Assembly (NCBI GenBank): GCA_022822325.1
Contig: JAJEBW010000018.1
Coordinates: 1-64,000, forward strand
Direction of reading: 5' to 3'
DNA: 64,000 nucleotides
From: Gemmatimonadota bacterium
GTDB taxonomy: Bacteria; Gemmatimonadota; Gemmatimonadetes; Longimicrobiales; Gaopeijiaceae
Shown: positions 1-64,000 of the stretch, one piece after another
How positions within the stretch are numbered: the first letter of the stretch is position 1
Layout of the letters: each line of letters starts with the position of its first letter
Notes under the pieces: model-generated
The model's database searches: none
What the model saw: the letters and a program-made list of their open reading frames with translations, nothing else
What the model was told of the DNA's origin: nothing
Translations under genes and position numbers: made by a program

Positions 1-42
1 TGGAACCCTTGAAACAGGAAGGATAGCGGCTTACACTGTGTT

Positions 43-117
43 GGCATCGGTCCTCCGGCGTGGCTGCGGTGAAGTTGCTGGCACAACCAAACTTAACAGC
101 CCCCGGAGGCCGGTGCC
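43..117. repeat. Imperfect inverted repeat at window start
   Basis: The stretch at 43-58 (ggcatcggtcctccgg) is nearly the reverse complement of 103-117 (ccggaggccggtgcc), with about 44 bp between the arms. It lies about 130 bp upstream of the first gene. It could be a transcript hairpin or a remnant end of a mobile element, but no transposase is visible beside it. Confidence 0.35.
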
Positions 118-248
118 GTCTTATAGGCTTGAGAAATCCGGGCTAAAAGCTCGCTGAAGGCTCGATGCTGAAGGCTCGATAATGCAACCTGCCGTCGGCC
201 CCGAAGGCCGTGTCACGGGGCCGATGCCCCCCTGATGGACCGCCAACC

Positions 249-1469
249 ATGAAGCTGTCTCGCTCCATTTCATACTGCGTTGCGGGTTGTCTGCTGCTCA
301 CCACCGGCGAAGGCAACCCTGCGCTCGCCGCCCAACCTTCCTTCACCATCCGTGACAGCGCTGGCGTGCGCATCGTCGTGAACAGCGGTCCGGCGTGGTC
401 CTCAGAGGCGGAATACCGAATTGGCGCCCGGCCAGTCCTGAAAATCGGCACGGTTGAGGGCGATCCGCACCAGATGTTCGAACAGGTGCGCGGTGTGACG
501 CGCATGGACGACGGGACGATCGTTGTGCTGGAAGGCGGTACGAATGAACTCCGGCTCTTCGACGCGGGCGGCAACTTCGTCCGCAACCTTGGGGGAACCG
601 GCGACGGACCCGGTGAATTCCGTTTTCTGACGGAGATGTGGGTAAGCGGCGACACCATTTTCGGCTTCTGCAACGCCCGGAAACGGATTTCGGTCTTTGG
701 CCGGGATGGACAAGTCCTTGCGAACACCCGTATCGAAGTGGCCGAAGGGGCGGGAAATCCGGCAGCGAAGGGCCATTTCTCCGACGGAACGCTTCTGGTC
801 CTCAGCGCGCCGAGCGGTGTCATTCCAATGACCCAGGGCGTCTTCCCCGGGGCGTCGTGGCGCCTCGACCGCTTTTCGCGCAGCGGCCGGTTCATCAACG
901 AGATTGCCTTCGTGAAGGAGTCGAACAGGTGGGGACACGAAATTTCGGGGCTCCCACCGGGGATGTACCTGCCGCTCTCGCTGGGAATCGGCCCCTACGC
1001 GGCGCGCGACGCCCATGTCCATACCGGAGATCCCACCGAGGGCAGCATCGAACGCTGGGGTGGCGATGGAGACCTGACTCGCGTCATTCGCTGGCCGACT
1101 CCGGAGCTCAGGGTGACTGCACGGCAGAGGAGCCGCTATCGCGTAGCTCACGCCGAGCCGCCGCAAGGGGTAAACCCCGCAAGCTGGAACCGCTACCTGG
1201 ACGAGACGCCGTTTCCGGACCGCATGCCGGCCTACTCGCGCCTGCTGGTCGACGCCCTGGGGAATCTCTGGGCGGAGCGTTATCGGCCGTCCTGGGAGGA
1301 AGGGTCCTCCTGGTACGTCTTTGACGAGCGGGGAGTTTGGCTGGGCGAACTCCCGACCCCGCACGGTCTGAGGATCTTCGAAATCGGCGCCGACCATGTT
1401 CTTGGCCTCGAGCGAGACGAACTTGGCCTTCCATTCGTCGTGATGTTTCCGCTGGCGCGCGCTAGCTGA
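249..1469 (+). CDS. Exported 6-bladed beta-propeller protein
   Basis: Predicted extracytoplasmic beta-propeller of about 406 aa, a family abundant in Gemmatimonadota and Bacteroidota with mostly unknown ligands. The N-terminus has a signal peptide (MKLSRS, then a hydrophobic stretch ending near ALAAQ). Blade-like repeats follow, for example G-x-F-VRNLGGTGDGPGEF near residues 110-128, a hallmark of NHL/6-bladed propellers. The ATG at 249 is chosen because it begins the signal peptide; upstream in-frame codons would add a proline-rich leader. It lies 343 bp before a second propeller gene on the same strand. No catalytic residues are apparent, so a binding or scaffold role is inferred. Confidence 0.75.
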   Translation: MKLSRSISYCVAGCLLLTTGEGNPALAAQPSFTIRDSAGVRIVVNSGPAWSSEAEYRIGARPVLKIGTVEGDPHQMFEQVRGVTRMDDGTIVVLEGGTNELRLFDAGGNFVRNLGGTGDGPGEFRFLTEMWVSGDTIFGFCNARKRISVFGRDGQVLANTRIEVAEGAGNPAAKGHFSDGTLLVLSAPSGVIPMTQGVFPGASWRLDRFSRSGRFINEIAFVKESNRWGHEISGLPPGMYLPLSLGIGPYAARDAHVHTGDPTEGSIERWGGDGDLTRVIRWPTPELRVTARQRSRYRVAHAEPPQGVNPASWNRYLDETPFPDRMPAYSRLLVDALGNLWAERYRPSWEEGSSWYVFDERGVWLGELPTPHGLRIFEIGADHVLGLERDELGLPFVVMFPLARAS

Positions 1470-1812
1470 ACATCAGGGGAGCGGACAGGCCGCGCGGGAC
1501 CGTCGCCGCAGCCCGGCGCGAGGCCCGCGCGGGTCGAGAACGCCATCCCGGGCAACGACGACGCGACGGTCGAGGAACCGGGCTGTCTCACGGCTTCGAC
1601 GCGCCCACGCTCGCCTATGGTCTGCATTTCTAGTAACACACGATACGACAAATACTTGTCCGGAAGTTGGCCGATTTCGCTATCGGAATGCCCATTCAAT
1701 TCGCTTAACCTGTGCGCGTCCAAATCACGGACGGTCCGCCGGGGCCGTTCAAGACTTGCACCGCGTCCGGAGGGGAAGCCATCCGGGACGACCACGATGG
1801 GAGGACATCACG
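1470..1812. other. Intergenic stretch between the two beta-propeller genes
   Basis: No convincing gene is seen. A GC-rich inverted repeat (CCGCGCGGG at 1490-1498, CCCGCGCGG at 1524-1532) lies just after the first gene and could act as a weak terminator, though no T-run follows. The segment 1625-1710 is clearly more AT-rich than its surroundings and is the best candidate for the promoter region of the downstream cluster, but no good -35/-10 pair was found. Confidence 0.4.
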
Positions 1813-2931
1813 ATGGCGATGACGAAGCCGGGCCACCGGCGCAACAATGTGCGTCGAACCCCACAAGGGTTCCACACTCACCTTCCGATTCGGCGCGTTG
1901 GCCGGTTGCTCCCCGGGTTGGCGCTGCTCGCCTGCGAGCGGTCGGGCAACGAGAGGCCGGGTGGGGAGCCCGTGGAAGCGCCACCGTCGGCCACGGCCCC
2001 CGATGCCGAGGGAACCGATCTCGCCGCATTTCGGGAGGCCTTCGAGGTGGTGGGCGAGTTGACCCTGGAGGAAACCGAGGACGCCATGGTGGTCATCCCC
2101 ATGGTGTATCCGGTGGAGGGTGGACGATTCCTCCTCGTCGAACCGATGGAGGGCAAGGTGAATCTCTATGGCCCCGATGGCGGTCTCATAAGAACCGTGG
2201 GCCGAAGCGGGGGCGGACCGGGGGAATTCGCGTTTCCGATGGGCGGCGATCTGTTGCCGAATGGCGCGGTCGCCGTGGCGGATGTCGGGAGCCCCAGACT
2301 CACCTTCTTCCCGGCGGAGGACGGCGGCGATCCGGAGGTGATGCTCTCTCCTCTGGAGGCGGCCGCGGGAATCTGGGGTCTCGGGGGTGCGCGCTACCTC
2401 TTGGCCGGGGTCGTGTCCCTGAGCGAGGAAAGACCCAGTCTCCTGCACATCTGGAACCGCGAATCCGGCGAGTTGGAGAACAGCTTCATGCCGATCGGAG
2501 TGCCGGATCGGGTGCTGCCGCGGGCTCGGAGTGCGCCGGCATCGAATGCCGTGATCCGGGGAGACACGATATGGGGAGTCTGGGCGCTCTCGGACACGCT
2601 CTACGGGTTCGACCTCATGGGCGAGCTCCGTGAACGAATCCCCATCCCGATGCCGCGCCCCATCGGGGACATCGGAGACCGGTCCCGGCAGACTCCGAAT
2701 GTCTACCGGCCGTATCCGCTCAACGTTGGTCGCATGGCGGTCTCGACCGTGGTGGGAGACGTGTCCGATGCCGAGTGGGATCTCGTCATCATGGACCGGG
2801 CCGGCAACGCTCTCTGGGGGGGAATCGACATCCCGCGGCTTATGGTGGTCGCCGATGATCTGTTCTACTTCGACGATCCGGCCTCCGAGCTGCCGAACCG
2901 GTGGCTTGTGGCGCGATGGAGGGGGCCGTGA
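1813..2931 (+). CDS. Beta-propeller lipoprotein
   Basis: A 372-aa lipoprotein with a 6-bladed beta-propeller body. A basic N-terminus leads to a hydrophobic stretch ending in the lipobox LLAC, followed by a Ser/Pro/Glu-rich linker. Blade motifs include the G-x-I-RTVGRSGGGPGEF type, the same signature as in the gene at 249. The ATG at 1813 is preceded by GGAGG; an in-frame ATG at 1756 would add 19 residues before the signal. Its 3' end overlaps the next lipoprotein gene by 16 bp, indicating co-transcription. The role is unknown; membrane-anchored recognition of a neighbouring secreted product is one possibility (inference). Confidence 0.75.
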   Translation: MAMTKPGHRRNNVRRTPQGFHTHLPIRRVGRLLPGLALLACERSGNERPGGEPVEAPPSATAPDAEGTDLAAFREAFEVVGELTLEETEDAMVVIPMVYPVEGGRFLLVEPMEGKVNLYGPDGGLIRTVGRSGGGPGEFAFPMGGDLLPNGAVAVADVGSPRLTFFPAEDGGDPEVMLSPLEAAAGIWGLGGARYLLAGVVSLSEERPSLLHIWNRESGELENSFMPIGVPDRVLPRARSAPASNAVIRGDTIWGVWALSDTLYGFDLMGELRERIPIPMPRPIGDIGDRSRQTPNVYRPYPLNVGRMAVSTVVGDVSDAEWDLVIMDRAGNALWGGIDIPRLMVVADDLFYFDDPASELPNRWLVARWRGP

Positions 2932-3548
2932 GGGGTCGGCGGTGGAGACCTGGACCGATCGCCCCTTTGGCTCTTGCGGCACTCGCGAGCTGCGGTCCGG
3001 GCGAGACCGATGGGAACCCCGGTGCGCGAAACGGCGATGCGATGCCGCTGATCGCTGCCCCCCCTGGAGTGCCGACGCTGGTATGGGTGATCGATGCGCA
3101 GGCCTGCCTGGGATGCGATCTCAATGACCCCGCCCGCATCGTGCGGTCGGTCCAGAGGAGCGGGGGAGGGGCTTTCGCGACTCAGGTGATCGCGCTCTCG
3201 GACCAGGGGGAAGCGGATCGCGGTCTCGTGGAGGGATTTCTGCAGTCCCACCGCATCTCCGGCCATGTGGCCATGCACTCCTACCGGGACCACGCGTATG
3301 CCTTCGGCGCCGGTCCGGTTCCAGGATTCTACCTGGTGGACGGAGGGGGAACGATAAGAGCCGTGGTCGGCGCCGGCGAAGCGGAGAAGTGGCGCTCGGC
3401 CGCGGAATCGTTGGACATCGCCGGTTTCCTGATATCCTTGGCAGAGGAAGGAGAAGAAGAAAGAGGAGGAGGCGACGGAAGAGAGGGTGACGAAAGAGAA
3501 GGCGACGAAAGAGAAGGCGACGAAACCAGTGTCGGCGCGGACGGATGA
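2916..3548 (+). CDS. Thioredoxin-like lipoprotein with CLGC motif
   Basis: A lipoprotein of about 210 aa. An N-terminal hydrophobic segment ends in LASC, followed by a domain containing CxxC (CLGC) after a beta-strand (PTLVWVID). A later G-P-V-P-G-F-Y segment fits the cis-proline loop of thioredoxin folds. A periplasmic thiol-disulfide or redox-sensing role is inferred. The C-terminus is a low-complexity acidic tail of G-D-x-R-E repeats. The ATG at 2916 starts inside the upstream propeller gene; a GTG at 2901 is an alternative. Its position directly before two short Cys-rich exported peptides suggests it acts on their cysteines, but this is not shown. Confidence 0.65.
   Translation: MEGAVRGRRWRPGPIAPLALAALASCGPGETDGNPGARNGDAMPLIAAPPGVPTLVWVIDAQACLGCDLNDPARIVRSVQRSGGGAFATQVIALSDQGEADRGLVEGFLQSHRISGHVAMHSYRDHAYAFGAGPVPGFYLVDGGGTIRAVVGAGEAEKWRSAAESLDIAGFLISLAEEGEEERGGGDGREGDEREGDEREGDETSVGADG
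3489..3527 (+). repeat. 15-bp tandem repeat in lipoprotein 3' end
   Basis: The unit gacgaaagagaaggc occurs twice back to back at 3489-3518, with a third partial copy after it. It encodes a DEREG pentapeptide repeat and is in frame, so copy-number change would lengthen or shorten the acidic tail without a frameshift. Confidence 0.8.
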
Positions 3549-3641
3549 CGCGAAGCACTCGGAATACCGGGCCGCCGGACGGGATTGCCGGCGTGGTCCG
3601 GCCCAATCACAAATCGCAAGACGCGAAGAAAGGAACGAAGA

Positions 3642-3908
3642 ATGGCGAATACGAACGGAAACCCTGGAAGGCGCGGCGCGGCGTGGTCTCGCCGGGTCGT
3701 GATGGCGGGAGTCGCGCTCTCGGTAGCGATCGGCGCACCGTTGCGCTCCGCGACGGCGGAGGTGGCTGCCGCTCAGGTCGATCATACGGTGATTGATCAT
3801 TCCCACAGGTGGAACCTCACCTTCTGGGGTCTTGATTTCTGCATCCTGAACTGCGTACCGGGGCTCGGCCTTTGCTGCGGCGAGGAGGAAGACATCCCGC
3901 TGCTCTGA
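3642..3908 (+). CDS. Short exported Cys-rich peptide 1
   Basis: An 88-aa protein not recognised as a named family. A basic N-terminus (GRRGAAWSRR) and hydrophobic core (VVMAGVALSVAIGAP) are followed by likely cleavage sites (SATA, VAAAQ). The mature part is only about 45 residues and ends in a cluster C-x3-C-x6-CC, an acidic EEED and PLL. The start at 3642 has AAAGGAACGAAG upstream. It follows the CxxC lipoprotein by 93 bp and precedes a second peptide with the same cysteine layout. It could be a secreted signal or structural peptide, or an analogue of the NVEALA-type peptides found beside beta-propeller genes in Bacteroidota (analogy only). Confidence 0.6.
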   Translation: MANTNGNPGRRGAAWSRRVVMAGVALSVAIGAPLRSATAEVAAAQVDHTVIDHSHRWNLTFWGLDFCILNCVPGLGLCCGEEEDIPLL

Positions 3909-3969
3909 TGCACCAGGTCATCCCTGGAACGGACCAAATCCGAAACTGCCCTGGAACCAGGGCACGATC

Positions 3970-4014
3970 ATGGAGGACAAAGTCATGGAGGACACAATCA
4001 TGGAGAATGAGAGA
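3970..4014 (+). repeat. 15-bp tandem start-codon/SD module
   Basis: ATGGAGGACAAAGTC, ATGGAGGACACAATC and a degenerate third unit ATGGAGAATGAGAGA run in tandem. Each has an in-frame ATG, and each GGAG(G) sits at good Shine-Dalgarno distance from the next ATG (3985, 4000, 4015). The start of the following peptide gene is therefore ambiguous and possibly redundant. Confidence 0.75.
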
Positions 4015-4314
4015 ATGAATGCAACCGGAACAACAACACACACCGAGATCAACCCCACAATCTCCAACCCGCCGCGCAGTCGGCGGACCGCGCGGCCGCT
4101 CGCGAGCTGGTCGGGGCGGGCGATGCTGCTCCTGGGCATCTTCGTGCCGACGATCGGTGGCCTGGCTACTCCCAACCGGGCGGAGGCGCAGTATGGTGAG
4201 TTGAGAAAGGCCAGCGAGTGGTTGATCTTTACCATCTGTCACCGGAAACCCTGTCCCGGCAAGCACGAGGACTGCTGCATCGTAAGGCCTCGCGACAACC
4301 ATCCGTTGTTCTAG
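3970..4314 (+). CDS. Short exported Cys-rich peptide 2
   Basis: A 114-aa protein from the first ATG, or 99 aa from the ATG at 4015. A Thr/Asn-rich leader and RRTARP precede a hydrophobic core (AMLLLGIFVPTIGGLA) and a probable cleavage after NRAEA, leaving a mature peptide of about 40 residues. The mature part carries C-x4-C-x6-CC and ends in HPLF, closely parallel to the peptide at 3642 (C-x3-C-x6-CC, ending PLL). The sequences between the cysteines are otherwise different, so the pair looks like diverged paralogues. It is probably co-transcribed with the lipoprotein upstream. The function is unknown; a post-translationally modified or disulfide-bonded secreted peptide is inferred. Confidence 0.6.
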   Translation: MEDKVMEDTIMENERMNATGTTTHTEINPTISNPPRSRRTARPLASWSGRAMLLLGIFVPTIGGLATPNRAEAQYGELRKASEWLIFTICHRKPCPGKHEDCCIVRPRDNHPLF

Positions 4315-4656
4315 CTTGGGGAGTGGGTCCGCTTCTCCTGAGCGCTGGACCGTGAGTCGGACGTAGGCCGAATTGTGCCGACGCTCTCCCGGCCCCGAAT
4401 CCCGAACCTTCCTCTGCCAGCCGGCGGGCCGAAGTTTCTTCGGCCCGCCGGCATCTCGTTTGTCCCCATCCCGGATATGCCCCATATCCGGCGAGAACCG
4501 CGACAGGAACGGCGCGACCGACGCATGTAGCTCCCGAGCGAACCGGGGCGCCGGCGACGGAACGCCCGTACCCCTTTCAGCCGCCGTCGCGACGGGGTTC
4601 GCAGTCTGTCCGCGGTTTCGCGGGCAAAGATCTCTGGAAGAACCGGATTTGGCGTC
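4315..4656. other. Convergent intergenic region with hairpins
   Basis: This gap separates the peptide gene from the convergent bshB1 gene. It contains the strong hairpin at 4420-4452 (listed separately) and a smaller one at 4471-4491 (CCGGATAT / ATATCCGG, 5-nt loop). No coding sequence with convincing support is seen. Confidence 0.6.
4420..4452. terminator. Strong hairpin, probable bidirectional terminator
   Basis: Two perfect 14-bp arms (GCCGGCGGGCCGAA / TTCGGCCCGCCGGC) surround a 5-nt loop GTTTC, between convergent genes. The downstream tail on the + strand (atctcgtttgt) is only modestly T-rich. Confidence 0.6.
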
Positions 4657-5382
4657 TCAGAAGGTCGGAACCGTAAGCTGTCCCAGCGTCGGCGCCTCGA
4701 CCGTTTCTTCCGTCCAGTACGGCTCTCCGCAGGCGCGCCGAATCAGCGCACCCCACGAAGCGTGCGCGCTCCGGATCTGGTCCAGGAGCGATCGCTCCCC
4801 CCCTGGGAAGACTTCTCCAAGGCCGCGTTTTCCCTCGACCTGCGTGCGATAGGCGGCGAGAGCCTCGATCTTGCGGTCCATCTGGTCGGTGACGTCCACC
4901 ACGAAGGTGGGTTTGGCCGGGGCTTTGGCAAAGGCAAGTGCGTAGACGAGCTTCTCGGGGCGGTGAGGAACGCCGGCAGCCGGGAATTTGGCCAGCCCGG
5001 CCAGGAAGCTCGCATCACGCGCGAGTCGCGCGGCGGCCCGGTGGTCGGGGTGGCGCCCGGTTCGCGCATGCGTGACCACGACGCGCGGTCGCAGCTCCCG
5101 CAGGATCGTCGCAACCTGGGCCCGGCTTCCGGGATCGTTGACAAGCGCTGAGTCAGGGAGTCCGGCGCACCGTCGAATCGCAAGTCCCATCACCGCGGCG
5201 GCCCGGGCAGCTTCCCTGGACCGCGACTCCCGGGTGCCGCGCGATCCGGCCTCTCCGGCAGTCAGATCCAGGACTCCCGTGCGCTCCCCCGCGTCGGCCG
5301 ACTTGATGAGAGCGCCCCCGCAAAAGATCTCCGCGTCGTCGGGGTGGGCCATGATGGCCAGAAGGTCCAGCGGCGCGGTCAT
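4657..5382 (-). CDS. bshB1: Bacillithiol biosynthesis deacetylase BshB1
   Basis: A 241-aa member of the PIG-L/LmbE zinc deacetylase family. BshB1 removes the acetyl group from GlcNAc-malate in bacillithiol synthesis. The metal-binding HPDD is at residues 13-16, the GEAGSRGT motif near 43-50, and the second His motif HPDH at 111-114; a late AYRTQ motif is typical of BshB1. Length is normal. It lies 34 bp downstream of two efflux permease genes on the same strand and may be read through from them. The alternative is a generic PIG-L deacetylase of another small molecule, but the motif set favours BshB1. No bshA or bshC is in the window. Confidence 0.88.
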   Translation of the reverse strand: MTAPLDLLAIMAHPDDAEIFCGGALIKSADAGERTGVLDLTAGEAGSRGTRESRSREAARAAAVMGLAIRRCAGLPDSALVNDPGSRAQVATILRELRPRVVVTHARTGRHPDHRAAARLARDASFLAGLAKFPAAGVPHRPEKLVYALAFAKAPAKPTFVVDVTDQMDRKIEALAAYRTQVEGKRGLGEVFPGGERSLLDQIRSAHASWGALIRRACGEPYWTEETVEAPTLGQLTVPTF

Positions 5383-5416
5383 CTGCGGTCACCCCATTGC
5401 TTCCAGGAACGAATCG

Positions 5417-6766
5417 TCACTCGAAGCGCAACGCCTCGACCGGATCCAGACGGGAGGCCCGCATTGCCGGCAACATCCCGAAGAGGATTCCGGTGACGAT
5501 TGCCAGAGCGATGGCCGCGGCGACCGACCAGAGCGGAATGCGTGCGGGCAGCGGCGAAATCGCGGCCAGGATCTCGCTCGCGCCCCACCCGACCAGCAGC
5601 CCCGAGATCGCGCCGGCCGCAGTGAGGATCGACGCCTCGATCAGGAACTGCCACTTGATCTCCTGCCGGGTAGCGCCCATAGCTTTGCGAATCCCGATTT
5701 CGCGCGTTCGCTCGGTAACCGAGATCAACATGATGCCGATCACGCCGATGCCGCCAACCATCATCCCGATGGAGGAGAGTCCCACCAGCACCAGGAAGAA
5801 CATCCCGGACAACTGATCGAAGGCCTCCTGAATCTGTTGCGCGCGCATGATCGCAAAGTTGTTGTCCTCGTCGGGAGCGAGTTCACGCATCGATCGCAAT
5901 GCCGACACCACCTCGTTCTCGGCTTCGGTCGAGGTGACGCCGTCGCGAGGGACCACCTCCACGGCCGCGAAGGTCCACCGGGTGCGCGCCTTGAGCCGCT
6001 TGTCCGCAGTGGTGAATGGGACCAACGCGTAGTTGCCGGCCACCTCCCCGAAAAGGTTGTCCAGAGGTTTGAAGACTCCGACCACCGTGAAGCGCTCGTT
6101 GGCCGCTCGCCTGCCCGCATTGACCCTGACCTGCCTCCCCACCGGGTCGATCTCTCCGAAGACGGCCTCCGCGACCTCCTGCGTGATGACGACGACCGGC
6201 CGCGCCTGGTCCACCTCCACCGGTGTGAAGTTCCGTCCTGAAACGAAATCGCCCGGCGTCGAACTGGTCCAGGTGGAGGACACCCCCCGCCAGCCCAGAT
6301 TCCTGACCCACTCGGACTCAAAGCGAATGGCGGCTCCGAAGTCGAAGGATGCGGTCGTTTGGCCGATCGCCGGAAGCCCCTGAATACGCCGGATCTCGCG
6401 ATCGGTGATCGGGGGTTTGTCGAACCAGGGAGGCCTTCCCGAGTTGAACGAGACGCGAGCGTCCGAAAAATCGAAGGGCATCACCGTGAAGTTCTCGGGA
6501 CTCGATGCCGTGAAGATATCCATGACCTCGGTGCGCAGGCCAGTGATCATCGCCGCGACCGTCACCACCACTCCCGTCCCCACGCCCACGCCCAGGACCG
6601 CCAGGACGGTTCGCATCCAATTGCCGCTCAGCGCCTGCAGCGCCACCCGGGTGCCCTCGGAGACGATGCGCAGGACCGGGACTCCGGCTTCGCTCGCCGA
6701 AGCGCCCGGAATGCGGGAGGAAGCGGGCGCGCGATCGCTGGGCCGGGACTGGAGCATATCGTTCAT
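5417..6766 (-). CDS. MacB/FtsX-type ABC transporter permease
   Basis: A 449-aa MacB-family permease subunit. A cytoplasmic N-terminus is followed by one TM helix (about 40-63), a large periplasmic MacB_PCD-like domain, and three C-terminal TM helices forming the FtsX domain, with the typical ERTREIGIRKAMGA motif. It is the distal permease of a five-gene minus-strand operon. Its ATG overlaps the upstream permease stop by 4 bp (ATGA). Such permeases power export only together with a separate ATPase, which is not encoded here. Likely role: mechanotransmission in a tripartite efflux pump with the adaptor and TolC genes. Confidence 0.9.
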   Translation of the reverse strand: MNDMLQSRPSDRAPASSRIPGASASEAGVPVLRIVSEGTRVALQALSGNWMRTVLAVLGVGVGTGVVVTVAAMITGLRTEVMDIFTASSPENFTVMPFDFSDARVSFNSGRPPWFDKPPITDREIRRIQGLPAIGQTTASFDFGAAIRFESEWVRNLGWRGVSSTWTSSTPGDFVSGRNFTPVEVDQARPVVVITQEVAEAVFGEIDPVGRQVRVNAGRRAANERFTVVGVFKPLDNLFGEVAGNYALVPFTTADKRLKARTRWTFAAVEVVPRDGVTSTEAENEVVSALRSMRELAPDEDNNFAIMRAQQIQEAFDQLSGMFFLVLVGLSSIGMMVGGIGVIGIMLISVTERTREIGIRKAMGATRQEIKWQFLIEASILTAAGAISGLLVGWGASEILAAISPLPARIPLWSVAAAIALAIVTGILFGMLPAMRASRLDPVEALRFE

Positions 6767-8004
6767 TCGTGCCTCAATGCATCAACGGGATTCAGCTTTG
6801 CGGCTCGCGACGCCGGATACACCCCCGACACGACCCCGACGAGGATCCCGAGGGACAGACCGAAGGCCATCCACTTCGGCGCAATCGCGACGGGAAGGGG
6901 AGACACCGCGGCCACGGCGATGGTGAGGCCAATTCCCACTCCGATGCCGACGATGGCCCCCATCCCCGAGAGTGTTCCGCTCTCGATCAGCACCTGTGCC
7001 ACAATGTCGGCGCGCCGGGCCCCCAGCGCCTTGCGGATTCCGATTTCGCTGGTGCGCTCCATGACCGACACCAGCATGATGTTCATGATGACGATTCCCC
7101 CCACCACCAGCGAGATGCCCACCAGGCCGGGCAGCGCCATGAAGAGCAACTGGCTGATCACGTCCCATGCATTGAGCGAAGCCTCGGCCGTTTCCGCCGC
7201 GAAGTTGTTCGCATCGGCGGGACCGAGTCCCCTGCGGGTCCGCATGAGCTCCACGACCTCGTTCCGGAGGGGACCCACCCCTTCGGGCGTTTCGGCTCTG
7301 AAGACGATTCGGTCCACCCTGCCGCGCGGCGCGGTAATGTTCTGCAGCGGGGATCGCGCGGGACCGATGGCCAGGTTGTCCAGGGAGTTGCCCAGGAAGG
7401 ATCCCTGCTCTTCGATGACTCCCAGCACGCGGTAGGGAAACCCGCGAATGCGCACCCGTCGGCCCACCGGATCGGCGGCGTCGAAGAGCACTTCGGCCGT
7501 GGACTTGCCCAGAACCACCACCGGGATCCCGCGCTCCGCCTCCTGGCGGGTGAAGGCCCGGCCGCGCTCCAACTCCCAGTTGCGGATCTCGAAGATCTCC
7601 GGCGCGGCGCCGACGAGACGCACATTCTCGGCCCGGACACCGGTCTCCGACTCGATCTCCCCGCCTGCGTCGCTCTCGGGCGAAATGGATGCAGGCAACC
7701 GGATCCGTTCCTGCAGATAGTCCAGATCCCGGAAGGTGAGGCGCGGCGCCCGCGCGAGAGCCCTGGCCTCCGCGGCGGTGGTCGCGATCTCGAACTGGGG
7801 GTTGTGACTGAGCGTGACGGTATTGACCCCGATGATCCGCTGGGTGAGCGTACTGCGAATGTACTGGTCCATTCCCTCGACGATGCTCACCACGACCACG
7901 AGGAACATCACGCCGACGATGACGCCGAGCAGGCTGAAGAAGCTCTTCAACCGGTTGGACCGAATCTGGTCCCAGGCCAGCCGCATCCCCTCCAGGAATC
8001 GCAT
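6763..8004 (-). CDS. MacB/FtsX-type ABC transporter permease (paralogue)
   Basis: A 413-aa second permease with the same layout: a TM helix near residues 20-42, a periplasmic domain and three C-terminal TM helices with ERTSEIGIRKALGA. The ATG at 8004 (MRFLEGMRL) is used; the open frame runs far upstream but antisense to other genes, so a longer form is unlikely. It starts 14 bp after the adaptor gene's stop and overlaps the next permease by 4 bp. The two permeases probably form a heterodimer. The ATPase gene normally found in such operons is missing. Confidence 0.9.
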   Translation of the reverse strand: MRFLEGMRLAWDQIRSNRLKSFFSLLGVIVGVMFLVVVVSIVEGMDQYIRSTLTQRIIGVNTVTLSHNPQFEIATTAAEARALARAPRLTFRDLDYLQERIRLPASISPESDAGGEIESETGVRAENVRLVGAAPEIFEIRNWELERGRAFTRQEAERGIPVVVLGKSTAEVLFDAADPVGRRVRIRGFPYRVLGVIEEQGSFLGNSLDNLAIGPARSPLQNITAPRGRVDRIVFRAETPEGVGPLRNEVVELMRTRRGLGPADANNFAAETAEASLNAWDVISQLLFMALPGLVGISLVVGGIVIMNIMLVSVMERTSEIGIRKALGARRADIVAQVLIESGTLSGMGAIVGIGVGIGLTIAVAAVSPLPVAIAPKWMAFGLSLGILVGVVSGVYPASRAAKLNPVDALRHE

Positions 8005-8018
8005 GAACGACGGTGGCG

Positions 8019-9329
8019 TCAGCCGGACCGGTTCGCGGGCTCGTCGTCGGACGAGTCGTCGAGGGCTCGCACATTGGACTCGTCCTCGAGGGTGCGCACC
8101 GTTTCGTAGGGGCCGCTCACGACGCTGTCCCCCTGCGTCAGGCCGCGAACGACCTCGAAGAACTCCTGTCCCGAGATTCCGATCTCGACCGGTGTGAAGC
8201 GGGCGATTCCCCCCTGCACCAAAAAGACGCCCTCGACGGGTTCGTCGTCCTCGGGGTTGCCCCGGGAAGGCGAGTTGCCGCTGGAGGAAGCGGTCGCGGA
8301 GCCGTTGCCGACATCGCCGTTGGCGAAGTCGTCGGGGTCCCGCAGAGTGAGCGCAATGATGGGGATCGCGAGCTGGTCGGTGCGCGTGTCGGTGATGACG
8401 TCGGCGGTCGCGGAGAGGTCGGGACGCAACTCGGCGCCCGGGTCGTTCAGGGTAACGACGACCTCGAAGTCGATCGTCGGCGTCTGACCGCTCCCCGCCG
8501 CCTGCGAGGGCGGGCGGATCGCGCTGTTGCCGATCTCCGTGACGACCCCGGGGAAGGTCATTTCGGGGAAGGCGTCCAACTCGACGGCGGCGCTGTCGCC
8601 CAGAGCGATCTCGGGCACATCGGTCTCGTCGACCTCCAGCACCACCTCCATCACCGAGAGATCCGACACGGTCAGGATCAGGCTGCCCGGATTGTTCATC
8701 GTCCCCACGACCACCGTCTCGCCCTCTTCCACATTCAAACGAGTCACCCGGCCCGACATCGGCGCCCGAATGATCGTCTTGGAGAGCTGGTCCCGCGATT
8801 CCTCGACCGCCGCCCGGGCCTGGTTGACCCCGAACTCGGCCGCGTCCATAAGCGATTGCTGGACTTCGTGATCGGTCTCGGCGTTCTCCACCTCCTGGAG
8901 GCTCACCAGAAGGGAGTCGCGCGCTCGCAGGGCGGCCATCCGTTCCGCCTGGCGGGCGGCGCGCAACAGGTTCGCCCGCGTCTGGGCGACCTGCGCCTGC
9001 GATTGGCTGAGGCTGGCCTGAGCGCGATCGAGCGCGGCCTGGTGGCGACTGGGATCGAGACGCAGCAGAACCTGGCCTTCCTCGACATCCTGGCCTTCCT
9101 CCACCAGCAGTTGGGCGACCCGCGCCGAGATGTCGGAGCTGATGTCCACCTTGCGCCGGGCCCGGACATTGCCGCTGGCCGTGACGATCGCGACCAGATC
9201 GCGCCGCTCCACGGTGTCCATGCGCACCTCGACGCCGCGCTCCCGGTTGCCGCTGCTGGCCAAAACCAGGGCGAGGGCGATGACTCCCACGATCCCGGCG
9301 CCGATGACGATCCGTGTTCTTGTCTGCAT
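8019..9329 (-). CDS. Periplasmic adaptor (HlyD/RND membrane-fusion family)
   Basis: A 436-aa membrane-fusion protein. An N-terminal signal-anchor (RIVIGAGIVGVIALALVLA) leads to a split biotinyl-lipoyl domain, an alpha-hairpin rich in Gln/Ala/Arg around residues 85-170, and beta-barrel domains. A Ser/Gly/Asn-rich low-complexity insert lies near residues 325-350. It bridges the MacB-type permeases to TolC. Its start codon directly abuts the TolC gene stop (9330), indicating a single operon. The substrate is unknown; MacA-like proteins serve macrolides, lipopeptides or siderophores. Confidence 0.9.
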   Translation of the reverse strand: MQTRTRIVIGAGIVGVIALALVLASSGNRERGVEVRMDTVERRDLVAIVTASGNVRARRKVDISSDISARVAQLLVEEGQDVEEGQVLLRLDPSRHQAALDRAQASLSQSQAQVAQTRANLLRAARQAERMAALRARDSLLVSLQEVENAETDHEVQQSLMDAAEFGVNQARAAVEESRDQLSKTIIRAPMSGRVTRLNVEEGETVVVGTMNNPGSLILTVSDLSVMEVVLEVDETDVPEIALGDSAAVELDAFPEMTFPGVVTEIGNSAIRPPSQAAGSGQTPTIDFEVVVTLNDPGAELRPDLSATADVITDTRTDQLAIPIIALTLRDPDDFANGDVGNGSATASSSGNSPSRGNPEDDEPVEGVFLVQGGIARFTPVEIGISGQEFFEVVRGLTQGDSVVSGPYETVRTLEDESNVRALDDSSDDEPANRSG

Positions 9330-10889
9330 TTACGGGTTCCTCAGGGGGACGCCCACCACCGATTCGAGGTCGGCCACGGCGTCGTGATAGGTGAAGATGG
9401 AGAGGACACGCTCCCGGTCCGCGCGCGCCTTGACCGTCTCGGCCTCGACGAGCGCGATGAAGTTCGAGAGTCCCAGCCGGTACTGCTCCTGGGCCAGACG
9501 GAGCTGTTCGTCGGCCAGCGCCTGATTGCGCTCCTCGATCAGCGCGCTCTCGTAGGCGGCCTCCACGATCGCGATCCGGGCCCCGATGTCGGCTCGCAGA
9601 GCCAGCTCCTGCTCCCGGAGCTGGAAGCGGTTGTCGTTGAGAGCGGCCCGGGCGCCCTCCAGGTCGCGCTGCCGCCCCAAACCCTGGAAGATGGGAATCG
9701 AGACGGTGAGGCCAACCGAGGGCGGTTGCCGGGTAAAGCCGAAGGGAAAGACGTCGTTTTCGGAGCGGATCGCTTCCAGCGCGGATTCCGGGGTCGCCAG
9801 GAGCGAACAGTTCTGCGCGGGAGGGGGATCGGGGAGGCGGCGGGTGAGGTCGTTGAGCGCGACGCACTGCTGGACGCGCGCCAGACCGGCGGCGACCGCC
9901 CGGGCCTCCTGGCCGACGGTGCTGCTGGCCTGCCGGGTGAAGCCGCTGATCCCGGCCGAGAGGGAGAGAGAGGGATAGTAGGCCGAACGCGCCATCCGCA
10001 CGCCGTAGCGGGCCGCCTCCTCGCGGGCGCGCAACGCCTGCAACCCGGGATTCGTCTCGATCGCCCGCGCGTAGAGCGCATCGACCGTCCATTCCGGCTG
10101 CGCCACTACGAAGGAAGTCGCCAGCTCCGGTTCGGCGTCCAGGGTGACGCCGATCTGTTGCAGAAGTCCGATGCGAGAGGTCCGCACGCCCGCGTCGGCT
10201 TGCAGGACCGCGATCTCAGATCGTCCGACATTCACTTCGGCCTGCTGCACATCGATCGCGTTGCCCGCGCCGATTTCCTGTCTCCCCTGCGCCAGACGAA
10301 GGTTGAAGCGCGCTCTTTCCAGCTCCTGCCCGGCCAGGAACAGACCGTCGCGCTGGCGGAGCGCCTCCAGGTAGGCCCGGGTGACATTGAGCCTCAGCAC
10401 GGCTTCCTCCGAGCGCACCTGGGCGCGCGTGGCCTCCCGGTTGCGCTGCGCCTGTCCCGGGGCCATCAGCGTGCGGCCGTTGACCGAATAGCTGATGCCC
10501 GCGTTGTAGGAACTGAAGAGGAAGGAGGGCTGGTCCTGAAAGCCCAACTGCTCGGCGGTGATGCTCCCGAAGCGCTGCTCGCCGGCGCCCTGCCACTGGA
10601 CGCTGGAGCTGAGGCTGGCCGAGGGAAGCCACGATCCGTAGGCCGCGTTGACGTCCCAGTCGGCGACCGCGATATCGTTGCGAGCGGACTGAAGACGCGG
10701 ATTGTTGCGAACCGCGAGGGCGAGCGCCTCTTCGAGGGTGAGCGACGCGGGGATGCGATCCTGGGCGACAAGCGGCGCGACGGCCGGCGATCCCCCCGCG
10801 ACGAGAACCGCGGCGGCGGCGAGACGGGCTGGCCGAACCGCGCGGCGAACGGCACGAATGACCGGATTGAGCGTGAAGGGGTTTGGCAC
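9330..10889 (-). CDS. TolC-family outer membrane efflux protein
   Basis: About 519 aa. A signal peptide is followed by two repeated OEP domains with long amphipathic helices, starting with the characteristic LTLEEALALAVRNNPRLQSAR. The GTG at 10889 is preferred because AAAAGGAGGA lies 7 nt upstream; an ATG at 10925 would place that Shine-Dalgarno inside the gene. It is the first clearly linked gene of the minus-strand efflux operon. It forms the outer-membrane duct for the adaptor and permeases encoded downstream. Confidence 0.9.
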   Translation of the reverse strand: MPNPFTLNPVIRAVRRAVRPARLAAAAVLVAGGSPAVAPLVAQDRIPASLTLEEALALAVRNNPRLQSARNDIAVADWDVNAAYGSWLPSASLSSSVQWQGAGEQRFGSITAEQLGFQDQPSFLFSSYNAGISYSVNGRTLMAPGQAQRNREATRAQVRSEEAVLRLNVTRAYLEALRQRDGLFLAGQELERARFNLRLAQGRQEIGAGNAIDVQQAEVNVGRSEIAVLQADAGVRTSRIGLLQQIGVTLDAEPELATSFVVAQPEWTVDALYARAIETNPGLQALRAREEAARYGVRMARSAYYPSLSLSAGISGFTRQASSTVGQEARAVAAGLARVQQCVALNDLTRRLPDPPPAQNCSLLATPESALEAIRSENDVFPFGFTRQPPSVGLTVSIPIFQGLGRQRDLEGARAALNDNRFQLREQELALRADIGARIAIVEAAYESALIEERNQALADEQLRLAQEQYRLGLSNFIALVEAETVKARADRERVLSIFTYHDAVADLESVVGVPLRNP

Positions 10890-11060
10890 CCTCGGTTCCT
10901 CCTTTTGCGGACTGCAAATCGCCATGGCCGGAAATCGCCATGGCTGGTCGACAACCGGCTCTCCTACGCCATCGGCGCACCGACAGTTTCGGGGTACGCC
11001 GTCAGGATCCCATCAATTCATCTTCTCCGCCCGGTCGTCCGCCGCCGCCGCCCCGATGCG
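10890..11060. other. Intergenic region with 16-bp direct repeat
   Basis: Just upstream of the TolC ribosome-binding site, the sequence aaatcgccatggc(c/t)gg occurs twice in tandem (about 10917-10948). The repeat may be an operator for the efflux operon, or a simple duplication. No coding sequence is apparent. Confidence 0.35.
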
Positions 11061-11798
11061 TCAGGGGATTCTGACAGCCAGGAAACCGCTCCGAGGCAGC
11101 TCCACCCGCACCAGGCGGCCACTGCCGTCAAACCAGGCGGCGCCCGCGTCCGGCGCGGTGCCCAGCCCCACCCGGGTCGCCTCGATCGTCGTTCCCCCGT
11201 GCTCCAGGGACCGGGGTTCGGCCACAATCCGCAGCACCGACTCGGGGTCGTCGGCCAGAGGGGAGAAGCTCTGCAGCCTGCTCTCCGGATCTCCGGGCGC
11301 CGCAAAGCGACGCAGGACGGAGTAGTGGTGCGCCATCTGCCTCTCCACGATCACGGCGCCGGGATCCGCGCGGTACTCGCGAACGCGCTCGCCTCCGGGC
11401 TCGACGAATGTCGCCAGAATCCTGTCGCCCGAGCGGAGGACCTCGACCGAGGCCGACCGGGATCCGGTGAGGGACACCTGATAGGCGGCCACCGCCAGCT
11501 CCGGCCCCACCATCTCCAGCGCGGTCCGGAAGACGCGACCGTCCGCCATGGCGACCTGGCTCGTCGCGAAGGTGCGCTGCGCCTCGCCGCTCCCCATGCG
11601 ATGGATCGTGAACTCCTCCGTGCCGACCTGGTCGCCGTCGACGAAGAGACGAAAGGCACCGCTGTCCACCAACTGGCCGCTGTGCGCGGAGGTGGCCGGG
11701 ACCGCAAGGGCCGCTGCTAGGGCGGCCGCCAGCGCGATGCGGCGCGGGCCGGGCCGGGGGCGGGGGGGCGGAGGGGGGCAGATGATGAATATCGTCAT
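11061..11798 (-). CDS. Exported protein of unknown function
   Basis: 245 aa. The N-terminus MTIFIICPPPPPRPRPG is proline-rich and leads into an Ala-rich hydrophobic signal ending near SAHS. The mature part alternates beta-strand-like segments (FRLFVDGDQVGTEEF, repeated G-x-x-hydrophobic patterns), resembling DUF6134/DUF3108-type exported beta proteins, but I cannot assign a family firmly. The ATG at 11798 fits the signal peptide but lacks a good Shine-Dalgarno. It lies 171 bp upstream of the TolC gene on the same strand and may belong to the efflux operon. It is divergent from the large sensor kinase. Confidence 0.6.
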   Translation of the reverse strand: MTIFIICPPPPPRPRPGPRRIALAAALAAALAVPATSAHSGQLVDSGAFRLFVDGDQVGTEEFTIHRMGSGEAQRTFATSQVAMADGRVFRTALEMVGPELAVAAYQVSLTGSRSASVEVLRSGDRILATFVEPGGERVREYRADPGAVIVERQMAHHYSVLRRFAAPGDPESRLQSFSPLADDPESVLRIVAEPRSLEHGGTTIEATRVGLGTAPDAGAAWFDGSGRLVRVELPRSGFLAVRIP

Positions 11799-11824
11799 GT
11801 TGGCGTGAGGAATGCGGGTCAAGG

Positions 11825-11830
11825 TATCAT
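11825..11830. promoter_or_regulatory. Candidate -10 element in divergent region
   Basis: TATCAT on the + strand (reading ATGATA/TATGAT on the complement) is the only AT-rich motif in the 58-bp gap between the divergent exported protein and the sensor kinase. It could serve either direction. No good -35 is seen at standard spacing. Confidence 0.25.
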
Positions 11831-11856
11831 AACCGGAAACCTTCGAGGGAGAGGCG

Positions 11857-14800
11857 ATGGACGGACCGGATTCCGGCGGCAGCCGCAGCGGCGGGAGGCA
11901 GCCCGAGCGTCCGAAGGTTCGATCCGGCCGGTTGCCGGGGGCGAGGATCGCGCCCTGGGCGGCATTCCTGCTTGTTCTGCTCTGGACCCGCGCCGGTTCT
12001 CCTTGGCTGTTGGCCCCGGCCTCCGCCTGCGTGGTGTGGGCCGTCCTCGCGGGCGCCGCGGCGGGGCGGAGGCGGGCTCTGGCGATGGCGCTTCTGCTGG
12101 GAGCGGTGGTCGCCGGCATGGTGGGCGAAGCCCCCTCGCGCCGGATCGTGGAAAACGGCGACCGGGACCGGGAGGAGGCCGCGGCGGCGGTGAGCGCGGC
12201 CTTCGACGCCCTGGTGGCCGATGGCGCCGGGTTGGTGGAGAGGGTGGCGGCGGTGGCGGCGGTGGAGGCGGCGGCCGGTCCCCGGGTTCTGCAGGATTCG
12301 CTTGAGCATCTGCTCGCGGAGAGCGGCCTCACCGCAGCGGCGGTCCTCGCGGCCGACGGCGGTCTGAGGGCCTGGGCGGGCAGCCACCACGGTCGGCTCC
12401 CCGGAGAAATCGTTGCCGGGACAAGTTCCTATGCCTACGCCGGGACGCCGCTCTTCTCCTATCTCTACTTTGCGGCGCCGTTGGCGGAGGGACGGGGAAC
12501 GGCGGTCGCGGCCTCGCTGATGCAGGCCCGTCTGCCGCCTCCCTTCGCATCGGGGTTGGGGGACTTCGCTTCGCGGCTCAGCGAACGGTCGGGCGAGCGG
12601 ATCCGCATCGAGCGCCGGGACCGCGCGGGGGGCGCCGGGGTGTTCGATCTGGGATGGCCGGAGGAGACGCTGCTCAGCATTGTGATCGAGGAAGCCGATC
12701 CGGATGCGCGCGCGGCCGAGGAAAGGACCCTCTGGTTGCGGGTGGCGTCGGCGCTGGCGATTCTGGCGTGGATCCTGCTGTCGCTCAATGCGGTGCGCTC
12801 GGGAGTCGCCCTCGCCGCGGGCGGACTCGCCGCGCTGGGGTTTCTCCTTCCCGTCGAGACGCTGATGGCCGGAACCGCGCTCGATTCCCTGGCCGCGACC
12901 CGCATCGACGCGCCCTTCCCCCTTACGATCGGCCGCCTCTTCCTGGCGAGCGCGGCCACCGCTCCGGCCCTTCTTCTCGCCGCCGTTCGCATGCGCCGCT
13001 CCGGTCTCGCCTGGGCGGCGCCCGTGGCGGTCGCGGTCGCCTATCCCCTGGTCCATCGCTGGCTGTCGGCGGGGGCCCCCCTCGAACTCGCGGGGACCAC
13101 CGATTCCGCCTGGATCGCCTACCAGCTCACCGCCACGGTCCTGCTGGCGCTCCTGACCGGCGCGACCCTTCATCTGCGTCCGCGCACGCCGCGCACATCG
13201 GCCGGGTTCCTCGTGGCCGGGCTGGCGCTGGCGGCCCTCCTGAGCGTGGTTGTGGCCGGCGCGGTGCGGGTGGGTCCCGGCGTTCCCGCCGCCGTCCTGG
13301 TCCTCTGGGCGATTCCCGCGGCGCTGATCGAGCGGGGCGCTTCCTTTCCCTCGCACGTCTCCGCCCTCCGGTGGTTCGCCGCTTGCTGGCTCGCCGCCAC
13401 CGCCATGCTGCCCCTCTCCTGGTCGGTCCGCACCGAGGCGCGCATGCAAATCGCGGAACAACAGCTCGGGGAGCTGGGCGCGGCGCCGGATCCCGAGGTG
13501 AACGAACTCCTCGAACGCTTCGCCGACCATGTCGATTCCCTTCACCAGGCGGGCGCGGGCGCCGTCGAGATGATGTACGGGAGCTGGGTCGCGAGCGGTC
13601 TTTCGGCTCAGGGATCGCCGATCTTCGTCACTCTCTGGTCCGAGGAAGGTCTGCGCCAGGAGGAGCTGCGGCTGGGGGCGAAGGGAGAGCTGTCGCCGGT
13701 TGTGGGAGAGATGCTCCCCACCCTGGCCGCGGGCGGCGTGCGCGCGCACCGGTTGCTGGGCGAGGCCGATGTTCGCCATCTCATCGCGGTTCCGCTGGAC
13801 GACGGACGCGTGGTGACCGGAACCATCCCGCCGCGGCGCACGATCTCGGAGCCTTCGGGGCCGGGTCCGCTCTTTGCGTCGGTGGAGGCCGGCGGCGACG
13901 AGGAGTTCCTTGCCCTGGCGCGCGCGATCGGGGACGAGGCGCCGGTGGGGACCGGCGCGGTCGCCTGGAGCCGCAACGACGAAGGGTGGATGGGGGAGGG
14001 GTGGGTTCCCTATCCGGACGGGCTGTATTCCTTTGCGTACACAATCAGCATTCCCAACCTGCCGGTCATGTTCGCGCGGGCCACGCTGGTGCTGGTCATG
14101 GACCTGGCCGCCGCTCTGTTCCTGTGGGCGCCCTCGCTCTGGATTCTGGGTCTGCGGCCCCCGGTCCGGGTCGGCTGGCGGGAGCTCTTCGCATCCTTTC
14201 GGGCACGGGTGACCTGGACGCTCTTCGGCTTCTTCATCGCCTCCAACGTCGTCTTCGGCACCCTGGCATACCGCGCGCTGGCCGGGGCTTCGGAACGGAC
14301 GGCTATGGCCCTGGCGGAGAGGGTGGTCGCGCAGATCGCCGAGGCCTATCGCGAGGAGGGGGGATCGATGGAAATGCTGGCGCGCAGGGTGGGCGCCGAC
14401 CTCCTGGAGTACCGCAACGGCGAGTTGGTGGGGGGATCGGCGGACGAGCTGATCGAGCTGGGATTGTACGAGAGCTGGGTGGACCCGGGCATCCACGCCG
14501 CGTTGGCGACCGGAAGCCGGCTGGGGGTCTCCAGGGTGAAGCAGTTGGGGGACTGGCGGTATGTGCTGGCGCACCGGAGGCTCCCGGATGGGGACATCGT
14601 GGCCGCGCCGGTGCCGCTCCGCGCGGGGGCCGCGGCGCTGCGCAGGCGCGATGTGGCGGACCTGCTGGGGGCCGCGATCGTCCTGGGTCCGATTCTGGCG
14701 CTGGTGCTGGCGCTCGTCGTGGGGCGGGCGCTGGCGCGGCCGATCCGGACGCTGCAACTGGCTTCGGAACGGGTGGGCAGGGGGAACCTGGCGGTGCATC

Positions 14801-15933
14801 TGCCGGAGGACCGTCTCGATGAGTTCGGGGCCGTCTTTTCCGCCTTCAACCGGATGGTGCTCCGTCTCGGCGAGGCGAGGCGCGAGCTCCTGCGCACCAC
14901 GCGGCGAACCCGGACCATTGTCGAGGAGGTGGCCGCGGGGGTGATCGCGATCGACGCGGGCGGGCGGGTGACGGTGGCGAACCCCGCGGCCGAGCTGCTG
15001 CTGGGGGTGGAGCTTCAGGCGGGGGCTTCGATCCCCCGCGACGGGCCGCGCGCCCCCGAGCTGGCGGACTGGCTCGATGTCTGCGAACGGAGCGGGGCAG
15101 CCGAGGCCGCTCTCGACCTGAGGTGGGACGACCGCCGGATTCGGGCGCGGGCGCGGCGCGTGGTTCAGGGGGAGCAGGTCGGAGGTCTGGTGGTGAGCCT
15201 TCAGGATGTGACCGACGAGCTGCGCAGCGAACGCATTCTGGCCTGGGGCGAGATGGCCAAGCAGGTGGCCCACGAGGTGAAGAATCCGCTGACGCCGATG
15301 AAGCTCTCGGTTCAGCATCTCCGCCGCGCCTGGAGCGACCGGCATCCGCGTTTCGGCAGGGTTCTGGAACGGAATGTGGCGGCGATCCTCAATGAGATCG
15401 ATCGTCTGGCGGCGATTGCGCGGAGCTTCTCCCGATTGGCGTCGCCCGGATCGCAGGCGGGGGAGCCGCTGGTGGCCGTGGAGGTGGCGCCGGTGGTGCG
15501 CGAGGTGCTTGATCTCTATGGCGGAGGCGATCACGGACCGGTCCGTTTGCGCGACCGTCTGGACGAGGGGCTGCCTCCGGTTCGGTGCCGGGCCGACGAG
15601 CTGCAGCAGGTGCTGTTGAATCTTCTCGAGAATGCGCGGGCGGCGATGCCGGGGGGCGGGGAGGCGCGCATCGAGGTCGCGCGAACCGCCGATGGCGGAG
15701 TCGGGATCGCGGTGGTGGACGAAGGGATGGGGATTCCGCCGGAGTCGCTGCCCCGGATCTTCGAGCCGAGGTTCTCGACGCGTTCGGGCGGAGCGGGGCT
15801 GGGGCTCGCCATCGTGAAGCGGTTGGTGGACTCCTGGGACGCCGCCGTCGCCGTGGCGAGCGAGCCGGGAGAGGGGACCCGGGTCGAGATCCGTCTGCAG
15901 GAGTGGGTTGGCGAAACCGGGCGGAATGAGTAG
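11857..15933 (+). CDS. Giant NtrY-like membrane sensor histidine kinase
   Basis: 1358 aa, nearly twice the length of classical NtrY. An N-terminal membrane group (about 30-90) precedes an extracytoplasmic region. A second group of several TM helices (about 290-530) leads to another extracytoplasmic region, further TM helices near 735-805, and a last TM before HAMP (about 960-1020). A PAS-like domain follows, then the H-box with phospho-acceptor His1139 (AHEVKNPLTPMKL). The ATPase domain has N-box LLNLLENARAAMP and G-boxes DEGMGIPP and GGAGLGLAI. It autophosphorylates in response to an unknown envelope signal. No response regulator is adjacent; a sigma-54 regulator lies about 9 kb away. Start supported by GAGAGG before ATG. 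Confidence 0.88.
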   Translation: MDGPDSGGSRSGGRQPERPKVRSGRLPGARIAPWAAFLLVLLWTRAGSPWLLAPASACVVWAVLAGAAAGRRRALAMALLLGAVVAGMVGEAPSRRIVENGDRDREEAAAAVSAAFDALVADGAGLVERVAAVAAVEAAAGPRVLQDSLEHLLAESGLTAAAVLAADGGLRAWAGSHHGRLPGEIVAGTSSYAYAGTPLFSYLYFAAPLAEGRGTAVAASLMQARLPPPFASGLGDFASRLSERSGERIRIERRDRAGGAGVFDLGWPEETLLSIVIEEADPDARAAEERTLWLRVASALAILAWILLSLNAVRSGVALAAGGLAALGFLLPVETLMAGTALDSLAATRIDAPFPLTIGRLFLASAATAPALLLAAVRMRRSGLAWAAPVAVAVAYPLVHRWLSAGAPLELAGTTDSAWIAYQLTATVLLALLTGATLHLRPRTPRTSAGFLVAGLALAALLSVVVAGAVRVGPGVPAAVLVLWAIPAALIERGASFPSHVSALRWFAACWLAATAMLPLSWSVRTEARMQIAEQQLGELGAAPDPEVNELLERFADHVDSLHQAGAGAVEMMYGSWVASGLSAQGSPIFVTLWSEEGLRQEELRLGAKGELSPVVGEMLPTLAAGGVRAHRLLGEADVRHLIAVPLDDGRVVTGTIPPRRTISEPSGPGPLFASVEAGGDEEFLALARAIGDEAPVGTGAVAWSRNDEGWMGEGWVPYPDGLYSFAYTISIPNLPVMFARATLVLVMDLAAALFLWAPSLWILGLRPPVRVGWRELFASFRARVTWTLFGFFIASNVVFGTLAYRALAGASERTAMALAERVVAQIAEAYREEGGSMEMLARRVGADLLEYRNGELVGGSADELIELGLYESWVDPGIHAALATGSRLGVSRVKQLGDWRYVLAHRRLPDGDIVAAPVPLRAGAAALRRRDVADLLGAAIVLGPILALVLALVVGRALARPIRTLQLASERVGRGNLAVHLPEDRLDEFGAVFSAFNRMVLRLGEARRELLRTTRRTRTIVEEVAAGVIAIDAGGRVTVANPAAELLLGVELQAGASIPRDGPRAPELADWLDVCERSGAAEAALDLRWDDRRIRARARRVVQGEQVGGLVVSLQDVTDELRSERILAWGEMAKQVAHEVKNPLTPMKLSVQHLRRAWSDRHPRFGRVLERNVAAILNEIDRLAAIARSFSRLASPGSQAGEPLVAVEVAPVVREVLDLYGGGDHGPVRLRDRLDEGLPPVRCRADELQQVLLNLLENARAAMPGGGEARIEVARTADGGVGIAVVDEGMGIPPESLPRIFEPRFSTRSGGAGLGLAIVKRLVDSWDAAVAVASEPGEGTRVEIRLQEWVGETGRNE

Positions 15934-15942
15934 GATGAAGAT

Positions 15943-16566
15943 GTGGCCGCTCCGATCTCCGCCGACTTCGTTCCCCTCGCCGCCGCCCGTCTCGCGGGCG
16001 GAAGGGTGACCATACCCTTCGACCTGGCCGGGTGGATGCGCAGTCGGGCGCCGGAGGTGGCTGAACGGTGGGCCGAGGAGTTGTTGGAGACGGGACGCGG
16101 ATGGCGCGCCGCCGCGCGGCCGGTTCTGGATCCCTTCGCCCGGACGATCGCCTCGATGCTTCCGGTGATGGTCACTCCGGGCCGCGTGGACATTCTGCCG
16201 GTCTGGAAGGAGTGCGCTTCGCTCTTCGGGTCGGTTGCCGCCCGGCGCGGACGCGCGGCCGGCGAGGTGATCGAAGAGGTTCAGCTCCTTCGTGAGGTTC
16301 TGCTGGTCATGCTCTTCCGCGACGCGGCGGCGGATTCTTCCTTCACTCTTCCGCTGCGCGAAATTCTCCTCCTCAATCGCGCGATCGATACCGCCGTCGT
16401 CCAAGCCGGGGTGGGCTACACCGACCTTCTCTTCTTCAGTCTCCTGCATGATTCCGGAATCCCGGCGCCGCTGGAGGAACCGGAGACCGAGGAACTGCGC
16501 GCCCAGATCGACGAACTGGCCCTCGAGGCTCGCCGGACGATGGACCACATCGCGGGCGCGGAGTGA
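15943..16566 (+). CDS. RsbRD N-terminal-like protein
   Basis: 207 aa, mostly alpha-helical with no TM or signal. The spacing of Trp/Arg helices (RWAEELLETGRGWRAA, FGSVAARRGRAAGEVIEEVQLLREVLL) resembles the RsbRD N-terminal regulatory domain found ahead of kinases or STAS domains, here standing alone. It starts with GTG 9 bp after the kinase stop (AGGATGAAGAT upstream) and its stop overlaps the next gene's GTG. It may be a sensory or switch partner of the kinase (inference). Family call is by eye. Confidence 0.5.
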   Translation: MAAPISADFVPLAAARLAGGRVTIPFDLAGWMRSRAPEVAERWAEELLETGRGWRAAARPVLDPFARTIASMLPVMVTPGRVDILPVWKECASLFGSVAARRGRAAGEVIEEVQLLREVLLVMLFRDAAADSSFTLPLREILLLNRAIDTAVVQAGVGYTDLLFFSLLHDSGIPAPLEEPETEELRAQIDELALEARRTMDHIAGAE

Positions 16567-17996
16567 ACGGGGGAGCAATCTCCGGGGACATGCCGCCGGA
16601 GGAGTTCCGGGAATGGGGGCGGCGCTTCGTGGACTGGATCGCCGACTACCTGGAGGGAGCGGAGCGCTATCCGGTTCTGGCCAGGGTGGCGCCGGGCGAG
16701 GTGCGCCGGAACCTTCCCGCGGCCGCGCCGGAGCGGGGCGAATCGATGGACGCGCTCTTTCGCGACTTCGAGTCCGTCGTCATGCCGGGAGTCACGCACT
16801 GGAACCACCCCGGCTTCTTCGGCTACTTCGCGATCTCCGGTTCGGGCCCCGGAATTCTGGGGGAACTGCTGGCGGCGGCGCTGAATGTCAACGCGATGGT
16901 CTGGAAGAGCGCCCCCGCGGCCACCGAGCTGGAAGCGGTCGTCCTGGACTGGCTGCGGCGCTTCCTGGGGCTCCCCGAAGGATTTTCGGGCGCGATTCAC
17001 GACACCGCCTCGACCTCCACCTTCACCGCCCTGGCGGCGGCCCGGGAGAAGGGTCTGCCCGAGGCCCGCGAGCGCGGGATGGCGGCGGCGCCGCGCGGGG
17101 TGGTCTATGGAACGGCGGAGACGCACTCGTCGATCGCCAAGTCGGTGCGCGCCCTGGGCTTCGGGCGGCGGGGACTCCGTTCGGTGGAGACCGGCGCCGG
17201 CCGCGCCATGGATCCGGCGGCGCTGGCCCGCAGGATTGACGCCGACCTGGATGCCGGATTGAGGCCGCTGGCGGTGGTGGCCACGATCGGCACGACCTCG
17301 ACCGCCGCCGTCGATCCGGTGGCCCGGGTGGCGGAGGTGGCGGCCGCGCGCGGGCTCTGGCTGCATGTGGATGCGGCCTACGCGGGGCCGGCGGCGGGTC
17401 TGGGCTTGCTGCGCCCGCACTTCGAGGGCTGGGAATGCGCCGACTCGATCGTCCTCAATCCCCACAAGTGGCTGTTCACCCCGGTCGACTGCTCGGTCCT
17501 CTACGTGCGCGATCCGGCCAGCCTGCGCGCGGCGTTCTCGCTGGTGCCGGCCTACCTGGAGACGGGGGAGCGCGAGGTCGAGCACCTGATGGACCAGGGC
17601 CTCGCCCTCGGCCGGCGCTTCCGGGCGCTCAAGCTCTGGTTCGTGCTGCGCTATTTCGGGCAGGAGGGACTGCGAAGAGTTCTTTCGCGACACATCGCGC
17701 TGGCGCGGCGGCTCGCCGGCCGGATCGACGCGGAGGACGGCTGGGAGCGGTGGCGTCCGACGCGCTTTTCGCTTGTGGTGCTGCGGTGCGCGCGCAGGGG
17801 GACGGCGGGTCCGGAACGGGACCGGATCAACCGGCGGATCCTGGAGCGCGTCAACGCGGGCGGCGAGGCCTTCGTGTCGCACACGGAGCTGGACGGCGAG
17901 CTCTGGATTCGGGTCGCGATCGGCAACCTTCGCACCCGGGCCCGCCATGTGGACGCCCTCTGGGAGGCGCTCCAGCGGGCGGCGGAGGAGGTTTGA
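16563..17996 (+). CDS. Group II PLP-dependent amino acid decarboxylase
   Basis: 477 aa, full length for aromatic-L-amino-acid/glutamate-type decarboxylases. The substrate-side motif THWNHPGFFGYF is near residue 78; ETHSSIAK supplies the PLP-stacking His; DAAYAG contains the PLP-pyridine Asp; the Schiff-base Lys is K302 in NPHKWLF. It converts an aromatic or similar L-amino acid to an amine plus CO2; substrate not determinable here. The GTG at 16563 overlaps the upstream stop (GTGA); an ATG at 16590 is possible. Being in one transcript with a sensor kinase is unusual. Confidence 0.9.
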   Translation: MNGGAISGDMPPEEFREWGRRFVDWIADYLEGAERYPVLARVAPGEVRRNLPAAAPERGESMDALFRDFESVVMPGVTHWNHPGFFGYFAISGSGPGILGELLAAALNVNAMVWKSAPAATELEAVVLDWLRRFLGLPEGFSGAIHDTASTSTFTALAAAREKGLPEARERGMAAAPRGVVYGTAETHSSIAKSVRALGFGRRGLRSVETGAGRAMDPAALARRIDADLDAGLRPLAVVATIGTTSTAAVDPVARVAEVAAARGLWLHVDAAYAGPAAGLGLLRPHFEGWECADSIVLNPHKWLFTPVDCSVLYVRDPASLRAAFSLVPAYLETGEREVEHLMDQGLALGRRFRALKLWFVLRYFGQEGLRRVLSRHIALARRLAGRIDAEDGWERWRPTRFSLVVLRCARRGTAGPERDRINRRILERVNAGGEAFVSHTELDGELWIRVAIGNLRTRARHVDALWEALQRAAEEV

Positions 17997-18114
17997 CGCA
18001 GGCTTGCCGCGACCGCCGCCGAGCCCCCGGCCCCTGCGCGGGCCGGCCCGGGCGGAGGTTGCGCGGCGAAGGTGCGCGCGCGACCCCGGATCCTGAAGAC
18101 CGGTCCCGTCGCGG
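17997..18114. other. Convergent intergenic gap
   Basis: This GC-rich spacer separates the decarboxylase from the convergent pntB. It contains short self-complementary runs (ggcccc...gggcc) that may end transcription, but no clear intrinsic terminator with a T-run is visible. Confidence 0.3.
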
Positions 18115-19554
18115 TCAGGCTTCCCGCACCTCCCGGACCAACTCCGACATCTGCTCCTTCGCGTCGCCGAAGAACATGAGGGTGCGGTCCATGTAGAAGA
18201 GGTCGTTGTCGATTCCCGCGAATCCGGGACTGAGCGACCGCTTCATCACGATTACGGTGCGCGCCCGGTCCACATCCAGGATCGGCATCCCCGCGATCAC
18301 CGAATCGGGATCGCGCGCGGACGGGTTCACCACATCGTTGGCGCCGACGATCAGAACCACGTCGGTGCTCTCGAACTCGGGGTTGATCTCGTCCAGATCG
18401 AGGAGCTTGTCGTAGGAGACGTCCGCCTCGGCCAAGAGGACGTTCATGTGGCCGGGCATCCGTCCCGCCACCGGGTGCACCCCGAAGCGCACGCTGACGC
18501 CCCGTTCCTCGAGCAGGTCGCAGACCTTCCGCAGCTCGTGCTGCGCCTGCGCCACCGCGAGTCCGTAGCCGGGCACCACCACCACCGAGCCGGCATAGGC
18601 GAGCACCATCGCCGCCTGTTCGGCGTCCACATCGCGGACCGGACGTTCGCCGGTCTTCGCGCGCACCGCCTGGTCGCCCGTGCCGAAGGCGCCGAAGGCA
18701 ACGTTCGCCAGCGACCGGTTCATCGCCTTGCACATGAGCTGGGTGAGGATCAGCCCCGCGGCCCCCACCAGCGATCCGGCGATGATCAGCATCATGTTCC
18801 CCAGCACGAATCCCGTCGCCGCCGCGGCGAGCCCCGAATAGGAATTCAGGAGCGACACCACCACGGGCATGTCCGCGCCCCCGATCGGAATGACCAGGAG
18901 GATGCCCAGCGCGAGCGCGCCCGCGACGAGAGCGAGGAAGAAGGGAATGCCGATCGCGGTCCCGGTGGAGCCGAGGACCGACGCGAGCGCGTCGCCGGCC
19001 GCCTGGTGGGCCAGCCCCGCCCCGACCACGAGGACGACGAGGAAGAGGAGGGCGTTCAGCGACTTCTGAAGCGCGAAGGTGACGGGCCTGCCGGTGACGA
19101 TTCCCTGGAGCTTGCCGAAGGCGATCAGGCTCCCCGAGAGGGTGACCGCGCCGATCAGGGTGCTGAGCACGATCGTGAGGCCGTAGCCGGTGGAAAGGGC
19201 CGTGGCGCCGCCGCCCGCGCGAATGAACTCCGCCGCCGCGACCGCCGCCGACGCGCCGCCGCCGAAGCCATTGAAGACCGCCACCAGTTGGGGCATGGCC
19301 GTCATCTCGATGCGGCGCGCGAGAACGACGCCGACGAGTCCGCCGGCCACGACCGCGGCCAGCACGGTCGTCCAGTCCAGGATCCGGTTGTCGAGAAGGG
19401 TGACGACGATCGCCAGGAGCATGGCCTGCGAGGCCCGGATGTTTCCGGAACGCGCCGTGGCGGGCGAGGAGAGCCGCTTGATCCCCGAGACGAAGAGAAT
19501 CGCGGAGAGGAGGTAGGCGAGCTGTGCGATGATTGCCGTTGATTCGGTATTCAC
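18115..19554 (-). CDS. pntB: NAD(P) transhydrogenase subunit beta
   Basis: 479 aa. The N-terminal two-thirds is membrane domain dII with about nine TM helices. The C-terminal third is the soluble NADP(H)-binding dIII, with the GYGLAVAQAQ dinucleotide motif, the HPVAGRMPGHMNVLLAEA segment and IVGANDVVNPSA. With the two alpha subunits it transfers hydride from NADH to NADP+, driven by the proton gradient. Its start lies 7 bp after the pntA2 stop. Length and motifs are intact. Confidence 0.95.
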   Translation of the reverse strand: MNTESTAIIAQLAYLLSAILFVSGIKRLSSPATARSGNIRASQAMLLAIVVTLLDNRILDWTTVLAAVVAGGLVGVVLARRIEMTAMPQLVAVFNGFGGGASAAVAAAEFIRAGGGATALSTGYGLTIVLSTLIGAVTLSGSLIAFGKLQGIVTGRPVTFALQKSLNALLFLVVLVVGAGLAHQAAGDALASVLGSTGTAIGIPFFLALVAGALALGILLVIPIGGADMPVVVSLLNSYSGLAAAATGFVLGNMMLIIAGSLVGAAGLILTQLMCKAMNRSLANVAFGAFGTGDQAVRAKTGERPVRDVDAEQAAMVLAYAGSVVVVPGYGLAVAQAQHELRKVCDLLEERGVSVRFGVHPVAGRMPGHMNVLLAEADVSYDKLLDLDEINPEFESTDVVLIVGANDVVNPSARDPDSVIAGMPILDVDRARTVIVMKRSLSPGFAGIDNDLFYMDRTLMFFGDAKEQMSELVREVREA

Positions 19555-19561
19555 GTCTGCC

Positions 19562-19840
19562 TCAGCGTTTCCGGAACATCTGCAGCATGCGGTCGGTGAC
19601 CATGAAGCCGCCGACCACGTTGATCGTGGCCATCACGATTCCGAGCGCTCCCAGAACCTTCACCCATGGCGTGTCGGCCAGGCCGGTGACGACCAGCGCC
19701 CCGATCAGCGCGATGCCGGAGATCGCGTTGGCGCCGGACATCAGCGGGGTGTGCAGGGTGGGGGGAACCTTGGAGATGACCTCCCGGCCGGCCAGGGTGG
19801 CCAGCACGAACACGTAGAGCCCGATCAGCATCTCACCCAT
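19562..19840 (-). CDS. pntA2: NAD(P) transhydrogenase alpha subunit, membrane part
   Basis: 92 aa with three TM helices and the conserved HTPLMSGANAISGI segment of the transhydrogenase alpha-2 (PntAB) subunit. This is the split form in which the alpha subunit's membrane domain is separate. The ATG at 19840 has AAGGAGAG upstream, and the gene overlaps the pntA1 stop by 8 bp. It belongs to the proton channel with PntB. Confidence 0.95.
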   Translation of the reverse strand: MGEMLIGLYVFVLATLAGREVISKVPPTLHTPLMSGANAISGIALIGALVVTGLADTPWVKVLGALGIVMATINVVGGFMVTDRMLQMFRKR

Positions 19841-21041
19841 CGGTGCCGCTCTCCTTTCCGGAACCGGTCGTCTTGCCGGAACCGGGGTTGTCTCCGGATC
19901 CGCGCTCGTCGCTCGAACCGAGCTTGTCGCGAACCCGCTCGTTGCGGATCTCGCCGCCGCGCGCGATGCAGGTGGCCGCGGCGATCTCGTCGTCGAAGTC
20001 GATCGCGCCCTCGTCGTCCACCAGGTGATCCACGAAGGCGAAGAGGTTGCGAGCGTACATCTGGCTGGCGTGGAAGGGCAGCTCGGCCGGAAGGTTGGTG
20101 GGGCCGATGACGGCAACCCCGCCCCGGTCGACGCGCCGGCCGACCTCGGCGAGGGCGCAGTTGCCGCCGGTTGCGGAGGCCGCCAGATCGACGATCACGC
20201 TTCCCGGGCGCATCGAATCCACCATCTCGCCGGTGATCAGCAGGGGGGCGGGGCGGCCGGGGATCTGGGCCGTGGTGACGACCAGGTCGACCTCGCGAAT
20301 ATGGCTTGCGATGAGCTCGAGGTTGCGAGCGTTCTGCTCCTCCGAGAGCTCCCGGGCGTAGCCTCCCTCGTCTTCCGCGCTCTCGTCGAGAGTGCTTTCC
20401 AGGAAGGTCGCGCCCAGACTCATCACCTGTTCGCGCACCGCTGGCCGGATGTCGAAGGCCGAGACGACCGCGCCCAGCCTCCGGGCCGTGGCGATCGCCT
20501 GCAATCCCGCGACGCCCGCCCCCAGGATCATCGCCCTGGCGGGGCGCACGGTGCCGGCGGCGGTGGTCAGCATGGGGAGGAAGCGCGTCATGGCGTTGGA
20601 TCCCATCAGCACCGCCTTGTAGCCCGCGACGGTGGCCTGCGACGAGAGCACGTCCATCTTCTGCGCCCGGGTGATCCGGGGAATCAGCTCGACCGCGAAG
20701 GCCGCAACCCCGCGCGAGGCCAGCGCCGCGATCCCCTCGCCCGGATCAAGGGGGCTCAGGTGGGAGACCAGCGACGATCCCGGCGGCAGAGCGGCGGCTT
20801 CCTCCGCGGTGGGCGGTTGCACCTTGAGAACCACCTCGGCGCCGTCGAGCAGCGCGGACCGGTCGGGAATCACCGCGGCGCCGGCGCTCTCGTAGTCCGC
20901 GTCCGGAAAGGAGGCCCCGACCCCCGCGCCGGCCTGGATTCGGAGATCCCAGCCGCGCTTGCGGTAGAGGCGCACCGCCTCGGGAACGAGTGCGACCCTC
21001 CGTTCGCCAGGGAGGCTCTCGGCCATGATTGCGATCGTCAT
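19833..21041 (-). CDS. pntA1: NAD(P) transhydrogenase alpha subunit, NAD-binding part
   Basis: 402 aa, soluble dI domain of the transhydrogenase, related to alanine dehydrogenase. Motifs include the N-terminal ESLPGERRVALVPE, SSQATVAGYKAVL and the Rossmann GAGVAGLQAIATARRLGA. It binds NAD(H) and donates hydride to NADP+ on PntB. The ATG at 21041 is chosen because the protein begins canonically MTIAIMAE. The C-terminus carries an unusual Ser/Gly-rich tail of about 27 residues with repeated GSG units, probably a flexible linker toward the membrane subunit. It is the first gene of the pntA1-A2-B operon. Confidence 0.95.
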   Translation of the reverse strand: MTIAIMAESLPGERRVALVPEAVRLYRKRGWDLRIQAGAGVGASFPDADYESAGAAVIPDRSALLDGAEVVLKVQPPTAEEAAALPPGSSLVSHLSPLDPGEGIAALASRGVAAFAVELIPRITRAQKMDVLSSQATVAGYKAVLMGSNAMTRFLPMLTTAAGTVRPARAMILGAGVAGLQAIATARRLGAVVSAFDIRPAVREQVMSLGATFLESTLDESAEDEGGYARELSEEQNARNLELIASHIREVDLVVTTAQIPGRPAPLLITGEMVDSMRPGSVIVDLAASATGGNCALAEVGRRVDRGGVAVIGPTNLPAELPFHASQMYARNLFAFVDHLVDDEGAIDFDDEIAAATCIARGGEIRNERVRDKLGSSDERGSGDNPGSGKTTGSGKESGTDG

Positions 21042-21358
21042 TCGGTTCCTTCTCCTCTTCGTTCTCCTGCGTTGCCGCGCCGCCCCCGCGCAACGCGGCG
21101 GACTGAGGTCGCGATGGCGCCTTATCCGCGCGGGGGCCGCTCGGCTTCGCCCTGCGCGCCGGACTTCCGGAGCCCGTCCCCGGCTGCCCGCGCGACCGGC
21201 GGCGCCCGGCGGAGAAGTTCCCCACGGTTTCGCCCCGATCGCAACGCGCCCGAAGATGGGTCCCGGCAGGGCTCGGCGCAACTTGTCCCATCTGAACATT
21301 CCGACGCCCATCGGTTTCGCCTACCATGTGCGCTCACCTGTCAGGGGGGGAGTGCGTC
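21042..21358. other. Divergent intergenic region between pntA1 and comM
   Basis: This roughly 300-bp region should hold the promoters of the pnt operon and comM. It is GC-rich throughout and I could not identify a convincing -35/-10 pair. No additional gene is supported. The last part includes an in-frame ATG (21326), the alternative comM start. Confidence 0.35.
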
Positions 21359-22870
21359 GTGCTCGCTGTCGTCGATTCATGCTGGGTTCATGGGGTGGAG
21401 GGCCAGCCGGTCCGGGTGGAGGTCAAGGTGCAGACGGGTTTGCCGGTCTTCACGGTGGTCGGACTGCCCGCGGGCGCCGTCCGCGAGGGAAAGGAGCGCG
21501 TCTTCGCGGCGCTGGCGCAGACGGGACTGCCCCTTCCTCCTCGCCGCATCACCGTCAATCTCGCTCCCGCCGATCTCCCCAAATCCGGGTCCGGATTCGA
21601 TCTGCCGATCGCCGTCGCCCTCCTGGCCGCGCTGGGCCATGTGCCCGCCGCCGCGGCGACCGGGGCGCTTTTCGTCGGCGAACTCGGTCTCGACGGTGCG
21701 GTGCGGCCGGTGCGGGGCGCGATCGCGCTGGCAATGAAATGTCGCGAGGAGGAACGCGGCCGCCTCTTCCTGCCGCAGGGGAATGCGCGCGAGGCGGCGG
21801 CGGTGCCGGGGGTGGAAGTGGTGGGGCTCCGGTCGCTAAGCGAGTTGATCGCGATCCTCAACGGCGAGGCGGAGCCCGAACCGGTTCGGCGCCATCCTCC
21901 CCCCGCAGGGCGTCCCGCCGCCGATCTGGCGGAGGTGCGCGGCCAGGAGCTCGCCAAGCGGGCCCTGGCGATCGCGGCCGCGGGAGGGCACAGCCTCCTC
22001 ATGTCCGGGCCGCCGGGATCGGGCAAGACGATGCTGGCCCGGCGTCTTCCGGGAATCCTGCCTCCGCTGGCCGATTCGGAATCTCTGGAGGTGACCCGCG
22101 TGCACAGCGTGGCCGGGCTCCTCGCGCCGGGTTCGCCGGTCAGGACCGACCGTCCCTTTCGCGCGCCGCACCACACCATCTCGCCCGGCGGCCTCATCGG
22201 AGGGGGCAATCCTCCGCGGCCGGGGGAAATCACCCTGGCCCACCTGGGCGTTCTCTTTCTCGACGAGCTCCCCGAGTTCAGTCGGCGCGTCCTCGAGACC
22301 CTGCGCCAGCCGATCGAGTCCGGTCAGGTCCGGATCGCGCGCGTCCGCCACACGGTCGCCTTCCCGGCGCGCTTTCAACTGGTTGCCGCCATGAACCCAT
22401 GCCCCTGCGGAATGGCGGGAGACGCCTGCATATGCGAAGACCGCGACATCGCGCGTTACCGGGCGCGTCTCTCGGGTCCGTTGCTCGACCGGATCGATCT
22501 GCGGATATGGTTGGATGCGGTGCCCTGGGACGAGCTGGAGCGCGAAGCCCCGGCCGAGGGTTCGGCGGAGACGCGCCGGCGGGTGATTGCGGCCCGGGCC
22601 CGCCAGGCTGCCCGGTATGGCGACGCCGTCGCGCTGAACGCCTCGATTCCATCGGCTCGGGTGACGAGCGTGTGCCGCCTCGATGCGGGCGGTTCACGGC
22701 TTCTGAGCGACGCTGCGCAGCGTTTCGCGATGTCGGCGCGGTCGATTCACCGGGCGCTGCGGGTGGCGCGCACGATCGCGGATCTTGCCGGGGCGGAGGA
22801 GTTGCGCGAGCTGGACGTCGCCGAGGCGCTTCGGCTGCGCGCACTGTCGCAACTGGCCCGGGTGGGCTAG
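21359..22870 (+). CDS. comM: YifB/ComM-family Mg-chelatase-like AAA+ ATPase
   Basis: 503 aa. An N-terminal Lon-protease-like fold (VEVKVQTGLPVFTVVGLP) precedes a Mg-chelatase-like AAA+ domain with Walker A GPPGSGKT (about 217-224) and Walker B LFLDELPEF, then the C-terminal domain. ComM is a hexameric helicase that promotes branch migration during natural transformation. The GTG at 21359 gives the family-typical start (VLAVVDSCWVHG) with a G-rich Shine-Dalgarno upstream; the ATG at 21326 would add 11 residues. A C-x-C-x(6)-C zinc-like cluster (CPCGMAGDACIC) typical of YifB is present. Confidence 0.92.
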   Translation: MLAVVDSCWVHGVEGQPVRVEVKVQTGLPVFTVVGLPAGAVREGKERVFAALAQTGLPLPPRRITVNLAPADLPKSGSGFDLPIAVALLAALGHVPAAAATGALFVGELGLDGAVRPVRGAIALAMKCREEERGRLFLPQGNAREAAAVPGVEVVGLRSLSELIAILNGEAEPEPVRRHPPPAGRPAADLAEVRGQELAKRALAIAAAGGHSLLMSGPPGSGKTMLARRLPGILPPLADSESLEVTRVHSVAGLLAPGSPVRTDRPFRAPHHTISPGGLIGGGNPPRPGEITLAHLGVLFLDELPEFSRRVLETLRQPIESGQVRIARVRHTVAFPARFQLVAAMNPCPCGMAGDACICEDRDIARYRARLSGPLLDRIDLRIWLDAVPWDELEREAPAEGSAETRRRVIAARARQAARYGDAVALNASIPSARVTSVCRLDAGGSRLLSDAAQRFAMSARSIHRALRVARTIADLAGAEELRELDVAEALRLRALSQLARVG

Positions 22871-22969
22871 CATGTTTCGTCATCGAGAGCTGTGGAGGAA
22901 GCGCTGCCCGCTGGTGGGAGGGGGTTCGCCGGCGGGCCGAGAGGGCGAAACCGGGAGGAAGCCTGCGAG

Positions 22970-24133
22970 ATGGCCCACTATCTCGACTTTGCGGCGACAT
23001 CGGCGCTTCGTCCGCCGGAGGTGGCGCGCGCGGTGGCGGACTTTCTGGGCGGAGTGGGTTGCTCGCCCGGCCGCGGCGGACATTCCGGAGCGGTGGCGGC
23101 GGCCCGGCTGGCCTTTCGCTGCCGTCGCGCCCTCTGTCGGCTGCTGGGTCTCCCCGGCGATCCGGGCCGCATCGCATTCATGGCGAACGCGACCCACGCC
23201 CTCAATACCGCGCTCGGGGGACTGCTCCGCGAAGGCGACGTCCTGGTGGTGTCCCAATACGACCACAATGCCGTTCTGCGTCCCGCCCACCACCTGGCGC
23301 GGACCCGGGGCGTCGAGCTTCGCATGCTGCGCGGAAGTCCGGATGGGGAGATCGACCTCGGCGAGGCGGCCCGCATGCTGGAGGGAGCGAAGGTGCTGGC
23401 GGTGAATGCGGCCTCGAATGTCCTCGGGACCCCTTTGCCGGTTGCCGGGCTGGCGGAGATCGCGCGGGCCGCGGGGGCGGTCGTGGTCGTCGATGCGGCC
23501 CAGTCGGCCGGACACTTCGAGGCCGGAGCGAGCGCGGACCCGGCGGCCGACGTCGTGGCCTTCACCGGGCACAAGGGGCTGCTGGGGCCGCAGGGAATCG
23601 GGGGATTGTGGGTGCGCGAGGGGGTCGACGTGGATCCGTTGCTGCGAGGGGGGACCGGGGGCGAATCGTCGCGGCGCGAGATGCCCGCCGCCATGCCCGA
23701 CCGGCTCGAGGCCGGGACGCCGAACGCGCCCGGGGTGGCGGGACTGCTGGCCGGGTGCGACTTCCTGCGCCGCAGAGGGGTGGCCGCGTTGCACCGGCAC
23801 GAGATGGCTCTCAAGGCCAGGCTGCGCGAGGGGCTCGCGGGGGTGGGGGGGGTGCGAGTGCTGTCGCCGGCGGGCGCGCGGGGCGTTCCGATCGTGACGA
23901 TTGCCGCGCGCCGAATGGACGCCGCCACCCTGGCCGGGCGGCTGGACCGCGAGTTCCGGGTTCAGACCCGCGCCGGACTGCATTGCGCTCCCGAAGTGCA
24001 CCGGGTCCTGGGGACGATGGGGGAGGGGGCGGTGCGATTCTCGCCGGGATGGGCATCGACGACCGAAGATGTGGACGCGGCGGTGACCGCGGTGGATGCG
24101 TTGCTGCGCCCCGTAGCGGTACCGGTGAACTGA
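22970..24133 (+). CDS. Cysteine desulfurase-family aminotransferase (class V)
   Basis: 387 aa. A PLP-dependent class V enzyme that removes sulfur from cysteine for Fe-S or thio-cofactor assembly. The N-terminal YLDFAATS, the DAAQSAGH Asp-Gln motif, Schiff-base Lys202 in FTGHKGLLG and the RAGLHCAP loop with Cys339 are all present, so it looks catalytically complete. The ATG at 22970 is chosen for the strong GGGAGGAAG before it and the canonical MAHYLDFAAT start. It resembles the SufS/EGC subfamily rather than IscS. No Suf or Isc genes are adjacent. Its stop overlaps the next gene's ATG. Confidence 0.9.
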   Translation: MAHYLDFAATSALRPPEVARAVADFLGGVGCSPGRGGHSGAVAAARLAFRCRRALCRLLGLPGDPGRIAFMANATHALNTALGGLLREGDVLVVSQYDHNAVLRPAHHLARTRGVELRMLRGSPDGEIDLGEAARMLEGAKVLAVNAASNVLGTPLPVAGLAEIARAAGAVVVVDAAQSAGHFEAGASADPAADVVAFTGHKGLLGPQGIGGLWVREGVDVDPLLRGGTGGESSRREMPAAMPDRLEAGTPNAPGVAGLLAGCDFLRRRGVAALHRHEMALKARLREGLAGVGGVRVLSPAGARGVPIVTIAARRMDAATLAGRLDREFRVQTRAGLHCAPEVHRVLGTMGEGAVRFSPGWASTTEDVDAAVTAVDALLRPVAVPVN

Positions 24134-24750
24134 TGCGAACGAAATCCGGAGCGGCGCAGTCGCAGCCGCGGAGGCTGTTTGTGGCCCTCTGGCCGCCGCG
24201 CGCCCTGCAGAGTCGTCTCTGGCGGAGTCTCGAGCCTCTCCGCGCCGAGCTTCCCCGGGTGCGCTGGGTGCCACCCGAGCGCTATCACCTCACCCTGCGC
24301 TTCCTGGGCGATGTGCCCGCCCGGGCGGTTGCCGCCGTCGTCCGCGCCTGCGACGCGCTGGTCTCCGTGCGCGCCTTTCGGGTGCGTCTGGCCGGTGCGG
24401 GCGCGTTTCCGCCCCGGGGCCGCCCGCGCATCTATTGGGTGGGGGTGGAGGCCGAGTCCCTTACCGGACTTCGCAAACGGCTGGACGGCGCCCTGGCCGC
24501 CGAGGGATTCCCCCGCGAACGCAAGCGCTTCGCCGCGCACCTCACGATCGGAAGAGCGGGGCGAGAACGCTCTCGCAGCCGTCCCTCGGATCCCCCCCGC
24601 CCCGCCGCCGCCCTCGCGCGCTTCCGGGGTGTCCGCCACGGCGACTTCGCTCTTCGCGCCGTCCACCTGGTGCAGAGCGAGCTGCGGCCCTCCGGACCCG
24701 TCTACACCTCCATCCATGCGGTCTCCCTCGCCCCGCCCGCCGCCCCCTGA
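24133..24750 (+). CDS. thpR: RNA 2',3'-cyclic phosphodiesterase / 2'-5' RNA ligase
   Basis: 205 aa, member of the 2H phosphoesterase superfamily. Both catalytic HxT motifs are visible: HLT at 52-54 and HLT at 136-138, with the conserved RFLGD between. ThpR opens 2',3'-cyclic phosphates at RNA ends and can join 2'-5' ends in vitro. The ATG overlaps the desulfurase stop (TGATG) and its own stop overlaps the next start. The C-terminus is Ala/Pro-rich. Likely cytoplasmic. Confidence 0.9.
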   Translation: MRTKSGAAQSQPRRLFVALWPPRALQSRLWRSLEPLRAELPRVRWVPPERYHLTLRFLGDVPARAVAAVVRACDALVSVRAFRVRLAGAGAFPPRGRPRIYWVGVEAESLTGLRKRLDGALAAEGFPRERKRFAAHLTIGRAGRERSRSRPSDPPRPAAALARFRGVRHGDFALRAVHLVQSELRPSGPVYTSIHAVSLAPPAAP

Positions 24751-26111
24751 TGGCCAGAATCCTGATCATCGACGACGAAGAGTCGGTCGGTATCGCGCTG
24801 CGGCAGCTCTTCGAATACGAAGGGCACCGCGTTCATATCTCCGAGAACGGGCCCGGCGGCCTGATCGACTACCCGGAATTCCGCCCCGACGTCACCTTCC
24901 TCGACGTCAAGATGCCCCGGATGGATGGACTCGAGGTGCTGGATCGCATTCGCGAAGCCGATCCCGCCGCGGTCGTCGTGATGATTTCGGGGCACGGCAC
25001 CATCGGCACCGCCGTGGAGGCCACGCGCAAGGGCGCCTTCGACTTCCTGGAGAAGCCCCTCGACACCGACCGGCTTCTCGTCACCCTGCGCAATGCGCTC
25101 ACCGTCCGCGGCCTCGCCGAGAGCGTGGACCGGCTCATCGGTCCGATCGAGATTCGGCACGACATCGTGGGGGGATCGCGGGTCCTGCGCGCGGTGCTCG
25201 ACCGCATCGACATGGTGGGTCCCACCGACGCGCGGGTTCTGATCACCGGCGAGAACGGAACCGGTAAGGAGCTCACGGCACGAGCGCTGCACCGGCGGTC
25301 GCGGCGGGCGGGCCATCCCTTCGTCGAGGTCAACTGCGCGTCGATCCCGGCCGAACTCATCGAGTCGGAGCTCTTCGGCCATGTGCGCGGTTCCTTCACC
25401 GGAGCGGTCTCCGATCACACCGGCAAGTTCGAGCAGGCGCACCGCGGCACCCTCTTCCTGGACGAAATCGGAGACATGTCGCCGACGGCACAGGCCAAGG
25501 TGCTGCGCGCGCTTCAGGAGGGCGACGTCACCCGGGTCGGGGGCACGAAACCGGTCAAGGTCGATGTGCGGGTGATCGCGGCGACCAACAAGGATCTGGA
25601 CGAACAGATTCGCAAGGGCGAGTTTCGCGAGGATCTGCTCCACCGCCTCAACATGGTCACCATGCGCGTGCCTCCTCTCCGGGAGCGCCGCGACGACATA
25701 CCGATGCTGGTGGCACACTTCGCCGAGCTGGCTCCGAAGCGCTACGGGGTGCCGTCGCGGAGTTTCGACGCCGAGGCGCTGGATGCGCTGGCCGCCCTGA
25801 GCTGGCCCGGCAATGTGCGCGAGTTGAAAAACGCGGTGGTGCGGCTCATGTTGTTGAGCGAGGGCGAGGCGGTGGGTTGCGGCGACGTGGAGCGTTTCGT
25901 GGCGGGAGGGGGAGGCGTGACGGATGCGCCGGAAGGAATGATGGGGCTCCGGACCTTGAGCGAATTCAAGGACGCGGCGGAGCGGGCCTTTATCGACGCC
26001 AGGCTGCGGGAGTGCGAGTGGAATGTGTCGGAAGCCGCGCGGCGGATGGGAATGCCGCGCTCGAACCTCTACAAGAAGATTCAGAGGCATGGGCTGGCGC
26101 GCGGCTCGTGA
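24750..26111 (+). CDS. Sigma-54-dependent response regulator (NtrC/ZraR type)
   Basis: 453 aa. The receiver domain has acidic pocket DDE near 8-10 and phospho-acceptor Asp52 (FLDVKMPRMDG). The AAA+ activator domain has Walker A GENGTGKE (167-174), sigma-54-contacting GSFTGA (214-219) and Walker B GTLFLDEIGD. A C-terminal Fis-type helix-turn-helix ends in AARRMGMPRSNLYKKI. It activates sigma-54 promoters when phosphorylated. Possible partner: the NtrY-like kinase at 11857 (inference; separated by about 9 kb). It starts at the ATG overlapping the thpR stop. Confidence 0.93.
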   Translation: MARILIIDDEESVGIALRQLFEYEGHRVHISENGPGGLIDYPEFRPDVTFLDVKMPRMDGLEVLDRIREADPAAVVVMISGHGTIGTAVEATRKGAFDFLEKPLDTDRLLVTLRNALTVRGLAESVDRLIGPIEIRHDIVGGSRVLRAVLDRIDMVGPTDARVLITGENGTGKELTARALHRRSRRAGHPFVEVNCASIPAELIESELFGHVRGSFTGAVSDHTGKFEQAHRGTLFLDEIGDMSPTAQAKVLRALQEGDVTRVGGTKPVKVDVRVIAATNKDLDEQIRKGEFREDLLHRLNMVTMRVPPLRERRDDIPMLVAHFAELAPKRYGVPSRSFDAEALDALAALSWPGNVRELKNAVVRLMLLSEGEAVGCGDVERFVAGGGGVTDAPEGMMGLRTLSEFKDAAERAFIDARLRECEWNVSEAARRMGMPRSNLYKKIQRHGLARGS

Positions 26112-26144
26112 CCTTGGGAGAGATTTTCAAATGACTGGGAGACA

Positions 26145-27059
26145 ATGACTTCACCACAATTGAAGACTTTGCCGACTCCGACTTTGCCCGGAGCGATTTC
26201 CCTGCGGTCGGCGACCTCGTCGAGGTCAAGAGTGCTGGAGCCGTCGCTGGATCGCTATTACCGGGAAATCAGCCGCTATCCGATGATCGACCGGGAGGAG
26301 GAGGTGCGGCTTGCGCGGGGGATTCGGCGGGGCGAGAACGAAGCCCTCGACAAGCTGGTACGCTCCAATCTGCGCTTTGTCGTGACGGTGTCGCGCAAGT
26401 ACCGGAACCAGGGGGTTCCTCTTCCCGATCTGATCAGCGAAGGGAATCTGGGATTGATCCAGGCGGCGCGGCGCTTTGACGAAACGCGCGGGATCCGCTT
26501 CATCTCCTACGCCGTGTGGTGGATTCGCCAGGCGATCCTGCAGGCGCTCGCCGAGCAGGGCCGGATCGTGCGGCTGCCCGCGGGCCGGGCCCACCAGCTC
26601 CAGAGAGTTGCGCGCCACCGGGCCGAACTCGCTCAGGAGCTGGGCCGCGAACCGAGGGCGATCGAAATCGCCAAGGCGATGGGCGCCAGAGTCGAGAGGG
26701 TTGAGCAGGCGCTGGCCATCATGCCCGCCCACCTTTCGCTCGATGCGCCGGTGGTGGACGGGGAAAGCGCCACTCTCCTGGACAGCCTTCCCGACCTGGC
26801 GTCGCCGGGACCGGAGGAGACGCTTTTCGAGCGGGCGCTGTCCCGGGATCTCGCGGCCGCGCTGGAGACGCTGAGCGGCCGCGAGGCGACGGTGTTGCGG
26901 ATGTACTTCGGTCTGGGGGGCGCCGCTCCGCAGTCGCTGCAGGAGATCGGGTGCAGGTTGGGCATCACCCGCGAACGGGTCCGCCAGATCAAGGAGCACG
27001 CGCTGCACCGGCTCCGCTGCACACCCGCCGGACAGGCGCTCGAGAGCTTCGCTTCCTGA
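26145..27059 (+). CDS. RpoD/RpoS-type sigma-70 factor (group 2)
   Basis: 304 aa. Region 1.2 (SLDRYYREISRYPMI), region 2 (LVRSNLRFVVTVSRKYRNQGVPLPDLISEGNLGL, FDETRGIRFISYAVWWIRQAI), region 3, and region 4 with the HTH (LQEIGCRLGITRERVRQIK) are all present. The protein lacks the long region 1.1/non-conserved insert of primary RpoD, so a group 2 alternative sigma is likely. It directs RNA polymerase to stress or growth-phase promoters. It starts 33 bp after the regulator gene, with GGGAGA before the ATG. Confidence 0.9.
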   Translation: MTSPQLKTLPTPTLPGAISLRSATSSRSRVLEPSLDRYYREISRYPMIDREEEVRLARGIRRGENEALDKLVRSNLRFVVTVSRKYRNQGVPLPDLISEGNLGLIQAARRFDETRGIRFISYAVWWIRQAILQALAEQGRIVRLPAGRAHQLQRVARHRAELAQELGREPRAIEIAKAMGARVERVEQALAIMPAHLSLDAPVVDGESATLLDSLPDLASPGPEETLFERALSRDLAAALETLSGREATVLRMYFGLGGAAPQSLQEIGCRLGITRERVRQIKEHALHRLRCTPAGQALESFAS

Positions 27060-27374
27060 TCCGGGTTCGGCTGCGGCATCCGGCGCCGCCGGGCGATGAT
27101 TCCCGAGCGGGCACAAGCACCAGCCTTGCACCTGAACGCGCGCGGGGAGGTCGGCATGCTTGGCAACGGCCGAAAGACAGGCTTCCGGTCCGGGCGACAG
27201 CGGACACGCGGGCGGCGGCATTCGAGCGGCGTTGCATCCGCGCCGTACCGCCGCCGCCCGCCGGGGGCGGTCCCGTTCCACCCTCCGGTTCCGGGTCCGG
27301 CCATGGAGCCCCCGCGCCCGCCGGAGGCGGCCTGTTGACAACTTCGTCCCGGCGGTGGAGCTTTGGTGTCGCTT
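27060..27374. other. Intergenic region upstream of tRNA-Met
   Basis: No gene is convincing in this GC-rich stretch. Toward its 3' end TTGACA at 27335-27340 is a consensus -35 box about 35 nt before the tRNA; the corresponding -10 (near gagcttt, 27358-27364) is weak. Confidence 0.4.
27335..27364 (+). promoter_or_regulatory. Candidate tRNA promoter
   Basis: A perfect -35 TTGACA (27335-27340) lies about 17-18 nt before a weak -10 (agcttt). Transcription would begin just upstream of the tRNA at 27375. Confidence 0.4.
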
Positions 27375-27448
27375 GCCGGAGTAGCTCAGTTGGTCAGAGC
27401 AGCGGAATCATAATCCGCGTGTCGGGGGTTCAAGTCCCTCCTCCGGCA
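27375..27448 (+). tRNA. tRNA-Met (anticodon CAT)
   Basis: 74-nt cloverleaf: acceptor arms GCCGGAG / CTCCGGC (27375-27381 and 27441-27447), D-arm with AGCTCAGTTGGTCAGAGC, anticodon stem GCGGA / TCCGC around loop ATCATAA (anticodon CAT), and T-arm with GGGGGTTCAAGTCCC. The acceptor starts with a paired G-C, unlike initiator tRNA, so this is the elongator; a tRNA-Ile(CAT) modified by TilS cannot be fully excluded. The 3' CCA is not encoded. Confidence 0.93.
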
Positions 27449-27609
27449 CTGGCCCGGTGGGCCGATTCGCCCGGGCAAGGCGGATCGGCGCCGGGTCCGG
27501 GTCGTCGTTCGTCCGGGGTGGGGCGTCCATTGTGGTCTGCAGGGGACCGAAACCGCGCGTTCGCGCCGAAGTCCGCCGCCGGCTGGGGCCACCCGGGCGA
27601 GGAGCTCTC

Positions 27610-29403
27610 ATGAACGAATCCCCCGCACCGGCCTCTCTTCACCGCCGGATTGCGGTCGACACGCCGGAACATGTGCGCCTGAACTATGCGCTGGCGGATC
27701 TGGGCGCTCGCGCGGCCGCGCTGGCGATCGATCTGCTGATCTCCACCCTGGGTCTGGCTCTGATCGGGATGGCCTTCCGGTACGCGGGGCTCCTCGACGA
27801 TCTGCTGGAATCGCTGGGCAGCACGATTCTCATCTTTGCGATCTTCTTTGTGCAATGGGGATACTTCATCCTCTTCGAGGGGGTCGGCGGCGGACGCACC
27901 CCGGGCAAGCGCGTCATCGGGTTGCGGGTCATTCACACCGGCGGCGAACCGCTCTCCTTCCGCGGCGCCGTGCTCCGCAACCTGATTCGGCTGGTGGACA
28001 TGCAGCCCGTTCCCTCCGGGTTGGCCGGCGCGATCAGCATTGTGGCGACCCGGCGCGCGCAGCGGCTCGGCGATCTCGTGGCCGGAACGATCGTCGTGCG
28101 CGATGTGAGCAGCGGCGAACACCTGGCCGCCGGGATCGAGCTACAGGCCGGGCGCGTGGGCCGTCCCGTGCTCGCGGCGGAGCAGTTCGATCTTCTGGCC
28201 GGCTACATGGCCAGGCGCGAGGGGCTGGAGGGGGTGGTGCGGGCAAGGGTGGCGGTCTCGCTGGCCGAGGCGCTGGACTTCGCGCTGCGGCGGGATCGCG
28301 AGACGAACGATCCGAGCGCCGACGAACGTCTGGTCCGTCTCCATGAGGAAGAGGCGCCCCGGCACGCTGCCCGGCGCGGCGGCGCGAGCTTGCAGGCGGC
28401 GACGATGGCGCGGCAGCAGCGGGAGTCCTGGGCCCGCTACGCCGAGCTGGTCAGGAAAGGCAATCGCAAGGGACTCAAGGCCTTCAGCGAGGACGAGGTC
28501 CGCACCTTCGGAGAGCTCTACCGCGCAATGACGGCCGACCTGGCGCGGGCGCGCACCTACGGGGCCTCGCCGGGGTTGCTCGGTACCATCCAGCGCTGGG
28601 CCGGATCCGGACACAACCTGCTCTACCGGACGCGCGGGCGGGCGGCGGTCTCGGCGGGAAATTGGATTGCGCGGGAGTTTCCCCGCACCGTGCGCCGCTA
28701 CGGCCGGCACCTCCTGTTGGCGTCGGCGATCTTCTACGGCTCCGGAGCGGTGGCCTTTCTGGCCGTGCGCGACGACCCGCTGCTGGGACGGCGGTTGGCG
28801 GGGCCGGGGATGCTGACCCGCGCGGAGCTGATCGAGAAGGGCAATGTCGACGCGACCTATCTTGCGGAGGGGGACGAGTTCGAGGCCACCGACATGCCCG
28901 TCTTCGGGTCCAGCGTGATGACGAACAACATCGGCGTCACCCTTACTGCCTTTGCGGGGGGACTGCTCGCCGGCTGCGGGACGCTCTACATCCTGGTGCT
29001 GAACGGGATGCTTCTGGGCGTCGCCATGGGGGCGTTCGCCAACGAGGGCGTGCTCGGCGTCATCCTCGCCTTCGTCTTCTCCCACGGCTTCATCGAGCTC
29101 ACCGCGATCTGCATTGCCGGCGCGGCGGGCTTCGGGATGGGATCGGCGTTGCTCCTTCCCGGGAGGCGCACGCGCGCGGAGGCCTTGCGGGAACGGGCCC
29201 GGGCCTTCCTCTCGCTGATCGCGGGGACGACTTTCCTGCTCGTCCTGGCGGGCGTCATCGAAGGGTTCATCTCTCCCACCAGCCTTCCGGCCGCCTTCAA
29301 GTTCGGCTTCGGCGGCCTGACCGCGGTGCTGCTCGTCCTGTACCTCGGCTTTGCCGGAAGGGGCGGGTCGCCCGCGGAGCCCGGGGGGACGCCGGCGAGC
29401 TGA
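27610..29403 (+). CDS. RDD-SpoIIM fusion membrane protein
   Basis: 597 aa. The N-terminal part is an RDD domain (Arg-Asp-Asp family; two TM helices near 40-60 and 75-95, GGGRTPGKRVIGLRV). A central soluble region of about 180 residues follows. The C-terminal half is a SpoIIM-like domain with five or so TM helices, containing the FVFSHGFIELTAICIAGAAG stretch typical of that family. In many genomes RDD and SpoIIM proteins are separate neighbours beside DUF58/MoxR genes; here they are fused, and that cluster lies convergently downstream. The ATG at 27610 has GAGGAG upstream. Function unknown; envelope maintenance or transport is inferred. Confidence 0.8.
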   Translation: MNESPAPASLHRRIAVDTPEHVRLNYALADLGARAAALAIDLLISTLGLALIGMAFRYAGLLDDLLESLGSTILIFAIFFVQWGYFILFEGVGGGRTPGKRVIGLRVIHTGGEPLSFRGAVLRNLIRLVDMQPVPSGLAGAISIVATRRAQRLGDLVAGTIVVRDVSSGEHLAAGIELQAGRVGRPVLAAEQFDLLAGYMARREGLEGVVRARVAVSLAEALDFALRRDRETNDPSADERLVRLHEEEAPRHAARRGGASLQAATMARQQRESWARYAELVRKGNRKGLKAFSEDEVRTFGELYRAMTADLARARTYGASPGLLGTIQRWAGSGHNLLYRTRGRAAVSAGNWIAREFPRTVRRYGRHLLLASAIFYGSGAVAFLAVRDDPLLGRRLAGPGMLTRAELIEKGNVDATYLAEGDEFEATDMPVFGSSVMTNNIGVTLTAFAGGLLAGCGTLYILVLNGMLLGVAMGAFANEGVLGVILAFVFSHGFIELTAICIAGAAGFGMGSALLLPGRRTRAEALRERARAFLSLIAGTTFLLVLAGVIEGFISPTSLPAAFKFGFGGLTAVLLVLYLGFAGRGGSPAEPGGTPAS

Positions 29404-29521
29404 GGCGCGAACCGAACGGAACCGGCGACGGGCCCGCAATCGCTCCGGGGCCGCGCCGTGCGGGATGGCTCTGCGGCGACGCGAACCCTCCCCTGCAGGC
29501 GACGGACCGAACGAGACCGGC

Positions 29522-30844
29522 CTAAAGCAGTCCGCGCTCCTTGATCTCGACGTACTTGTCCAGCGTCCGCACCAGCGCATCGCCCGGCGGCGTGTCCACC
29601 ACCAGAACCCCCGACTGGCGCATGATCTGCAGGGTCGTCGCCCGCGCCTGCACCAGCTCCTCGGCGGCGGCCCGGTGCCATGCGCCCTTCTCGTCGGTCA
29701 CCTCGCCGCGGGCGGCGGCCTCCAGCTCCGGGTTGCGAATCGCGATCGCGAGCGGAAGATGCGACCGTCCGATCCGGGTCAGGGAACGCACCAGGGCGCG
29801 CGACACCGAGCGGTCGATCACATCGCAGAAGAGGATCACCAGCGAACGCTTGCGGAAGGTGCGGCCCAGCGTCGCGAAGGCCAGCGGGTAGTTCGGTTCG
29901 ACCAGTCGCGTCTCCACTCCGGCCAGCACCCGCGCCAGTCCCGGGGGATCGGCGCGGCGCGGCGGCGAGATGTGACGGATCCGGTCGTCGAAGACCACCA
30001 CCCCGATCCGGTCTCCGAAGCTCTGGGCCCGGCCGGCCAGCATCATGCAGGCGCCGAGCGCGTAGTCGACCCGTTCTCGCAGCGGCGAAAGTCGTTCCCG
30101 CATCTGCCGTCCGGCATCGATCGCCAGCACCACATTCTGGCTGCGTTCCGCCTCGTAGTTGCGCACCACATGCCGCCGCCGCCGGGCCGACGCCTTCCAG
30201 TCGATGGTGCGCGGATCGTCGCCTTGGACATAGTCGCGCAGACTCTCGAACTCGCGCCCGTCTCCCCACTGCCGGTTGCGCCGCTGCCCCGGAGCGCGCA
30301 GCCGTCGCCGAATGGCGTGTCCGCTGCGGTCGCGAAGGAGATCCCGAACCCCCGGCTGCACCTGGAGGGTGTGCGAGAGCGGGGTCGTCGCGCGCCGCCA
30401 GGCCAGTCCCCAGGGCGAGAAGGTCCGTGTGTGAATGGCTCCCAGCGAGAGGAATCCGCGCGCTCGGGGCAGAAGGGGATAGCGCAGCCGGACCCCGTCC
30501 CGCGCCGGAATTCGCACCGGCCTGCCCTCCTCCCAGTCATCGGCGCCGCCGGGGCCGGAGATGCGTCTCAGGCTCGGATCGAGATCGTCGGTGACGAGCA
30601 CCCGCAGCGTTCGCCCGGTCGGATTGGCCAGGACGAGATCGACCTCGGCAGGGGTGGCCAGCGCGGCGATCCGGGGCGCGGTTCGTTGGGCCAGCGGCGA
30701 CCGGGTGCGCCGTCCATCCAGGAAGAAGAGCAGGAGAATCGCGGCGTCGACCGCCAGTCCCAGGGGCACGCTCGCCGGGAAGATCAGCGAGGAGAGCGCC
30801 AGGAGGACGATGGTGCGCGCGCTCGGAATCAGCGGAATGCGCAC
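29522..30844 (-). CDS. DUF58 domain protein
   Basis: 440 aa. Two N-terminal TM helices (about 10-45) precede an extracellular/Ig-like part and the DUF58 region, with the signature G-x-E-FESLRDYVQGDDPRTIDWKASARRR. A von Willebrand A-like fold follows (VVLAIDAGRQM), though the metal-site motif is DAGRQ rather than canonical DxSxS. DUF58 proteins occur with MoxR ATPases and are thought to act as their membrane-bound vWA-type clients. The leader before its ATG is strongly pyrimidine-rich and lacks a Shine-Dalgarno. Confidence 0.87.
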   Translation of the reverse strand: MRIPLIPSARTIVLLALSSLIFPASVPLGLAVDAAILLLFFLDGRRTRSPLAQRTAPRIAALATPAEVDLVLANPTGRTLRVLVTDDLDPSLRRISGPGGADDWEEGRPVRIPARDGVRLRYPLLPRARGFLSLGAIHTRTFSPWGLAWRRATTPLSHTLQVQPGVRDLLRDRSGHAIRRRLRAPGQRRNRQWGDGREFESLRDYVQGDDPRTIDWKASARRRRHVVRNYEAERSQNVVLAIDAGRQMRERLSPLRERVDYALGACMMLAGRAQSFGDRIGVVVFDDRIRHISPPRRADPPGLARVLAGVETRLVEPNYPLAFATLGRTFRKRSLVILFCDVIDRSVSRALVRSLTRIGRSHLPLAIAIRNPELEAAARGEVTDEKGAWHRAAAEELVQARATTLQIMRQSGVLVVDTPPGDALVRTLDKYVEIKERGLL

Positions 30845-30980
30845 GCTCGGCCTTCGGGGAAATGGAGGAATTGCGGCTTCATGGCGGGTGGGCGAGGTGG
30901 AAGGGGAATGTGGATGGGGAATGGAGGAAGAGCGGGACGAAGGGACGAGAAGGGCGAAGGGAGGGAAGGGGAAGCGCGGC
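30845..30980 (-). other. Pyrimidine-rich spacer (sense strand) before DUF58 gene
   Basis: The + strand reads almost entirely G and A from about 30880 to 30970, so the mRNA-sense strand is a C/T tract with CCCTTC-like units. It separates the MoxR stop from the DUF58 start. No hairpin or gene is evident. Confidence 0.5.
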
Positions 30981-31982
30981 CTACCGCGGCGCCTCGAGAG
31001 TCTCCAGAAGCGACCTCAGCTCTTCGTCCGACGAGCGTCCCTCGACCTCGGCCTCGGCGGTGAGCACCACCCGGTGGCGCAGGACCGGGAAGGAGAGCGA
31101 CTTCACGTCGTCGGGTGCGACGAAGTCGCGGCCGCGCAGAAAGGCCTCGGCGCGGGCGGCCTGGAAGAGGGCCACGCCGGCGCGGGGACTCGCCCCCAGG
31201 ACGAAGGCGCTGTCGTCGCGGGTGGCGCGCACGATCCCGGTGACGTAGCGCCGCACGCGTTCATCCATGTGCACTCCGTTGACCGCCGCCCGCATGGCCA
31301 GCAGCGCGTCGCGCTCCAAAGCCTCGGCGATCGGATAGCTGGCTTCGTCGTCGGCGCGGAAACCGGCCTCGTGGCGGTCCAGAATCGCCGCTTCCGCTTC
31401 CTGCGGGGGATAGTCCACCACGATCTTCATCAAGAACCGGTCCACCTGCGCCTCCGGCAGCGGATAGGTCCCCTCGTATTCGACCGGATTCTGCGTGGCG
31501 AAGACGGTGAAGGGACCGGGCAGCGGGCGCGTCCGCCCATCCACCGTGACCTGCCGTTCCTCCATCGACTCGAGGAGCGCGGCCTGGGTTTTCGGCGGCG
31601 CGCGGTTGATCTCGTCGGCCAGGAGCAGATCGGCGAAGACGGGACCCGGCCGCCAGGCGAAGCCCGAGTCGGAGAGGATGTTGACCCCCACCAGGTCGGT
31701 CGGCATGAGATCGGGGGTGAACTGAACGCGGCCGAAATCGAGACCGAGTCCGCGAGAGAGGGCGCGCACGGCGAGGGTCTTGGCGGTGCCGGGGACGCCT
31801 TCGAGGAGCGCATGGCCGCGGGCGAGGAGGGTGATCATGAGCTGCCTGAGCACCGTTTCCTGGCCGAGGACGACCTCTTCGAGCTGGGCGAGCAGCCGCA
31901 GCGCGGGATCCGGGGAGCCTGCGGACCGGGAGTTCGTGGCCGGGTGGTCGGTGGTTGGGGAATCCGTGGTTGGGGAAGTCAA
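30981..31982 (-). CDS. MoxR-family AAA+ ATPase
   Basis: 333 aa. Walker A GVPGTAKT (62-69), Walker [21 protein letters not shown], and sensor 1 [22 protein letters not shown] are diagnostic of MoxR ATPases, which act as chaperones for vWA-domain partners. The start is TTG at 31982: AAGGAGG lies 8 nt upstream and the TTGA overlaps the DUF4350 stop; the long upstream extension is antisense filler. The N-terminal 20 residues are a Thr/Pro/Ser repeat-like tail ([13 protein letters not shown]). Partner: the DUF58 protein downstream. Confidence 0.9.
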
Positions 31983-33301
31983 GAACCAGCCCTCCTTGCG
32001 AGGTGTTCGTCGATGCCGGCGGCAATGGCGGCCAGCTCCGGCGGATTGGCGTGAAGAGCGCGGCGGACGCGCGCGAGGGAGGAGTCCGGGCCCTCGCCGC
32101 CCTCCAGACGCGTCAGCAGGGCGTCGGCGTCGGCGGTGTCGCGGGGTGGAGGAAGACGGGCGGCGCGGGCCAGGCGGGCCAGAAGGAGGAGCGCCGCCGT
32201 GCGCGAGGCCCCGGCCTTGCGGTAGAGGTCTCCCAGCGCCGAGACGTGCTCGAGGGGCGACCGCCGCTTGCGGTCGGGAGGGGCGACGGTGGGGGTGGGA
32301 GCGCCGAAGCGCAGACCGCCGCAGGCCAGCGCCAGGAAGACGACCAGGGAAAGATGGAGGAGGACGCGCCCGACCGGATGCCCGGTAGCGAAGTCCGCAA
32401 GCGTCTCCGCCTGGCTGCGCTGGCCGCCGATTTCCTGGTGGAATTCGGCGAAAAACACGGTGTCGGCGGCGGCGGTCCCGGCCAGGACTGCCCGGATGGC
32501 GAGCGCGGCCAGCGGCGACTCGGCGGCGTTCCCGTTCGAGAGCGGCCGACTCTCCGAGAGCACCGTGACGCGGCCCTCGCCCAGGCGCATCTCGGCCGCG
32601 GCCATCCACTCCTGTCCCTCGCTGTCGCGGACGGTCAGGAGGGGGACGACCTCGCCCGCCGCGTCCACGAAGCGGAAACCATGGGTCAGCCTTCCGACCT
32701 CGTCGGACAGGCCGGCGGTCAGGGGATGCGAGGCCCAGGCCGGGTCCTCCAGGTAGCGGTCGCGGAACTGGTCCTCCTGGGTTCGGTAGCGAAAGCGGAC
32801 GCCGATCGAATCCATGAATTGGCTGCGCCGGGGAGAACGGCTCAGCCCCGCCGGCGCCCTGTAGACCGGCACATGGACGAGCGTCCCGCCGCCGCGCACC
32901 AGATCCAGAAGGGCGGTGATCTCGCGTGGGGTGAGGGGGAGGCGTGGCCGGATCAGAACGAAGGTCCCCCGCACCGGATCCGCCTCCACCAGCGGGGTGA
33001 ATCGCGGCGCCACCGGCCGCCCAAGGCGTTCGATCGCGCGGGCGAAGGCGGCGATTCCGTCGGGCGTGGTGCGGAGCGAGCTGCGTATCGTGACCCGGTC
33101 GCTGCTCCGTTCCCCCTGCGGCCGCGCCAGAAAGGCGGCGACCAGCGCAATGGCCAGCACCCCGAACAGAAGAAGCGTCGGTCGGTCGCGAATCCTGCGG
33201 GGCCGCTCCCCCGGCTTCGAAGGGATTCCGCCCGGCGCCCGCGCTCCGTCCACCGGCTCCGCGACGCCCCCGCGCCTTCGCCCGACTGCGTCCCCGCTCA
33301 C
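31979..33301 (-). CDS. DUF4350 domain membrane protein
   Basis: 440 aa. One N-terminal TM helix (about 40-60) is followed by a periplasmic domain ([23 protein letters not shown]) typical of DUF4350, a second TM near 325-345, and a C-terminal cytoplasmic helical part. It belongs to the widespread DUF4129-DUF4350-MoxR-DUF58 cluster of unknown physiological role. Its GTG start overlaps the upstream stop by 4 bp (GTGA), and its stop overlaps the MoxR TTG start. Confidence 0.8.
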
Positions 33302-34023
33302 CGCTCCGCCCCCGCATCGTCTTCGGCCGCCGCCGCGACCTCGCAGCCGGCCGCGCGCGCCATCCGGGCCAGACCGGCGAAGCGGTCCGAGGTCGGTTCA
33401 TCCTGCCCGAAGGAAAAATCCTCGAATTCGCGCAGAAAACGCCCCCCGGCTCCAGCTCCCGCCCCCGCGCTTCGCCGAATTTCCAGCGCATAGTCGCCCG
33501 GCGTCTTCGAGCCGTGAAAGGCCAGCGTCCCTTCCGCCTCCAGACTCAGCAGGAACCCCTGGTAGAGCGCCGTCGCGGCCGGTCGCAGCTCGCCCCTTCC
33601 CGCCCGCCGCTGCGCGCTCAGAATCCACTCGGCCGCCGTCCGGGGAAGAATCTCCGGATCGTCCTCCGCCCCTTCGCTCCCCCGCAGCTCCGGCGCATGA
33701 CGCCGCGCCAGGGCGATGATCGCCACCAGCACGGCCGCCGTCACCGCCGCCGCCAGCAGCTCCGGCAGAATCCCCCCATCTTCCCCAAAGAGATTGACCA
33801 GCCAATTCCAGAGCCGCCGCAACCTCAGGAAAAACTCCTCCAGCAGGACCGCCCAGAGCGGCGGCTGCGCCTCGAAGGTCGCGAACTCCGGTGCGGCCAA
33901 GATTTCTCGCAGCGTTTCCGACACCTCCTCGGGGGAGGGAAGCTGTCGCGCGGGCGCACGGATTCCGGAATTCGCCATCCCCGAGATCATCCCCGAAATC
34001 GCCGTGCCCGACATCGCCGGCAT
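33298..34023 (-). CDS. DUF4129 domain membrane protein
   Basis: 241 aa. An amphipathic stretch containing LWNWLVNLF is followed by one TM helix (about 90-108) and a cytoplasmic C-terminus with the DUF4129 pattern ([30 protein letters not shown]). The N-terminus is repetitive ([16 protein letters not shown]) with several in-frame ATGs, arising from a 12-bp imperfect tandem repeat; translation may start at any of them. It is the second gene of the minus-strand cluster, 18 bp after the polytopic membrane protein. Confidence 0.78.
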
Positions 34024-34041
34024 CGCCCGGGCGGTTCCCGC

Positions 34042-34977
34042 TCAGCGCCCCATCGGATTGTCCGGCCTCATGGCTTCCGCGCGCGCCGCCAGATCGAATC
34101 CCTCGCTTCGCACCCGCCGGTCGTGGAAGAGCACCACCATCGCGCCGACGGCGAAGGGCATCGTCAGGGCGCCGACGACGAAGTCCACCGTATTGCTCAG
34201 CCACTGCTCGGTCGCGCCGATCGTCGTTGCGGCCTCGGGATCCGCAAAGAAGTTGTCCAGTCCAAAGAGTATCCCGATGCCGAAGCTGGGCGCCATCTGA
34301 ATGATCATCGCCACCGCGACGACCCCGATCACCCGCAGCAGCCCGCCCCGGCAGAGCGAGATCGAACGCCCGAAGGCCGCCGTGGCGCCGCGTCCCTCGA
34401 AGACCACCGCCGGCAGGATCCCGAAGGTGACGCCCATCCACGTCAGGAACACAAGGGCGGCGATCGGAACCAGGACGGTCATGGCGACGATCGCAGTAAG
34501 GACCCCGGATGCGGCCAACGCGCCCAAGAGGAGCGAGGTGATCACGGAGGTCGCGACGGCGACCACCACGAACCCCAGCAACACCAGCGAACCGGCCCCC
34601 AACGCGGCGGGAAAATAGGGCAGCGCCGACCGGAGGGCGCCCCCGAGCGACACCTCCCGCTCCCCTGTCCGCTCCCGAATCGCCACCGTCAGCGCCACCG
34701 ATCCGAACCAGGCGAAGACGATCGATCCCAGCGCGACGAACATCGCAATCACCGCCACCGAGGCAATCTCTCCCATCCAGCCCGCCATCTGCGCGGGGTC
34801 GTCGGGCGCATTCACGAGCGCTCCGAAGTCGGGCGCCAGAAAAAGCTGCAACAGGTACCCCGGCAGCGTCGCCACCAGCGCAATCAGGTAGAAGAGGACG
34901 AAATCGCGCCGGTAGAGCTGCACCGCGCCATCGACGATCTCGCCGAATCCGAGGGGCCTCAGGGGAAGAATCGACAT
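34042..34977 (-). CDS. Polytopic membrane protein of the DUF4129/MoxR cluster
   Basis: 311 aa with about six TM helices and an N-terminus (LRPLGFGEIVDGAVQLYRRDF) typical of glycerophosphoryl-diester-phosphodiesterase membrane-domain-like or DUF975-type proteins often found ahead of DUF4129 genes. No enzymatic motif is seen. It begins the five-gene minus-strand cluster; the divergent DUF1028 gene starts 99 bp away. Role unknown, likely a scaffold for envelope-associated partners. Confidence 0.65.
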   Translation of the reverse strand: MSILPLRPLGFGEIVDGAVQLYRRDFVLFYLIALVATLPGYLLQLFLAPDFGALVNAPDDPAQMAGWMGEIASVAVIAMFVALGSIVFAWFGSVALTVAIRERTGEREVSLGGALRSALPYFPAALGAGSLVLLGFVVVAVATSVITSLLLGALAASGVLTAIVAMTVLVPIAALVFLTWMGVTFGILPAVVFEGRGATAAFGRSISLCRGGLLRVIGVVAVAMIIQMAPSFGIGILFGLDNFFADPEAATTIGATEQWLSNTVDFVVGALTMPFAVGAMVVLFHDRRVRSEGFDLAARAEAMRPDNPMGR

Positions 34978-35076
34978 GGCCCCCAAGGTAGCCGCTGGCC
35001 GCGAAGTGCGGAAGAGCGCATCATTCGTTGGCCGCCCGCCGGGACGAACCGCCGGAGAGGAAGAGGAAACGAGGGA

Positions 35077-35117
35077 ATGGAAATTCGGAAAAGAAGAATG
35101 GAAATTCGGAAAACAAG
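35077..35117 (+). repeat. 21-bp tandem duplication of start region
   Basis: ATGGAAATTCGGAAAAGA plus AGA is followed immediately by ATGGAAATTCGGAAAACA plus AGC: the start codon and first codons are duplicated in frame. Either ATG (35077 or 35098) could initiate. Confidence 0.85.
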
Positions 35118-35889
35118 CCTTGCGCTCGTCGTCGCGGCGGCGCTGGCCTGCGCGGTCGCCGCGTCCCCACCCCTTCGCGCTCAGGTTGCGCGCGCTGGCG
35201 CGAACGCGCTCCCCTGGCCGCCCGTCGCGACCTTCTCGATCGTCGGCTACGACCCCGTAACCGGCGAGGTGGGAGTGGCGGTGCAGTCGCGGGTCTTTTC
35301 GGTGGGCAATGGCGTCATCTGGGGCGAGGCCGGGGTGGGAGTCGTCGCCACCCAGGCGATCGTTGACGTCTCCTACGGTCCCCAGGCGCTGGCCTTGCTG
35401 CGCGAGGGTCGTTCCCCCGAAGAGGCGGTCCGCCTGATCCTGGCGCGCGACCCCGACCCCGATCCGGAGCGCTGGACGAAGGAAGGCCGCCAGTTCTCGA
35501 TCATGAACGCCCGCGGCGAGGTCGCCACGCACACCGGTCCCCGCGCGAGCGAGTGGGCGGGCCACCGAATCGGCGAACATGTCTCGGCGCAGGGCAACAT
35601 CCTGGCCGGGCCCGCAGTCGTGGACGACATGGTCGCGGCCTTCGAGTCCACCCCCGGGCACCTCTCGCTGCGGTTGCAGGCGGCGCTGGAGGCTGGCCAG
35701 GCCGCGGGCGGCGACACCCGCGGAATGCAGTCGGCGGCCATGCTGATCGTGCAGGAGGACGGCGGCGTCTGGCTCAACAACGATGTGGTGCTGCGCCTCC
35801 AGGTGGACGATCACGACGATCCGATCGCCGAGTTGCGCCGCCTGGTCGAGATCGCGGCGGAGCGGCGGGAGCGGCGGCGAAGGCGGTAG
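35077..35889 (+). CDS. Exported DUF1028 (Ntn-hydrolase-like) protein
   Basis: 270 aa, or 263 from the second ATG at 35098. A signal peptide (hydrophobic core ALVVAAALACAVAAS) is cleaved near LRAQ. The mature part starts ATFSIVGYDPVTGEVGVAVQSR and contains WGEAGVGVVATQA and AQGNILAG, the core of DUF1028, a family with an Ntn-hydrolase-like fold. Function is undefined; peptidoglycan- or peptide-related hydrolysis has been suggested for some members. It is divergent from the DUF4129 cluster and convergent with nfo. Confidence 0.85.
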   Translation: MEIRKRRMEIRKTSLALVVAAALACAVAASPPLRAQVARAGANALPWPPVATFSIVGYDPVTGEVGVAVQSRVFSVGNGVIWGEAGVGVVATQAIVDVSYGPQALALLREGRSPEEAVRLILARDPDPDPERWTKEGRQFSIMNARGEVATHTGPRASEWAGHRIGEHVSAQGNILAGPAVVDDMVAAFESTPGHLSLRLQAALEAGQAAGGDTRGMQSAAMLIVQEDGGVWLNNDVVLRLQVDDHDDPIAELRRLVEIAAERRERRRRR

Positions 35890-35980
35890 GGGGCCAGGCG
35901 CCGGGCGGAGCGGCCCCGGCCCGGATGACGCGCGGGATGTCCGGTTCGGGTGGCGCGCGGCGGGTCCGGTGCGCGCTCGG

Positions 35981-36847
35981 TCAGGCCCCATCGGCGCGAA
36001 ATCCCCGCAGCCGCGCCAGATTCCTGCGGTCGGCGGTTACCTCGTCGTCCCCCTTCGGCGTTTCCAGGATCTTCGGCACCGCGCGGAAGCGGTCGTCGTT
36101 CATGATGCGGCGGAAGGGTTCGGGTCCGATCGTGCCCCGTCCGATGTGTTCGTGGCGGTCGCGGCGCGATCCGAAGGGCGTTTTGGCGTCGTTCAGGTGG
36201 AAGAGCCCGATCCGCTCCAGCCCGAAGGCGTCGTCGGCGCGCTTCCAGACGCCTTCGTAGTCGCCCTGCAGATCCAGCCCCGCGACCCAGGCGTGGCAGG
36301 TGTCGAAGCAGACTCCGACGCGGTCGCGCTCCGGGCGTGGAATCCGCTCGATGATCGTCTTCAGCGCCTCGAAGCTGCCTCCCACCGTGGTGCCGGCTCC
36401 GGCGGTGAGCTCCAGGAGGATGCGCGTCCGGCCGGGGCACCCCTCCAGGATCCGGGTGATTTCGTCGGCGTTGCGGGCCATTCCGCTCTCCGGATCGCCG
36501 TCGGTGGCGTTGCCGGGGTGAGTGACCAGGGCGTCGAGATCGAGGATCCGGGCGCGCTCGAGTTCGTCGGCGAAGGCGCGGGCGGATCGTTGGCGGAGGA
36601 CCGGATTCGGGCTCGCCAGGTTGATCAGGTAGGAGTCGTGGGCGGCGACGAAGGGGACTGCGGCGGTGGCCCGGCGGAAGCGTTCGGCGGCGGCGGCGGC
36701 GATGGCGGCCGAGGCCCAGCGATTGGGCTGGCGGGTGAAGAGCTGGAAGACGCTCGCGCCGATGGCGTCCGCGCGGGCGGGGGCGCGGTCCACGCCGCCC
36801 GCGGCGGAGACGTGGGCGCCGAGTTCGTCGGGAGGGGGCGGGGTCAT
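35981..36847 (-). CDS. nfo: Endonuclease IV (AP endonuclease)
   Basis: 288 aa, normal length. Zn-binding and fold motifs of the xylose-isomerase-like TIM barrel are present: GAHVSAAGG at the start, ELTAGAGTTVGGSFE, GVCFDTCHAWVAGLD and HLNDAKTPFGSRRDRHEHIGRG. It cleaves DNA 5' to abasic sites in base-excision repair. The ATG at 36847 overlaps the upstream oxidoreductase stop (ATGA), so the two are co-translated. Confidence 0.93.
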   Translation of the reverse strand: MTPPPPDELGAHVSAAGGVDRAPARADAIGASVFQLFTRQPNRWASAAIAAAAAERFRRATAAVPFVAAHDSYLINLASPNPVLRQRSARAFADELERARILDLDALVTHPGNATDGDPESGMARNADEITRILEGCPGRTRILLELTAGAGTTVGGSFEALKTIIERIPRPERDRVGVCFDTCHAWVAGLDLQGDYEGVWKRADDAFGLERIGLFHLNDAKTPFGSRRDRHEHIGRGTIGPEPFRRIMNDDRFRAVPKILETPKGDDEVTADRRNLARLRGFRADGA

Positions 36848-39800
36848 GGTTGCGGCGGAGATCGTTGCGGGGTTGGCTGAGGCGATGCGCGGTCGCGTCC
36901 GGCGGTGGTGGCGGGGAGTTTCCCGGCAAGATGGCGGTCGAGAACCTCGGCGAGATGGTGCGCCCGGCGTCCGGCGCCGTCCAGGATCTGGGCGCGGCAA
37001 CTGAAGCCGTTCGCGACGATGAGCTCTCCGGAGGCCGCGGCGCGCACGGCGGGCATGAGCGCGAGTTCGCCCATGGCGCGCGAAACCGCCAGGTGGCGGG
37101 CGCGATAGCCGAAGGATCCGGCCATCCCGCAGCAGCTCGATTCGATGGGCTTGGAGCGAATGCCGGCGATGGCGAGCGCGCGGGCGGTGGTGGTCTCGGT
37201 TCCCGCGGCCTTCTGGTGGCAGTGACCGTGAATGCGGGCGGTGGGGGGACGCCGGGGCGCGGTTGGGTTGGACGGCGGTTCCGCCGGGAAGGGATTCGCC
37301 TGGAAGGGCGCGCCGGCCACCGCTTCGCCGGCCAGAAACTCGTCGAGGAGCTGAGCGCGGTCGGCCACCTCGCGGGCGGCGTCGCCGGGGCAGAGGCGCA
37401 GCGCTTCGTCGCGCAGCGTGAGGAGGCACGACGGCTCGAGGCCGACGATCGGCAGGCCGCTCCGGGCCAGGGGGGCGAGCGCGGCCAGGGTGCGGTCGAG
37501 CTCGGAACGGGCCTGGTCGAGGAGGCCGGCGCTGATGAGGGGGCGGCCGCAACAGAGGGGGCGGCGGTGGGGAGCGGGGGCGGTGGGGGCGTAGCCGAGC
37601 CGTCGGAGGACGCGCGCGGCGGCGCGGGGAATTTCCGGCTCGAAGTGGCGGTGGAAGGTGTCGGCCAGGAGAACGACGGCTCGGCGGGGGGGCGGGGCGG
37701 GGCGGGGGAGCTCGCGGTCGCGGAAGGGACGACGCCACTCGGGCAGCGTTCGTTCCGCCGCAACCCCCAGAGCGCGTTCGCCGAGCCGCGCGAGCCACCG
37801 GCTGCGCCCGGGCAGGTTGGCGAGCCAGGGGAGCCGCGCGAGGAACGGGGCCGCCCGGGGAAGCCAGGCGAAGATCCGTTCGCCCAGCGGGAGACCGCGC
37901 GCCGAGTGCCTGAGGTGGAGGACGCGCGACTTCAGCCAGGCCACGTCCACTCGCGCCGGACATTCGCGCTGGCAGGCCTTGCAGCCAACGCAGAGATCGA
38001 GGACCGCGTCGACCTCGTCCCCCCACAGCCCCTCCACCCCCAACTGTCCCGACATCGCCAGCCGGAGCGCATTGGCGCGGCCCCGCGTGGTGTGAGCTTC
38101 CTCGCGCGTGATCCGAAAGGACGGGCACATCGCTCCGCCGTGCATCTTGCGGCAGGCGCCGTTGTTGTTGCAGGCCTCGACGGTGCGCGCAAAACCGGAT
38201 TCGAGCGTGGGCGAAGGAACGGAATCGTCGGCCGGCCGGGGCGCTTCCCCCGCCATCGGCAGCGGCGTCGCCGAGTAGCCGGGGGGATAGCGGAACCGGT
38301 TGCGGTCGTCCATGCGGGGCGGATCCACGATCTTGCCCGGATTCATGATTCCCTGCGGATCGAAGGCGCGCTTGACCTCGGCGAAGGCGCGAGCCAGCCT
38401 TTCCCCCGCAAAGCGTTCGATGAACTCCGAGCGCAGAATTCCGTCTCCGTGTTCGCCCGACCACGATCCCCCCAGCCGCACCGCCTCCGCCAGAACCTCT
38501 TCGGCGATCGCGCGGAAGGATTCGACATCGCGCGCGGCCTTAAGGTTCAGCGCGGGCCGGACATGGAGGAGCCCCACCGAGGCGTGCGCATACCAGGTGC
38601 CGTCGGTGCCGTGGCGCGCAAAGCAGTCCTCGACGAAGGCGCCGAATTCGGCCAGCCGCGGCAGGGGAATCGCGCAGTCCTCCACGATCGAGACCGGCTT
38701 GCGTTCGCCCTTCATCGACATCGCGATGTTGAGCGCGGCCTTGCGCACCCTCCAGACCGCCGCCTGTTCGCTCTCGGCTTCGGCGCGCGCCACGCGCCTC
38801 CCCGGTCCCATTGTCCGCACCAACTCCTCCAGCCGCGCAAGACGGCCCGCCAGCGGCGTCTCGCCGTCGCCCGCGAACTCCACAAGGAGCGCGGTGTGGG
38901 CCGATTCGGGGACATGGGCCTCGACAGTCGCGCGAAAGGAGGGGTGCCCGCGCGCGAGGGCGATCATCCTTTGGTCGACGAGCTCGACGGCGTGGGGATC
39001 CAGCTCCACCAGATGCTGAACGGCGTCGAGGGCGGCCTGGAGCGAGGGGAAGGCGCAGATCCCGAGGACGCGCCGGGAGGGACGGGGCGAGAGCTTGAGG
39101 GTCAGGGTGCGAAAGAAGGCGAGAGTGCCCTCCGATCCGATCAGCGCCTCGGCCGGGGAGGCGTCCGGGTTCAGGAGACGGTGCAGGGGATAGCCCGCCA
39201 CATGCCGCAGAACCCGGGGGACGCGGGCCGCCAGCTCGTCGGCCTCGCGCCGGGCGATTCGGTCCAGGGTCGAGGCGAGCTCGGCCGCGGCGAGACGGGC
39301 CGGAGTGGATTTGGTCGTTTCCGCCGCCGCATTGCCGCCGGGATCCGCCCCCGCCGTCGCGCGCCTCCCATCCGCGCAACCGCCGCGAATCCGGCTCTCT
39401 CCGCCAAAGTCCGCCACCCGTCCGTCGGCCAGCGCCGCCTCCAGCGCCACCACATTGTCGGCCATGATTCCGTAGCGAATCGAGCGCGCGCCCCCGCTGT
39501 TGTTGCCCGCCATTCCCCCGATCGTCGCGCGGCTGGCGGTGGCGACGTCGACCGGAAAGAAGAGTCCCGTCCCGGCCAGGTGGCGGTTCAGATGGTCGAG
39601 CACCACACCCGGTTCGACCGTCGCGGTGCGCGCCTCCGGATCGACCTCCAGGATCCGGTCCAGATGGCGCGAACAATCGATCACCACCGCTCTTCCCACC
39701 GTCTGCCCGCACTGCGAAGTTCCCGCTCCGCGCGGCAGCACCGGAACGCCCTCCTCGCGCGCAATCGCGATCGCGGCGCTTGCATCGTCCAGGGTACGGG

Positions 39801-39933
39801 GAAGGACCACGCCAAGGGGCATGATCTGGTAGATCGAGGCGTCGGTTGCGTAGAGGCCGCGGGTCAGCGCGTCGAAGCGGACCGGACCCTCCAGGTGGCG
39901 GCGGAGACGCCGGGCAAGGGCGCTGTCAGGCAC
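36844..39933 (-). CDS. FAD-linked oxidase / Fe-S oxidoreductase (D-2-hydroxyacid dehydrogenase type)
   Basis: 1029 aa, a fusion of a GlcD-like flavoprotein and a GlpC-like iron-sulfur subunit, as in YdiJ/Dld-type quinone-linked D-2-hydroxyacid dehydrogenases. FAD-binding PCMH motifs include LPRGAGTSQCGQ and GGMAGNNSGGARSIRYG. A central FAD-oxidase C-terminal domain ends in SGEHGDGILRSEF. Fe-S binding follows near 580-650 (CNNNGACRK; CVGCKACQREC), then two CCG-type Cys domains (about 760-960). It oxidises a D-hydroxyacid (lactate, 2-hydroxyglutarate or similar) and feeds electrons to the membrane. An Ala/Gly/Thr-rich insert near 190-220 is unusual. Confidence 0.88.
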   Translation of the reverse strand: MPDSALARRLRRHLEGPVRFDALTRGLYATDASIYQIMPLGVVLPRTLDDASAAIAIAREEGVPVLPRGAGTSQCGQTVGRAVVIDCSRHLDRILEVDPEARTATVEPGVVLDHLNRHLAGTGLFFPVDVATASRATIGGMAGNNSGGARSIRYGIMADNVVALEAALADGRVADFGGESRIRGGCADGRRATAGADPGGNAAAETTKSTPARLAAAELASTLDRIARREADELAARVPRVLRHVAGYPLHRLLNPDASPAEALIGSEGTLAFFRTLTLKLSPRPSRRVLGICAFPSLQAALDAVQHLVELDPHAVELVDQRMIALARGHPSFRATVEAHVPESAHTALLVEFAGDGETPLAGRLARLEELVRTMGPGRRVARAEAESEQAAVWRVRKAALNIAMSMKGERKPVSIVEDCAIPLPRLAEFGAFVEDCFARHGTDGTWYAHASVGLLHVRPALNLKAARDVESFRAIAEEVLAEAVRLGGSWSGEHGDGILRSEFIERFAGERLARAFAEVKRAFDPQGIMNPGKIVDPPRMDDRNRFRYPPGYSATPLPMAGEAPRPADDSVPSPTLESGFARTVEACNNNGACRKMHGGAMCPSFRITREEAHTTRGRANALRLAMSGQLGVEGLWGDEVDAVLDLCVGCKACQRECPARVDVAWLKSRVLHLRHSARGLPLGERIFAWLPRAAPFLARLPWLANLPGRSRWLARLGERALGVAAERTLPEWRRPFRDRELPRPAPPPRRAVVLLADTFHRHFEPEIPRAAARVLRRLGYAPTAPAPHRRPLCCGRPLISAGLLDQARSELDRTLAALAPLARSGLPIVGLEPSCLLTLRDEALRLCPGDAAREVADRAQLLDEFLAGEAVAGAPFQANPFPAEPPSNPTAPRRPPTARIHGHCHQKAAGTETTTARALAIAGIRSKPIESSCCGMAGSFGYRARHLAVSRAMGELALMPAVRAAASGELIVANGFSCRAQILDGAGRRAHHLAEVLDRHLAGKLPATTAGRDRASPQPTPQRSPPQP

Positions 39934-40115
39934 GGGGCTGGGTGGACATGGGGATTCGTCCTCGTTCGGACGGGGTGGAGCCGGATGGGGAATCTATCCG
40001 CGCGACGCGGCGGTTTCACCAGGAGGCCCCTCTCGCGGCGGGGAGGCGATCCCCGAGGCCGGGCGGCCTTGACCCGAATGCGCGAAGCGGCGACCTTCCC
40101 GGCTCCAATCTGACA

Positions 40116-40136
40116 GAATGAGAATGATTCTCATTC
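40116..40136. promoter_or_regulatory. Fur box (near-perfect palindrome)
   Basis: Arms GAATGAGAAT and ATTCTCATTC are exact reverse complements around a central G, containing the 7-1-7 Fur core TGAGAAT-G-ATTCTCA. It ends 37 bp before the chelatase-like lipoprotein start and lies in the divergent gap with the FAD oxidoreductase. Iron-bound Fur is expected to repress the downstream haem locus. Confidence 0.88.
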
Positions 40137-40173
40137 GCATCTCTCTAGCCAACCCGACGACCGGAACCTTTCA

Positions 40174-41179
40174 ATGCACGCCACCGCCCACCGAAGCATA
40201 CCCGTCGCCGTTCTCCTCGCAATCTCCTGGGGCTGCGCGACCCCCGCCGGCAACGGTCCCCCTCCTCCCGCTCCCGCCATTCCCGCCCTGTCGCAAACCG
40301 AGCCCCCTTCGGCAACCACCGGCCTCCTCCTGATGGCGCATGGCGGCGGCCCTGAGTGGAATGGCCGGGTGAGCGCCGCCGTCGAAGATCTGCGCAACCG
40401 GATTCCCATGGCCGTCGCCTTCGGGATGGCCGATCCCCGCACCCTGCAGGCGTCGCTGGATTCGCTCGGCGATCGCGGCGTGGAAAATGTGGCGGTGGTG
40501 CGACTCTTCGTCTCGGGCGCCTCCTTTCTGCACCAGACCGAGTATCTCTTCGGACATCGTCCCGATCCGCCGGCCCCGCGCCATGATCGGTCACCGGATG
40601 ACCAGTGGCAACGAGCTCGCGCCGCTTCGGACCGATGCCCGGATCCTCCTGGACGAACAGGGGCTGGCCGGCTCCCGGGAGGCTGCGCGGATCCTGCTTG
40701 CCCGCGCCGAAGCGAAGGCAGAGGTCCCGCGGGAGACCGGGGTGCTCGTGGTCGCGCACGGGCTGGGAGCGGAGGAGGCGAACCGCGAACTGCTCTCCGC
40801 GATGGAGAAGACGTCGTCTTTGCTGCGGTCGCGGGGATACGCCGATGTGCGCGTCGTCACCCTGCGCGAGGATTGGCCCGAGGCGCGCGCGGCGGCGGAA
40901 CGAACGATGCGAATGGAGGTGATCCGAATGAACGAGGCGCACTCCGAGGTGCTGGTGATTCCCCTTCGCGTCTTCGGCTTCGGCCCCTATGCGACGGTCC
41001 TCGAAGGGCTGGAATACACCGCCGCCGAGGGCCTCCTTCCGCACCCCCTGGTGACCGAGTGGATCGCCGGCCGGGTGAAGGCGCAGTCTTGCGCGGCCGG
41101 TCTTCCTTCCGCGTTCGGCCCCTGCGACGCGATCGCCCATCCTGGAGACGGGTCCGCGGGCAAGCCGCCACGAAGCTGA
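40174..41179 (+). pseudogene. CbiX/sirohydrochlorin-chelatase-like lipoprotein, frameshifted
   Basis: Two CbiX-like domains in tandem. Domain 1 (frame of 40174) has a signal with a possible lipobox (SWGC), the metal-site His in LLMAHGGGPEWN and LFVSGASFLHQTEYLFG. Domain 2 is in another frame (from about 40583): VLVVAHGLGAEEANREL and VIPLRVFGFGPY. The switch occurs near 40575-40585 and is explained by one extra base. It may be a true mutation, an assembly error, or two separately translated halves (ATG at 40583). Class II chelatases insert or remove metal in tetrapyrroles. Export, the Fur box and the haem-uptake neighbours suggest iron release from haem outside the cytoplasm, as proposed for IhtB of Porphyromonas (analogy). 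Confidence 0.7.
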
Positions 41180-41292
41180 CGGATCCGCGAGCTTCGGAGA
41201 GTGTCCGCAATCCGAAAGAACTGCGCCCCCGTCCCCGATTCCAGCGCCGGGACCACCCTGAAAAATTCAATCCCCGAAAGTAAAGCACCCCA

Positions 41293-42366
41293 ATGTCGAT
41301 TCTTCATATGCGCCATCCCCGCTCGCCGTCTCTCGCCACGGCCCTCGCGATTCCCCTTGTCCTGGCGGCCTGCGAGTCGGAGGTCGCCGCGCCGCCCGAG
41401 GACTTCGAGGAGGGTGCGATCGCCGTCGACGCATCCTCCCCGGTCGCCTTCGCCTACCTCAGCCTCGCCGGCGACGGGTCGCTCCTGGCCCCCACGGATC
41501 CCTCCGCTTCCACCGACTGGCACCTGGCGCTGCGCCGCTTCTCGGTCCGTCTGAATGGGGGCGTGGCCGGGCCGGGATCGGTTGCGGGATTCAACCTCGC
41601 CAACAACGGCGATCTGTCCGCCGAGCAGGTTGCGGCGCTCACCGAAGCCGATGGCCGGAGCGCCTTCGAGGCGGTGACCGCCGCCGACATACCCCCCGCG
41701 TCGTCCTTCGTGGAAGATGGTCTGGCGCCCGATCCCGGGGCATCGTGGTTCCGCTTCGACTTCCGCACCGGCTCGCTGGTGGCCAATCCCGGAGCGGCGT
41801 GGAAGGTGCGCGAATCCTCAGGGCGCGGCTTCGCCGTCTTTCGCGTGGCAGCGCTCGAGATGGAGGGCGAGCGGCCGGTCGGCGCGACGGTCGAGTACCG
41901 GCGGCACGATCCGAATGGCACGCTGGGCGCTCCTCGAACGCTGTCGGCCGACCTGAGGCGCGGTCCCGCCTTCCTCGGTTTCCAGGACGGCCCCGCGGCG
42001 AGTCCGGCCGGATGTGGCTGGGACATCGCGGTGACTCCGGATCTGACCATCCAGGTCAATGCGGACTGCGGCGCCGGCACCTTCCCTCTGGATCCGGCCG
42101 AGGACTTCACGGCGCTTGCCCGGGCCGGCGACGCTCCCGACTACGGCGGCTTCCTCGCGGTCGTCGGCGGCGCCTTCCCGTCCACGGTGGACAACGCCGG
42201 CGGCCACTTCTGGTACAATATCCAGGAGAACAGCCGCATGTGGCCCACCTACAACGTCTTCCTGGTGCGGACGGGCGAAGGGATCTACAAGGTGCAGATG
42301 ACCGGCTACTACGATGCGACCGGAACCTCCGGCCACCCGACGCTGAGGTTTCAGCGGCTGCAATGA
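41293..42366 (+). CDS. HmuY-like haem-binding lipoprotein
   Basis: 357 aa. The N-terminal signal ends in LAAC. The body has two HmuY-type segments: VDASSPVAFAYLSLAG with TDWHLALRRFSVRLNGG, and a later FWYNIQENSRMWPTYNVFLVRTGEGIYKVQMTGYY. HmuY proteins bind haem with two axial ligands at the outer membrane and pass it to a TonB receptor. It lies 113 bp after the chelatase-like gene and overlaps the receptor start by 4 bp, so it is presumably under the same Fur box. Ligand residues cannot be set by eye. Confidence 0.82.
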   Translation: MSILHMRHPRSPSLATALAIPLVLAACESEVAAPPEDFEEGAIAVDASSPVAFAYLSLAGDGSLLAPTDPSASTDWHLALRRFSVRLNGGVAGPGSVAGFNLANNGDLSAEQVAALTEADGRSAFEAVTAADIPPASSFVEDGLAPDPGASWFRFDFRTGSLVANPGAAWKVRESSGRGFAVFRVAALEMEGERPVGATVEYRRHDPNGTLGAPRTLSADLRRGPAFLGFQDGPAASPAGCGWDIAVTPDLTIQVNADCGAGTFPLDPAEDFTALARAGDAPDYGGFLAVVGGAFPSTVDNAGGHFWYNIQENSRMWPTYNVFLVRTGEGIYKVQMTGYYDATGTSGHPTLRFQRLQ

Positions 42367-44540
42367 CCCTCGCCCCTCGCCGCTTCGCCGCGGCCGCGCT
42401 TCCCGCGCTCTGCTGGCTGACGGCCTTCTGGACCGCCGGGCTGTCGGCGCAGAGCCGGGGGCAAGTCCATGACCGCGAGACGGGTTCGGCGATCGCGGGG
42501 GCCCGGGTCGAGTGGGTCGCCGGAGCGGTGGGGACGGCGTCGGCGGCGGCCGCTTCCTTCGCGCAGACGACCGATTCGCGCGGAGAATTCCTGGTGGAGA
42601 GGGCCTGGGGACCGCTCGGCGCGGTTGCGGTCTCGGCCCTCGGCTACCGAAGCCGCACGCTCAGCCGACGCGACGCGGAGGCGCGGGGCTGGCGGATCGA
42701 ACTGGACCGCGACCCCCTCGCCATGGACGGCATCGTGGTCACCGCCGGAGGACGGGCCCGGCCCCGTTCCCAGGTCGCCATTCCCATTGAAACCGTGGAG
42801 AGGAGCGAGATCCGCGCGGCCGGGGCGCCCTCGGTGGACCGTCTCCTGGCCGAGCTGCCGGGGGTGCAGACGACCGCCGGAACGCCGACGGGGGCCAATC
42901 TCCTGGTTCGAGGACTCGGGGGCGCGCGCGTCCTGGTCTTGCTCGATGGCCGGCCGGCCCCGGGATCCCTCATCGAAAACCGCGACCTTGGCCGGATGTC
43001 CCTCGCGGGGATCGACCGGGTCGAGGTCGTCAAGGGACCGCTCTCCTCGCTCTACGGATCCGACGCGCTGGGCGGGGTCGTCAATCTGATCACCCGCGCG
43101 CCCTCGGCGGGGTTCCGTCTCGATGGCCAGGCGGTCTCCGGCGGAGCGGGCCGGATGCAGGCGGAGGCGACCGCAAGCGGGGGCGGACGGCTGCGCTACC
43201 GCGTGACCGGCGCGTGGCGGCAGGAGGACGAGCTGCCCGGAGTGACCGGCGGTGGCGGCGGCGACCCCTTCGCCCGGGTCTGGGACTTTCGTTCGGAGCT
43301 GCGATTCGACGCGAGCGGGGAATGGCGTCTGGACGCGGGCATGAATCTGGTGCGCGAACGGCAGCGCTGGCCGGTCGGCGGAGGATTCTCGGGCTTCAAC
43401 GACAACCGGGGCGTCGCAGGGTGGCTGGAAGCGCGGCGGCCGGCCGGTGCGGGGGAATGGAGAGCCGCCGCCTTTGTCCAGGACTACGAACACCTCTACC
43501 GCAGCGCCCGCGGCGACGCGCCGATCGCAGACTCGGGCCAGGAACCCCAATGGGAGCGCGAGGCCCGGGCGGCCGGCGGCTACGGCGCAACGCTGGGGAA
43601 TCACCACCTGGATCTGGGGCTGGAGGGTTCTGTGCGGAGGATTCGCTCGCCGGACAAGCTGGTCGAGGAACGAATCGGCGACCGGCAGATGGCGCTCTTC
43701 GCACAGGACGCCTGGCGCAAGGGAGCGACCGAGCTCACCGGCGGGGCGCGCCTGACCTGGAACAGCCGCTGGGGATCGAATCTGTCGCCGACGGTCGGGG
43801 CGGTGCGCGCGTTGGGCGACGATCTGCGCCTGCGGGGAGCGGCGGCGCGCGGATTCCGGGCCCCCTCCTTCAAGGAGTTGGGCTGGCACTTCGTGAATCC
43901 GGGAGCGGGATACCTTCTGCAGGGGTTCCCGGAGCTGGCACCGGAGCGCTCGTGGAATCTCTCCGGCGGCGTGGAGTGGAACCCGCGCGCCGGGGTGCGG
44001 ATCGATGCCGAGGGCTACTGGAACCGGGCGAAGGATCTGATCGAGCCCGGCTTCGTGGGGAACACGCCGAGCGGACTCCTCATCTACTCGCCGCGCAACC
44101 TGGCGGAAGTCACGACCCGCGGCCTCGAACTGGGAGTGCGGGCGGCGTTCAGCACGGTGGCGATCGCGGCCGGTTACGCCTGGCTGGACGCGCGCTCCCC
44201 CGCGTCGGACACCCCTCTCGACCGGCGCTCCCCTCACTCGGCCCGGGTGCGGGCATCCTGGCTGGCGCCCCGGCCGGCCGGACTGCGCCTCGACGCGACC
44301 CTTCACCTGACCGGCGAGGCCCCCCTGACGGCGGTGGGGCCGGATGGCGGGTTTGTGCGAACCGGCGTCCGCGAGCGTCTGACCGCCCTGGATCTGCAGG
44401 CCGAGACGGCGCTGTGGGGAGACTTGGCGGCGATCGCGGGGATCGACAACCTTCTCGATGCCCGTCCGGCGGGGTGGCAGGGACCGGTCGGGCGCCGTTT
44501 CCGGGTCGGCGTGGCGGTGAACGAACTCTTCGCTCGCTGA
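42363..44540 (+). CDS. TonB-dependent outer membrane receptor (haem/iron type)
   Basis: 725 aa. A signal peptide (to GLSAQS) precedes a CarboxypepD-regulatory-like domain (RGQVHDRETGSAIAGARVEW), the plug with IETVERSEI, LLAELPGVQTTAG, NLLVRGLGGARVLVLLDG and VEVVKGPLSSLYGSDALGGVVNLIT, and a beta-barrel with the typical RAPSFKELG segment. It imports haem or another iron source using TonB energy. Translationally coupled to hmuY by ATGA at 42363. No TonB/ExbBD is in the window. The C-terminus ends in LFAR rather than an aromatic residue. Confidence 0.92.
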   Translation: MTLAPRRFAAAALPALCWLTAFWTAGLSAQSRGQVHDRETGSAIAGARVEWVAGAVGTASAAAASFAQTTDSRGEFLVERAWGPLGAVAVSALGYRSRTLSRRDAEARGWRIELDRDPLAMDGIVVTAGGRARPRSQVAIPIETVERSEIRAAGAPSVDRLLAELPGVQTTAGTPTGANLLVRGLGGARVLVLLDGRPAPGSLIENRDLGRMSLAGIDRVEVVKGPLSSLYGSDALGGVVNLITRAPSAGFRLDGQAVSGGAGRMQAEATASGGGRLRYRVTGAWRQEDELPGVTGGGGGDPFARVWDFRSELRFDASGEWRLDAGMNLVRERQRWPVGGGFSGFNDNRGVAGWLEARRPAGAGEWRAAAFVQDYEHLYRSARGDAPIADSGQEPQWEREARAAGGYGATLGNHHLDLGLEGSVRRIRSPDKLVEERIGDRQMALFAQDAWRKGATELTGGARLTWNSRWGSNLSPTVGAVRALGDDLRLRGAAARGFRAPSFKELGWHFVNPGAGYLLQGFPELAPERSWNLSGGVEWNPRAGVRIDAEGYWNRAKDLIEPGFVGNTPSGLLIYSPRNLAEVTTRGLELGVRAAFSTVAIAAGYAWLDARSPASDTPLDRRSPHSARVRASWLAPRPAGLRLDATLHLTGEAPLTAVGPDGGFVRTGVRERLTALDLQAETALWGDLAAIAGIDNLLDARPAGWQGPVGRRFRVGVAVNELFAR

Positions 44541-44978
44541 TCGGCCCTTCGCGCCGAGGCGGCCGGTGCCCGCGCCACTGCGCTGCCGGGCGGAAGGTTT
44601 GCTCGCCGGAGCGGTGCGGTGCGGTGGCGTCTCGTCGTCGTCGCCGGATTCGCATGGGCGAGGGTCATGGCGCCGGCCCCGGATTGGGGCGCCATGTGGC
44701 CGCGCCGGCGGTCGCCGTCCCCCCCCCTTCTTTCGCGACCGCTTCTTTGCGGTTGGCGAAGGCCGCGGAAAGAGCCGATACTCTTTTCTGGCGAAAGACC
44801 GCGTTCCGGCGAAAGACCGCTTTCTGGCGAAAGACCGCTTTCTGGCCAAAAGCCCGCGCCTGGCGAAGCGCGTTTGCCGCAAGACGCGCGTTGGGCGCAA
44901 GGGCATCCGCTTCGGCGAAGACGCGCCCGCGGGGGACCGGAAACCATTTTTGGGAAACCACCTTTGGAAATCAGAGCG
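44541..44978. other. Intergenic region with repeat array before TRAP operon
   Basis: 438 bp without a supported gene. It contains a run of nine C at about 44719-44727 and the 18-bp repeat array at 44781-44870 (listed separately). The last 30 bp before the TRAP gene are comparatively AT-rich (accatttttgggaaacc). Confidence 0.55.
44781..44870. repeat. Five-unit 18-bp tandem repeat
   Basis: Units ctcttttctggcgaaaga, ccgcgttccggcgaaaga, ccgctttctggcgaaaga, ccgctttctggccaaaag and cccgcgcctggcgaagcg run head to tail, with a strongly conserved ctggcgaaa core and decay at both ends. There are no unique spacers, so this is not a CRISPR. It sits about 110 bp upstream of the TRAP operon and could be a multi-site operator. 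Confidence 0.8.
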
Positions 44979-46001
44979 ATGCAGAGGCGACGACTGCCGG
45001 CGGCCCTGGCGCTGCCGGTTCTTGCAATCCTGACGGCGGGCGGGTGCGGCGGCCCCGGTGGCGGAGGAATGGGGGGAAGCGAGGGCGCGATCGAGCTGAG
45101 CTTCGGCCATGTCGGGGCTCCGGGATCGCTCTTCGCGCTCTCGGCCGAGGAGTTCGCTCGCCGGGTGAATGAACGCCTGGCGGGGACGGCGGAGGTCGTG
45201 GTCTTCGGATCCAGCCAGCTCGGCGGCGACGATCTCCTCCTTCAGAAGCTGCGGCTGGGGACGGTGGATCTGGCGCTGCCGTCTTCGATTCTCTCTTCGC
45301 GAATTCCCGAGTTCGGCCTCTTCGAAATGCCCTACCTGATCCGCGACCGGGCGCATATGGCGCAGGTCGAGGAGGCGGTCGTCTGGCCGGATCTCGTCCC
45401 CCTGGCCCGCGACCATGGACTGGAGGTGCTGGCGATCTGGGAGAATGGATTCCGGCACGTCACCAACAATGTGCGTCCGATCCGGTCTCCCTCCGATCTG
45501 GATGGAATCAAGCTGCGCACCCCTCGCGGAAGCTGGCGGGTGCGGCTCTTTCAGAGCTTCGGCGCGAATCCGGTGCCGATGGCGCTGTCGGAGGTTCTGC
45601 TCGCGCTTCGCACGGGGGTGGTCGATGGCCAGGAGAACCCGCTGGCGCAGATCCAGGCCTCGAAGTTCGCCGAGGTCCAGGAGTTTCTCTCGCTGACCGA
45701 GCACGTCTATACCCCCGCCTTCCTGACCGTCTCGGCCGAACACTGGACCCGCATGCCCGCGGAGGTGCGCCGGGTGGTGGAGGAAGAGGCGCGGGCCGTG
45801 CAGGAGTTCGTCCATGCGACGGCGCGGCGGCTGGACCGGGAGCTGCTCGTGGAGCTTGCCGAAACCGACATTCAGGTGAACTGGGCCGACCGGATGGCAT
45901 TCGAGGAGGCGAGCGAGGCCGTCTATGCCGACTTCGCGGGAGAGGTGGAGGCGGCGGGCGATCTGATCGAGCGGGTCAGGCGGCTGGGGCGGCCGGAGTA
46001 G
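44979..46001 (+). CDS. TRAP transporter substrate-binding lipoprotein (DctP family)
   Basis: 340 aa. A signal peptide with lipobox (LTAGGC) and a Gly-rich linker precede the DctP fold. Family hallmarks include FGSSQLGGDDLLLQKLRLGTVDL, IRSPSDLDGIKLRTP with the carboxylate-binding Arg, and VVDGQENPLAQI. It captures an organic acid for the DctQ/DctM permeases encoded directly downstream. It is anchored as a lipoprotein rather than free in the periplasm. The ATG at 44979 starts the signal peptide. Confidence 0.9.
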   Translation: MQRRRLPAALALPVLAILTAGGCGGPGGGGMGGSEGAIELSFGHVGAPGSLFALSAEEFARRVNERLAGTAEVVVFGSSQLGGDDLLLQKLRLGTVDLALPSSILSSRIPEFGLFEMPYLIRDRAHMAQVEEAVVWPDLVPLARDHGLEVLAIWENGFRHVTNNVRPIRSPSDLDGIKLRTPRGSWRVRLFQSFGANPVPMALSEVLLALRTGVVDGQENPLAQIQASKFAEVQEFLSLTEHVYTPAFLTVSAEHWTRMPAEVRRVVEEEARAVQEFVHATARRLDRELLVELAETDIQVNWADRMAFEEASEAVYADFAGEVEAAGDLIERVRRLGRPE

Positions 46002-46044
46002 CCGGACCGGAGCCCGCAATGAACACGTATCCCTTCCTCTTCCC

Positions 46045-46677
46045 ATGCCCGGTTCGCGCGGTCGCGGCGGAAGACGGGCTTCGCTTCCGTTCGCGGCGAA
46101 GCGCACGGGGCGGCGGCGGACGCTCGCCACGGCAGGGAGCGGGATTCGCGGGCGGCGCGCGGTGACCGGCGTCCTCTCCCGCGCGCGAAACATCCTGCAA
46201 CGGACCCTCGAGTGGACGGTGCTGGCGATCGTGGCCGCGCTGACGATGGTGGTGATCGTGGGCGTGGTCTTTCGGAAGCTGGGCGAGGCGCTGGTCTGGT
46301 ATGACGAGGTGGCCGCGATCCTCCTGGCCTGGCTGACCTGGTACGGGGCGGCGCTGGTGGCGCTGAAGCGCGGCCACATCGGGGTGCCCACCTTGGTGGA
46401 GCGCCTGACGGGAAGGGCGCGAATGGCGGCCCTGCTCCTGGGAGAGGCGGCCGTGATCGGATTCATGGCCGTGCTGGCGTGGGCGGGAATCCGGGTGCAG
46501 GGGGCGCTGGGGGGGGTGGGGCTGGTGAGTCTGCCGGCCATTCCGAGCGCGCTGGCGCAGTCGGCGATTCCCATCGGGGCCATTCTCTTCGTCGCGGCGC
46601 AGCTTCTCAGTCTCCCCGGCGCGCTGCGCGACGAAGCCGCCGCCGCGGGCGACCGGGCCGGGAGCGCCGAGCCTTGA
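46045..46677 (+). CDS. TRAP transporter small permease (DctQ)
   Basis: 210 aa from this ATG, or 171 aa from the GTG at 46162 (VTGVLSRARN), which matches normal DctQ length; neither start has a good Shine-Dalgarno, so the N-terminus is uncertain. Four TM helices are present, with the typical VWYDEVAAILLAWLTWYGAALVALKRGHIGV segment. It works with DctM in sodium- or proton-coupled uptake. Its stop overlaps the dctM TTG start. Confidence 0.87.
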   Translation: MPGSRGRGGRRASLPFAAKRTGRRRTLATAGSGIRGRRAVTGVLSRARNILQRTLEWTVLAIVAALTMVVIVGVVFRKLGEALVWYDEVAAILLAWLTWYGAALVALKRGHIGVPTLVERLTGRARMAALLLGEAAVIGFMAVLAWAGIRVQGALGGVGLVSLPAIPSALAQSAIPIGAILFVAAQLLSLPGALRDEAAAAGDRAGSAEP

Positions 46678-47954
46678 GCCTCGCACTCTTCGCGCTCCTG
46701 CTCCTGCTCGTCCTCGTCAATGTGCCGATCGCGCTGGCGCTGGCGGTCATGACGGTGATCGCGATGGTCGCCGCCCACGGGATCGACGCCCTTCCCAATG
46801 TCGGACTGCTCATGTTCTCGGGCGCCACCAAGTTCCCCCTGATCGCCATCCCGCTCTTCATCCTGGCGGGCACGATCATGAACACCTCGGGAATTTCGCG
46901 CCGCCTGGTCGCCTTCGCCTCGGCCCTCTTCGGCTTCATCCGCGGCGGTCTGGCGATGGTGAGCATCTCGGCCTCGATGTTCTTCGCCGAGATCTCCGGG
47001 AGCGCCGTCGCCGATGTGGCCGCCCTCGGCTCGATTCTCATTCCCGCCATGCGCAAGCGCGGCTATTCCCGCAACTTCGCCGCCGCCGTCACCTCCTCCT
47101 CCGCCACCCTCGCGGTCATCATTCCGCCCTCGATTCCGATGATCCTCTACGGGGTGATGGCGGGAAGCTCGGTCGTCGAGCTCTTCGTGGCGGGGATCGT
47201 GCCGGGCGTGCTCGGCGGAATCCTCATGATGTTCGTGGCCTGGATGTGGGCGCGGCGCCGGAATCTGCCGGTGGAGGAGGCCTTTCGGATCCGGCACGTC
47301 CTCGAGACGCTGCGCGCGGCGGGATGGTCGCTCCTCCTCCCCTTCGTCATCCTGGGCGGAATCTTCAGCGGCTGGGTGACGGCCACCGAGGGCGCGGGAA
47401 TCGCGGTCGCGGCGGCGCTCCTCATCGGCGGGGCGATCTACCGCGAGCTCGATTGGGGACGGCTGCGGACCGCATTGGTCGAAGCGGGCTACCAGACGGC
47501 GGTGGTCATGCTCCTGGTGGCCGCATCGGCGCTTCTGGGCGACTTCCTCACCGAAGCGCGGCTTCCCCAGCGCGTGGCCGAAGCGATCACCGGCATGACC
47601 GAATCGAAGTTCGCCGTCCTCGCCCTCCTCAACGTCTTCCTCTTGGCGGTGGGGCTCTTTCTGCATTCGGCGGCGGCGATCATCCTGGTCGTGCCGATCG
47701 TGATGCCGCTGGTGCAGGCGGTCGGGGTCGATCCGGTCCACTTCGGCCTCATCGTTACCCTGAACCTGGCGATCGGCCAGCAGACGCCCCCGGTCGCTTC
47801 GGTGCTGATTACCGCCTGTTCGGTGGCGAAGGCCGACATCTGGGCGGTGACGCGCACGAATCTCGGCTTCATCGGAGTGCTGCTGGCGGTGCTGCTGATG
47901 GTGACCTATGCGCCCGCGCTGCCGATGTTCCTGGTGGAGCTCTTCTATCGATGA
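46674..47954 (+). CDS. TRAP transporter large permease (DctM)
   Basis: 426 aa, about 12 TM helices. Signatures include FPLIAIPLFILAGTIMN, SGSAVADVAALGSILIPAM, VIIPPSIPMILYG and NLAIGQQTPPVASVLI. The TTG at 46674 overlaps the dctQ stop (TTGA) and gives the correct family length; the reading frame upstream is antisense/other-frame filler. It is the transport channel of the TRAP system. Confidence 0.93.
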   Translation: MSLALFALLLLLVLVNVPIALALAVMTVIAMVAAHGIDALPNVGLLMFSGATKFPLIAIPLFILAGTIMNTSGISRRLVAFASALFGFIRGGLAMVSISASMFFAEISGSAVADVAALGSILIPAMRKRGYSRNFAAAVTSSSATLAVIIPPSIPMILYGVMAGSSVVELFVAGIVPGVLGGILMMFVAWMWARRRNLPVEEAFRIRHVLETLRAAGWSLLLPFVILGGIFSGWVTATEGAGIAVAAALLIGGAIYRELDWGRLRTALVEAGYQTAVVMLLVAASALLGDFLTEARLPQRVAEAITGMTESKFAVLALLNVFLLAVGLFLHSAAAIILVVPIVMPLVQAVGVDPVHFGLIVTLNLAIGQQTPPVASVLITACSVAKADIWAVTRTNLGFIGVLLAVLLMVTYAPALPMFLVELFYR

Positions 47955-48028
47955 GCGGTCTCCGCCGGCGCGGACAGTGGCGTGCGGCGCAACCCGCGAC
48001 GGAGGGAGTCGCGAAGGAGGAATCGTGA
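47951..48028 (+). CDS. Relay mini-ORF a (25 codons)
   Basis: The ATG at 47951 overlaps the dctM stop (ATGA). The ORF encodes a basic peptide starting MSGLRRRGQW and stops at 48026-48028, where the TGA overlaps the next GTG. No homology is claimed. It may exist only to keep ribosomes moving from dctM to the hydratase gene. Confidence 0.35.
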   Translation: MSGLRRRGQWRAAQPATEGVAKEES

Positions 48029-48069
48029 AGGAGGAAACCGTGACCGGGAAGGCGAGGGAGGAGAAGTGA
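48025..48069 (+). CDS. Relay mini-ORF b (14 codons)
   Basis: The GTG at 48025 is preceded by AAGGAGGAATC, an excellent Shine-Dalgarno. The ORF encodes MKEETVTGKAREEK and its TGA overlaps the GTG of the enoyl-CoA hydratase (GTGA at 48066). It also contains a second GTG with AAGGAGGAAACC upstream. A translational-coupling leader is inferred. Confidence 0.35.
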   Translation: MKEETVTGKAREEK

Positions 48070-48908
48070 CGGAGGAAAAGCGAGCGAGGCAACGGGGTCC
48101 ATCCGGCGGGCGGGAAACCGAATCGCGCCCTCACCCGCGTCTGCGTCTGCGGCGGGATTCCGCGGTGGCGACGGTGACGCTCGACCACCCCGCGCGGCTG
48201 AACGCGCTCAACCGGACGGCCTGGGATGCGCTGGGGGAGCTCTTCGAGGAGCTCGAGCGCGACGACTCGGTGCGCTGCGTGGTGCTGCGGGGCGCGGGTC
48301 GGCGAGCCTTCTCGGCCGGCTCGGACATTGGCGGCTTCGGCGAGACGCGGAGCGCTCCGGAGCAGGTGCGCAGCTATGCGGCCTCGCTGGAGAGGGGAAT
48401 CCACGGGGTGTGGCGGTGTCGGCACCCGACGGTGGCCGCGGTGGAGGGCGTCTGCGTGGGCGGGGGACTGATCCTGGCCGCCTGCTGCGATGTGGTGGTC
48501 TGCGGCCGGGGCAGTCGTTTCGGGGTCCCGGTCAACCGGCTGGGCGCGACGATGGCCTACGAGGAGATGGCGCCGCTGGTGGCCGCGGTGGGAGAGCGCG
48601 CCGTGCTGGAGCTGCTCCTGACGGGCGAGCGGGTGGGTGCGCGCCGGGCCCGCGAAATGGGACTTGCGAGCCGGATCGTCGAGGACGGGCTGGCGGGGCG
48701 CGAAGCCGGGGAGGTCGCGCGGGCGATCGCGAGCGGAGCGCCGCTGGTGAATCGCTGGCACAAGAAGTTCGCGAGACGGCTGGCCGAAGGGGATCCGCTG
48801 ACCGAGGAGGAGCGCGCCGAGCCGTACGAGGCCTTCCGCACCGGGGACTATCGCGAGGGGACGGCGGCCTTTCTGGCGAAGCGGGCGCCGGTCTTCCGGG
48901 GGGAGTAG
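48066..48908 (+). CDS. Enoyl-CoA hydratase/isomerase family protein
   Basis: 280 aa, crotonase fold. VTLDHPARLNALN, the first oxyanion loop AFSAGSDIGGFGE and the second GVCVGGGLILAACCDVV are clear, so CoA-thioester chemistry (hydration, isomerisation or decarboxylation) is expected; the exact catalytic Glu/Asp set is not certain. The GTG at 48066 has GGGAGGAG close upstream and overlaps relay mini-ORF b. With the CoA-transferase downstream and the TRAP system upstream it suggests uptake and CoA-dependent breakdown of an organic acid (inference). Confidence 0.88.
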   Translation: MTEEKRARQRGPSGGRETESRPHPRLRLRRDSAVATVTLDHPARLNALNRTAWDALGELFEELERDDSVRCVVLRGAGRRAFSAGSDIGGFGETRSAPEQVRSYAASLERGIHGVWRCRHPTVAAVEGVCVGGGLILAACCDVVVCGRGSRFGVPVNRLGATMAYEEMAPLVAAVGERAVLELLLTGERVGARRAREMGLASRIVEDGLAGREAGEVARAIASGAPLVNRWHKKFARRLAEGDPLTEEERAEPYEAFRTGDYREGTAAFLAKRAPVFRGE

Positions 48909-48966
48909 GGGGCGTGTTCGGCGGACGGATGGGGCGGGGAATCGATGGGCGGGCGGAGACGGAAGC

Positions 48967-50226
48967 GTGACGGGGGAGGGAGGAGGGGAGTTGCCGGGGA
49001 ACGCCGCCGGGCAGCCGCTGGCGGGGATCCGCGTGGTCGAGCTGGCGCATGTGATGGCGGGACCGGTCTGCGGACGAATGTTGGCCGACATGGGGGCCGA
49101 TGTGGCGAAGGTCGAGCCGCCGAAGCACGGGGACCCGACCCGCGCCTTCGCGCCGCCCCGCATGGGATCCGACGCGGCCGCCTTCGTCATGATGAATCGC
49201 GGGAAGCGCGGCATCGCGATCGATCTGAAGACGGAGGGGGGGAAGGGGGCGGCGCGGCGAATCCTGGCGCGCTGCGATGTGGTGATCGAGAACTTTCGCC
49301 TGGGGGCGATGGAGGAGCTGGGGCTCGGGTACGAGGCGCTCCGGGCTGACAATCCGGCTCTGGTCTATTGCCAGATCACCGGCTTCGGGCGCACCGGTCC
49401 CCTCGCGGGCCAGCGCGGATTCGACCTGATCGCGCAGGGAATGACGGGGCTGCTCAGCGTCACCGGCGAGGGTCCGGGACGGCCGCCGGTCAAGTGCGGG
49501 CCGCCGCTGACCGACATCACCGCGGGAATCCTGGGCGCGATGGGAGTGCTGGCGGCGCTCCTCGCGCGGGAACGCACCGGCGTGGGACAGCGCGTCGACA
49601 CCTCGCTCTACGAGGCCGGAATCGTGCAGACCTTCTGGCAGTCGGCGGTGGCGCTCGCGACGGGCCGGTCCCCCGGTCCCCTCGGTTCCGCGCACCCGCT
49701 CGCCGCTCCCTACGAGGCGTTGCCGACCGCGGATGGCTGGATCACCGTGGGCGGGTGGAATCAGGTGAACTGGATCCGCCTGGTGCGCGCGCTGGGAATG
49801 GAGGCGCTGGCCGACGACCCCCGCTTTCGCGCCAACGCCGACCGAATGGCCAACCTGGAGGCGCTTCGCGATGCGCTGGCGGCGCGGCTGGCCGAAGAGA
49901 CGACGACGGTCTGGCTGGAGCGGCTGGAACGGGCGAATGTGCCGGCCGGTCCGGTGGCGAGCGTCGGCGAGATGTTGCGTCATCCGCAGACGGTGGCACG
50001 CGCGATGGTGGTGGCGGCGGGGCAGGGGGAGCGGCGGGCGGAGACGCTGGGAATGCCGGTCAAGTTCTCGGGAGCGAGCGCGCCCAAACCCGGCCCGGCG
50101 CCCCGGCTTGGCGAGCACACGGAGGAAGTCCTCGGCGACTACGGCTTCCGTCCGGACGAGATCGGGGAGTTGCTGCGCACGGGCGCGGCCATGAGTTTGC
50201 GGGGGAAGGGCGGTTCGCGCGACTAG
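48967..50226 (+). CDS. CaiB/BaiF-family CoA-transferase (family III)
   Basis: 419 aa. Family motifs: LAGIRVVELAHVMAGPVCGRMLADMGADV-K-EPP, NRGKRGIAIDLKTEGG, ALVYCQITGFGRTGPLA, GFDLIAQGMTGLLSVTG and PLTDITAGILGAMGVLAALLAR. It moves CoA between carboxylic acids such as carnitine, formate/oxalate or aromatic acids; the substrate cannot be set from sequence. The GTG at 48967 is preceded by GGAG. It lies 58 bp after the hydratase and is probably in the same operon. Confidence 0.92.
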   Translation: MTGEGGGELPGNAAGQPLAGIRVVELAHVMAGPVCGRMLADMGADVAKVEPPKHGDPTRAFAPPRMGSDAAAFVMMNRGKRGIAIDLKTEGGKGAARRILARCDVVIENFRLGAMEELGLGYEALRADNPALVYCQITGFGRTGPLAGQRGFDLIAQGMTGLLSVTGEGPGRPPVKCGPPLTDITAGILGAMGVLAALLARERTGVGQRVDTSLYEAGIVQTFWQSAVALATGRSPGPLGSAHPLAAPYEALPTADGWITVGGWNQVNWIRLVRALGMEALADDPRFRANADRMANLEALRDALAARLAEETTTVWLERLERANVPAGPVASVGEMLRHPQTVARAMVVAAGQGERRAETLGMPVKFSGASAPKPGPAPRLGEHTEEVLGDYGFRPDEIGELLRTGAAMSLRGKGGSRD

Positions 50227-50280
50227 CGCTTCCGGTCCCGCATCCTTTCCATTCCATTTCCCGCGACCCTTCCCCTCCGG

Positions 50281-50330
50281 TCCCGAAGATCGAATCCCCC
50301 TTCAATCCCGCGGATCGAATTCCCCTTTCA
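50281..50330. repeat. 25-bp tandem duplication in pyrimidine-rich leader
   Basis: tcccgaagatcgaatccccc plus ttcaa (50281-50305) is repeated with changes as tcccgcggatcgaattcccc plus tttca (50306-50330). The whole 50227-50381 interval before mscS is C/T-rich on the sense strand and lacks a Shine-Dalgarno. Confidence 0.65.
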
Positions 50331-50381
50331 GTCCCGCAAGTCCCGTCCCGCCCACCCTCCAATCCCGCCCCGAATCGCGCC

Positions 50382-51566
50382 ATGCAATCCCTGGATCAAC
50401 CCCTCTTCGATTTCAACCTGGACCAGATCGTCGAGGTCTGGTCGGCCGCGATGGCCTACATTGCGCCGCGCCTGCTGCCCACGGCCTTCGTCGTCGTGGT
50501 CGCGGGTCTCGTCTATTTCGTCGGCAACTGGATTCTGCGCCGCGTCGAGAGGCGCCTGGCGAGTCGAACCACCACCGAACTGGACGACGAACTCGTCCGC
50601 GCAATCCGCCATGTCTTCCGCATGACGGTCGTGGCCTGGGGCGTGTGGCGAATTCTGGGACAGTGGGTTCCGGTGCTCGGCGGCGAGTCGGCCGAGGGCG
50701 ACTGGGTCGCCTGGGAGACGCAGCCGCGCGAATGGGTGTGGGGAATCTGGACCGGGTACGTCTTCTTCCCCATCAGCCGCTTCGTGGGCCAGTTGATGCG
50801 AACCTTCGAGTCGCAGGTGATGGCGCGGAACGACACCGTCCTGGACGAAACCGCCTTGCCGATGATCAACCGCTTCGTGCGCTTCTCGGTGATCGCCGTC
50901 GGAATGCTGCTCGCCATGTCGCATCTGGGGCTGGACATCGGGCCGCTGCTGGCCGGCGCCGGGGTCGTCGGGCTTGCTCTGTCGCTCGCCGCCAAGGACA
51001 CCCTGTCGAACCTGATCGCGGGGGTGCTGCTGATCATGGACCGCCCCTTCCAGGTGGGCGACCGGATCGAGCTCTGGAGCGCGCCGCGCGAAACGGGCAC
51101 CTGGGGCGACGTGATCGAAATCGGCCTGCGCGCCACCAAGATCCGCAATCCCGACAACCTGGTCGTGGTCGTGCCCAACAACGAAATCATGCAGCGCGAC
51201 ATCATCAACTACACGATGTCCGGCGACGACATCCGGCTGCGCATTCCCTTCTCGGTCGCCTACGAATCGGACATCGACCGCGCGAAGGCGCTGCTCAAGG
51301 AGACGGCGCGGCAGGTGGAGGGGGTGAAGCTCGACCCGGAACCGATCGTGATCGTGCGCGGTTTCGGCCCGTCGGAGGTGAACCTGCAACTGCGCGTGTG
51401 GATCCTGCGGGCGCGGGAGAGACGGCGGATCGCGGACGAGATCACCGGGCGGGCGGTGGCGGCGTTCACGGAGGCCGGACTGGAGATTCCGTATCCGAGG
51501 CGGGAACTGTACATCAAGGGCGGGGGGGTCGGGGGATTGCTGCCGCCGGGGAGCAACCAGCCGTGA
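50382..51566 (+). CDS. MscS-family mechanosensitive channel
   Basis: 394 aa. N-terminal TM helices (about 25-45 and 60-85 region, with others near 115-165) lead to the pore helix LLAGAGVVGLALSLAAKDTLSNLIAG and the beta domain starting IMDRPFQVGDRIEL. A soluble C-terminal alpha/beta part follows (IPYPRRELYIKG). It releases small solutes on hypo-osmotic shock. The ATG at 50382 is chosen as the only reasonable start, although the upstream leader lacks a Shine-Dalgarno. Its stop overlaps the GTG of the McrB gene. Confidence 0.92.
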   Translation: MQSLDQPLFDFNLDQIVEVWSAAMAYIAPRLLPTAFVVVVAGLVYFVGNWILRRVERRLASRTTTELDDELVRAIRHVFRMTVVAWGVWRILGQWVPVLGGESAEGDWVAWETQPREWVWGIWTGYVFFPISRFVGQLMRTFESQVMARNDTVLDETALPMINRFVRFSVIAVGMLLAMSHLGLDIGPLLAGAGVVGLALSLAAKDTLSNLIAGVLLIMDRPFQVGDRIELWSAPRETGTWGDVIEIGLRATKIRNPDNLVVVVPNNEIMQRDIINYTMSGDDIRLRIPFSVAYESDIDRAKALLKETARQVEGVKLDPEPIVIVRGFGPSEVNLQLRVWILRARERRRIADEITGRAVAAFTEAGLEIPYPRRELYIKGGGVGGLLPPGSNQP

Positions 51567-53833
51567 GTCGCTTGAAAAAGGCCGCGACGATCCTGAAGGC
51601 GGCCGAGACCTGGAAGAAGCGTTGCCTGCTTGGCCAGGGGTCGTTGTTTACGGAGGAGTCGCTGTGGACGCGGGAGAGGTTTGGGGAGCTGAAGCGGCTG
51701 TATGTGGACGTCCTCGACGATGACGCGCCGGCGCCGGGTTCCTTCCGCGAGAAGCTCAAGGTTCAGCTGGAAGACGGATCGCCCGATGCGAAGATGCTAT
51801 GGGCCGAGATGACATGGGTGTACCTGTTGATCGCCGGCGCCGGGGCCATTGGGCCCAATACCAAGCGCGAGCGCATCCGCGAGGTATGGGATTGGTCGGG
51901 AACGGGTTTTCCTGAGAATCACGACTTGCTGCAGGACTTGGTGCTCGGTGCGGGTGTGATCAATCCGGGGACTGCGTACCACACTCATGCCTGGAGGGAA
52001 TACCGGTTTTTCGTCGTTGCCATGCTGGACTGGTTCTCGCTGACCGTGGAGCGGCAATCGGTGCTGAACGAACCCTGGGACTTTGCGCGTTGGCTGGACG
52101 GTCGCGAATACGCCGAGAATCGCGGCTTTCGTCACGTGCTGCTGTTCCTCCTCTTCCCGGACGAGTTCGAGCCGATCACCTCAAGCCAACACAAGCGGCA
52201 GATTGTGCATGAGTTCAGGAGGTTTGTGGATCTCGACGGCGATCAGGATTCCGATCCGGTAGCCGTTGATCAAGCGCTCGTGAAAACCCGCGATTACCTG
52301 CAACGCGAGTATCGGAGGCGAGGAATCCTGGATGATGCCGGGGCGCCGGCAGAGGTTCACTTCTACGATCCGCCGGTTGTCGAGCTCTGGCAGCGGGAGA
52401 AGGCGACGGAGTGGGTGGAAAGGAGATTCGGGAATCGAGCCATCTGGAATGTGAACATGAACATGGAGGGTGGTCAGATGTGGCCAGGCGTCGTGGCCGA
52501 AGGAGTTGTATCGGTGGGTCTGGACGACATCGGCGACGCGGGGCGACCTGAGAGCGACATCAGACAGGACCTAATCAATCGGGGCTATGGCGGACAGCCT
52601 GCGCACCACACTCATTGTTTGCATCAGTTCGGCCATGAGTTGCAGGTGGGCGATATCCTGTTTGCGACGCGTGGAGATGGGTGGGTGCTCGGTTGGGGAC
52701 GGGTCGCAGGGGACTATCGATTTGCGCCGGATGCGGATCAACATAGGGTCCATACGCGACCGGTCAGTTGGCATTCGTGGGGGTCGAAGGTTACCTACCG
52801 TGACCTCGGCGGCGTGACCAGAAGGCGCCTGACCTTCGTCAAGAGACGGCCTCGTTGGGTGCGCCAGGTCACCTGGTTGTTGGACGATCCTCCAGAGCTC
52901 CTGGGTGGTGCCAAAACCGACGGCGATCCTCCCTGTCCCCCCTATACCATCACCGACGCCACCACCGACCTCTTCCTGCCCAAACCCCGCTTCGAACGCA
53001 TCCTGGCGTCGCTGAAGTCCCGCAAGAACCTTATTCTGCAGGGCCCGCCCGGCACCGGCAAGACCTTCATCGCGCGGCGACTCGCCTGGTGCCTCATCGG
53101 GTGCAAGGACGACGAGCCGATCGAGATGGTGCAATTCCATCAGTCCTACGCCTACGAGGACTTTGTGCAGGGCTGGCGTCCCAATGAGACCGGCGGCTTT
53201 GAACTCCGCGACGGCGTCTTTCACCGCTTCTGCGAGCGTGCCCGCAAACAACCCGGCACACCGCATATCTTCATTATCGACGAGATCAATCGCGGCAATC
53301 TGTCGCGCATCTTCGGCGAGCTGCTCATGCTGATCGAGGCCGACAAGCGCACCGGGGAATTCGCCGTTTCGCTCACCTACGCCCGCCCTTCGGATCATCG
53401 CTTCCACGTCCCGGACAACCTCTACATTCTGGGAATGATGAACACCGCAGACCGCTCGCTTGCTCTGGTCGACTACGCGCTTCGCCGCCGGTTCGCCTTC
53501 GAAACGCTCATGCCCGCCTTCCACCGCCAGGAATTCAGGGACTATCTGGTCGCGCACGGCGTGGCCGAATCTCTCGTCGGTCACATCGTCGCTCGCATGA
53601 CCGACCTCAACAGGAAGATTCGCGACGACAACGAGCTGGGCGCCGGTTTCGAGATCGGCCACAGCTACTTTGTCCCCGACGACAGCGATGCGGGCCCTCG
53701 CGATGGCGACTGGCACAACACGATCATCGACACGCAGATCGCGCCGCTGCTTCGCGAGTACTGGTTCGACGCGCCGACCAGGGTCGAAGGCGAGGTTGGA
53801 GCCCTCATGCGCAACGCTGACAACGAGCCATGA
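51563..53833 (+). CDS. mcrB: McrB-like AAA+ restriction ATPase/GTPase
   Basis: 756 aa. The C-terminal motor domain has Walker A GPPGTGKT (494-501), VQFHQSYAYEDFVQGWRP, Walker B IFIIDEINRGNLSRIFGEL and the sensor MNTADRSLALVDYALRRRF, all McrB hallmarks. An EVE/PUA-like recognition domain lies near 360-415 (VGDILFATRGDGWVLGWGRV). The first 330 residues form a helical region seen in other McrB-type proteins, without the E. coli DUF3578 pattern. It recognises modified DNA and powers cleavage by McrC. The GTG at 51563 overlaps the mscS stop. Base composition drops here compared with upstream genes, suggesting acquisition. Confidence 0.92.
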   Translation: MSRLKKAATILKAAETWKKRCLLGQGSLFTEESLWTRERFGELKRLYVDVLDDDAPAPGSFREKLKVQLEDGSPDAKMLWAEMTWVYLLIAGAGAIGPNTKRERIREVWDWSGTGFPENHDLLQDLVLGAGVINPGTAYHTHAWREYRFFVVAMLDWFSLTVERQSVLNEPWDFARWLDGREYAENRGFRHVLLFLLFPDEFEPITSSQHKRQIVHEFRRFVDLDGDQDSDPVAVDQALVKTRDYLQREYRRRGILDDAGAPAEVHFYDPPVVELWQREKATEWVERRFGNRAIWNVNMNMEGGQMWPGVVAEGVVSVGLDDIGDAGRPESDIRQDLINRGYGGQPAHHTHCLHQFGHELQVGDILFATRGDGWVLGWGRVAGDYRFAPDADQHRVHTRPVSWHSWGSKVTYRDLGGVTRRRLTFVKRRPRWVRQVTWLLDDPPELLGGAKTDGDPPCPPYTITDATTDLFLPKPRFERILASLKSRKNLILQGPPGTGKTFIARRLAWCLIGCKDDEPIEMVQFHQSYAYEDFVQGWRPNETGGFELRDGVFHRFCERARKQPGTPHIFIIDEINRGNLSRIFGELLMLIEADKRTGEFAVSLTYARPSDHRFHVPDNLYILGMMNTADRSLALVDYALRRRFAFETLMPAFHRQEFRDYLVAHGVAESLVGHIVARMTDLNRKIRDDNELGAGFEIGHSYFVPDDSDAGPRDGDWHNTIIDTQIAPLLREYWFDAPTRVEGEVGALMRNADNEP

Positions 53834-53858
53834 CCAGACCATCCACGAACGACAGACC

Positions 53859-54920
53859 ATGCGCACAAGTTCCCTGACCAGGATTCCCATCCTCAACGTC
53901 TATTATCTCCTGTGCTATGCCCTTGGGAGAGTTCAGGAGGAGGAAGTGGCCCGACTGCAAGCCCTGAGGGAATGCCGCAGCGTCCAGGATCTGATGGGAA
54001 AGTTGCTGGCGGGCGGCGTCAATCATCTCCTCAGGCGCGGGATCGACCGCGGTTATGTGGAACGGCGCGAGAATCTTGCGGGCATCCGGGGCAAGCTGGC
54101 GATCAGCGAAACGGCCAAACGCGCGCTCCGGTCACAGGGACGCGCGGCCTGCGATTTCGAGGAGCTCTCGGCGGACATTCCGCCGAACCGGATCCTGCGT
54201 GCGTCTTTGCGGCGTCTCCTCTTTCCACAGGTTGTTCCGGACAACGCAATCCGCTCGGAGGTTCGCGCCGCATATCGTCGGCTCGACGGCGTTTCGCACA
54301 TGCGCCTCAGACGAAGCGCCTTCACCCACATTCGGCTCGGGGGCAACCGTCGTCTATATCGATTCCTGCTGTCGGTGTGCCGCTTGCTGCACGAGAACCT
54401 GCTCGTGGACGAAGATGCCGGTCATGCAACATTCCGCGATTTCCGCCGCGACCGGGCAACGATGTGGGCGCTCTTCGAGGAGTTCGTGGCCGGGTTCTAC
54501 AAGCGCGAGGCGAAGGCATACAGGGTCGGCGCGAAGAAGCGCATCGGATGGGCAGACAGCGACGGCGCAACGGAGGCCGACAGGGCGCTCATTCCGGTCA
54601 TGGAGGCGGATCTGATTCTGGAATCGCGCGATGCCGGCCGGCGCATCATCCTGGACACGAAGTATTACCGCGAGACGTTGGGCAAACGGGGCAAGCTCCA
54701 TTCCAACAACCTCTATCAGCTTCTTGCCTACCTGCACAATCGCGAAGCAGCCGAACCGAAGGGGCCGAGGCACGACGGCATCCTGCTCTATCCCGAGGTG
54801 AACAAACCGCTGCACGCCCGCATCCGGTTGGAGGGCTTCGGCATCCAGGCTCGAACCGTCAATCTGAACCGCAACTGGCAGGAGATTCACGACGAGATGC
54901 TGGCTGTGATCGGCGACTGA
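53859..54920 (+). CDS. mcrC: McrC-like nuclease subunit
   Basis: 353 aa. The N-terminal IPILNVYYLLCYAL is typical of McrC. The PD-(D/E)XK nuclease core is visible as Asp251 (MEADLILE) and Asp266-x-Lys268 (ILDTKYY). With McrB it forms a type IV restriction complex cutting methylated or otherwise modified DNA. The ATG at 53859 is 25 bp after the McrB stop; an overlapping ATG at 53830 is out of frame. Length is typical. Confidence 0.92.
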   Translation: MRTSSLTRIPILNVYYLLCYALGRVQEEEVARLQALRECRSVQDLMGKLLAGGVNHLLRRGIDRGYVERRENLAGIRGKLAISETAKRALRSQGRAACDFEELSADIPPNRILRASLRRLLFPQVVPDNAIRSEVRAAYRRLDGVSHMRLRRSAFTHIRLGGNRRLYRFLLSVCRLLHENLLVDEDAGHATFRDFRRDRATMWALFEEFVAGFYKREAKAYRVGAKKRIGWADSDGATEADRALIPVMEADLILESRDAGRRIILDTKYYRETLGKRGKLHSNNLYQLLAYLHNREAAEPKGPRHDGILLYPEVNKPLHARIRLEGFGIQARTVNLNRNWQEIHDEMLAVIGD

Positions 54921-55190
54921 CCGCGAAGAGCGACGGGAAGGAACGGCGATCCTGCCGGGGATCCAAGCGGGACCGGGCGCCTCGACAGCACGCTGCCCCG
55001 CACGGGATCATGGCGATCATGGACCAGGCGGTGGCGCGGGAGGGCGTTTCCCGCTCCGGATTGCCGGCGCGCGCGGCGTTCAGCTAATGTGCAACGGCGT
55101 TCGCGGAAGCGGTTGCCCGGCATCCCTGACCGTCGAACCGCGGTCCCGGCGGCCCTGTCCGGCCGATTCACCGAGAGGAACCCGTCGCTC
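54921..55190. other. Intergenic region between mcrC and FG-GAP gene
   Basis: 270 bp with no supported gene. GAGAGGAA about 12 bp before 55191 may serve as the ribosome-binding site of the next gene. No terminator or repeat was recognised. Confidence 0.35.
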
Positions 55191-56543
55191 ATGACCCCCG
55201 ATTTCGACTCGCTTCTCCGCATCGGCTGGATGGCGAAAGCGATGTCCCGGCGCCCCCGGGCGACGCCGCTCGCCTTCGGGATGCGATCGGTCGCGCGCGG
55301 CATCCCGCCTCGGCTCCCGTCCGGCGCGTCCCCTCTCCCGGCGCACCTCCTGCGGTCCACGGCTTCCCTTCTACTGGTCTTCAGCGTCGTGCATTCCTCC
55401 CCGTCCGGACTGCATGCCGGTCAACAGGAGCGGACCTTTCGGCCCCTCCGGTCGCTTGGAGCCGGCAGCGAGCTGACCGCCGCGGTGAGCCTCGGCGACG
55501 TGAACGGGGACGGAGCGCTCGACGCGGTGGTGGCGAATGGCCGTCATTGGCCCGGACAGAACCGGGTCTATTTCGGCGATGGACGAGGCGCCTTCACCCT
55601 GGCGCGACCCCTGGGCGATGAACAGGCGGGCAGCTACGCGGCTTCCCTGGCCGACCTCGACGGCGACGGAGACCTGGACGTGGCGGTGGGAAACGACCGC
55701 ACGCGCAACCTTGTCTTCCTCAACGACGGCAGCGGCCGCTTTGTCCCCGGCACCACCTTCGGCACGCCCGCGCCGACGCGAAGCCTCACCCTGGCCGACC
55801 TGGACGGCGACGGCCGCACCGACGTCCTCGTCGTCAACCGCGGCCGCGGGAACTTCGTCTTTGCGGGCGACGGATCGGGCGCCTTCGGCAGCGGCGCGCC
55901 CTTCGGGACGGGCGACGACTCCACGATCGACGTCGTCGCCGCGGATCTGGATCTGGATGGGGATCCCGACCTCGTGCTCGCCAACCGCGACGGCGGCGCG
56001 AACGCCATTCACTGGAACGACTCCGGCAACTTCGAGCGCACGACCGGATTCGGAACCGGCAGCGACGAGACGCGCGGCGTGGCGGTGGGCGACCTGGACG
56101 GCGACGGTCGGCCGGATATCGTGGCGGTCAATATCGGGGAGAGGAACGCGGTGCACTTCGGGGACCGCGCGGGCGAATTCGGGCGCAGCCTGACCTTCGG
56201 GCGGGAGGACGACCGGAGCTACGCCGTGCGCCTCGCGGACCTGGACGGCGACGGGGATCCGGACATCGTCGTCGCGAATGCGGGGGCGCGAAATGCCGTG
56301 TACTCCAACCGGCGGGAGAAGGGCGTGGACGTCGGATGGGCGGGCCGGGCGGGGTCCGGGGAAGCCGCCTCAGACGCCGGCCGCCACGGCCCCGTTCTCG
56401 ACGAACTGCGTTTCGGATGCGAGGACTGCGCGACCTACGGGCTGGCCATCGGCGATCTGAACGGAGACGGATTCCCGGAGATCGTCACGGCGAATTCGGG
56501 GGCGCCGAACGGAGTGTTCGCGAATGTGGGGGCGGGGCGGTAG
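55191..56543 (+). CDS. Exported FG-GAP/VCBS repeat protein (seven Ca-binding repeats)
   Basis: 450 aa. A long basic N-terminus precedes a hydrophobic signal (STASLLLVFSVV) and LHAGQQ. The rest consists of seven repeats with calcium-loop motifs such as DVNGDGALD, DLDGDGDLD, DLDGDGRTD and DLNGDGFPE, predicting a seven-bladed beta-propeller. Such proteins are extracellular or surface-bound; the ligand is unknown. The ATG at 55191 is used, but internal ATGs up to about 55290 could give shorter signals. It sits between the McrBC and AAA15/TOPRIM defence genes but is GC-rich like the host genes and probably unrelated to them. Confidence 0.82.
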   Translation: MTPDFDSLLRIGWMAKAMSRRPRATPLAFGMRSVARGIPPRLPSGASPLPAHLLRSTASLLLVFSVVHSSPSGLHAGQQERTFRPLRSLGAGSELTAAVSLGDVNGDGALDAVVANGRHWPGQNRVYFGDGRGAFTLARPLGDEQAGSYAASLADLDGDGDLDVAVGNDRTRNLVFLNDGSGRFVPGTTFGTPAPTRSLTLADLDGDGRTDVLVVNRGRGNFVFAGDGSGAFGSGAPFGTGDDSTIDVVAADLDLDGDPDLVLANRDGGANAIHWNDSGNFERTTGFGTGSDETRGVAVGDLDGDGRPDIVAVNIGERNAVHFGDRAGEFGRSLTFGREDDRSYAVRLADLDGDGDPDIVVANAGARNAVYSNRREKGVDVGWAGRAGSGEAASDAGRHGPVLDELRFGCEDCATYGLAIGDLNGDGFPEIVTANSGAPNGVFANVGAGR

Positions 56544-56601
56544 GGGGAAGTCGGAGGGATTGGGGGACCCGGCGCTCCTTCCCGTGACTATGTCGTTATC
56601 G

Positions 56602-56629
56602 TTGCGATTCAACGAGAATGCGTTATGAT
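56602..56629 (+). promoter_or_regulatory. Promoter for a leaderless transcript
   Basis: TTGCGA (56602-56607), a 16-bp spacer, then TATGAT (56624-56629) form a good sigma-70 promoter. The ATG of the ATPase gene begins at 56636, six nucleotides after the -10, so transcription should start at or next to the start codon. No Shine-Dalgarno lies between. Confidence 0.6.
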
Positions 56630-56635
56630 CACCGC

Positions 56636-57841
56636 ATGATTCATGCATTCTCAGTATCCAACTATGGATCGATACGGGAAGAGGTGACCCTCGATCTGCG
56701 GATCCCGGGCACGGCGCCGGAACTGGCCCGCTTCAGACGGAGCGCGGCCAACCCCGATGTCCGCCTGCCGACGGTGGCTGTTCTGATGGGGCCCAACGGT
56801 TCGGGCAAGACGACGCTGTTGCGGGCGATGGTGGATCTGGGGAGGATTGCGTCGTCTCCTGCGGACACCGTCCACCTTCTTCCATTCTCTTCGAACCAAA
56901 CCCGCTGGGAGCCGACACGGTTCACACTGGAGGGCGAAGGGGATTTCCTGGCGCCGGGCGAGCGTCCCCAAAGGTACCGCTATGAAATCGAAATCCGACG
57001 GCAACGATCCGATGACGGTATGGAAGGTCCCCTCTTCGTAGGTCATGAAGCATTGGTCCACTTCCCAAAGGGACGCCGACGCAGACTATTCGAGCGGGGA
57101 ACTCCCGAAACGCCAATCTACGTCTCCCGCGATTTCGGCCTCACGGCGCGGGACGATCGGCTGAAGGCGGTCAGCCCTCGCCAATCCGCGATCGCCACTC
57201 TGGCGTTCGTCAATGTGCCCGTCGCGGGTCGCTTTGCGGGTGTCCTGCGCGGTCGGCTTGCGAACGCCAGCAATATCACCGGCAATGACACATGGGTTCC
57301 GGACACCTCCAACGTTGTCGGATGGATGGAGGCCAATCCGGATGGCAGGCAATGGGCACAGACGCAAATCCAGCGGAGCGACCTGGGCATCGTGGACATG
57401 GCGATAGGCGAGGGATTGGGCGGCAAGCAAGTGTGGTTCAGCCACAAGGGACTGGACGGTCCGATTCTCCTCGCCCTGGAATCTGCGGGGACTCGGCGTC
57501 TGGTCCACCTCCTGCCCCTCGTGAAATTCGCGCTGGACGTAACCGGCATGGCGATTCTCGACGAGATTGACGGCGCCTTGCATGTGGACATGCTAAACGA
57601 GAACCTCGACCAGTTCCGGTCGCACGACAGCAATCCTCGTGGTGCCCAACTCCTGGTGTCCTCTCATCAAGTAGGTCTGCTCGACGATCTGGAGAAGGAG
57701 GAACTCTTCATCGTCGAAAAAGACGATAGTGGGGCCACGCGGGTCTACGGAGCCCAGGACGTGCGGGGCCTGCGGCGTGACGTCCGCTTATACCCGAAGT
57801 ACCGGGCGGGCGTGCTGGGCGGGCTTCCGCGCATCGGTTGA
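56636..57841 (+). CDS. AAA15-type ATPase (RloA/OLD-like, SMC/ABC fold)
   Basis: 401 aa. N-terminal FSVSNYGSIREEVTLDL is the usual start of AAA15/OLD ATPases; Walker A GPNGSGKTT is at 52-60; a late Walker B is GMAILDEIDGALH followed by LLVSSHQVGLLDDL. It pairs with a small TOPRIM-like gene 6 bp downstream, an arrangement seen in anti-phage pairs such as RloA-RloB and PARIS (AriA-AriB). The ATPase likely senses infection and controls the partner nuclease (inference). The ATG at 56636 is preferred because a promoter places the transcript start there. Base composition is lower in GC than the housekeeping genes around it. Confidence 0.78.
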   Translation: MIHAFSVSNYGSIREEVTLDLRIPGTAPELARFRRSAANPDVRLPTVAVLMGPNGSGKTTLLRAMVDLGRIASSPADTVHLLPFSSNQTRWEPTRFTLEGEGDFLAPGERPQRYRYEIEIRRQRSDDGMEGPLFVGHEALVHFPKGRRRRLFERGTPETPIYVSRDFGLTARDDRLKAVSPRQSAIATLAFVNVPVAGRFAGVLRGRLANASNITGNDTWVPDTSNVVGWMEANPDGRQWAQTQIQRSDLGIVDMAIGEGLGGKQVWFSHKGLDGPILLALESAGTRRLVHLLPLVKFALDVTGMAILDEIDGALHVDMLNENLDQFRSHDSNPRGAQLLVSSHQVGLLDDLEKEELFIVEKDDSGATRVYGAQDVRGLRRDVRLYPKYRAGVLGGLPRIG

Positions 57842-57847
57842 GAGGCG

Positions 57848-60792
<2,945 letters not shown>

Positions 60793-60904
60793 AGCCGAGG
60801 GACGCGGCGCCTTTCCCGCCGTCGATCGCCCGCCGTTTCCGCCGCTGGCGACCCGCCAATCCTGCCGCTGGTCGTCGTCCGTTCCCGCCGGTCCGCGTTT
60901 TCCC

Positions 60905-61672
60905 CTACTGTTCCCACTCGATGTGGCCGTCCACCGCGATCACCTGGCCGGTGACCCGCCCCGCCCGCCGCGACGAAAGAAACACCGCCATCTCGGCGAT
61001 GTCTTCGGGCTCGACCTTGCAGCGCATCGAGATGAATTGCAGGAAATCGGCCTCCACGTCGGCCGCCGGCCGTCCCTCCTGCTCGGCGATCCGCCGCACG
61101 ATTCCCCGCATCCGCTCGTTGTTCACCATCCCCGGCCGGATCGCGTTCACCCGCACATTCCACGGTCCCAGTTCGCGCGCGGCGGTCTTCGTCAATCCCT
61201 CCAGTCCCCACTTCGACGCATTGTAGACGGAGCGGTTGAGCGGCAGGGTGCGCACGCTTCCCGTCGAAATGTTCACGATCGACCCCTCGCGCCTGGACTT
61301 CATCCCGGGCACCGCCTGCTTCATCCAGAGGAAGGGGCCGTGGAGATTGACCCGCATCGCGCGGTCCCATTCGTCCTCCGGCATCTCCTCGAGCGGCGCC
61401 CGCGGTCCGGGGATGGCCGCGTCGTTCACAAGAACGTCCACCCGTCCCATCGACGCCACCGCATCCTGCATTCCCCGCGCCACATCGTCCGCCCGCGCCA
61501 CGTCGCCCACCGTGCCGGAAAGGGACGGATTCTCGGCCAGGGTGCGCGCCACCGCCCCGGCATCGATGTCGAAGATGTGTACCGGGCAGCCGCGGACGGC
61601 GAAGCGCTCGGCGATGACGCGCCCGATTCCGCTGGCGCCTCCGGTCACGACGACGGTGCGGGGCCGGGTCAT
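60905..61672 (-). CDS. Short-chain dehydrogenase/reductase
   Basis: 255 aa classical SDR. Cofactor motif TGGASGIGR (about 10-18), Asp in IFDID suggesting NAD preference, catalytic Ser in NISTGSV and YNASK. The usual NNAG is VNDAA, a conservative departure in the structural Asn motif. It oxidises or reduces a secondary alcohol/ketone; the substrate is unknown. The ATG at 61672 starts MTRPRTVVVTGG; the much longer open frame upstream is antisense to the TRAP gene. Divergent from the Tat-exported solute-binding gene, which may share its substrate pathway. Confidence 0.9.
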   Translation of the reverse strand: MTRPRTVVVTGGASGIGRVIAERFAVRGCPVHIFDIDAGAVARTLAENPSLSGTVGDVARADDVARGMQDAVASMGRVDVLVNDAAIPGPRAPLEEMPEDEWDRAMRVNLHGPFLWMKQAVPGMKSRREGSIVNISTGSVRTLPLNRSVYNASKWGLEGLTKTAARELGPWNVRVNAIRPGMVNNERMRGIVRRIAEQEGRPAADVEADFLQFISMRCKVEPEDIAEMAVFLSSRRAGRVTGQVIAVDGHIEWEQ

Positions 61673-61864
61673 TCGGGGATCTCCGGTTGAAGCTGCGGGT
61701 CGGGTGGGCGATCTCTGCACATTAGCCGGTTCCCCGGTCATGGTGCTACCTTGTGGACCGACAATCCTGTCCGGCCGACCCAATCCGGGCGAACGATCGC
61801 GTCCGGAGCGAACGGAGCGAACGCCGGACCCCGCACCGAAACCCTGCGCTGGGGAACGAACCCG

Positions 61865-63055
61865 ATGAAGAAGATCCTGACTGCGAAGACCCTCGACCAG
61901 GCTGCCGCCGCGGCCTCCGCCAACGACGCCGACCCGAAGCTGGGCCGCCGAACCTTCCTGGGACGGGCCGCGGCCGGGGTGGCGGGCGCCGGGCTGGCCA
62001 CCGCATGCGGCGCCGAAAGCGGGAGCGAATCGGGCCCGGGACCGTCGGTCGTCACCCAGCCCCGCGTGACCTGGCGGCTGGCGTCGAGCTTCCCGCGCGG
62101 CCTGGACGCGATCTTCGGTTCGGCCGAGATGCTGGGCGAGATCACATCGGCGCTGACCGGCGGTCGCTTCCAGATCCGGGCCTATCCGGCGGGCGAGCTC
62201 GTGCCGGGGCTCCAGGTCATGGACGCGGTGCAGCAGGGAACCGTGCAGGTCGGCCAGAGCACGAGCTACTACTACACGGGGAAGAACCAGGCGCTGGCCT
62301 TCGACGCGGGCGTTCCCTTCGGCATGACGGCGCGCCAGCAGGATGCGTGGCTGAACGAGGGCGGGGGACTCGACGTGGTCCGCGGGGTCTTCGCCGACTT
62401 CGGGATCATCTCCTTCCCCGGCGGCAACACCGGCGGACAGATGGGCGGATGGTTCCGCCGCGAGGTCAACTCGGCCGAGGACCTCCGCGGACTCAAGATG
62501 CGGATCCCGGGGCTGGGCGGCGACGTGATGGACCGCATGGGAGTGACGGTGCAGGTGCTGGCAGGCGGCGACATCTACCCGGCGCTGGAACGCGGCGCGA
62601 TCGACGCCACCGAATGGGTCGGTCCCTACGACGACGAGAAACTGGGACTGCACCAGGCGGCGCCATACTACTACTATCCGGGCTGGTGGGAGCCGTCGGC
62701 GTCAGTCTCCTACGAGGTGAACCGGCAGGCATGGGACTCGCTCCCCAGCGACTACCAGACGGTCTTCGAGGTGGCGGCCCAGGCCAGCGCCCGCCGGATG
62801 CTCTACTACTACGACGCGCGGAACCCGGGCGCGCTCCAGCGCCTCATCGACGGCGGCACCCAGATGCGCTCCTTCTCCGACGACATCATGGAGCTCGCGC
62901 GGACGACCATCGGCGAAATCCTCGAAGACTACGCGTCCGCCGACCAACAGTACCGCGAGGTCTACGACCACTGGCGCAACTTCAAGGAGGCGTCCTACCG
63001 CTGGTTCGGAACGGCGGAGCTGCGCTTTGCGAGCTTTGCGTTCGAGGGGGTGTAG
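61865..63055 (+). CDS. TRAP transporter substrate-binding protein, Tat-exported lipoprotein
   Basis: 396 aa. An extended N-terminus leads to a twin-arginine signal (RRTFLG) and a lipobox-like ATACG. The body is DctP/TakP-like: RLASSFPRGLDAIFGSAE, FRREVNSAEDLRGLKMRIPG with the binding Arg, and AIDATEWVGPYDDEKLG, similar to 2-oxo-acid/aromatic acid binding TRAP proteins that dimerise. No DctQM genes follow, so it depends on permeases encoded elsewhere. Unlike the solute-binding protein at 44979 it uses the Tat rather than Sec route, implying folding before export. Confidence 0.88.
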   Translation: MKKILTAKTLDQAAAAASANDADPKLGRRTFLGRAAAGVAGAGLATACGAESGSESGPGPSVVTQPRVTWRLASSFPRGLDAIFGSAEMLGEITSALTGGRFQIRAYPAGELVPGLQVMDAVQQGTVQVGQSTSYYYTGKNQALAFDAGVPFGMTARQQDAWLNEGGGLDVVRGVFADFGIISFPGGNTGGQMGGWFRREVNSAEDLRGLKMRIPGLGGDVMDRMGVTVQVLAGGDIYPALERGAIDATEWVGPYDDEKLGLHQAAPYYYYPGWWEPSASVSYEVNRQAWDSLPSDYQTVFEVAAQASARRMLYYYDARNPGALQRLIDGGTQMRSFSDDIMELARTTIGEILEDYASADQQYREVYDHWRNFKEASYRWFGTAELRFASFAFEGV

Positions 63056-63059
63056 GGGG

Positions 63060-63177
63060 ACTGCAGGCCAAGGAGGGCGAGGAGGTCGTCCACGGTCGCC
63101 GCGCGATTCCGGGCGACGACCTTCAGGATGCTGGATGGCGGCCTGACGCGAATCGGGTTGTGGGCGGGAACGACCTC
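63060..63177 (-). pseudogene. HicA-like toxin C-terminal remnant
   Basis: Read on the minus strand this stretch gives VVPAHNPIRVRPPSSILKV followed by ATVDDLLALLGL, resembling the C-terminal half of HicA/YcfA-type mRNA interferases (VP-x-H ... L-x-x-I-L ... F-x-x-LL). There is no N-terminus and no start codon, and it runs into the end of the TRAP gene. It is a fragment at best. Confidence 0.3.
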
Positions 63178-63876
63178 GCGGCGCTCGCCGCCTATGCCGG
63201 CCTCTACGTCGAACAGGAGGTCCGCGCCGAAGGACTCGTCCGCGACATCGGCAACTTATCGCGCTTCCTGGAGGCCGTCTCCTTCTCGCACGCCGCATCG
63301 CTCAACGTCAGCGAAGTCGCCCGCGAATGCGAGGTCAGCCGATCCACCGTCGCCGGCTATCTCGAACTCCTGGACGACCTTCTGCTCTCCTTCCGCTTGC
63401 CCGTCTTCTCCCGTCGCGCCAAACGCCGCCTGGTCACCCACCCGCGATTCTTCTATTTCGACACCGGCGTCTTCCGCAGCCTCCGCCCGCGCGGCCCCCT
63501 CGACCGCCCCCACGAGATCGACGGCGCGGCGCTCGAAGGACTGGTTGCACAACATCTGCGCGCCTGGCTGGATTGGTCGGACGCGACGGCCACCCTTCAC
63601 TATTGGCGCACTCGTTCGGGCTCGCAGGTGGATTTCGTCGTCTACGGCACGCCCGGGATCTGGGGGATCGACGTCATGAACGCCGACCGGATCCGCCCTG
63701 CCGATCTGCGGGGCTTGCGCGCATTCGGCGACGAGTATCCGGAGGCGGAGCGGGTGTTGTTGTACCGCGGCGAACGTCGGCTTTTGCGCGGTGGCGCGTT
63801 GTGTCTGCCGGTGGAGGACTTTCTGCTGAGGCTGAATCCGGGGAGGGGGCTGGCGGATCCGATGGGGCAGGGGTGA
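63160..63876 (+). pseudogene. Truncated AAA_14/DUF4143 ATPase
   Basis: About 238 aa from a possible GTG at 63160. The sequence matches the C-terminal half of the AAA_14-DUF4143 family: YVEQEVRAEGLVRDIG, winged-helix-like VARECEVSRSTVAGYLELLDDLLLSFRLPVF, KRRLVTHPRFFYFDTGVFR, and the DUF4143 nuclease-like LHYWRTRSGSQVDFVVYG. The N-terminal P-loop ATPase domain is missing, and upstream sequence shows no Walker A in any frame before the TRAP gene. It looks like a decayed remnant joined to other debris. Confidence 0.65.
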
Positions 63877-64000
63877 CCTCAGATTGCTTGACCACTGTTC
63901 GGGTGAAAACGGCGCACACGGGGGTGGAGTTCGGTTGCCGCAGCGTTCGCCTTCGCCGACGCCCGATCGACGACTCAAGAGGTCGCCGATTGCCTCGCGA
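63877..64000. other. Window end, no feature seen
   Basis: The last 124 bp contain no gene start or RNA I can support. Confidence 0.4.

Follow-up and report, generated by a model that had tools for sequence, protein, structure and literature searches.

A linked cassette of propeller lipoprotein, thioredoxin-like lipoprotein and cysteine peptides in Gemmatimonadota, a candidate exported-peptide system

The window analysed here, which is the whole stretch of 64,000 nucleotides, carries a real, linked three-part module of a beta-propeller lipoprotein, a CxxC lipoprotein and cysteine peptides, referred to below as the cassette. The initial annotation had described tandem short exported proteins with C-x(3,4)-C-x6-CC behind a CLGC lipoprotein that overlaps a propeller lipoprotein, and the open reading frames of the window confirmed this arrangement. 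The cassette looks like an undescribed peptide system with partner proteins that are kept or lost together, and searches of one open library found no description of the module in print. A bolder reading, at a probability of roughly 0.35, is a new kind of exported-peptide system in which disulfide-bonded peptides, their own thioredoxin-like maturase and their own NHL-propeller receptor would be encoded in one cassette, retained or lost as a unit in three Gemmatimonadota families, with the NVEALA system as a parallel invention or as distant kin.

The features of the cassette are collected in Table 1. The stop codon of the propeller gene and the GTG start of the lipoprotein gene overlap by 4 nt, with the letters GTGA common to both, and reading of the window ORFs between the propeller gene and the hairpin found no gene beyond the lipoprotein and the peptides. 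The mechanical ORF of peptide 2 opens at 3970, and its start was placed at 4000, after GGAGG. For terminator-like sites, three were found in positions 1400-4700 in comparison to 1.9 expected from shuffles. Permease-like genes, as judged by reading of the sequence, lie downstream on the opposite strand, past the PIG-L gene.

Table 1. Positions of the cassette features in the window
Feature	Positions	Strand	Basis or remark
NHL-type (6-bladed) beta-propeller lipoprotein gene, lipobox LLAC, 372 aa	1813..2931	+	ORF and profile
Thioredoxin-like lipoprotein gene, GTG start, lipobox LASC	2928..3548	+	ORF and profile-profile match
CLGC active-site motif of the thioredoxin-like lipoprotein (predicted)	3105..3116	+	Aligned with CxPC of TlpA-type thioredoxins
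Exported Cys-peptide 1 gene, 88 aa; guessed mature part 44 aa	3642..3908	+	
C-x3-C-x6-CC motif of peptide 1	3840..3878	+	
Exported Cys-peptide 2 gene, 104 aa; guessed mature part 41 aa	4000..4314	+	
C-x4-C-x6-CC motif of peptide 2	4237..4278	+	
Terminator-like GC-rich hairpin, 15 pairs, 13 G-C	4420..4452	+	Between cassette and convergent PIG-L-type gene

The peptides follow a common design of a basic start, a hydrophobic stretch, AxA-type sites and four cysteines, where a hydrophobicity rule served to call the signals and a regular expression, without SignalP, the AxA cuts. The cut was guessed after EVAAA in peptide 1 and after NRAEA in peptide 2, and the guessed cuts leave mature lengths of 31-44 residues in 22 of 27 peptides and 49-57 in the other five; mature peptides of about 31-44 residues should, on this prediction, reach the periplasm or beyond. 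Peptide 1 (C-x3-C-x6-CC) ends in PLL and peptide 2 (C-x4-C-x6-CC) in PLF. The motif and the endings given in the initial annotation thus hold for both window peptides, but across the family the x6 spacer is not fixed (4 to 9), and the last residue is hydrophobic in 24/28 peptides, with PLL/PLF as one instance. Apart from the cysteines and the hydrophobic end the peptides vary nearly everywhere, with a mean column identity of 29% in the family alignment, and one to three copies are found per cassette.

The mature parts of the two window peptides had also been described as unrelated-looking, which is better replaced by the view that peptides 1 and 2 are probably paralogues, each matching the peptide at the same position in relatives. 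By BLAST, peptide 1 resembled the first peptides of L069 (E 2e-9), L061 and L066, and peptide 2 the second peptides of L069 (E 3e-6) and L063, with no match between the two peptides themselves. Peptide 1 matched peptide profiles at E 1.6e-20 and 2.4e-9, being itself a row in both, and peptide 2 matched at E 1.7e-15 a profile in which it is likewise a row; the mature-core profile, with a threshold of E <= 0.02, missed it. In the eight loci of the genus where tandem peptides follow the lipoprotein, the first peptide has C-x3-C (8/8), the second C-x4-C (8/8) and the third, where present, C-x4-C (4/4). A general rule of x3 for the first tandem peptide and x4 for later ones fails in L076, L164, L165 and L166, which have two C-x3-C peptides each.

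Run against 395 genomes of the phylum, the mature-core profile matched 21 at E <= 1e-5. Every one of these matches lay at a module locus, broken in two cases (G012 and G239), and none away from a module; 20 of the 21 genomes had supplied rows of the profile, leaving G239 as the only new find. Six further matches were weak (E 0.004-0.013), and a scan of 28 peptides against Pfam and NCBIfam gave no convincing family match. The peptides of relatives keep their cysteines, an invariance partly built in by the first picking of peptides by motif, so the module was not refuted by the search for homologues.

To separate the peptides from chance, a strict detector was used that combines a signal-like N-terminus by the hydrophobicity rule with C-x(3,4)-C-x(3,8)-CC near the end. 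Both window peptides were found by it in window positions 1-5000. The results showed 42 matches in 283 kb of propeller/lipoprotein loci in comparison to none in 405 kb of controls, with no match in window positions 5001-64000, in the 40 stretches (239 kb) that surround further propeller genes of the same genome, or in 107 kb (33 loci) of others. The dN/dS ratio was 0.23 to 0.75, and hence below 1, in all 24 peptide pairs computed, and the one-sided Fisher p ranged from 7e-6 to 0.09 in the seven pairs tested for selection; selection on the peptide frames appears to be purifying, the opposite of the refuting outcome that the initial annotation had named. Small ORFs are often open in a GC-rich genome, and 71 ORFs of at least 40 aa overlap window positions 1-9000, but the notion that the peptides are chance open frames with cysteines is contradicted by the detector controls, the selection results and the profile searches, and its probability is close to nil. 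A role in phage defence was also considered and set aside, as PADLOC gave no meaningful match, the single one being a Cas6 model at E 0.018.

The lipoprotein is predicted to be a thioredoxin-like protein with its CxxC in register. Against a profile of four TlpA-type thioredoxins of the same genome it gave an hhalign probability of 94.5 (E 8.2e-8), with CLGC falling on CxPC, a likeness to TlpA/ResA thiol-disulfide oxidoreductases. It differs from these in the lack of Trp before CxxC, in the absence of a Pfam match for the window protein, in adjoining this propeller clade and in having an incomplete CxxC in 4 of 29 homologues. Only one of 18 family members matched Pfam (E 0.014), the ResA matches among solved structures were weak (E 0.08-0.1) with a matched stretch that stops short of CxxC, and a contig scan of genomes with the lipoprotein as query found nothing. 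Both active-site cysteines are present in 25 of the 29 homologues, while the remaining four (L078, L081, L082 and L084, all outside the genus) keep the second and miss the first. Because of these four, classical oxidoreductase chemistry cannot be general in the family, and a redox role shared by all members is at odds with them; at the same four loci the peptide cysteines are retained.

These cysteines could also be read as an envelope redox or metal module, in which the peptides would be thiol carriers or metal ligands working with the lipoprotein and the propeller a docking scaffold. The CxxC lipoprotein, the C-x3/4-C...CC peptides and the occurrence of vicinal CC in metal sites speak for it, but we consider it quite unlikely given that nearly all else in the peptides varies, at the mean column identity noted above, that copy number varies as well, that presence changed at least three times on the tree described below, and that CxxC is lost in the four lipoproteins.

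The propeller is NHL-type as predicted from homology to known structures. The window protein scored 10.9 bits (E 0.25) against Pfam PF17170, under the curated cut-off of 22.9, and the family profile matched NHL propellers of solved structure (TRIM71, TRIM2, Thin and Brat), the best being TRIM71 with E 3.4e-31 over five matched stretches. Those are domains of eukaryotic proteins, whereas the cassette propeller is a bacterial lipoprotein; NHL proteins of the TRIM71/TRIM2/Thin/Brat type act in RNA binding and in ubiquitin ligation. In the same genome 49 PF17170 places were found at E <= 0.01, the cassette's own propeller not among them, and none of the 45 of these scanned (44 lay within the 40 stretches retrieved and one in the window) had a Cys-peptide of its own. 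Of the 22 other genomes in the genus, 14 have an orthologue (E < 1e-30, 41-52% identical); a propeller alignment search gave 18 named loci in Gemmatimonadota bins, and the plasmid collection yielded no propeller relative.

Across genomes the three parts travel together. In 23 genomes of the genus, propeller, lipoprotein and peptides occurred jointly in 15 and were all missing in 8 (Fisher 2e-6, uncorrected for kinship). Among 30 loci of this propeller clade that were read, the lipoprotein was present in 29, and the co-occurrence with CxxC lipoproteins that had been proposed as a check was borne out, with a C..C..CC peptide in 29/29 loci with the lipoprotein (CxxC complete in 25) and in 0/1 without it, L075 having neither. 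The 29 include L074, where the peptide is cut by the contig end, and L079, where the peptide is without a signal. A search by lipoprotein only gave seven loci new to the analysis, four with peptides and three that are ordinary thioredoxins without propeller and without peptide. On the tree of the flanking PIG-L gene, cassette presence changed at least three times, and some losses left deletion scars. The cassette as a whole is dispensable. Gene order is not fixed among the loci read: peptides lie upstream of the propeller in L074, L077, L083, L165, L166 and L167 (directly upstream in the first two), and on both sides of it in L076; L164 has one peptide between lipoprotein and propeller and a second one behind. 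In G013 the propeller and a thioredoxin domain are fused in frame (549 aa).

Many of the cassette carriers are uncultured bacteria and apparently sponge symbionts. The bin prefixes RHO and COS of named relatives fit the sponges Rhopaloeides and Coscinoderma, which are named in PMC8163846, the link from prefix to host being our own inference. Such prefixes would suit a scheme in which propeller and peptides form an outer-surface complex for contact with sponge or neighbours and the lipoprotein does not process the peptides. This scheme, which leaves the tie of the peptides to the thioredoxin-like partner across those loci unexplained, we regard as very unlikely.

The fusion in G013 and the joint presence and loss fit a reading in which the lipoprotein shapes and the propeller binds. 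The short four-cysteine peptides would be exported and their mature forms released into the periplasm or beyond; the CLxC thioredoxin-like lipoprotein would form or proof-read the disulfides of the C..C and CC cysteines, which are conserved; and the NHL propeller, anchored in the membrane beside the thioredoxin domain, would bind the oxidised peptide and hold, display or sense it. This reading, with the lipoprotein setting the disulfides of the peptides and the propeller binding the oxidised product, is the one that we favor, at even odds of being right or wrong. The exported peptide would have its target outside, as a signal, an antagonist or a host-directed factor. Because of the variation beyond the cysteines and the hydrophobic end, the one to three copies and the dispensable cassette, an outward-acting peptide is the most likely output rather than a housekeeping enzyme.

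In Bacteroidota, NVEALA peptide genes presumably adjoin 6-bladed beta-propeller genes. The cassette resembles NVEALA (PF14055) beside 6-bladed propellers (PF17170) in that small exported proteins adjoin NHL-type propeller lipoproteins, and a peptide gene adjoins such a 6-bladed-type propeller at the 29 peptide loci. It differs in the C..C...CC core and the thioredoxin-like lipoprotein found in all 29. PF14055 matched none of 40 genomes at E <= 0.1, a search in which 3 of 14 controls matched (Bacteroides ihuae among these), and none of 28 peptides at E <= 1, and NVEALA membership was rejected; one open literature library gave no occurrence of the word NVEALA. The initial annotation had proposed an analogous module in another phylum. 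A dedicated module that joins propeller, CxxC lipoprotein and Cys-peptides does exist in Gemmatimonadota, and its tie to NVEALA is one of analogy only.

A second comparison is with pediocin, whose leader is of the double-glycine type. The cassette peptides instead have a Sec-like AxA signal and no convincing family match, a propeller lipoprotein is present, and the cassette contains neither a dedicated ABC peptidase-transporter nor any other transporter. What pediocin with PedC shares with the cassette is a small Cys-peptide with a putative thiol-disulfide oxidoreductase; co-production of PedC raises pediocin potency, and the authors speculate that PedC sets the pediocin disulfides (PMC4919988). 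The cassette may by this likeness serve antagonism, with bacteriocin-like peptides oxidised by a PedC-style thioredoxin-like accessory and the propeller protecting the producer. Small size, four cysteines, tandem variable copies, the thioredoxin-like partner and the effect of PedC favor this, as do the arrays of three peptides in G016, G019 and G004, which form a local divergence peak: G016 and G019 are 0.68-0.80 identical over peptides A and B in comparison to 0.90-0.97 in 7 of 8 propeller windows. Hypervariability was rejected as a general trait of the peptides, as it was seen only in these arrays and peptide dS was about that of neighbouring genes in the pairs L165/L166, L067/L068 and L071/L072. 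The latter counts against antagonism too, as do the missing double-glycine leader and transporter and a conserved 372-aa propeller that is large for an immunity protein, and we judge antagonism unlikely.

In the cassette, a peptide family without convincing Pfam or NCBIfam match comes with its genetic partners, so that peptide, presumed maturase and presumed receptor become testable as a set. The cassette also provides a handle on the large number of propellers in this genome, and should the peptides prove to act on the sponge or among symbionts, they would be a molecular channel of this symbiosis that can be put to the test.

The four-gene arrangement at 1813-4314 described in the initial annotation, together with the CLGC motif, the C-x3/4-C-x6-CC pattern and the PLL/PLF ends, was borne out by the sequence and the ORF calls (table below), while the mature parts of the two peptides, which had been called unrelated-looking, are corrected here to those of probable paralogues. 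The propeller encoded directly upstream of this cassette has an ordinary-looking signal peptide and no lipobox. The phosphomannomutase-like gene lying upstream in relatives had no match in the window, which begins at a contig start (contig C2; the genome measures 3.48 Mb).

Features of the cassette and its surroundings
Feature	Position	Strand	Basis
Second 6-bladed propeller gene, directly upstream of the cassette	240-1469		PF17170, E 1.6e-7
Propeller lipoprotein	1813-2931	+	ORF call
Second lipoprotein, GTG start overlapping the propeller stop	2928-3548	+	ORF call
CLGC motif of the second lipoprotein	3105-3116	+	sequence reading
Small exported-type protein 1 (C-x3-C-x6-CC, C-terminal PLL)	3642-3908	+	ORF call
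Small exported-type protein 2 (C-x4-C-x6-CC, C-terminal PLF)	4000-4314	+	ORF call
15-pair hairpin, between the cassette and the convergent PIG-L-type gene	4420-4452		
PIG-L-type deacetylase gene, convergent with the cassette	4657-5382		read from sequence

Close orthologues of the propeller (E < 1e-30) were found in 14 of the 22 other genomes of the genus, and the second lipoprotein was found in the same 14. The 25 propeller loci that were read showed 1 to 3 small ORFs with signal-like starts and a C..C...CC pattern, mostly behind the lipoprotein gene. Because these peptides had been sought by motif, controls were run with a strict detector, which requires a signal-like N-terminus by a hydrophobicity rule and C-x(3,4)-C-x(3,8)-CC near the end. 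The detector gave 34 matches in 222 kb of the 25 loci (22 of 25 positive), 6 matches in the seven held-out loci (56 kb, 3 of 7 positive) and 2 matches in window 1-5000. It gave none in the 59 kb of window 5001-64000, none in the 40 stretches (239 kb) surrounding the source genome's other propellers, and none in 33 further loci totalling 107 kb. Of the 25 loci, the three without a strict match were L074, where the peptide is cut by the contig end, L075, which has neither lipoprotein nor peptide, and L079 (genome G012), a broken module in which the peptide core lacks a signal and the propeller has an internal gap, and which may be an assembly error. Across the whole source genome (G000), PF17170 matched at 49 places with E <= 0.01, and no Cys-peptide of their own was found at the 45 places covered by the peptide scan; only one lipoprotein profile match was obtained in this genome, and its other propellers thus stand without lipoprotein and peptide. 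The propeller family led to 18 named loci, all from Gemmatimonadota metagenome bins, two Longimicrobiales genomes included; some bin prefixes, read together with PMC8163846, suggest sponge hosts.

A search of 395 genomes of the phylum with the lipoprotein profile gave matches in 25. Loci were fetched from the seven of these that were previously unread; four (L164-L167) carry a propeller together with exported peptides of the C..C...CC type, the spacing in L167 being 9 and so beyond the strict detector, and three (L168-L170) carry ordinary thioredoxins without propeller or peptide. The profile of mature peptide cores matched 21 of the 395 genomes at E <= 1e-5, and every match lay at a module locus; 20 of the 21 had supplied rows to that profile, leaving G239 as the sole new find, and there (L291) the peptide adjoins a broken module in which the beginning of the propeller is joined to the end of the lipoprotein, for which an assembly error may again be responsible. 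Among the 30 loci that belong to this clade of propellers (the window, L061-L085 and L164-L167), only L075 lacks the lipoprotein, and the co-occurrence of Cys-peptides with the lipoprotein, named as a check in the initial annotation, was found at all 29 lipoprotein-bearing loci.

Propeller, lipoprotein and peptide are all present in 15 of the 23 genomes of the genus and all absent in the other 8. Five of the eight empty genomes have a readable site, where the PIG-L gene comes immediately after a putative phosphomannomutase-like gene; in two the site stops at a contig end, and in G008 other propellers occupy it. The tree of the PIG-L gene requires at least three changes in cassette presence. 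Among the empty sites compared, two propeller pieces are left in G002 and G015, and G009 keeps a 102-nt remnant that stretches from the end of the lipoprotein to the first peptide. These deletion scars of G009, G015 and G002 lie at loci L253, L258 and L259. Scars at empty sites indicate that the absence is at least in part secondary loss of the whole cassette.

The dN/dS values were 0.23 to 0.75 across the 24 peptide pairs computed, all below 1, which agrees with purifying selection on the peptide frames, on which the earlier proposal depended; the one-sided Fisher p was below 0.005 in 6 of 7 pairs tested and 0.09 in the other. In comparison to 0.17 to 0.32 for propellers and 0.12 to 0.52 for lipoproteins in the same comparisons, the peptides are thus constrained, in part more loosely. 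An alignment of 32 mature cores, with a mean column identity of 29%, shows no variation at the four cysteines; this alignment, since its rows were chosen by motif, shows the extent of other variation rather than proving cysteine conservation. Divergence peaks locally over the peptide stretch in G016, G019 and G004, which carry three-peptide arrays, with an identity of 0.68 to 0.80 over peptides A and B between G016 and G019 in comparison to 0.90 to 0.97 in 7 of 8 propeller windows. This suggests exchange or recombination among peptide copies in that lineage (L062:5678-6320 against L064 and L065, peptides A and B); such a peak was not seen in three other locus pairs.

The propeller family profile matches NHL propellers of known structure, the window protein itself falling under the Pfam cut-off, and the lipoprotein, missed by Pfam, gave a profile-profile match to TlpA-type thioredoxins in which CLGC is aligned on CxPC. 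In G013, propeller and thioredoxin-like domain share one 549-aa frame in which the second signal peptide is missing (L061:4512-6158; L117:4800-6446). This fusion is the best hint that the two proteins work side by side; it comes from a metagenome bin and may be an assembly or sequencing error, against which the missing lipobox argues. Of 29 lipoproteins, 25 retain the active-site CxxC (CLGC in L069), and the other four (L078, L081, L082 and L084) have lost its first Cys and kept the second, so that in some lineages the lipoprotein may hold the peptide rather than oxidise it.

What was observed is the linkage of the genes, their presence and loss together, their conservation, the exported design of the peptides, and the kinship with thioredoxins and NHL propellers. 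The most likely mechanism is one in which the peptide would be exported by Sec, the CLxC lipoprotein would set its disulfides, and the propeller would then capture it; the redox action, the binding and the peptide's own role are what we infer. Scans of 28 peptides against Pfam and NCBIfam gave nothing convincing (the best E values, 0.029 and 0.016, came from single members), and NVEALA was not matched. NVEALA peptides, small exported peptides of Bacteroidota, are linked to propellers, and the cassette resembles them without membership. It likewise resembles, without membership, bacteriocins with a thioredoxin-like accessory protein (PMC4919988). There is a fair chance that the cassette represents a new kind of peptide system.
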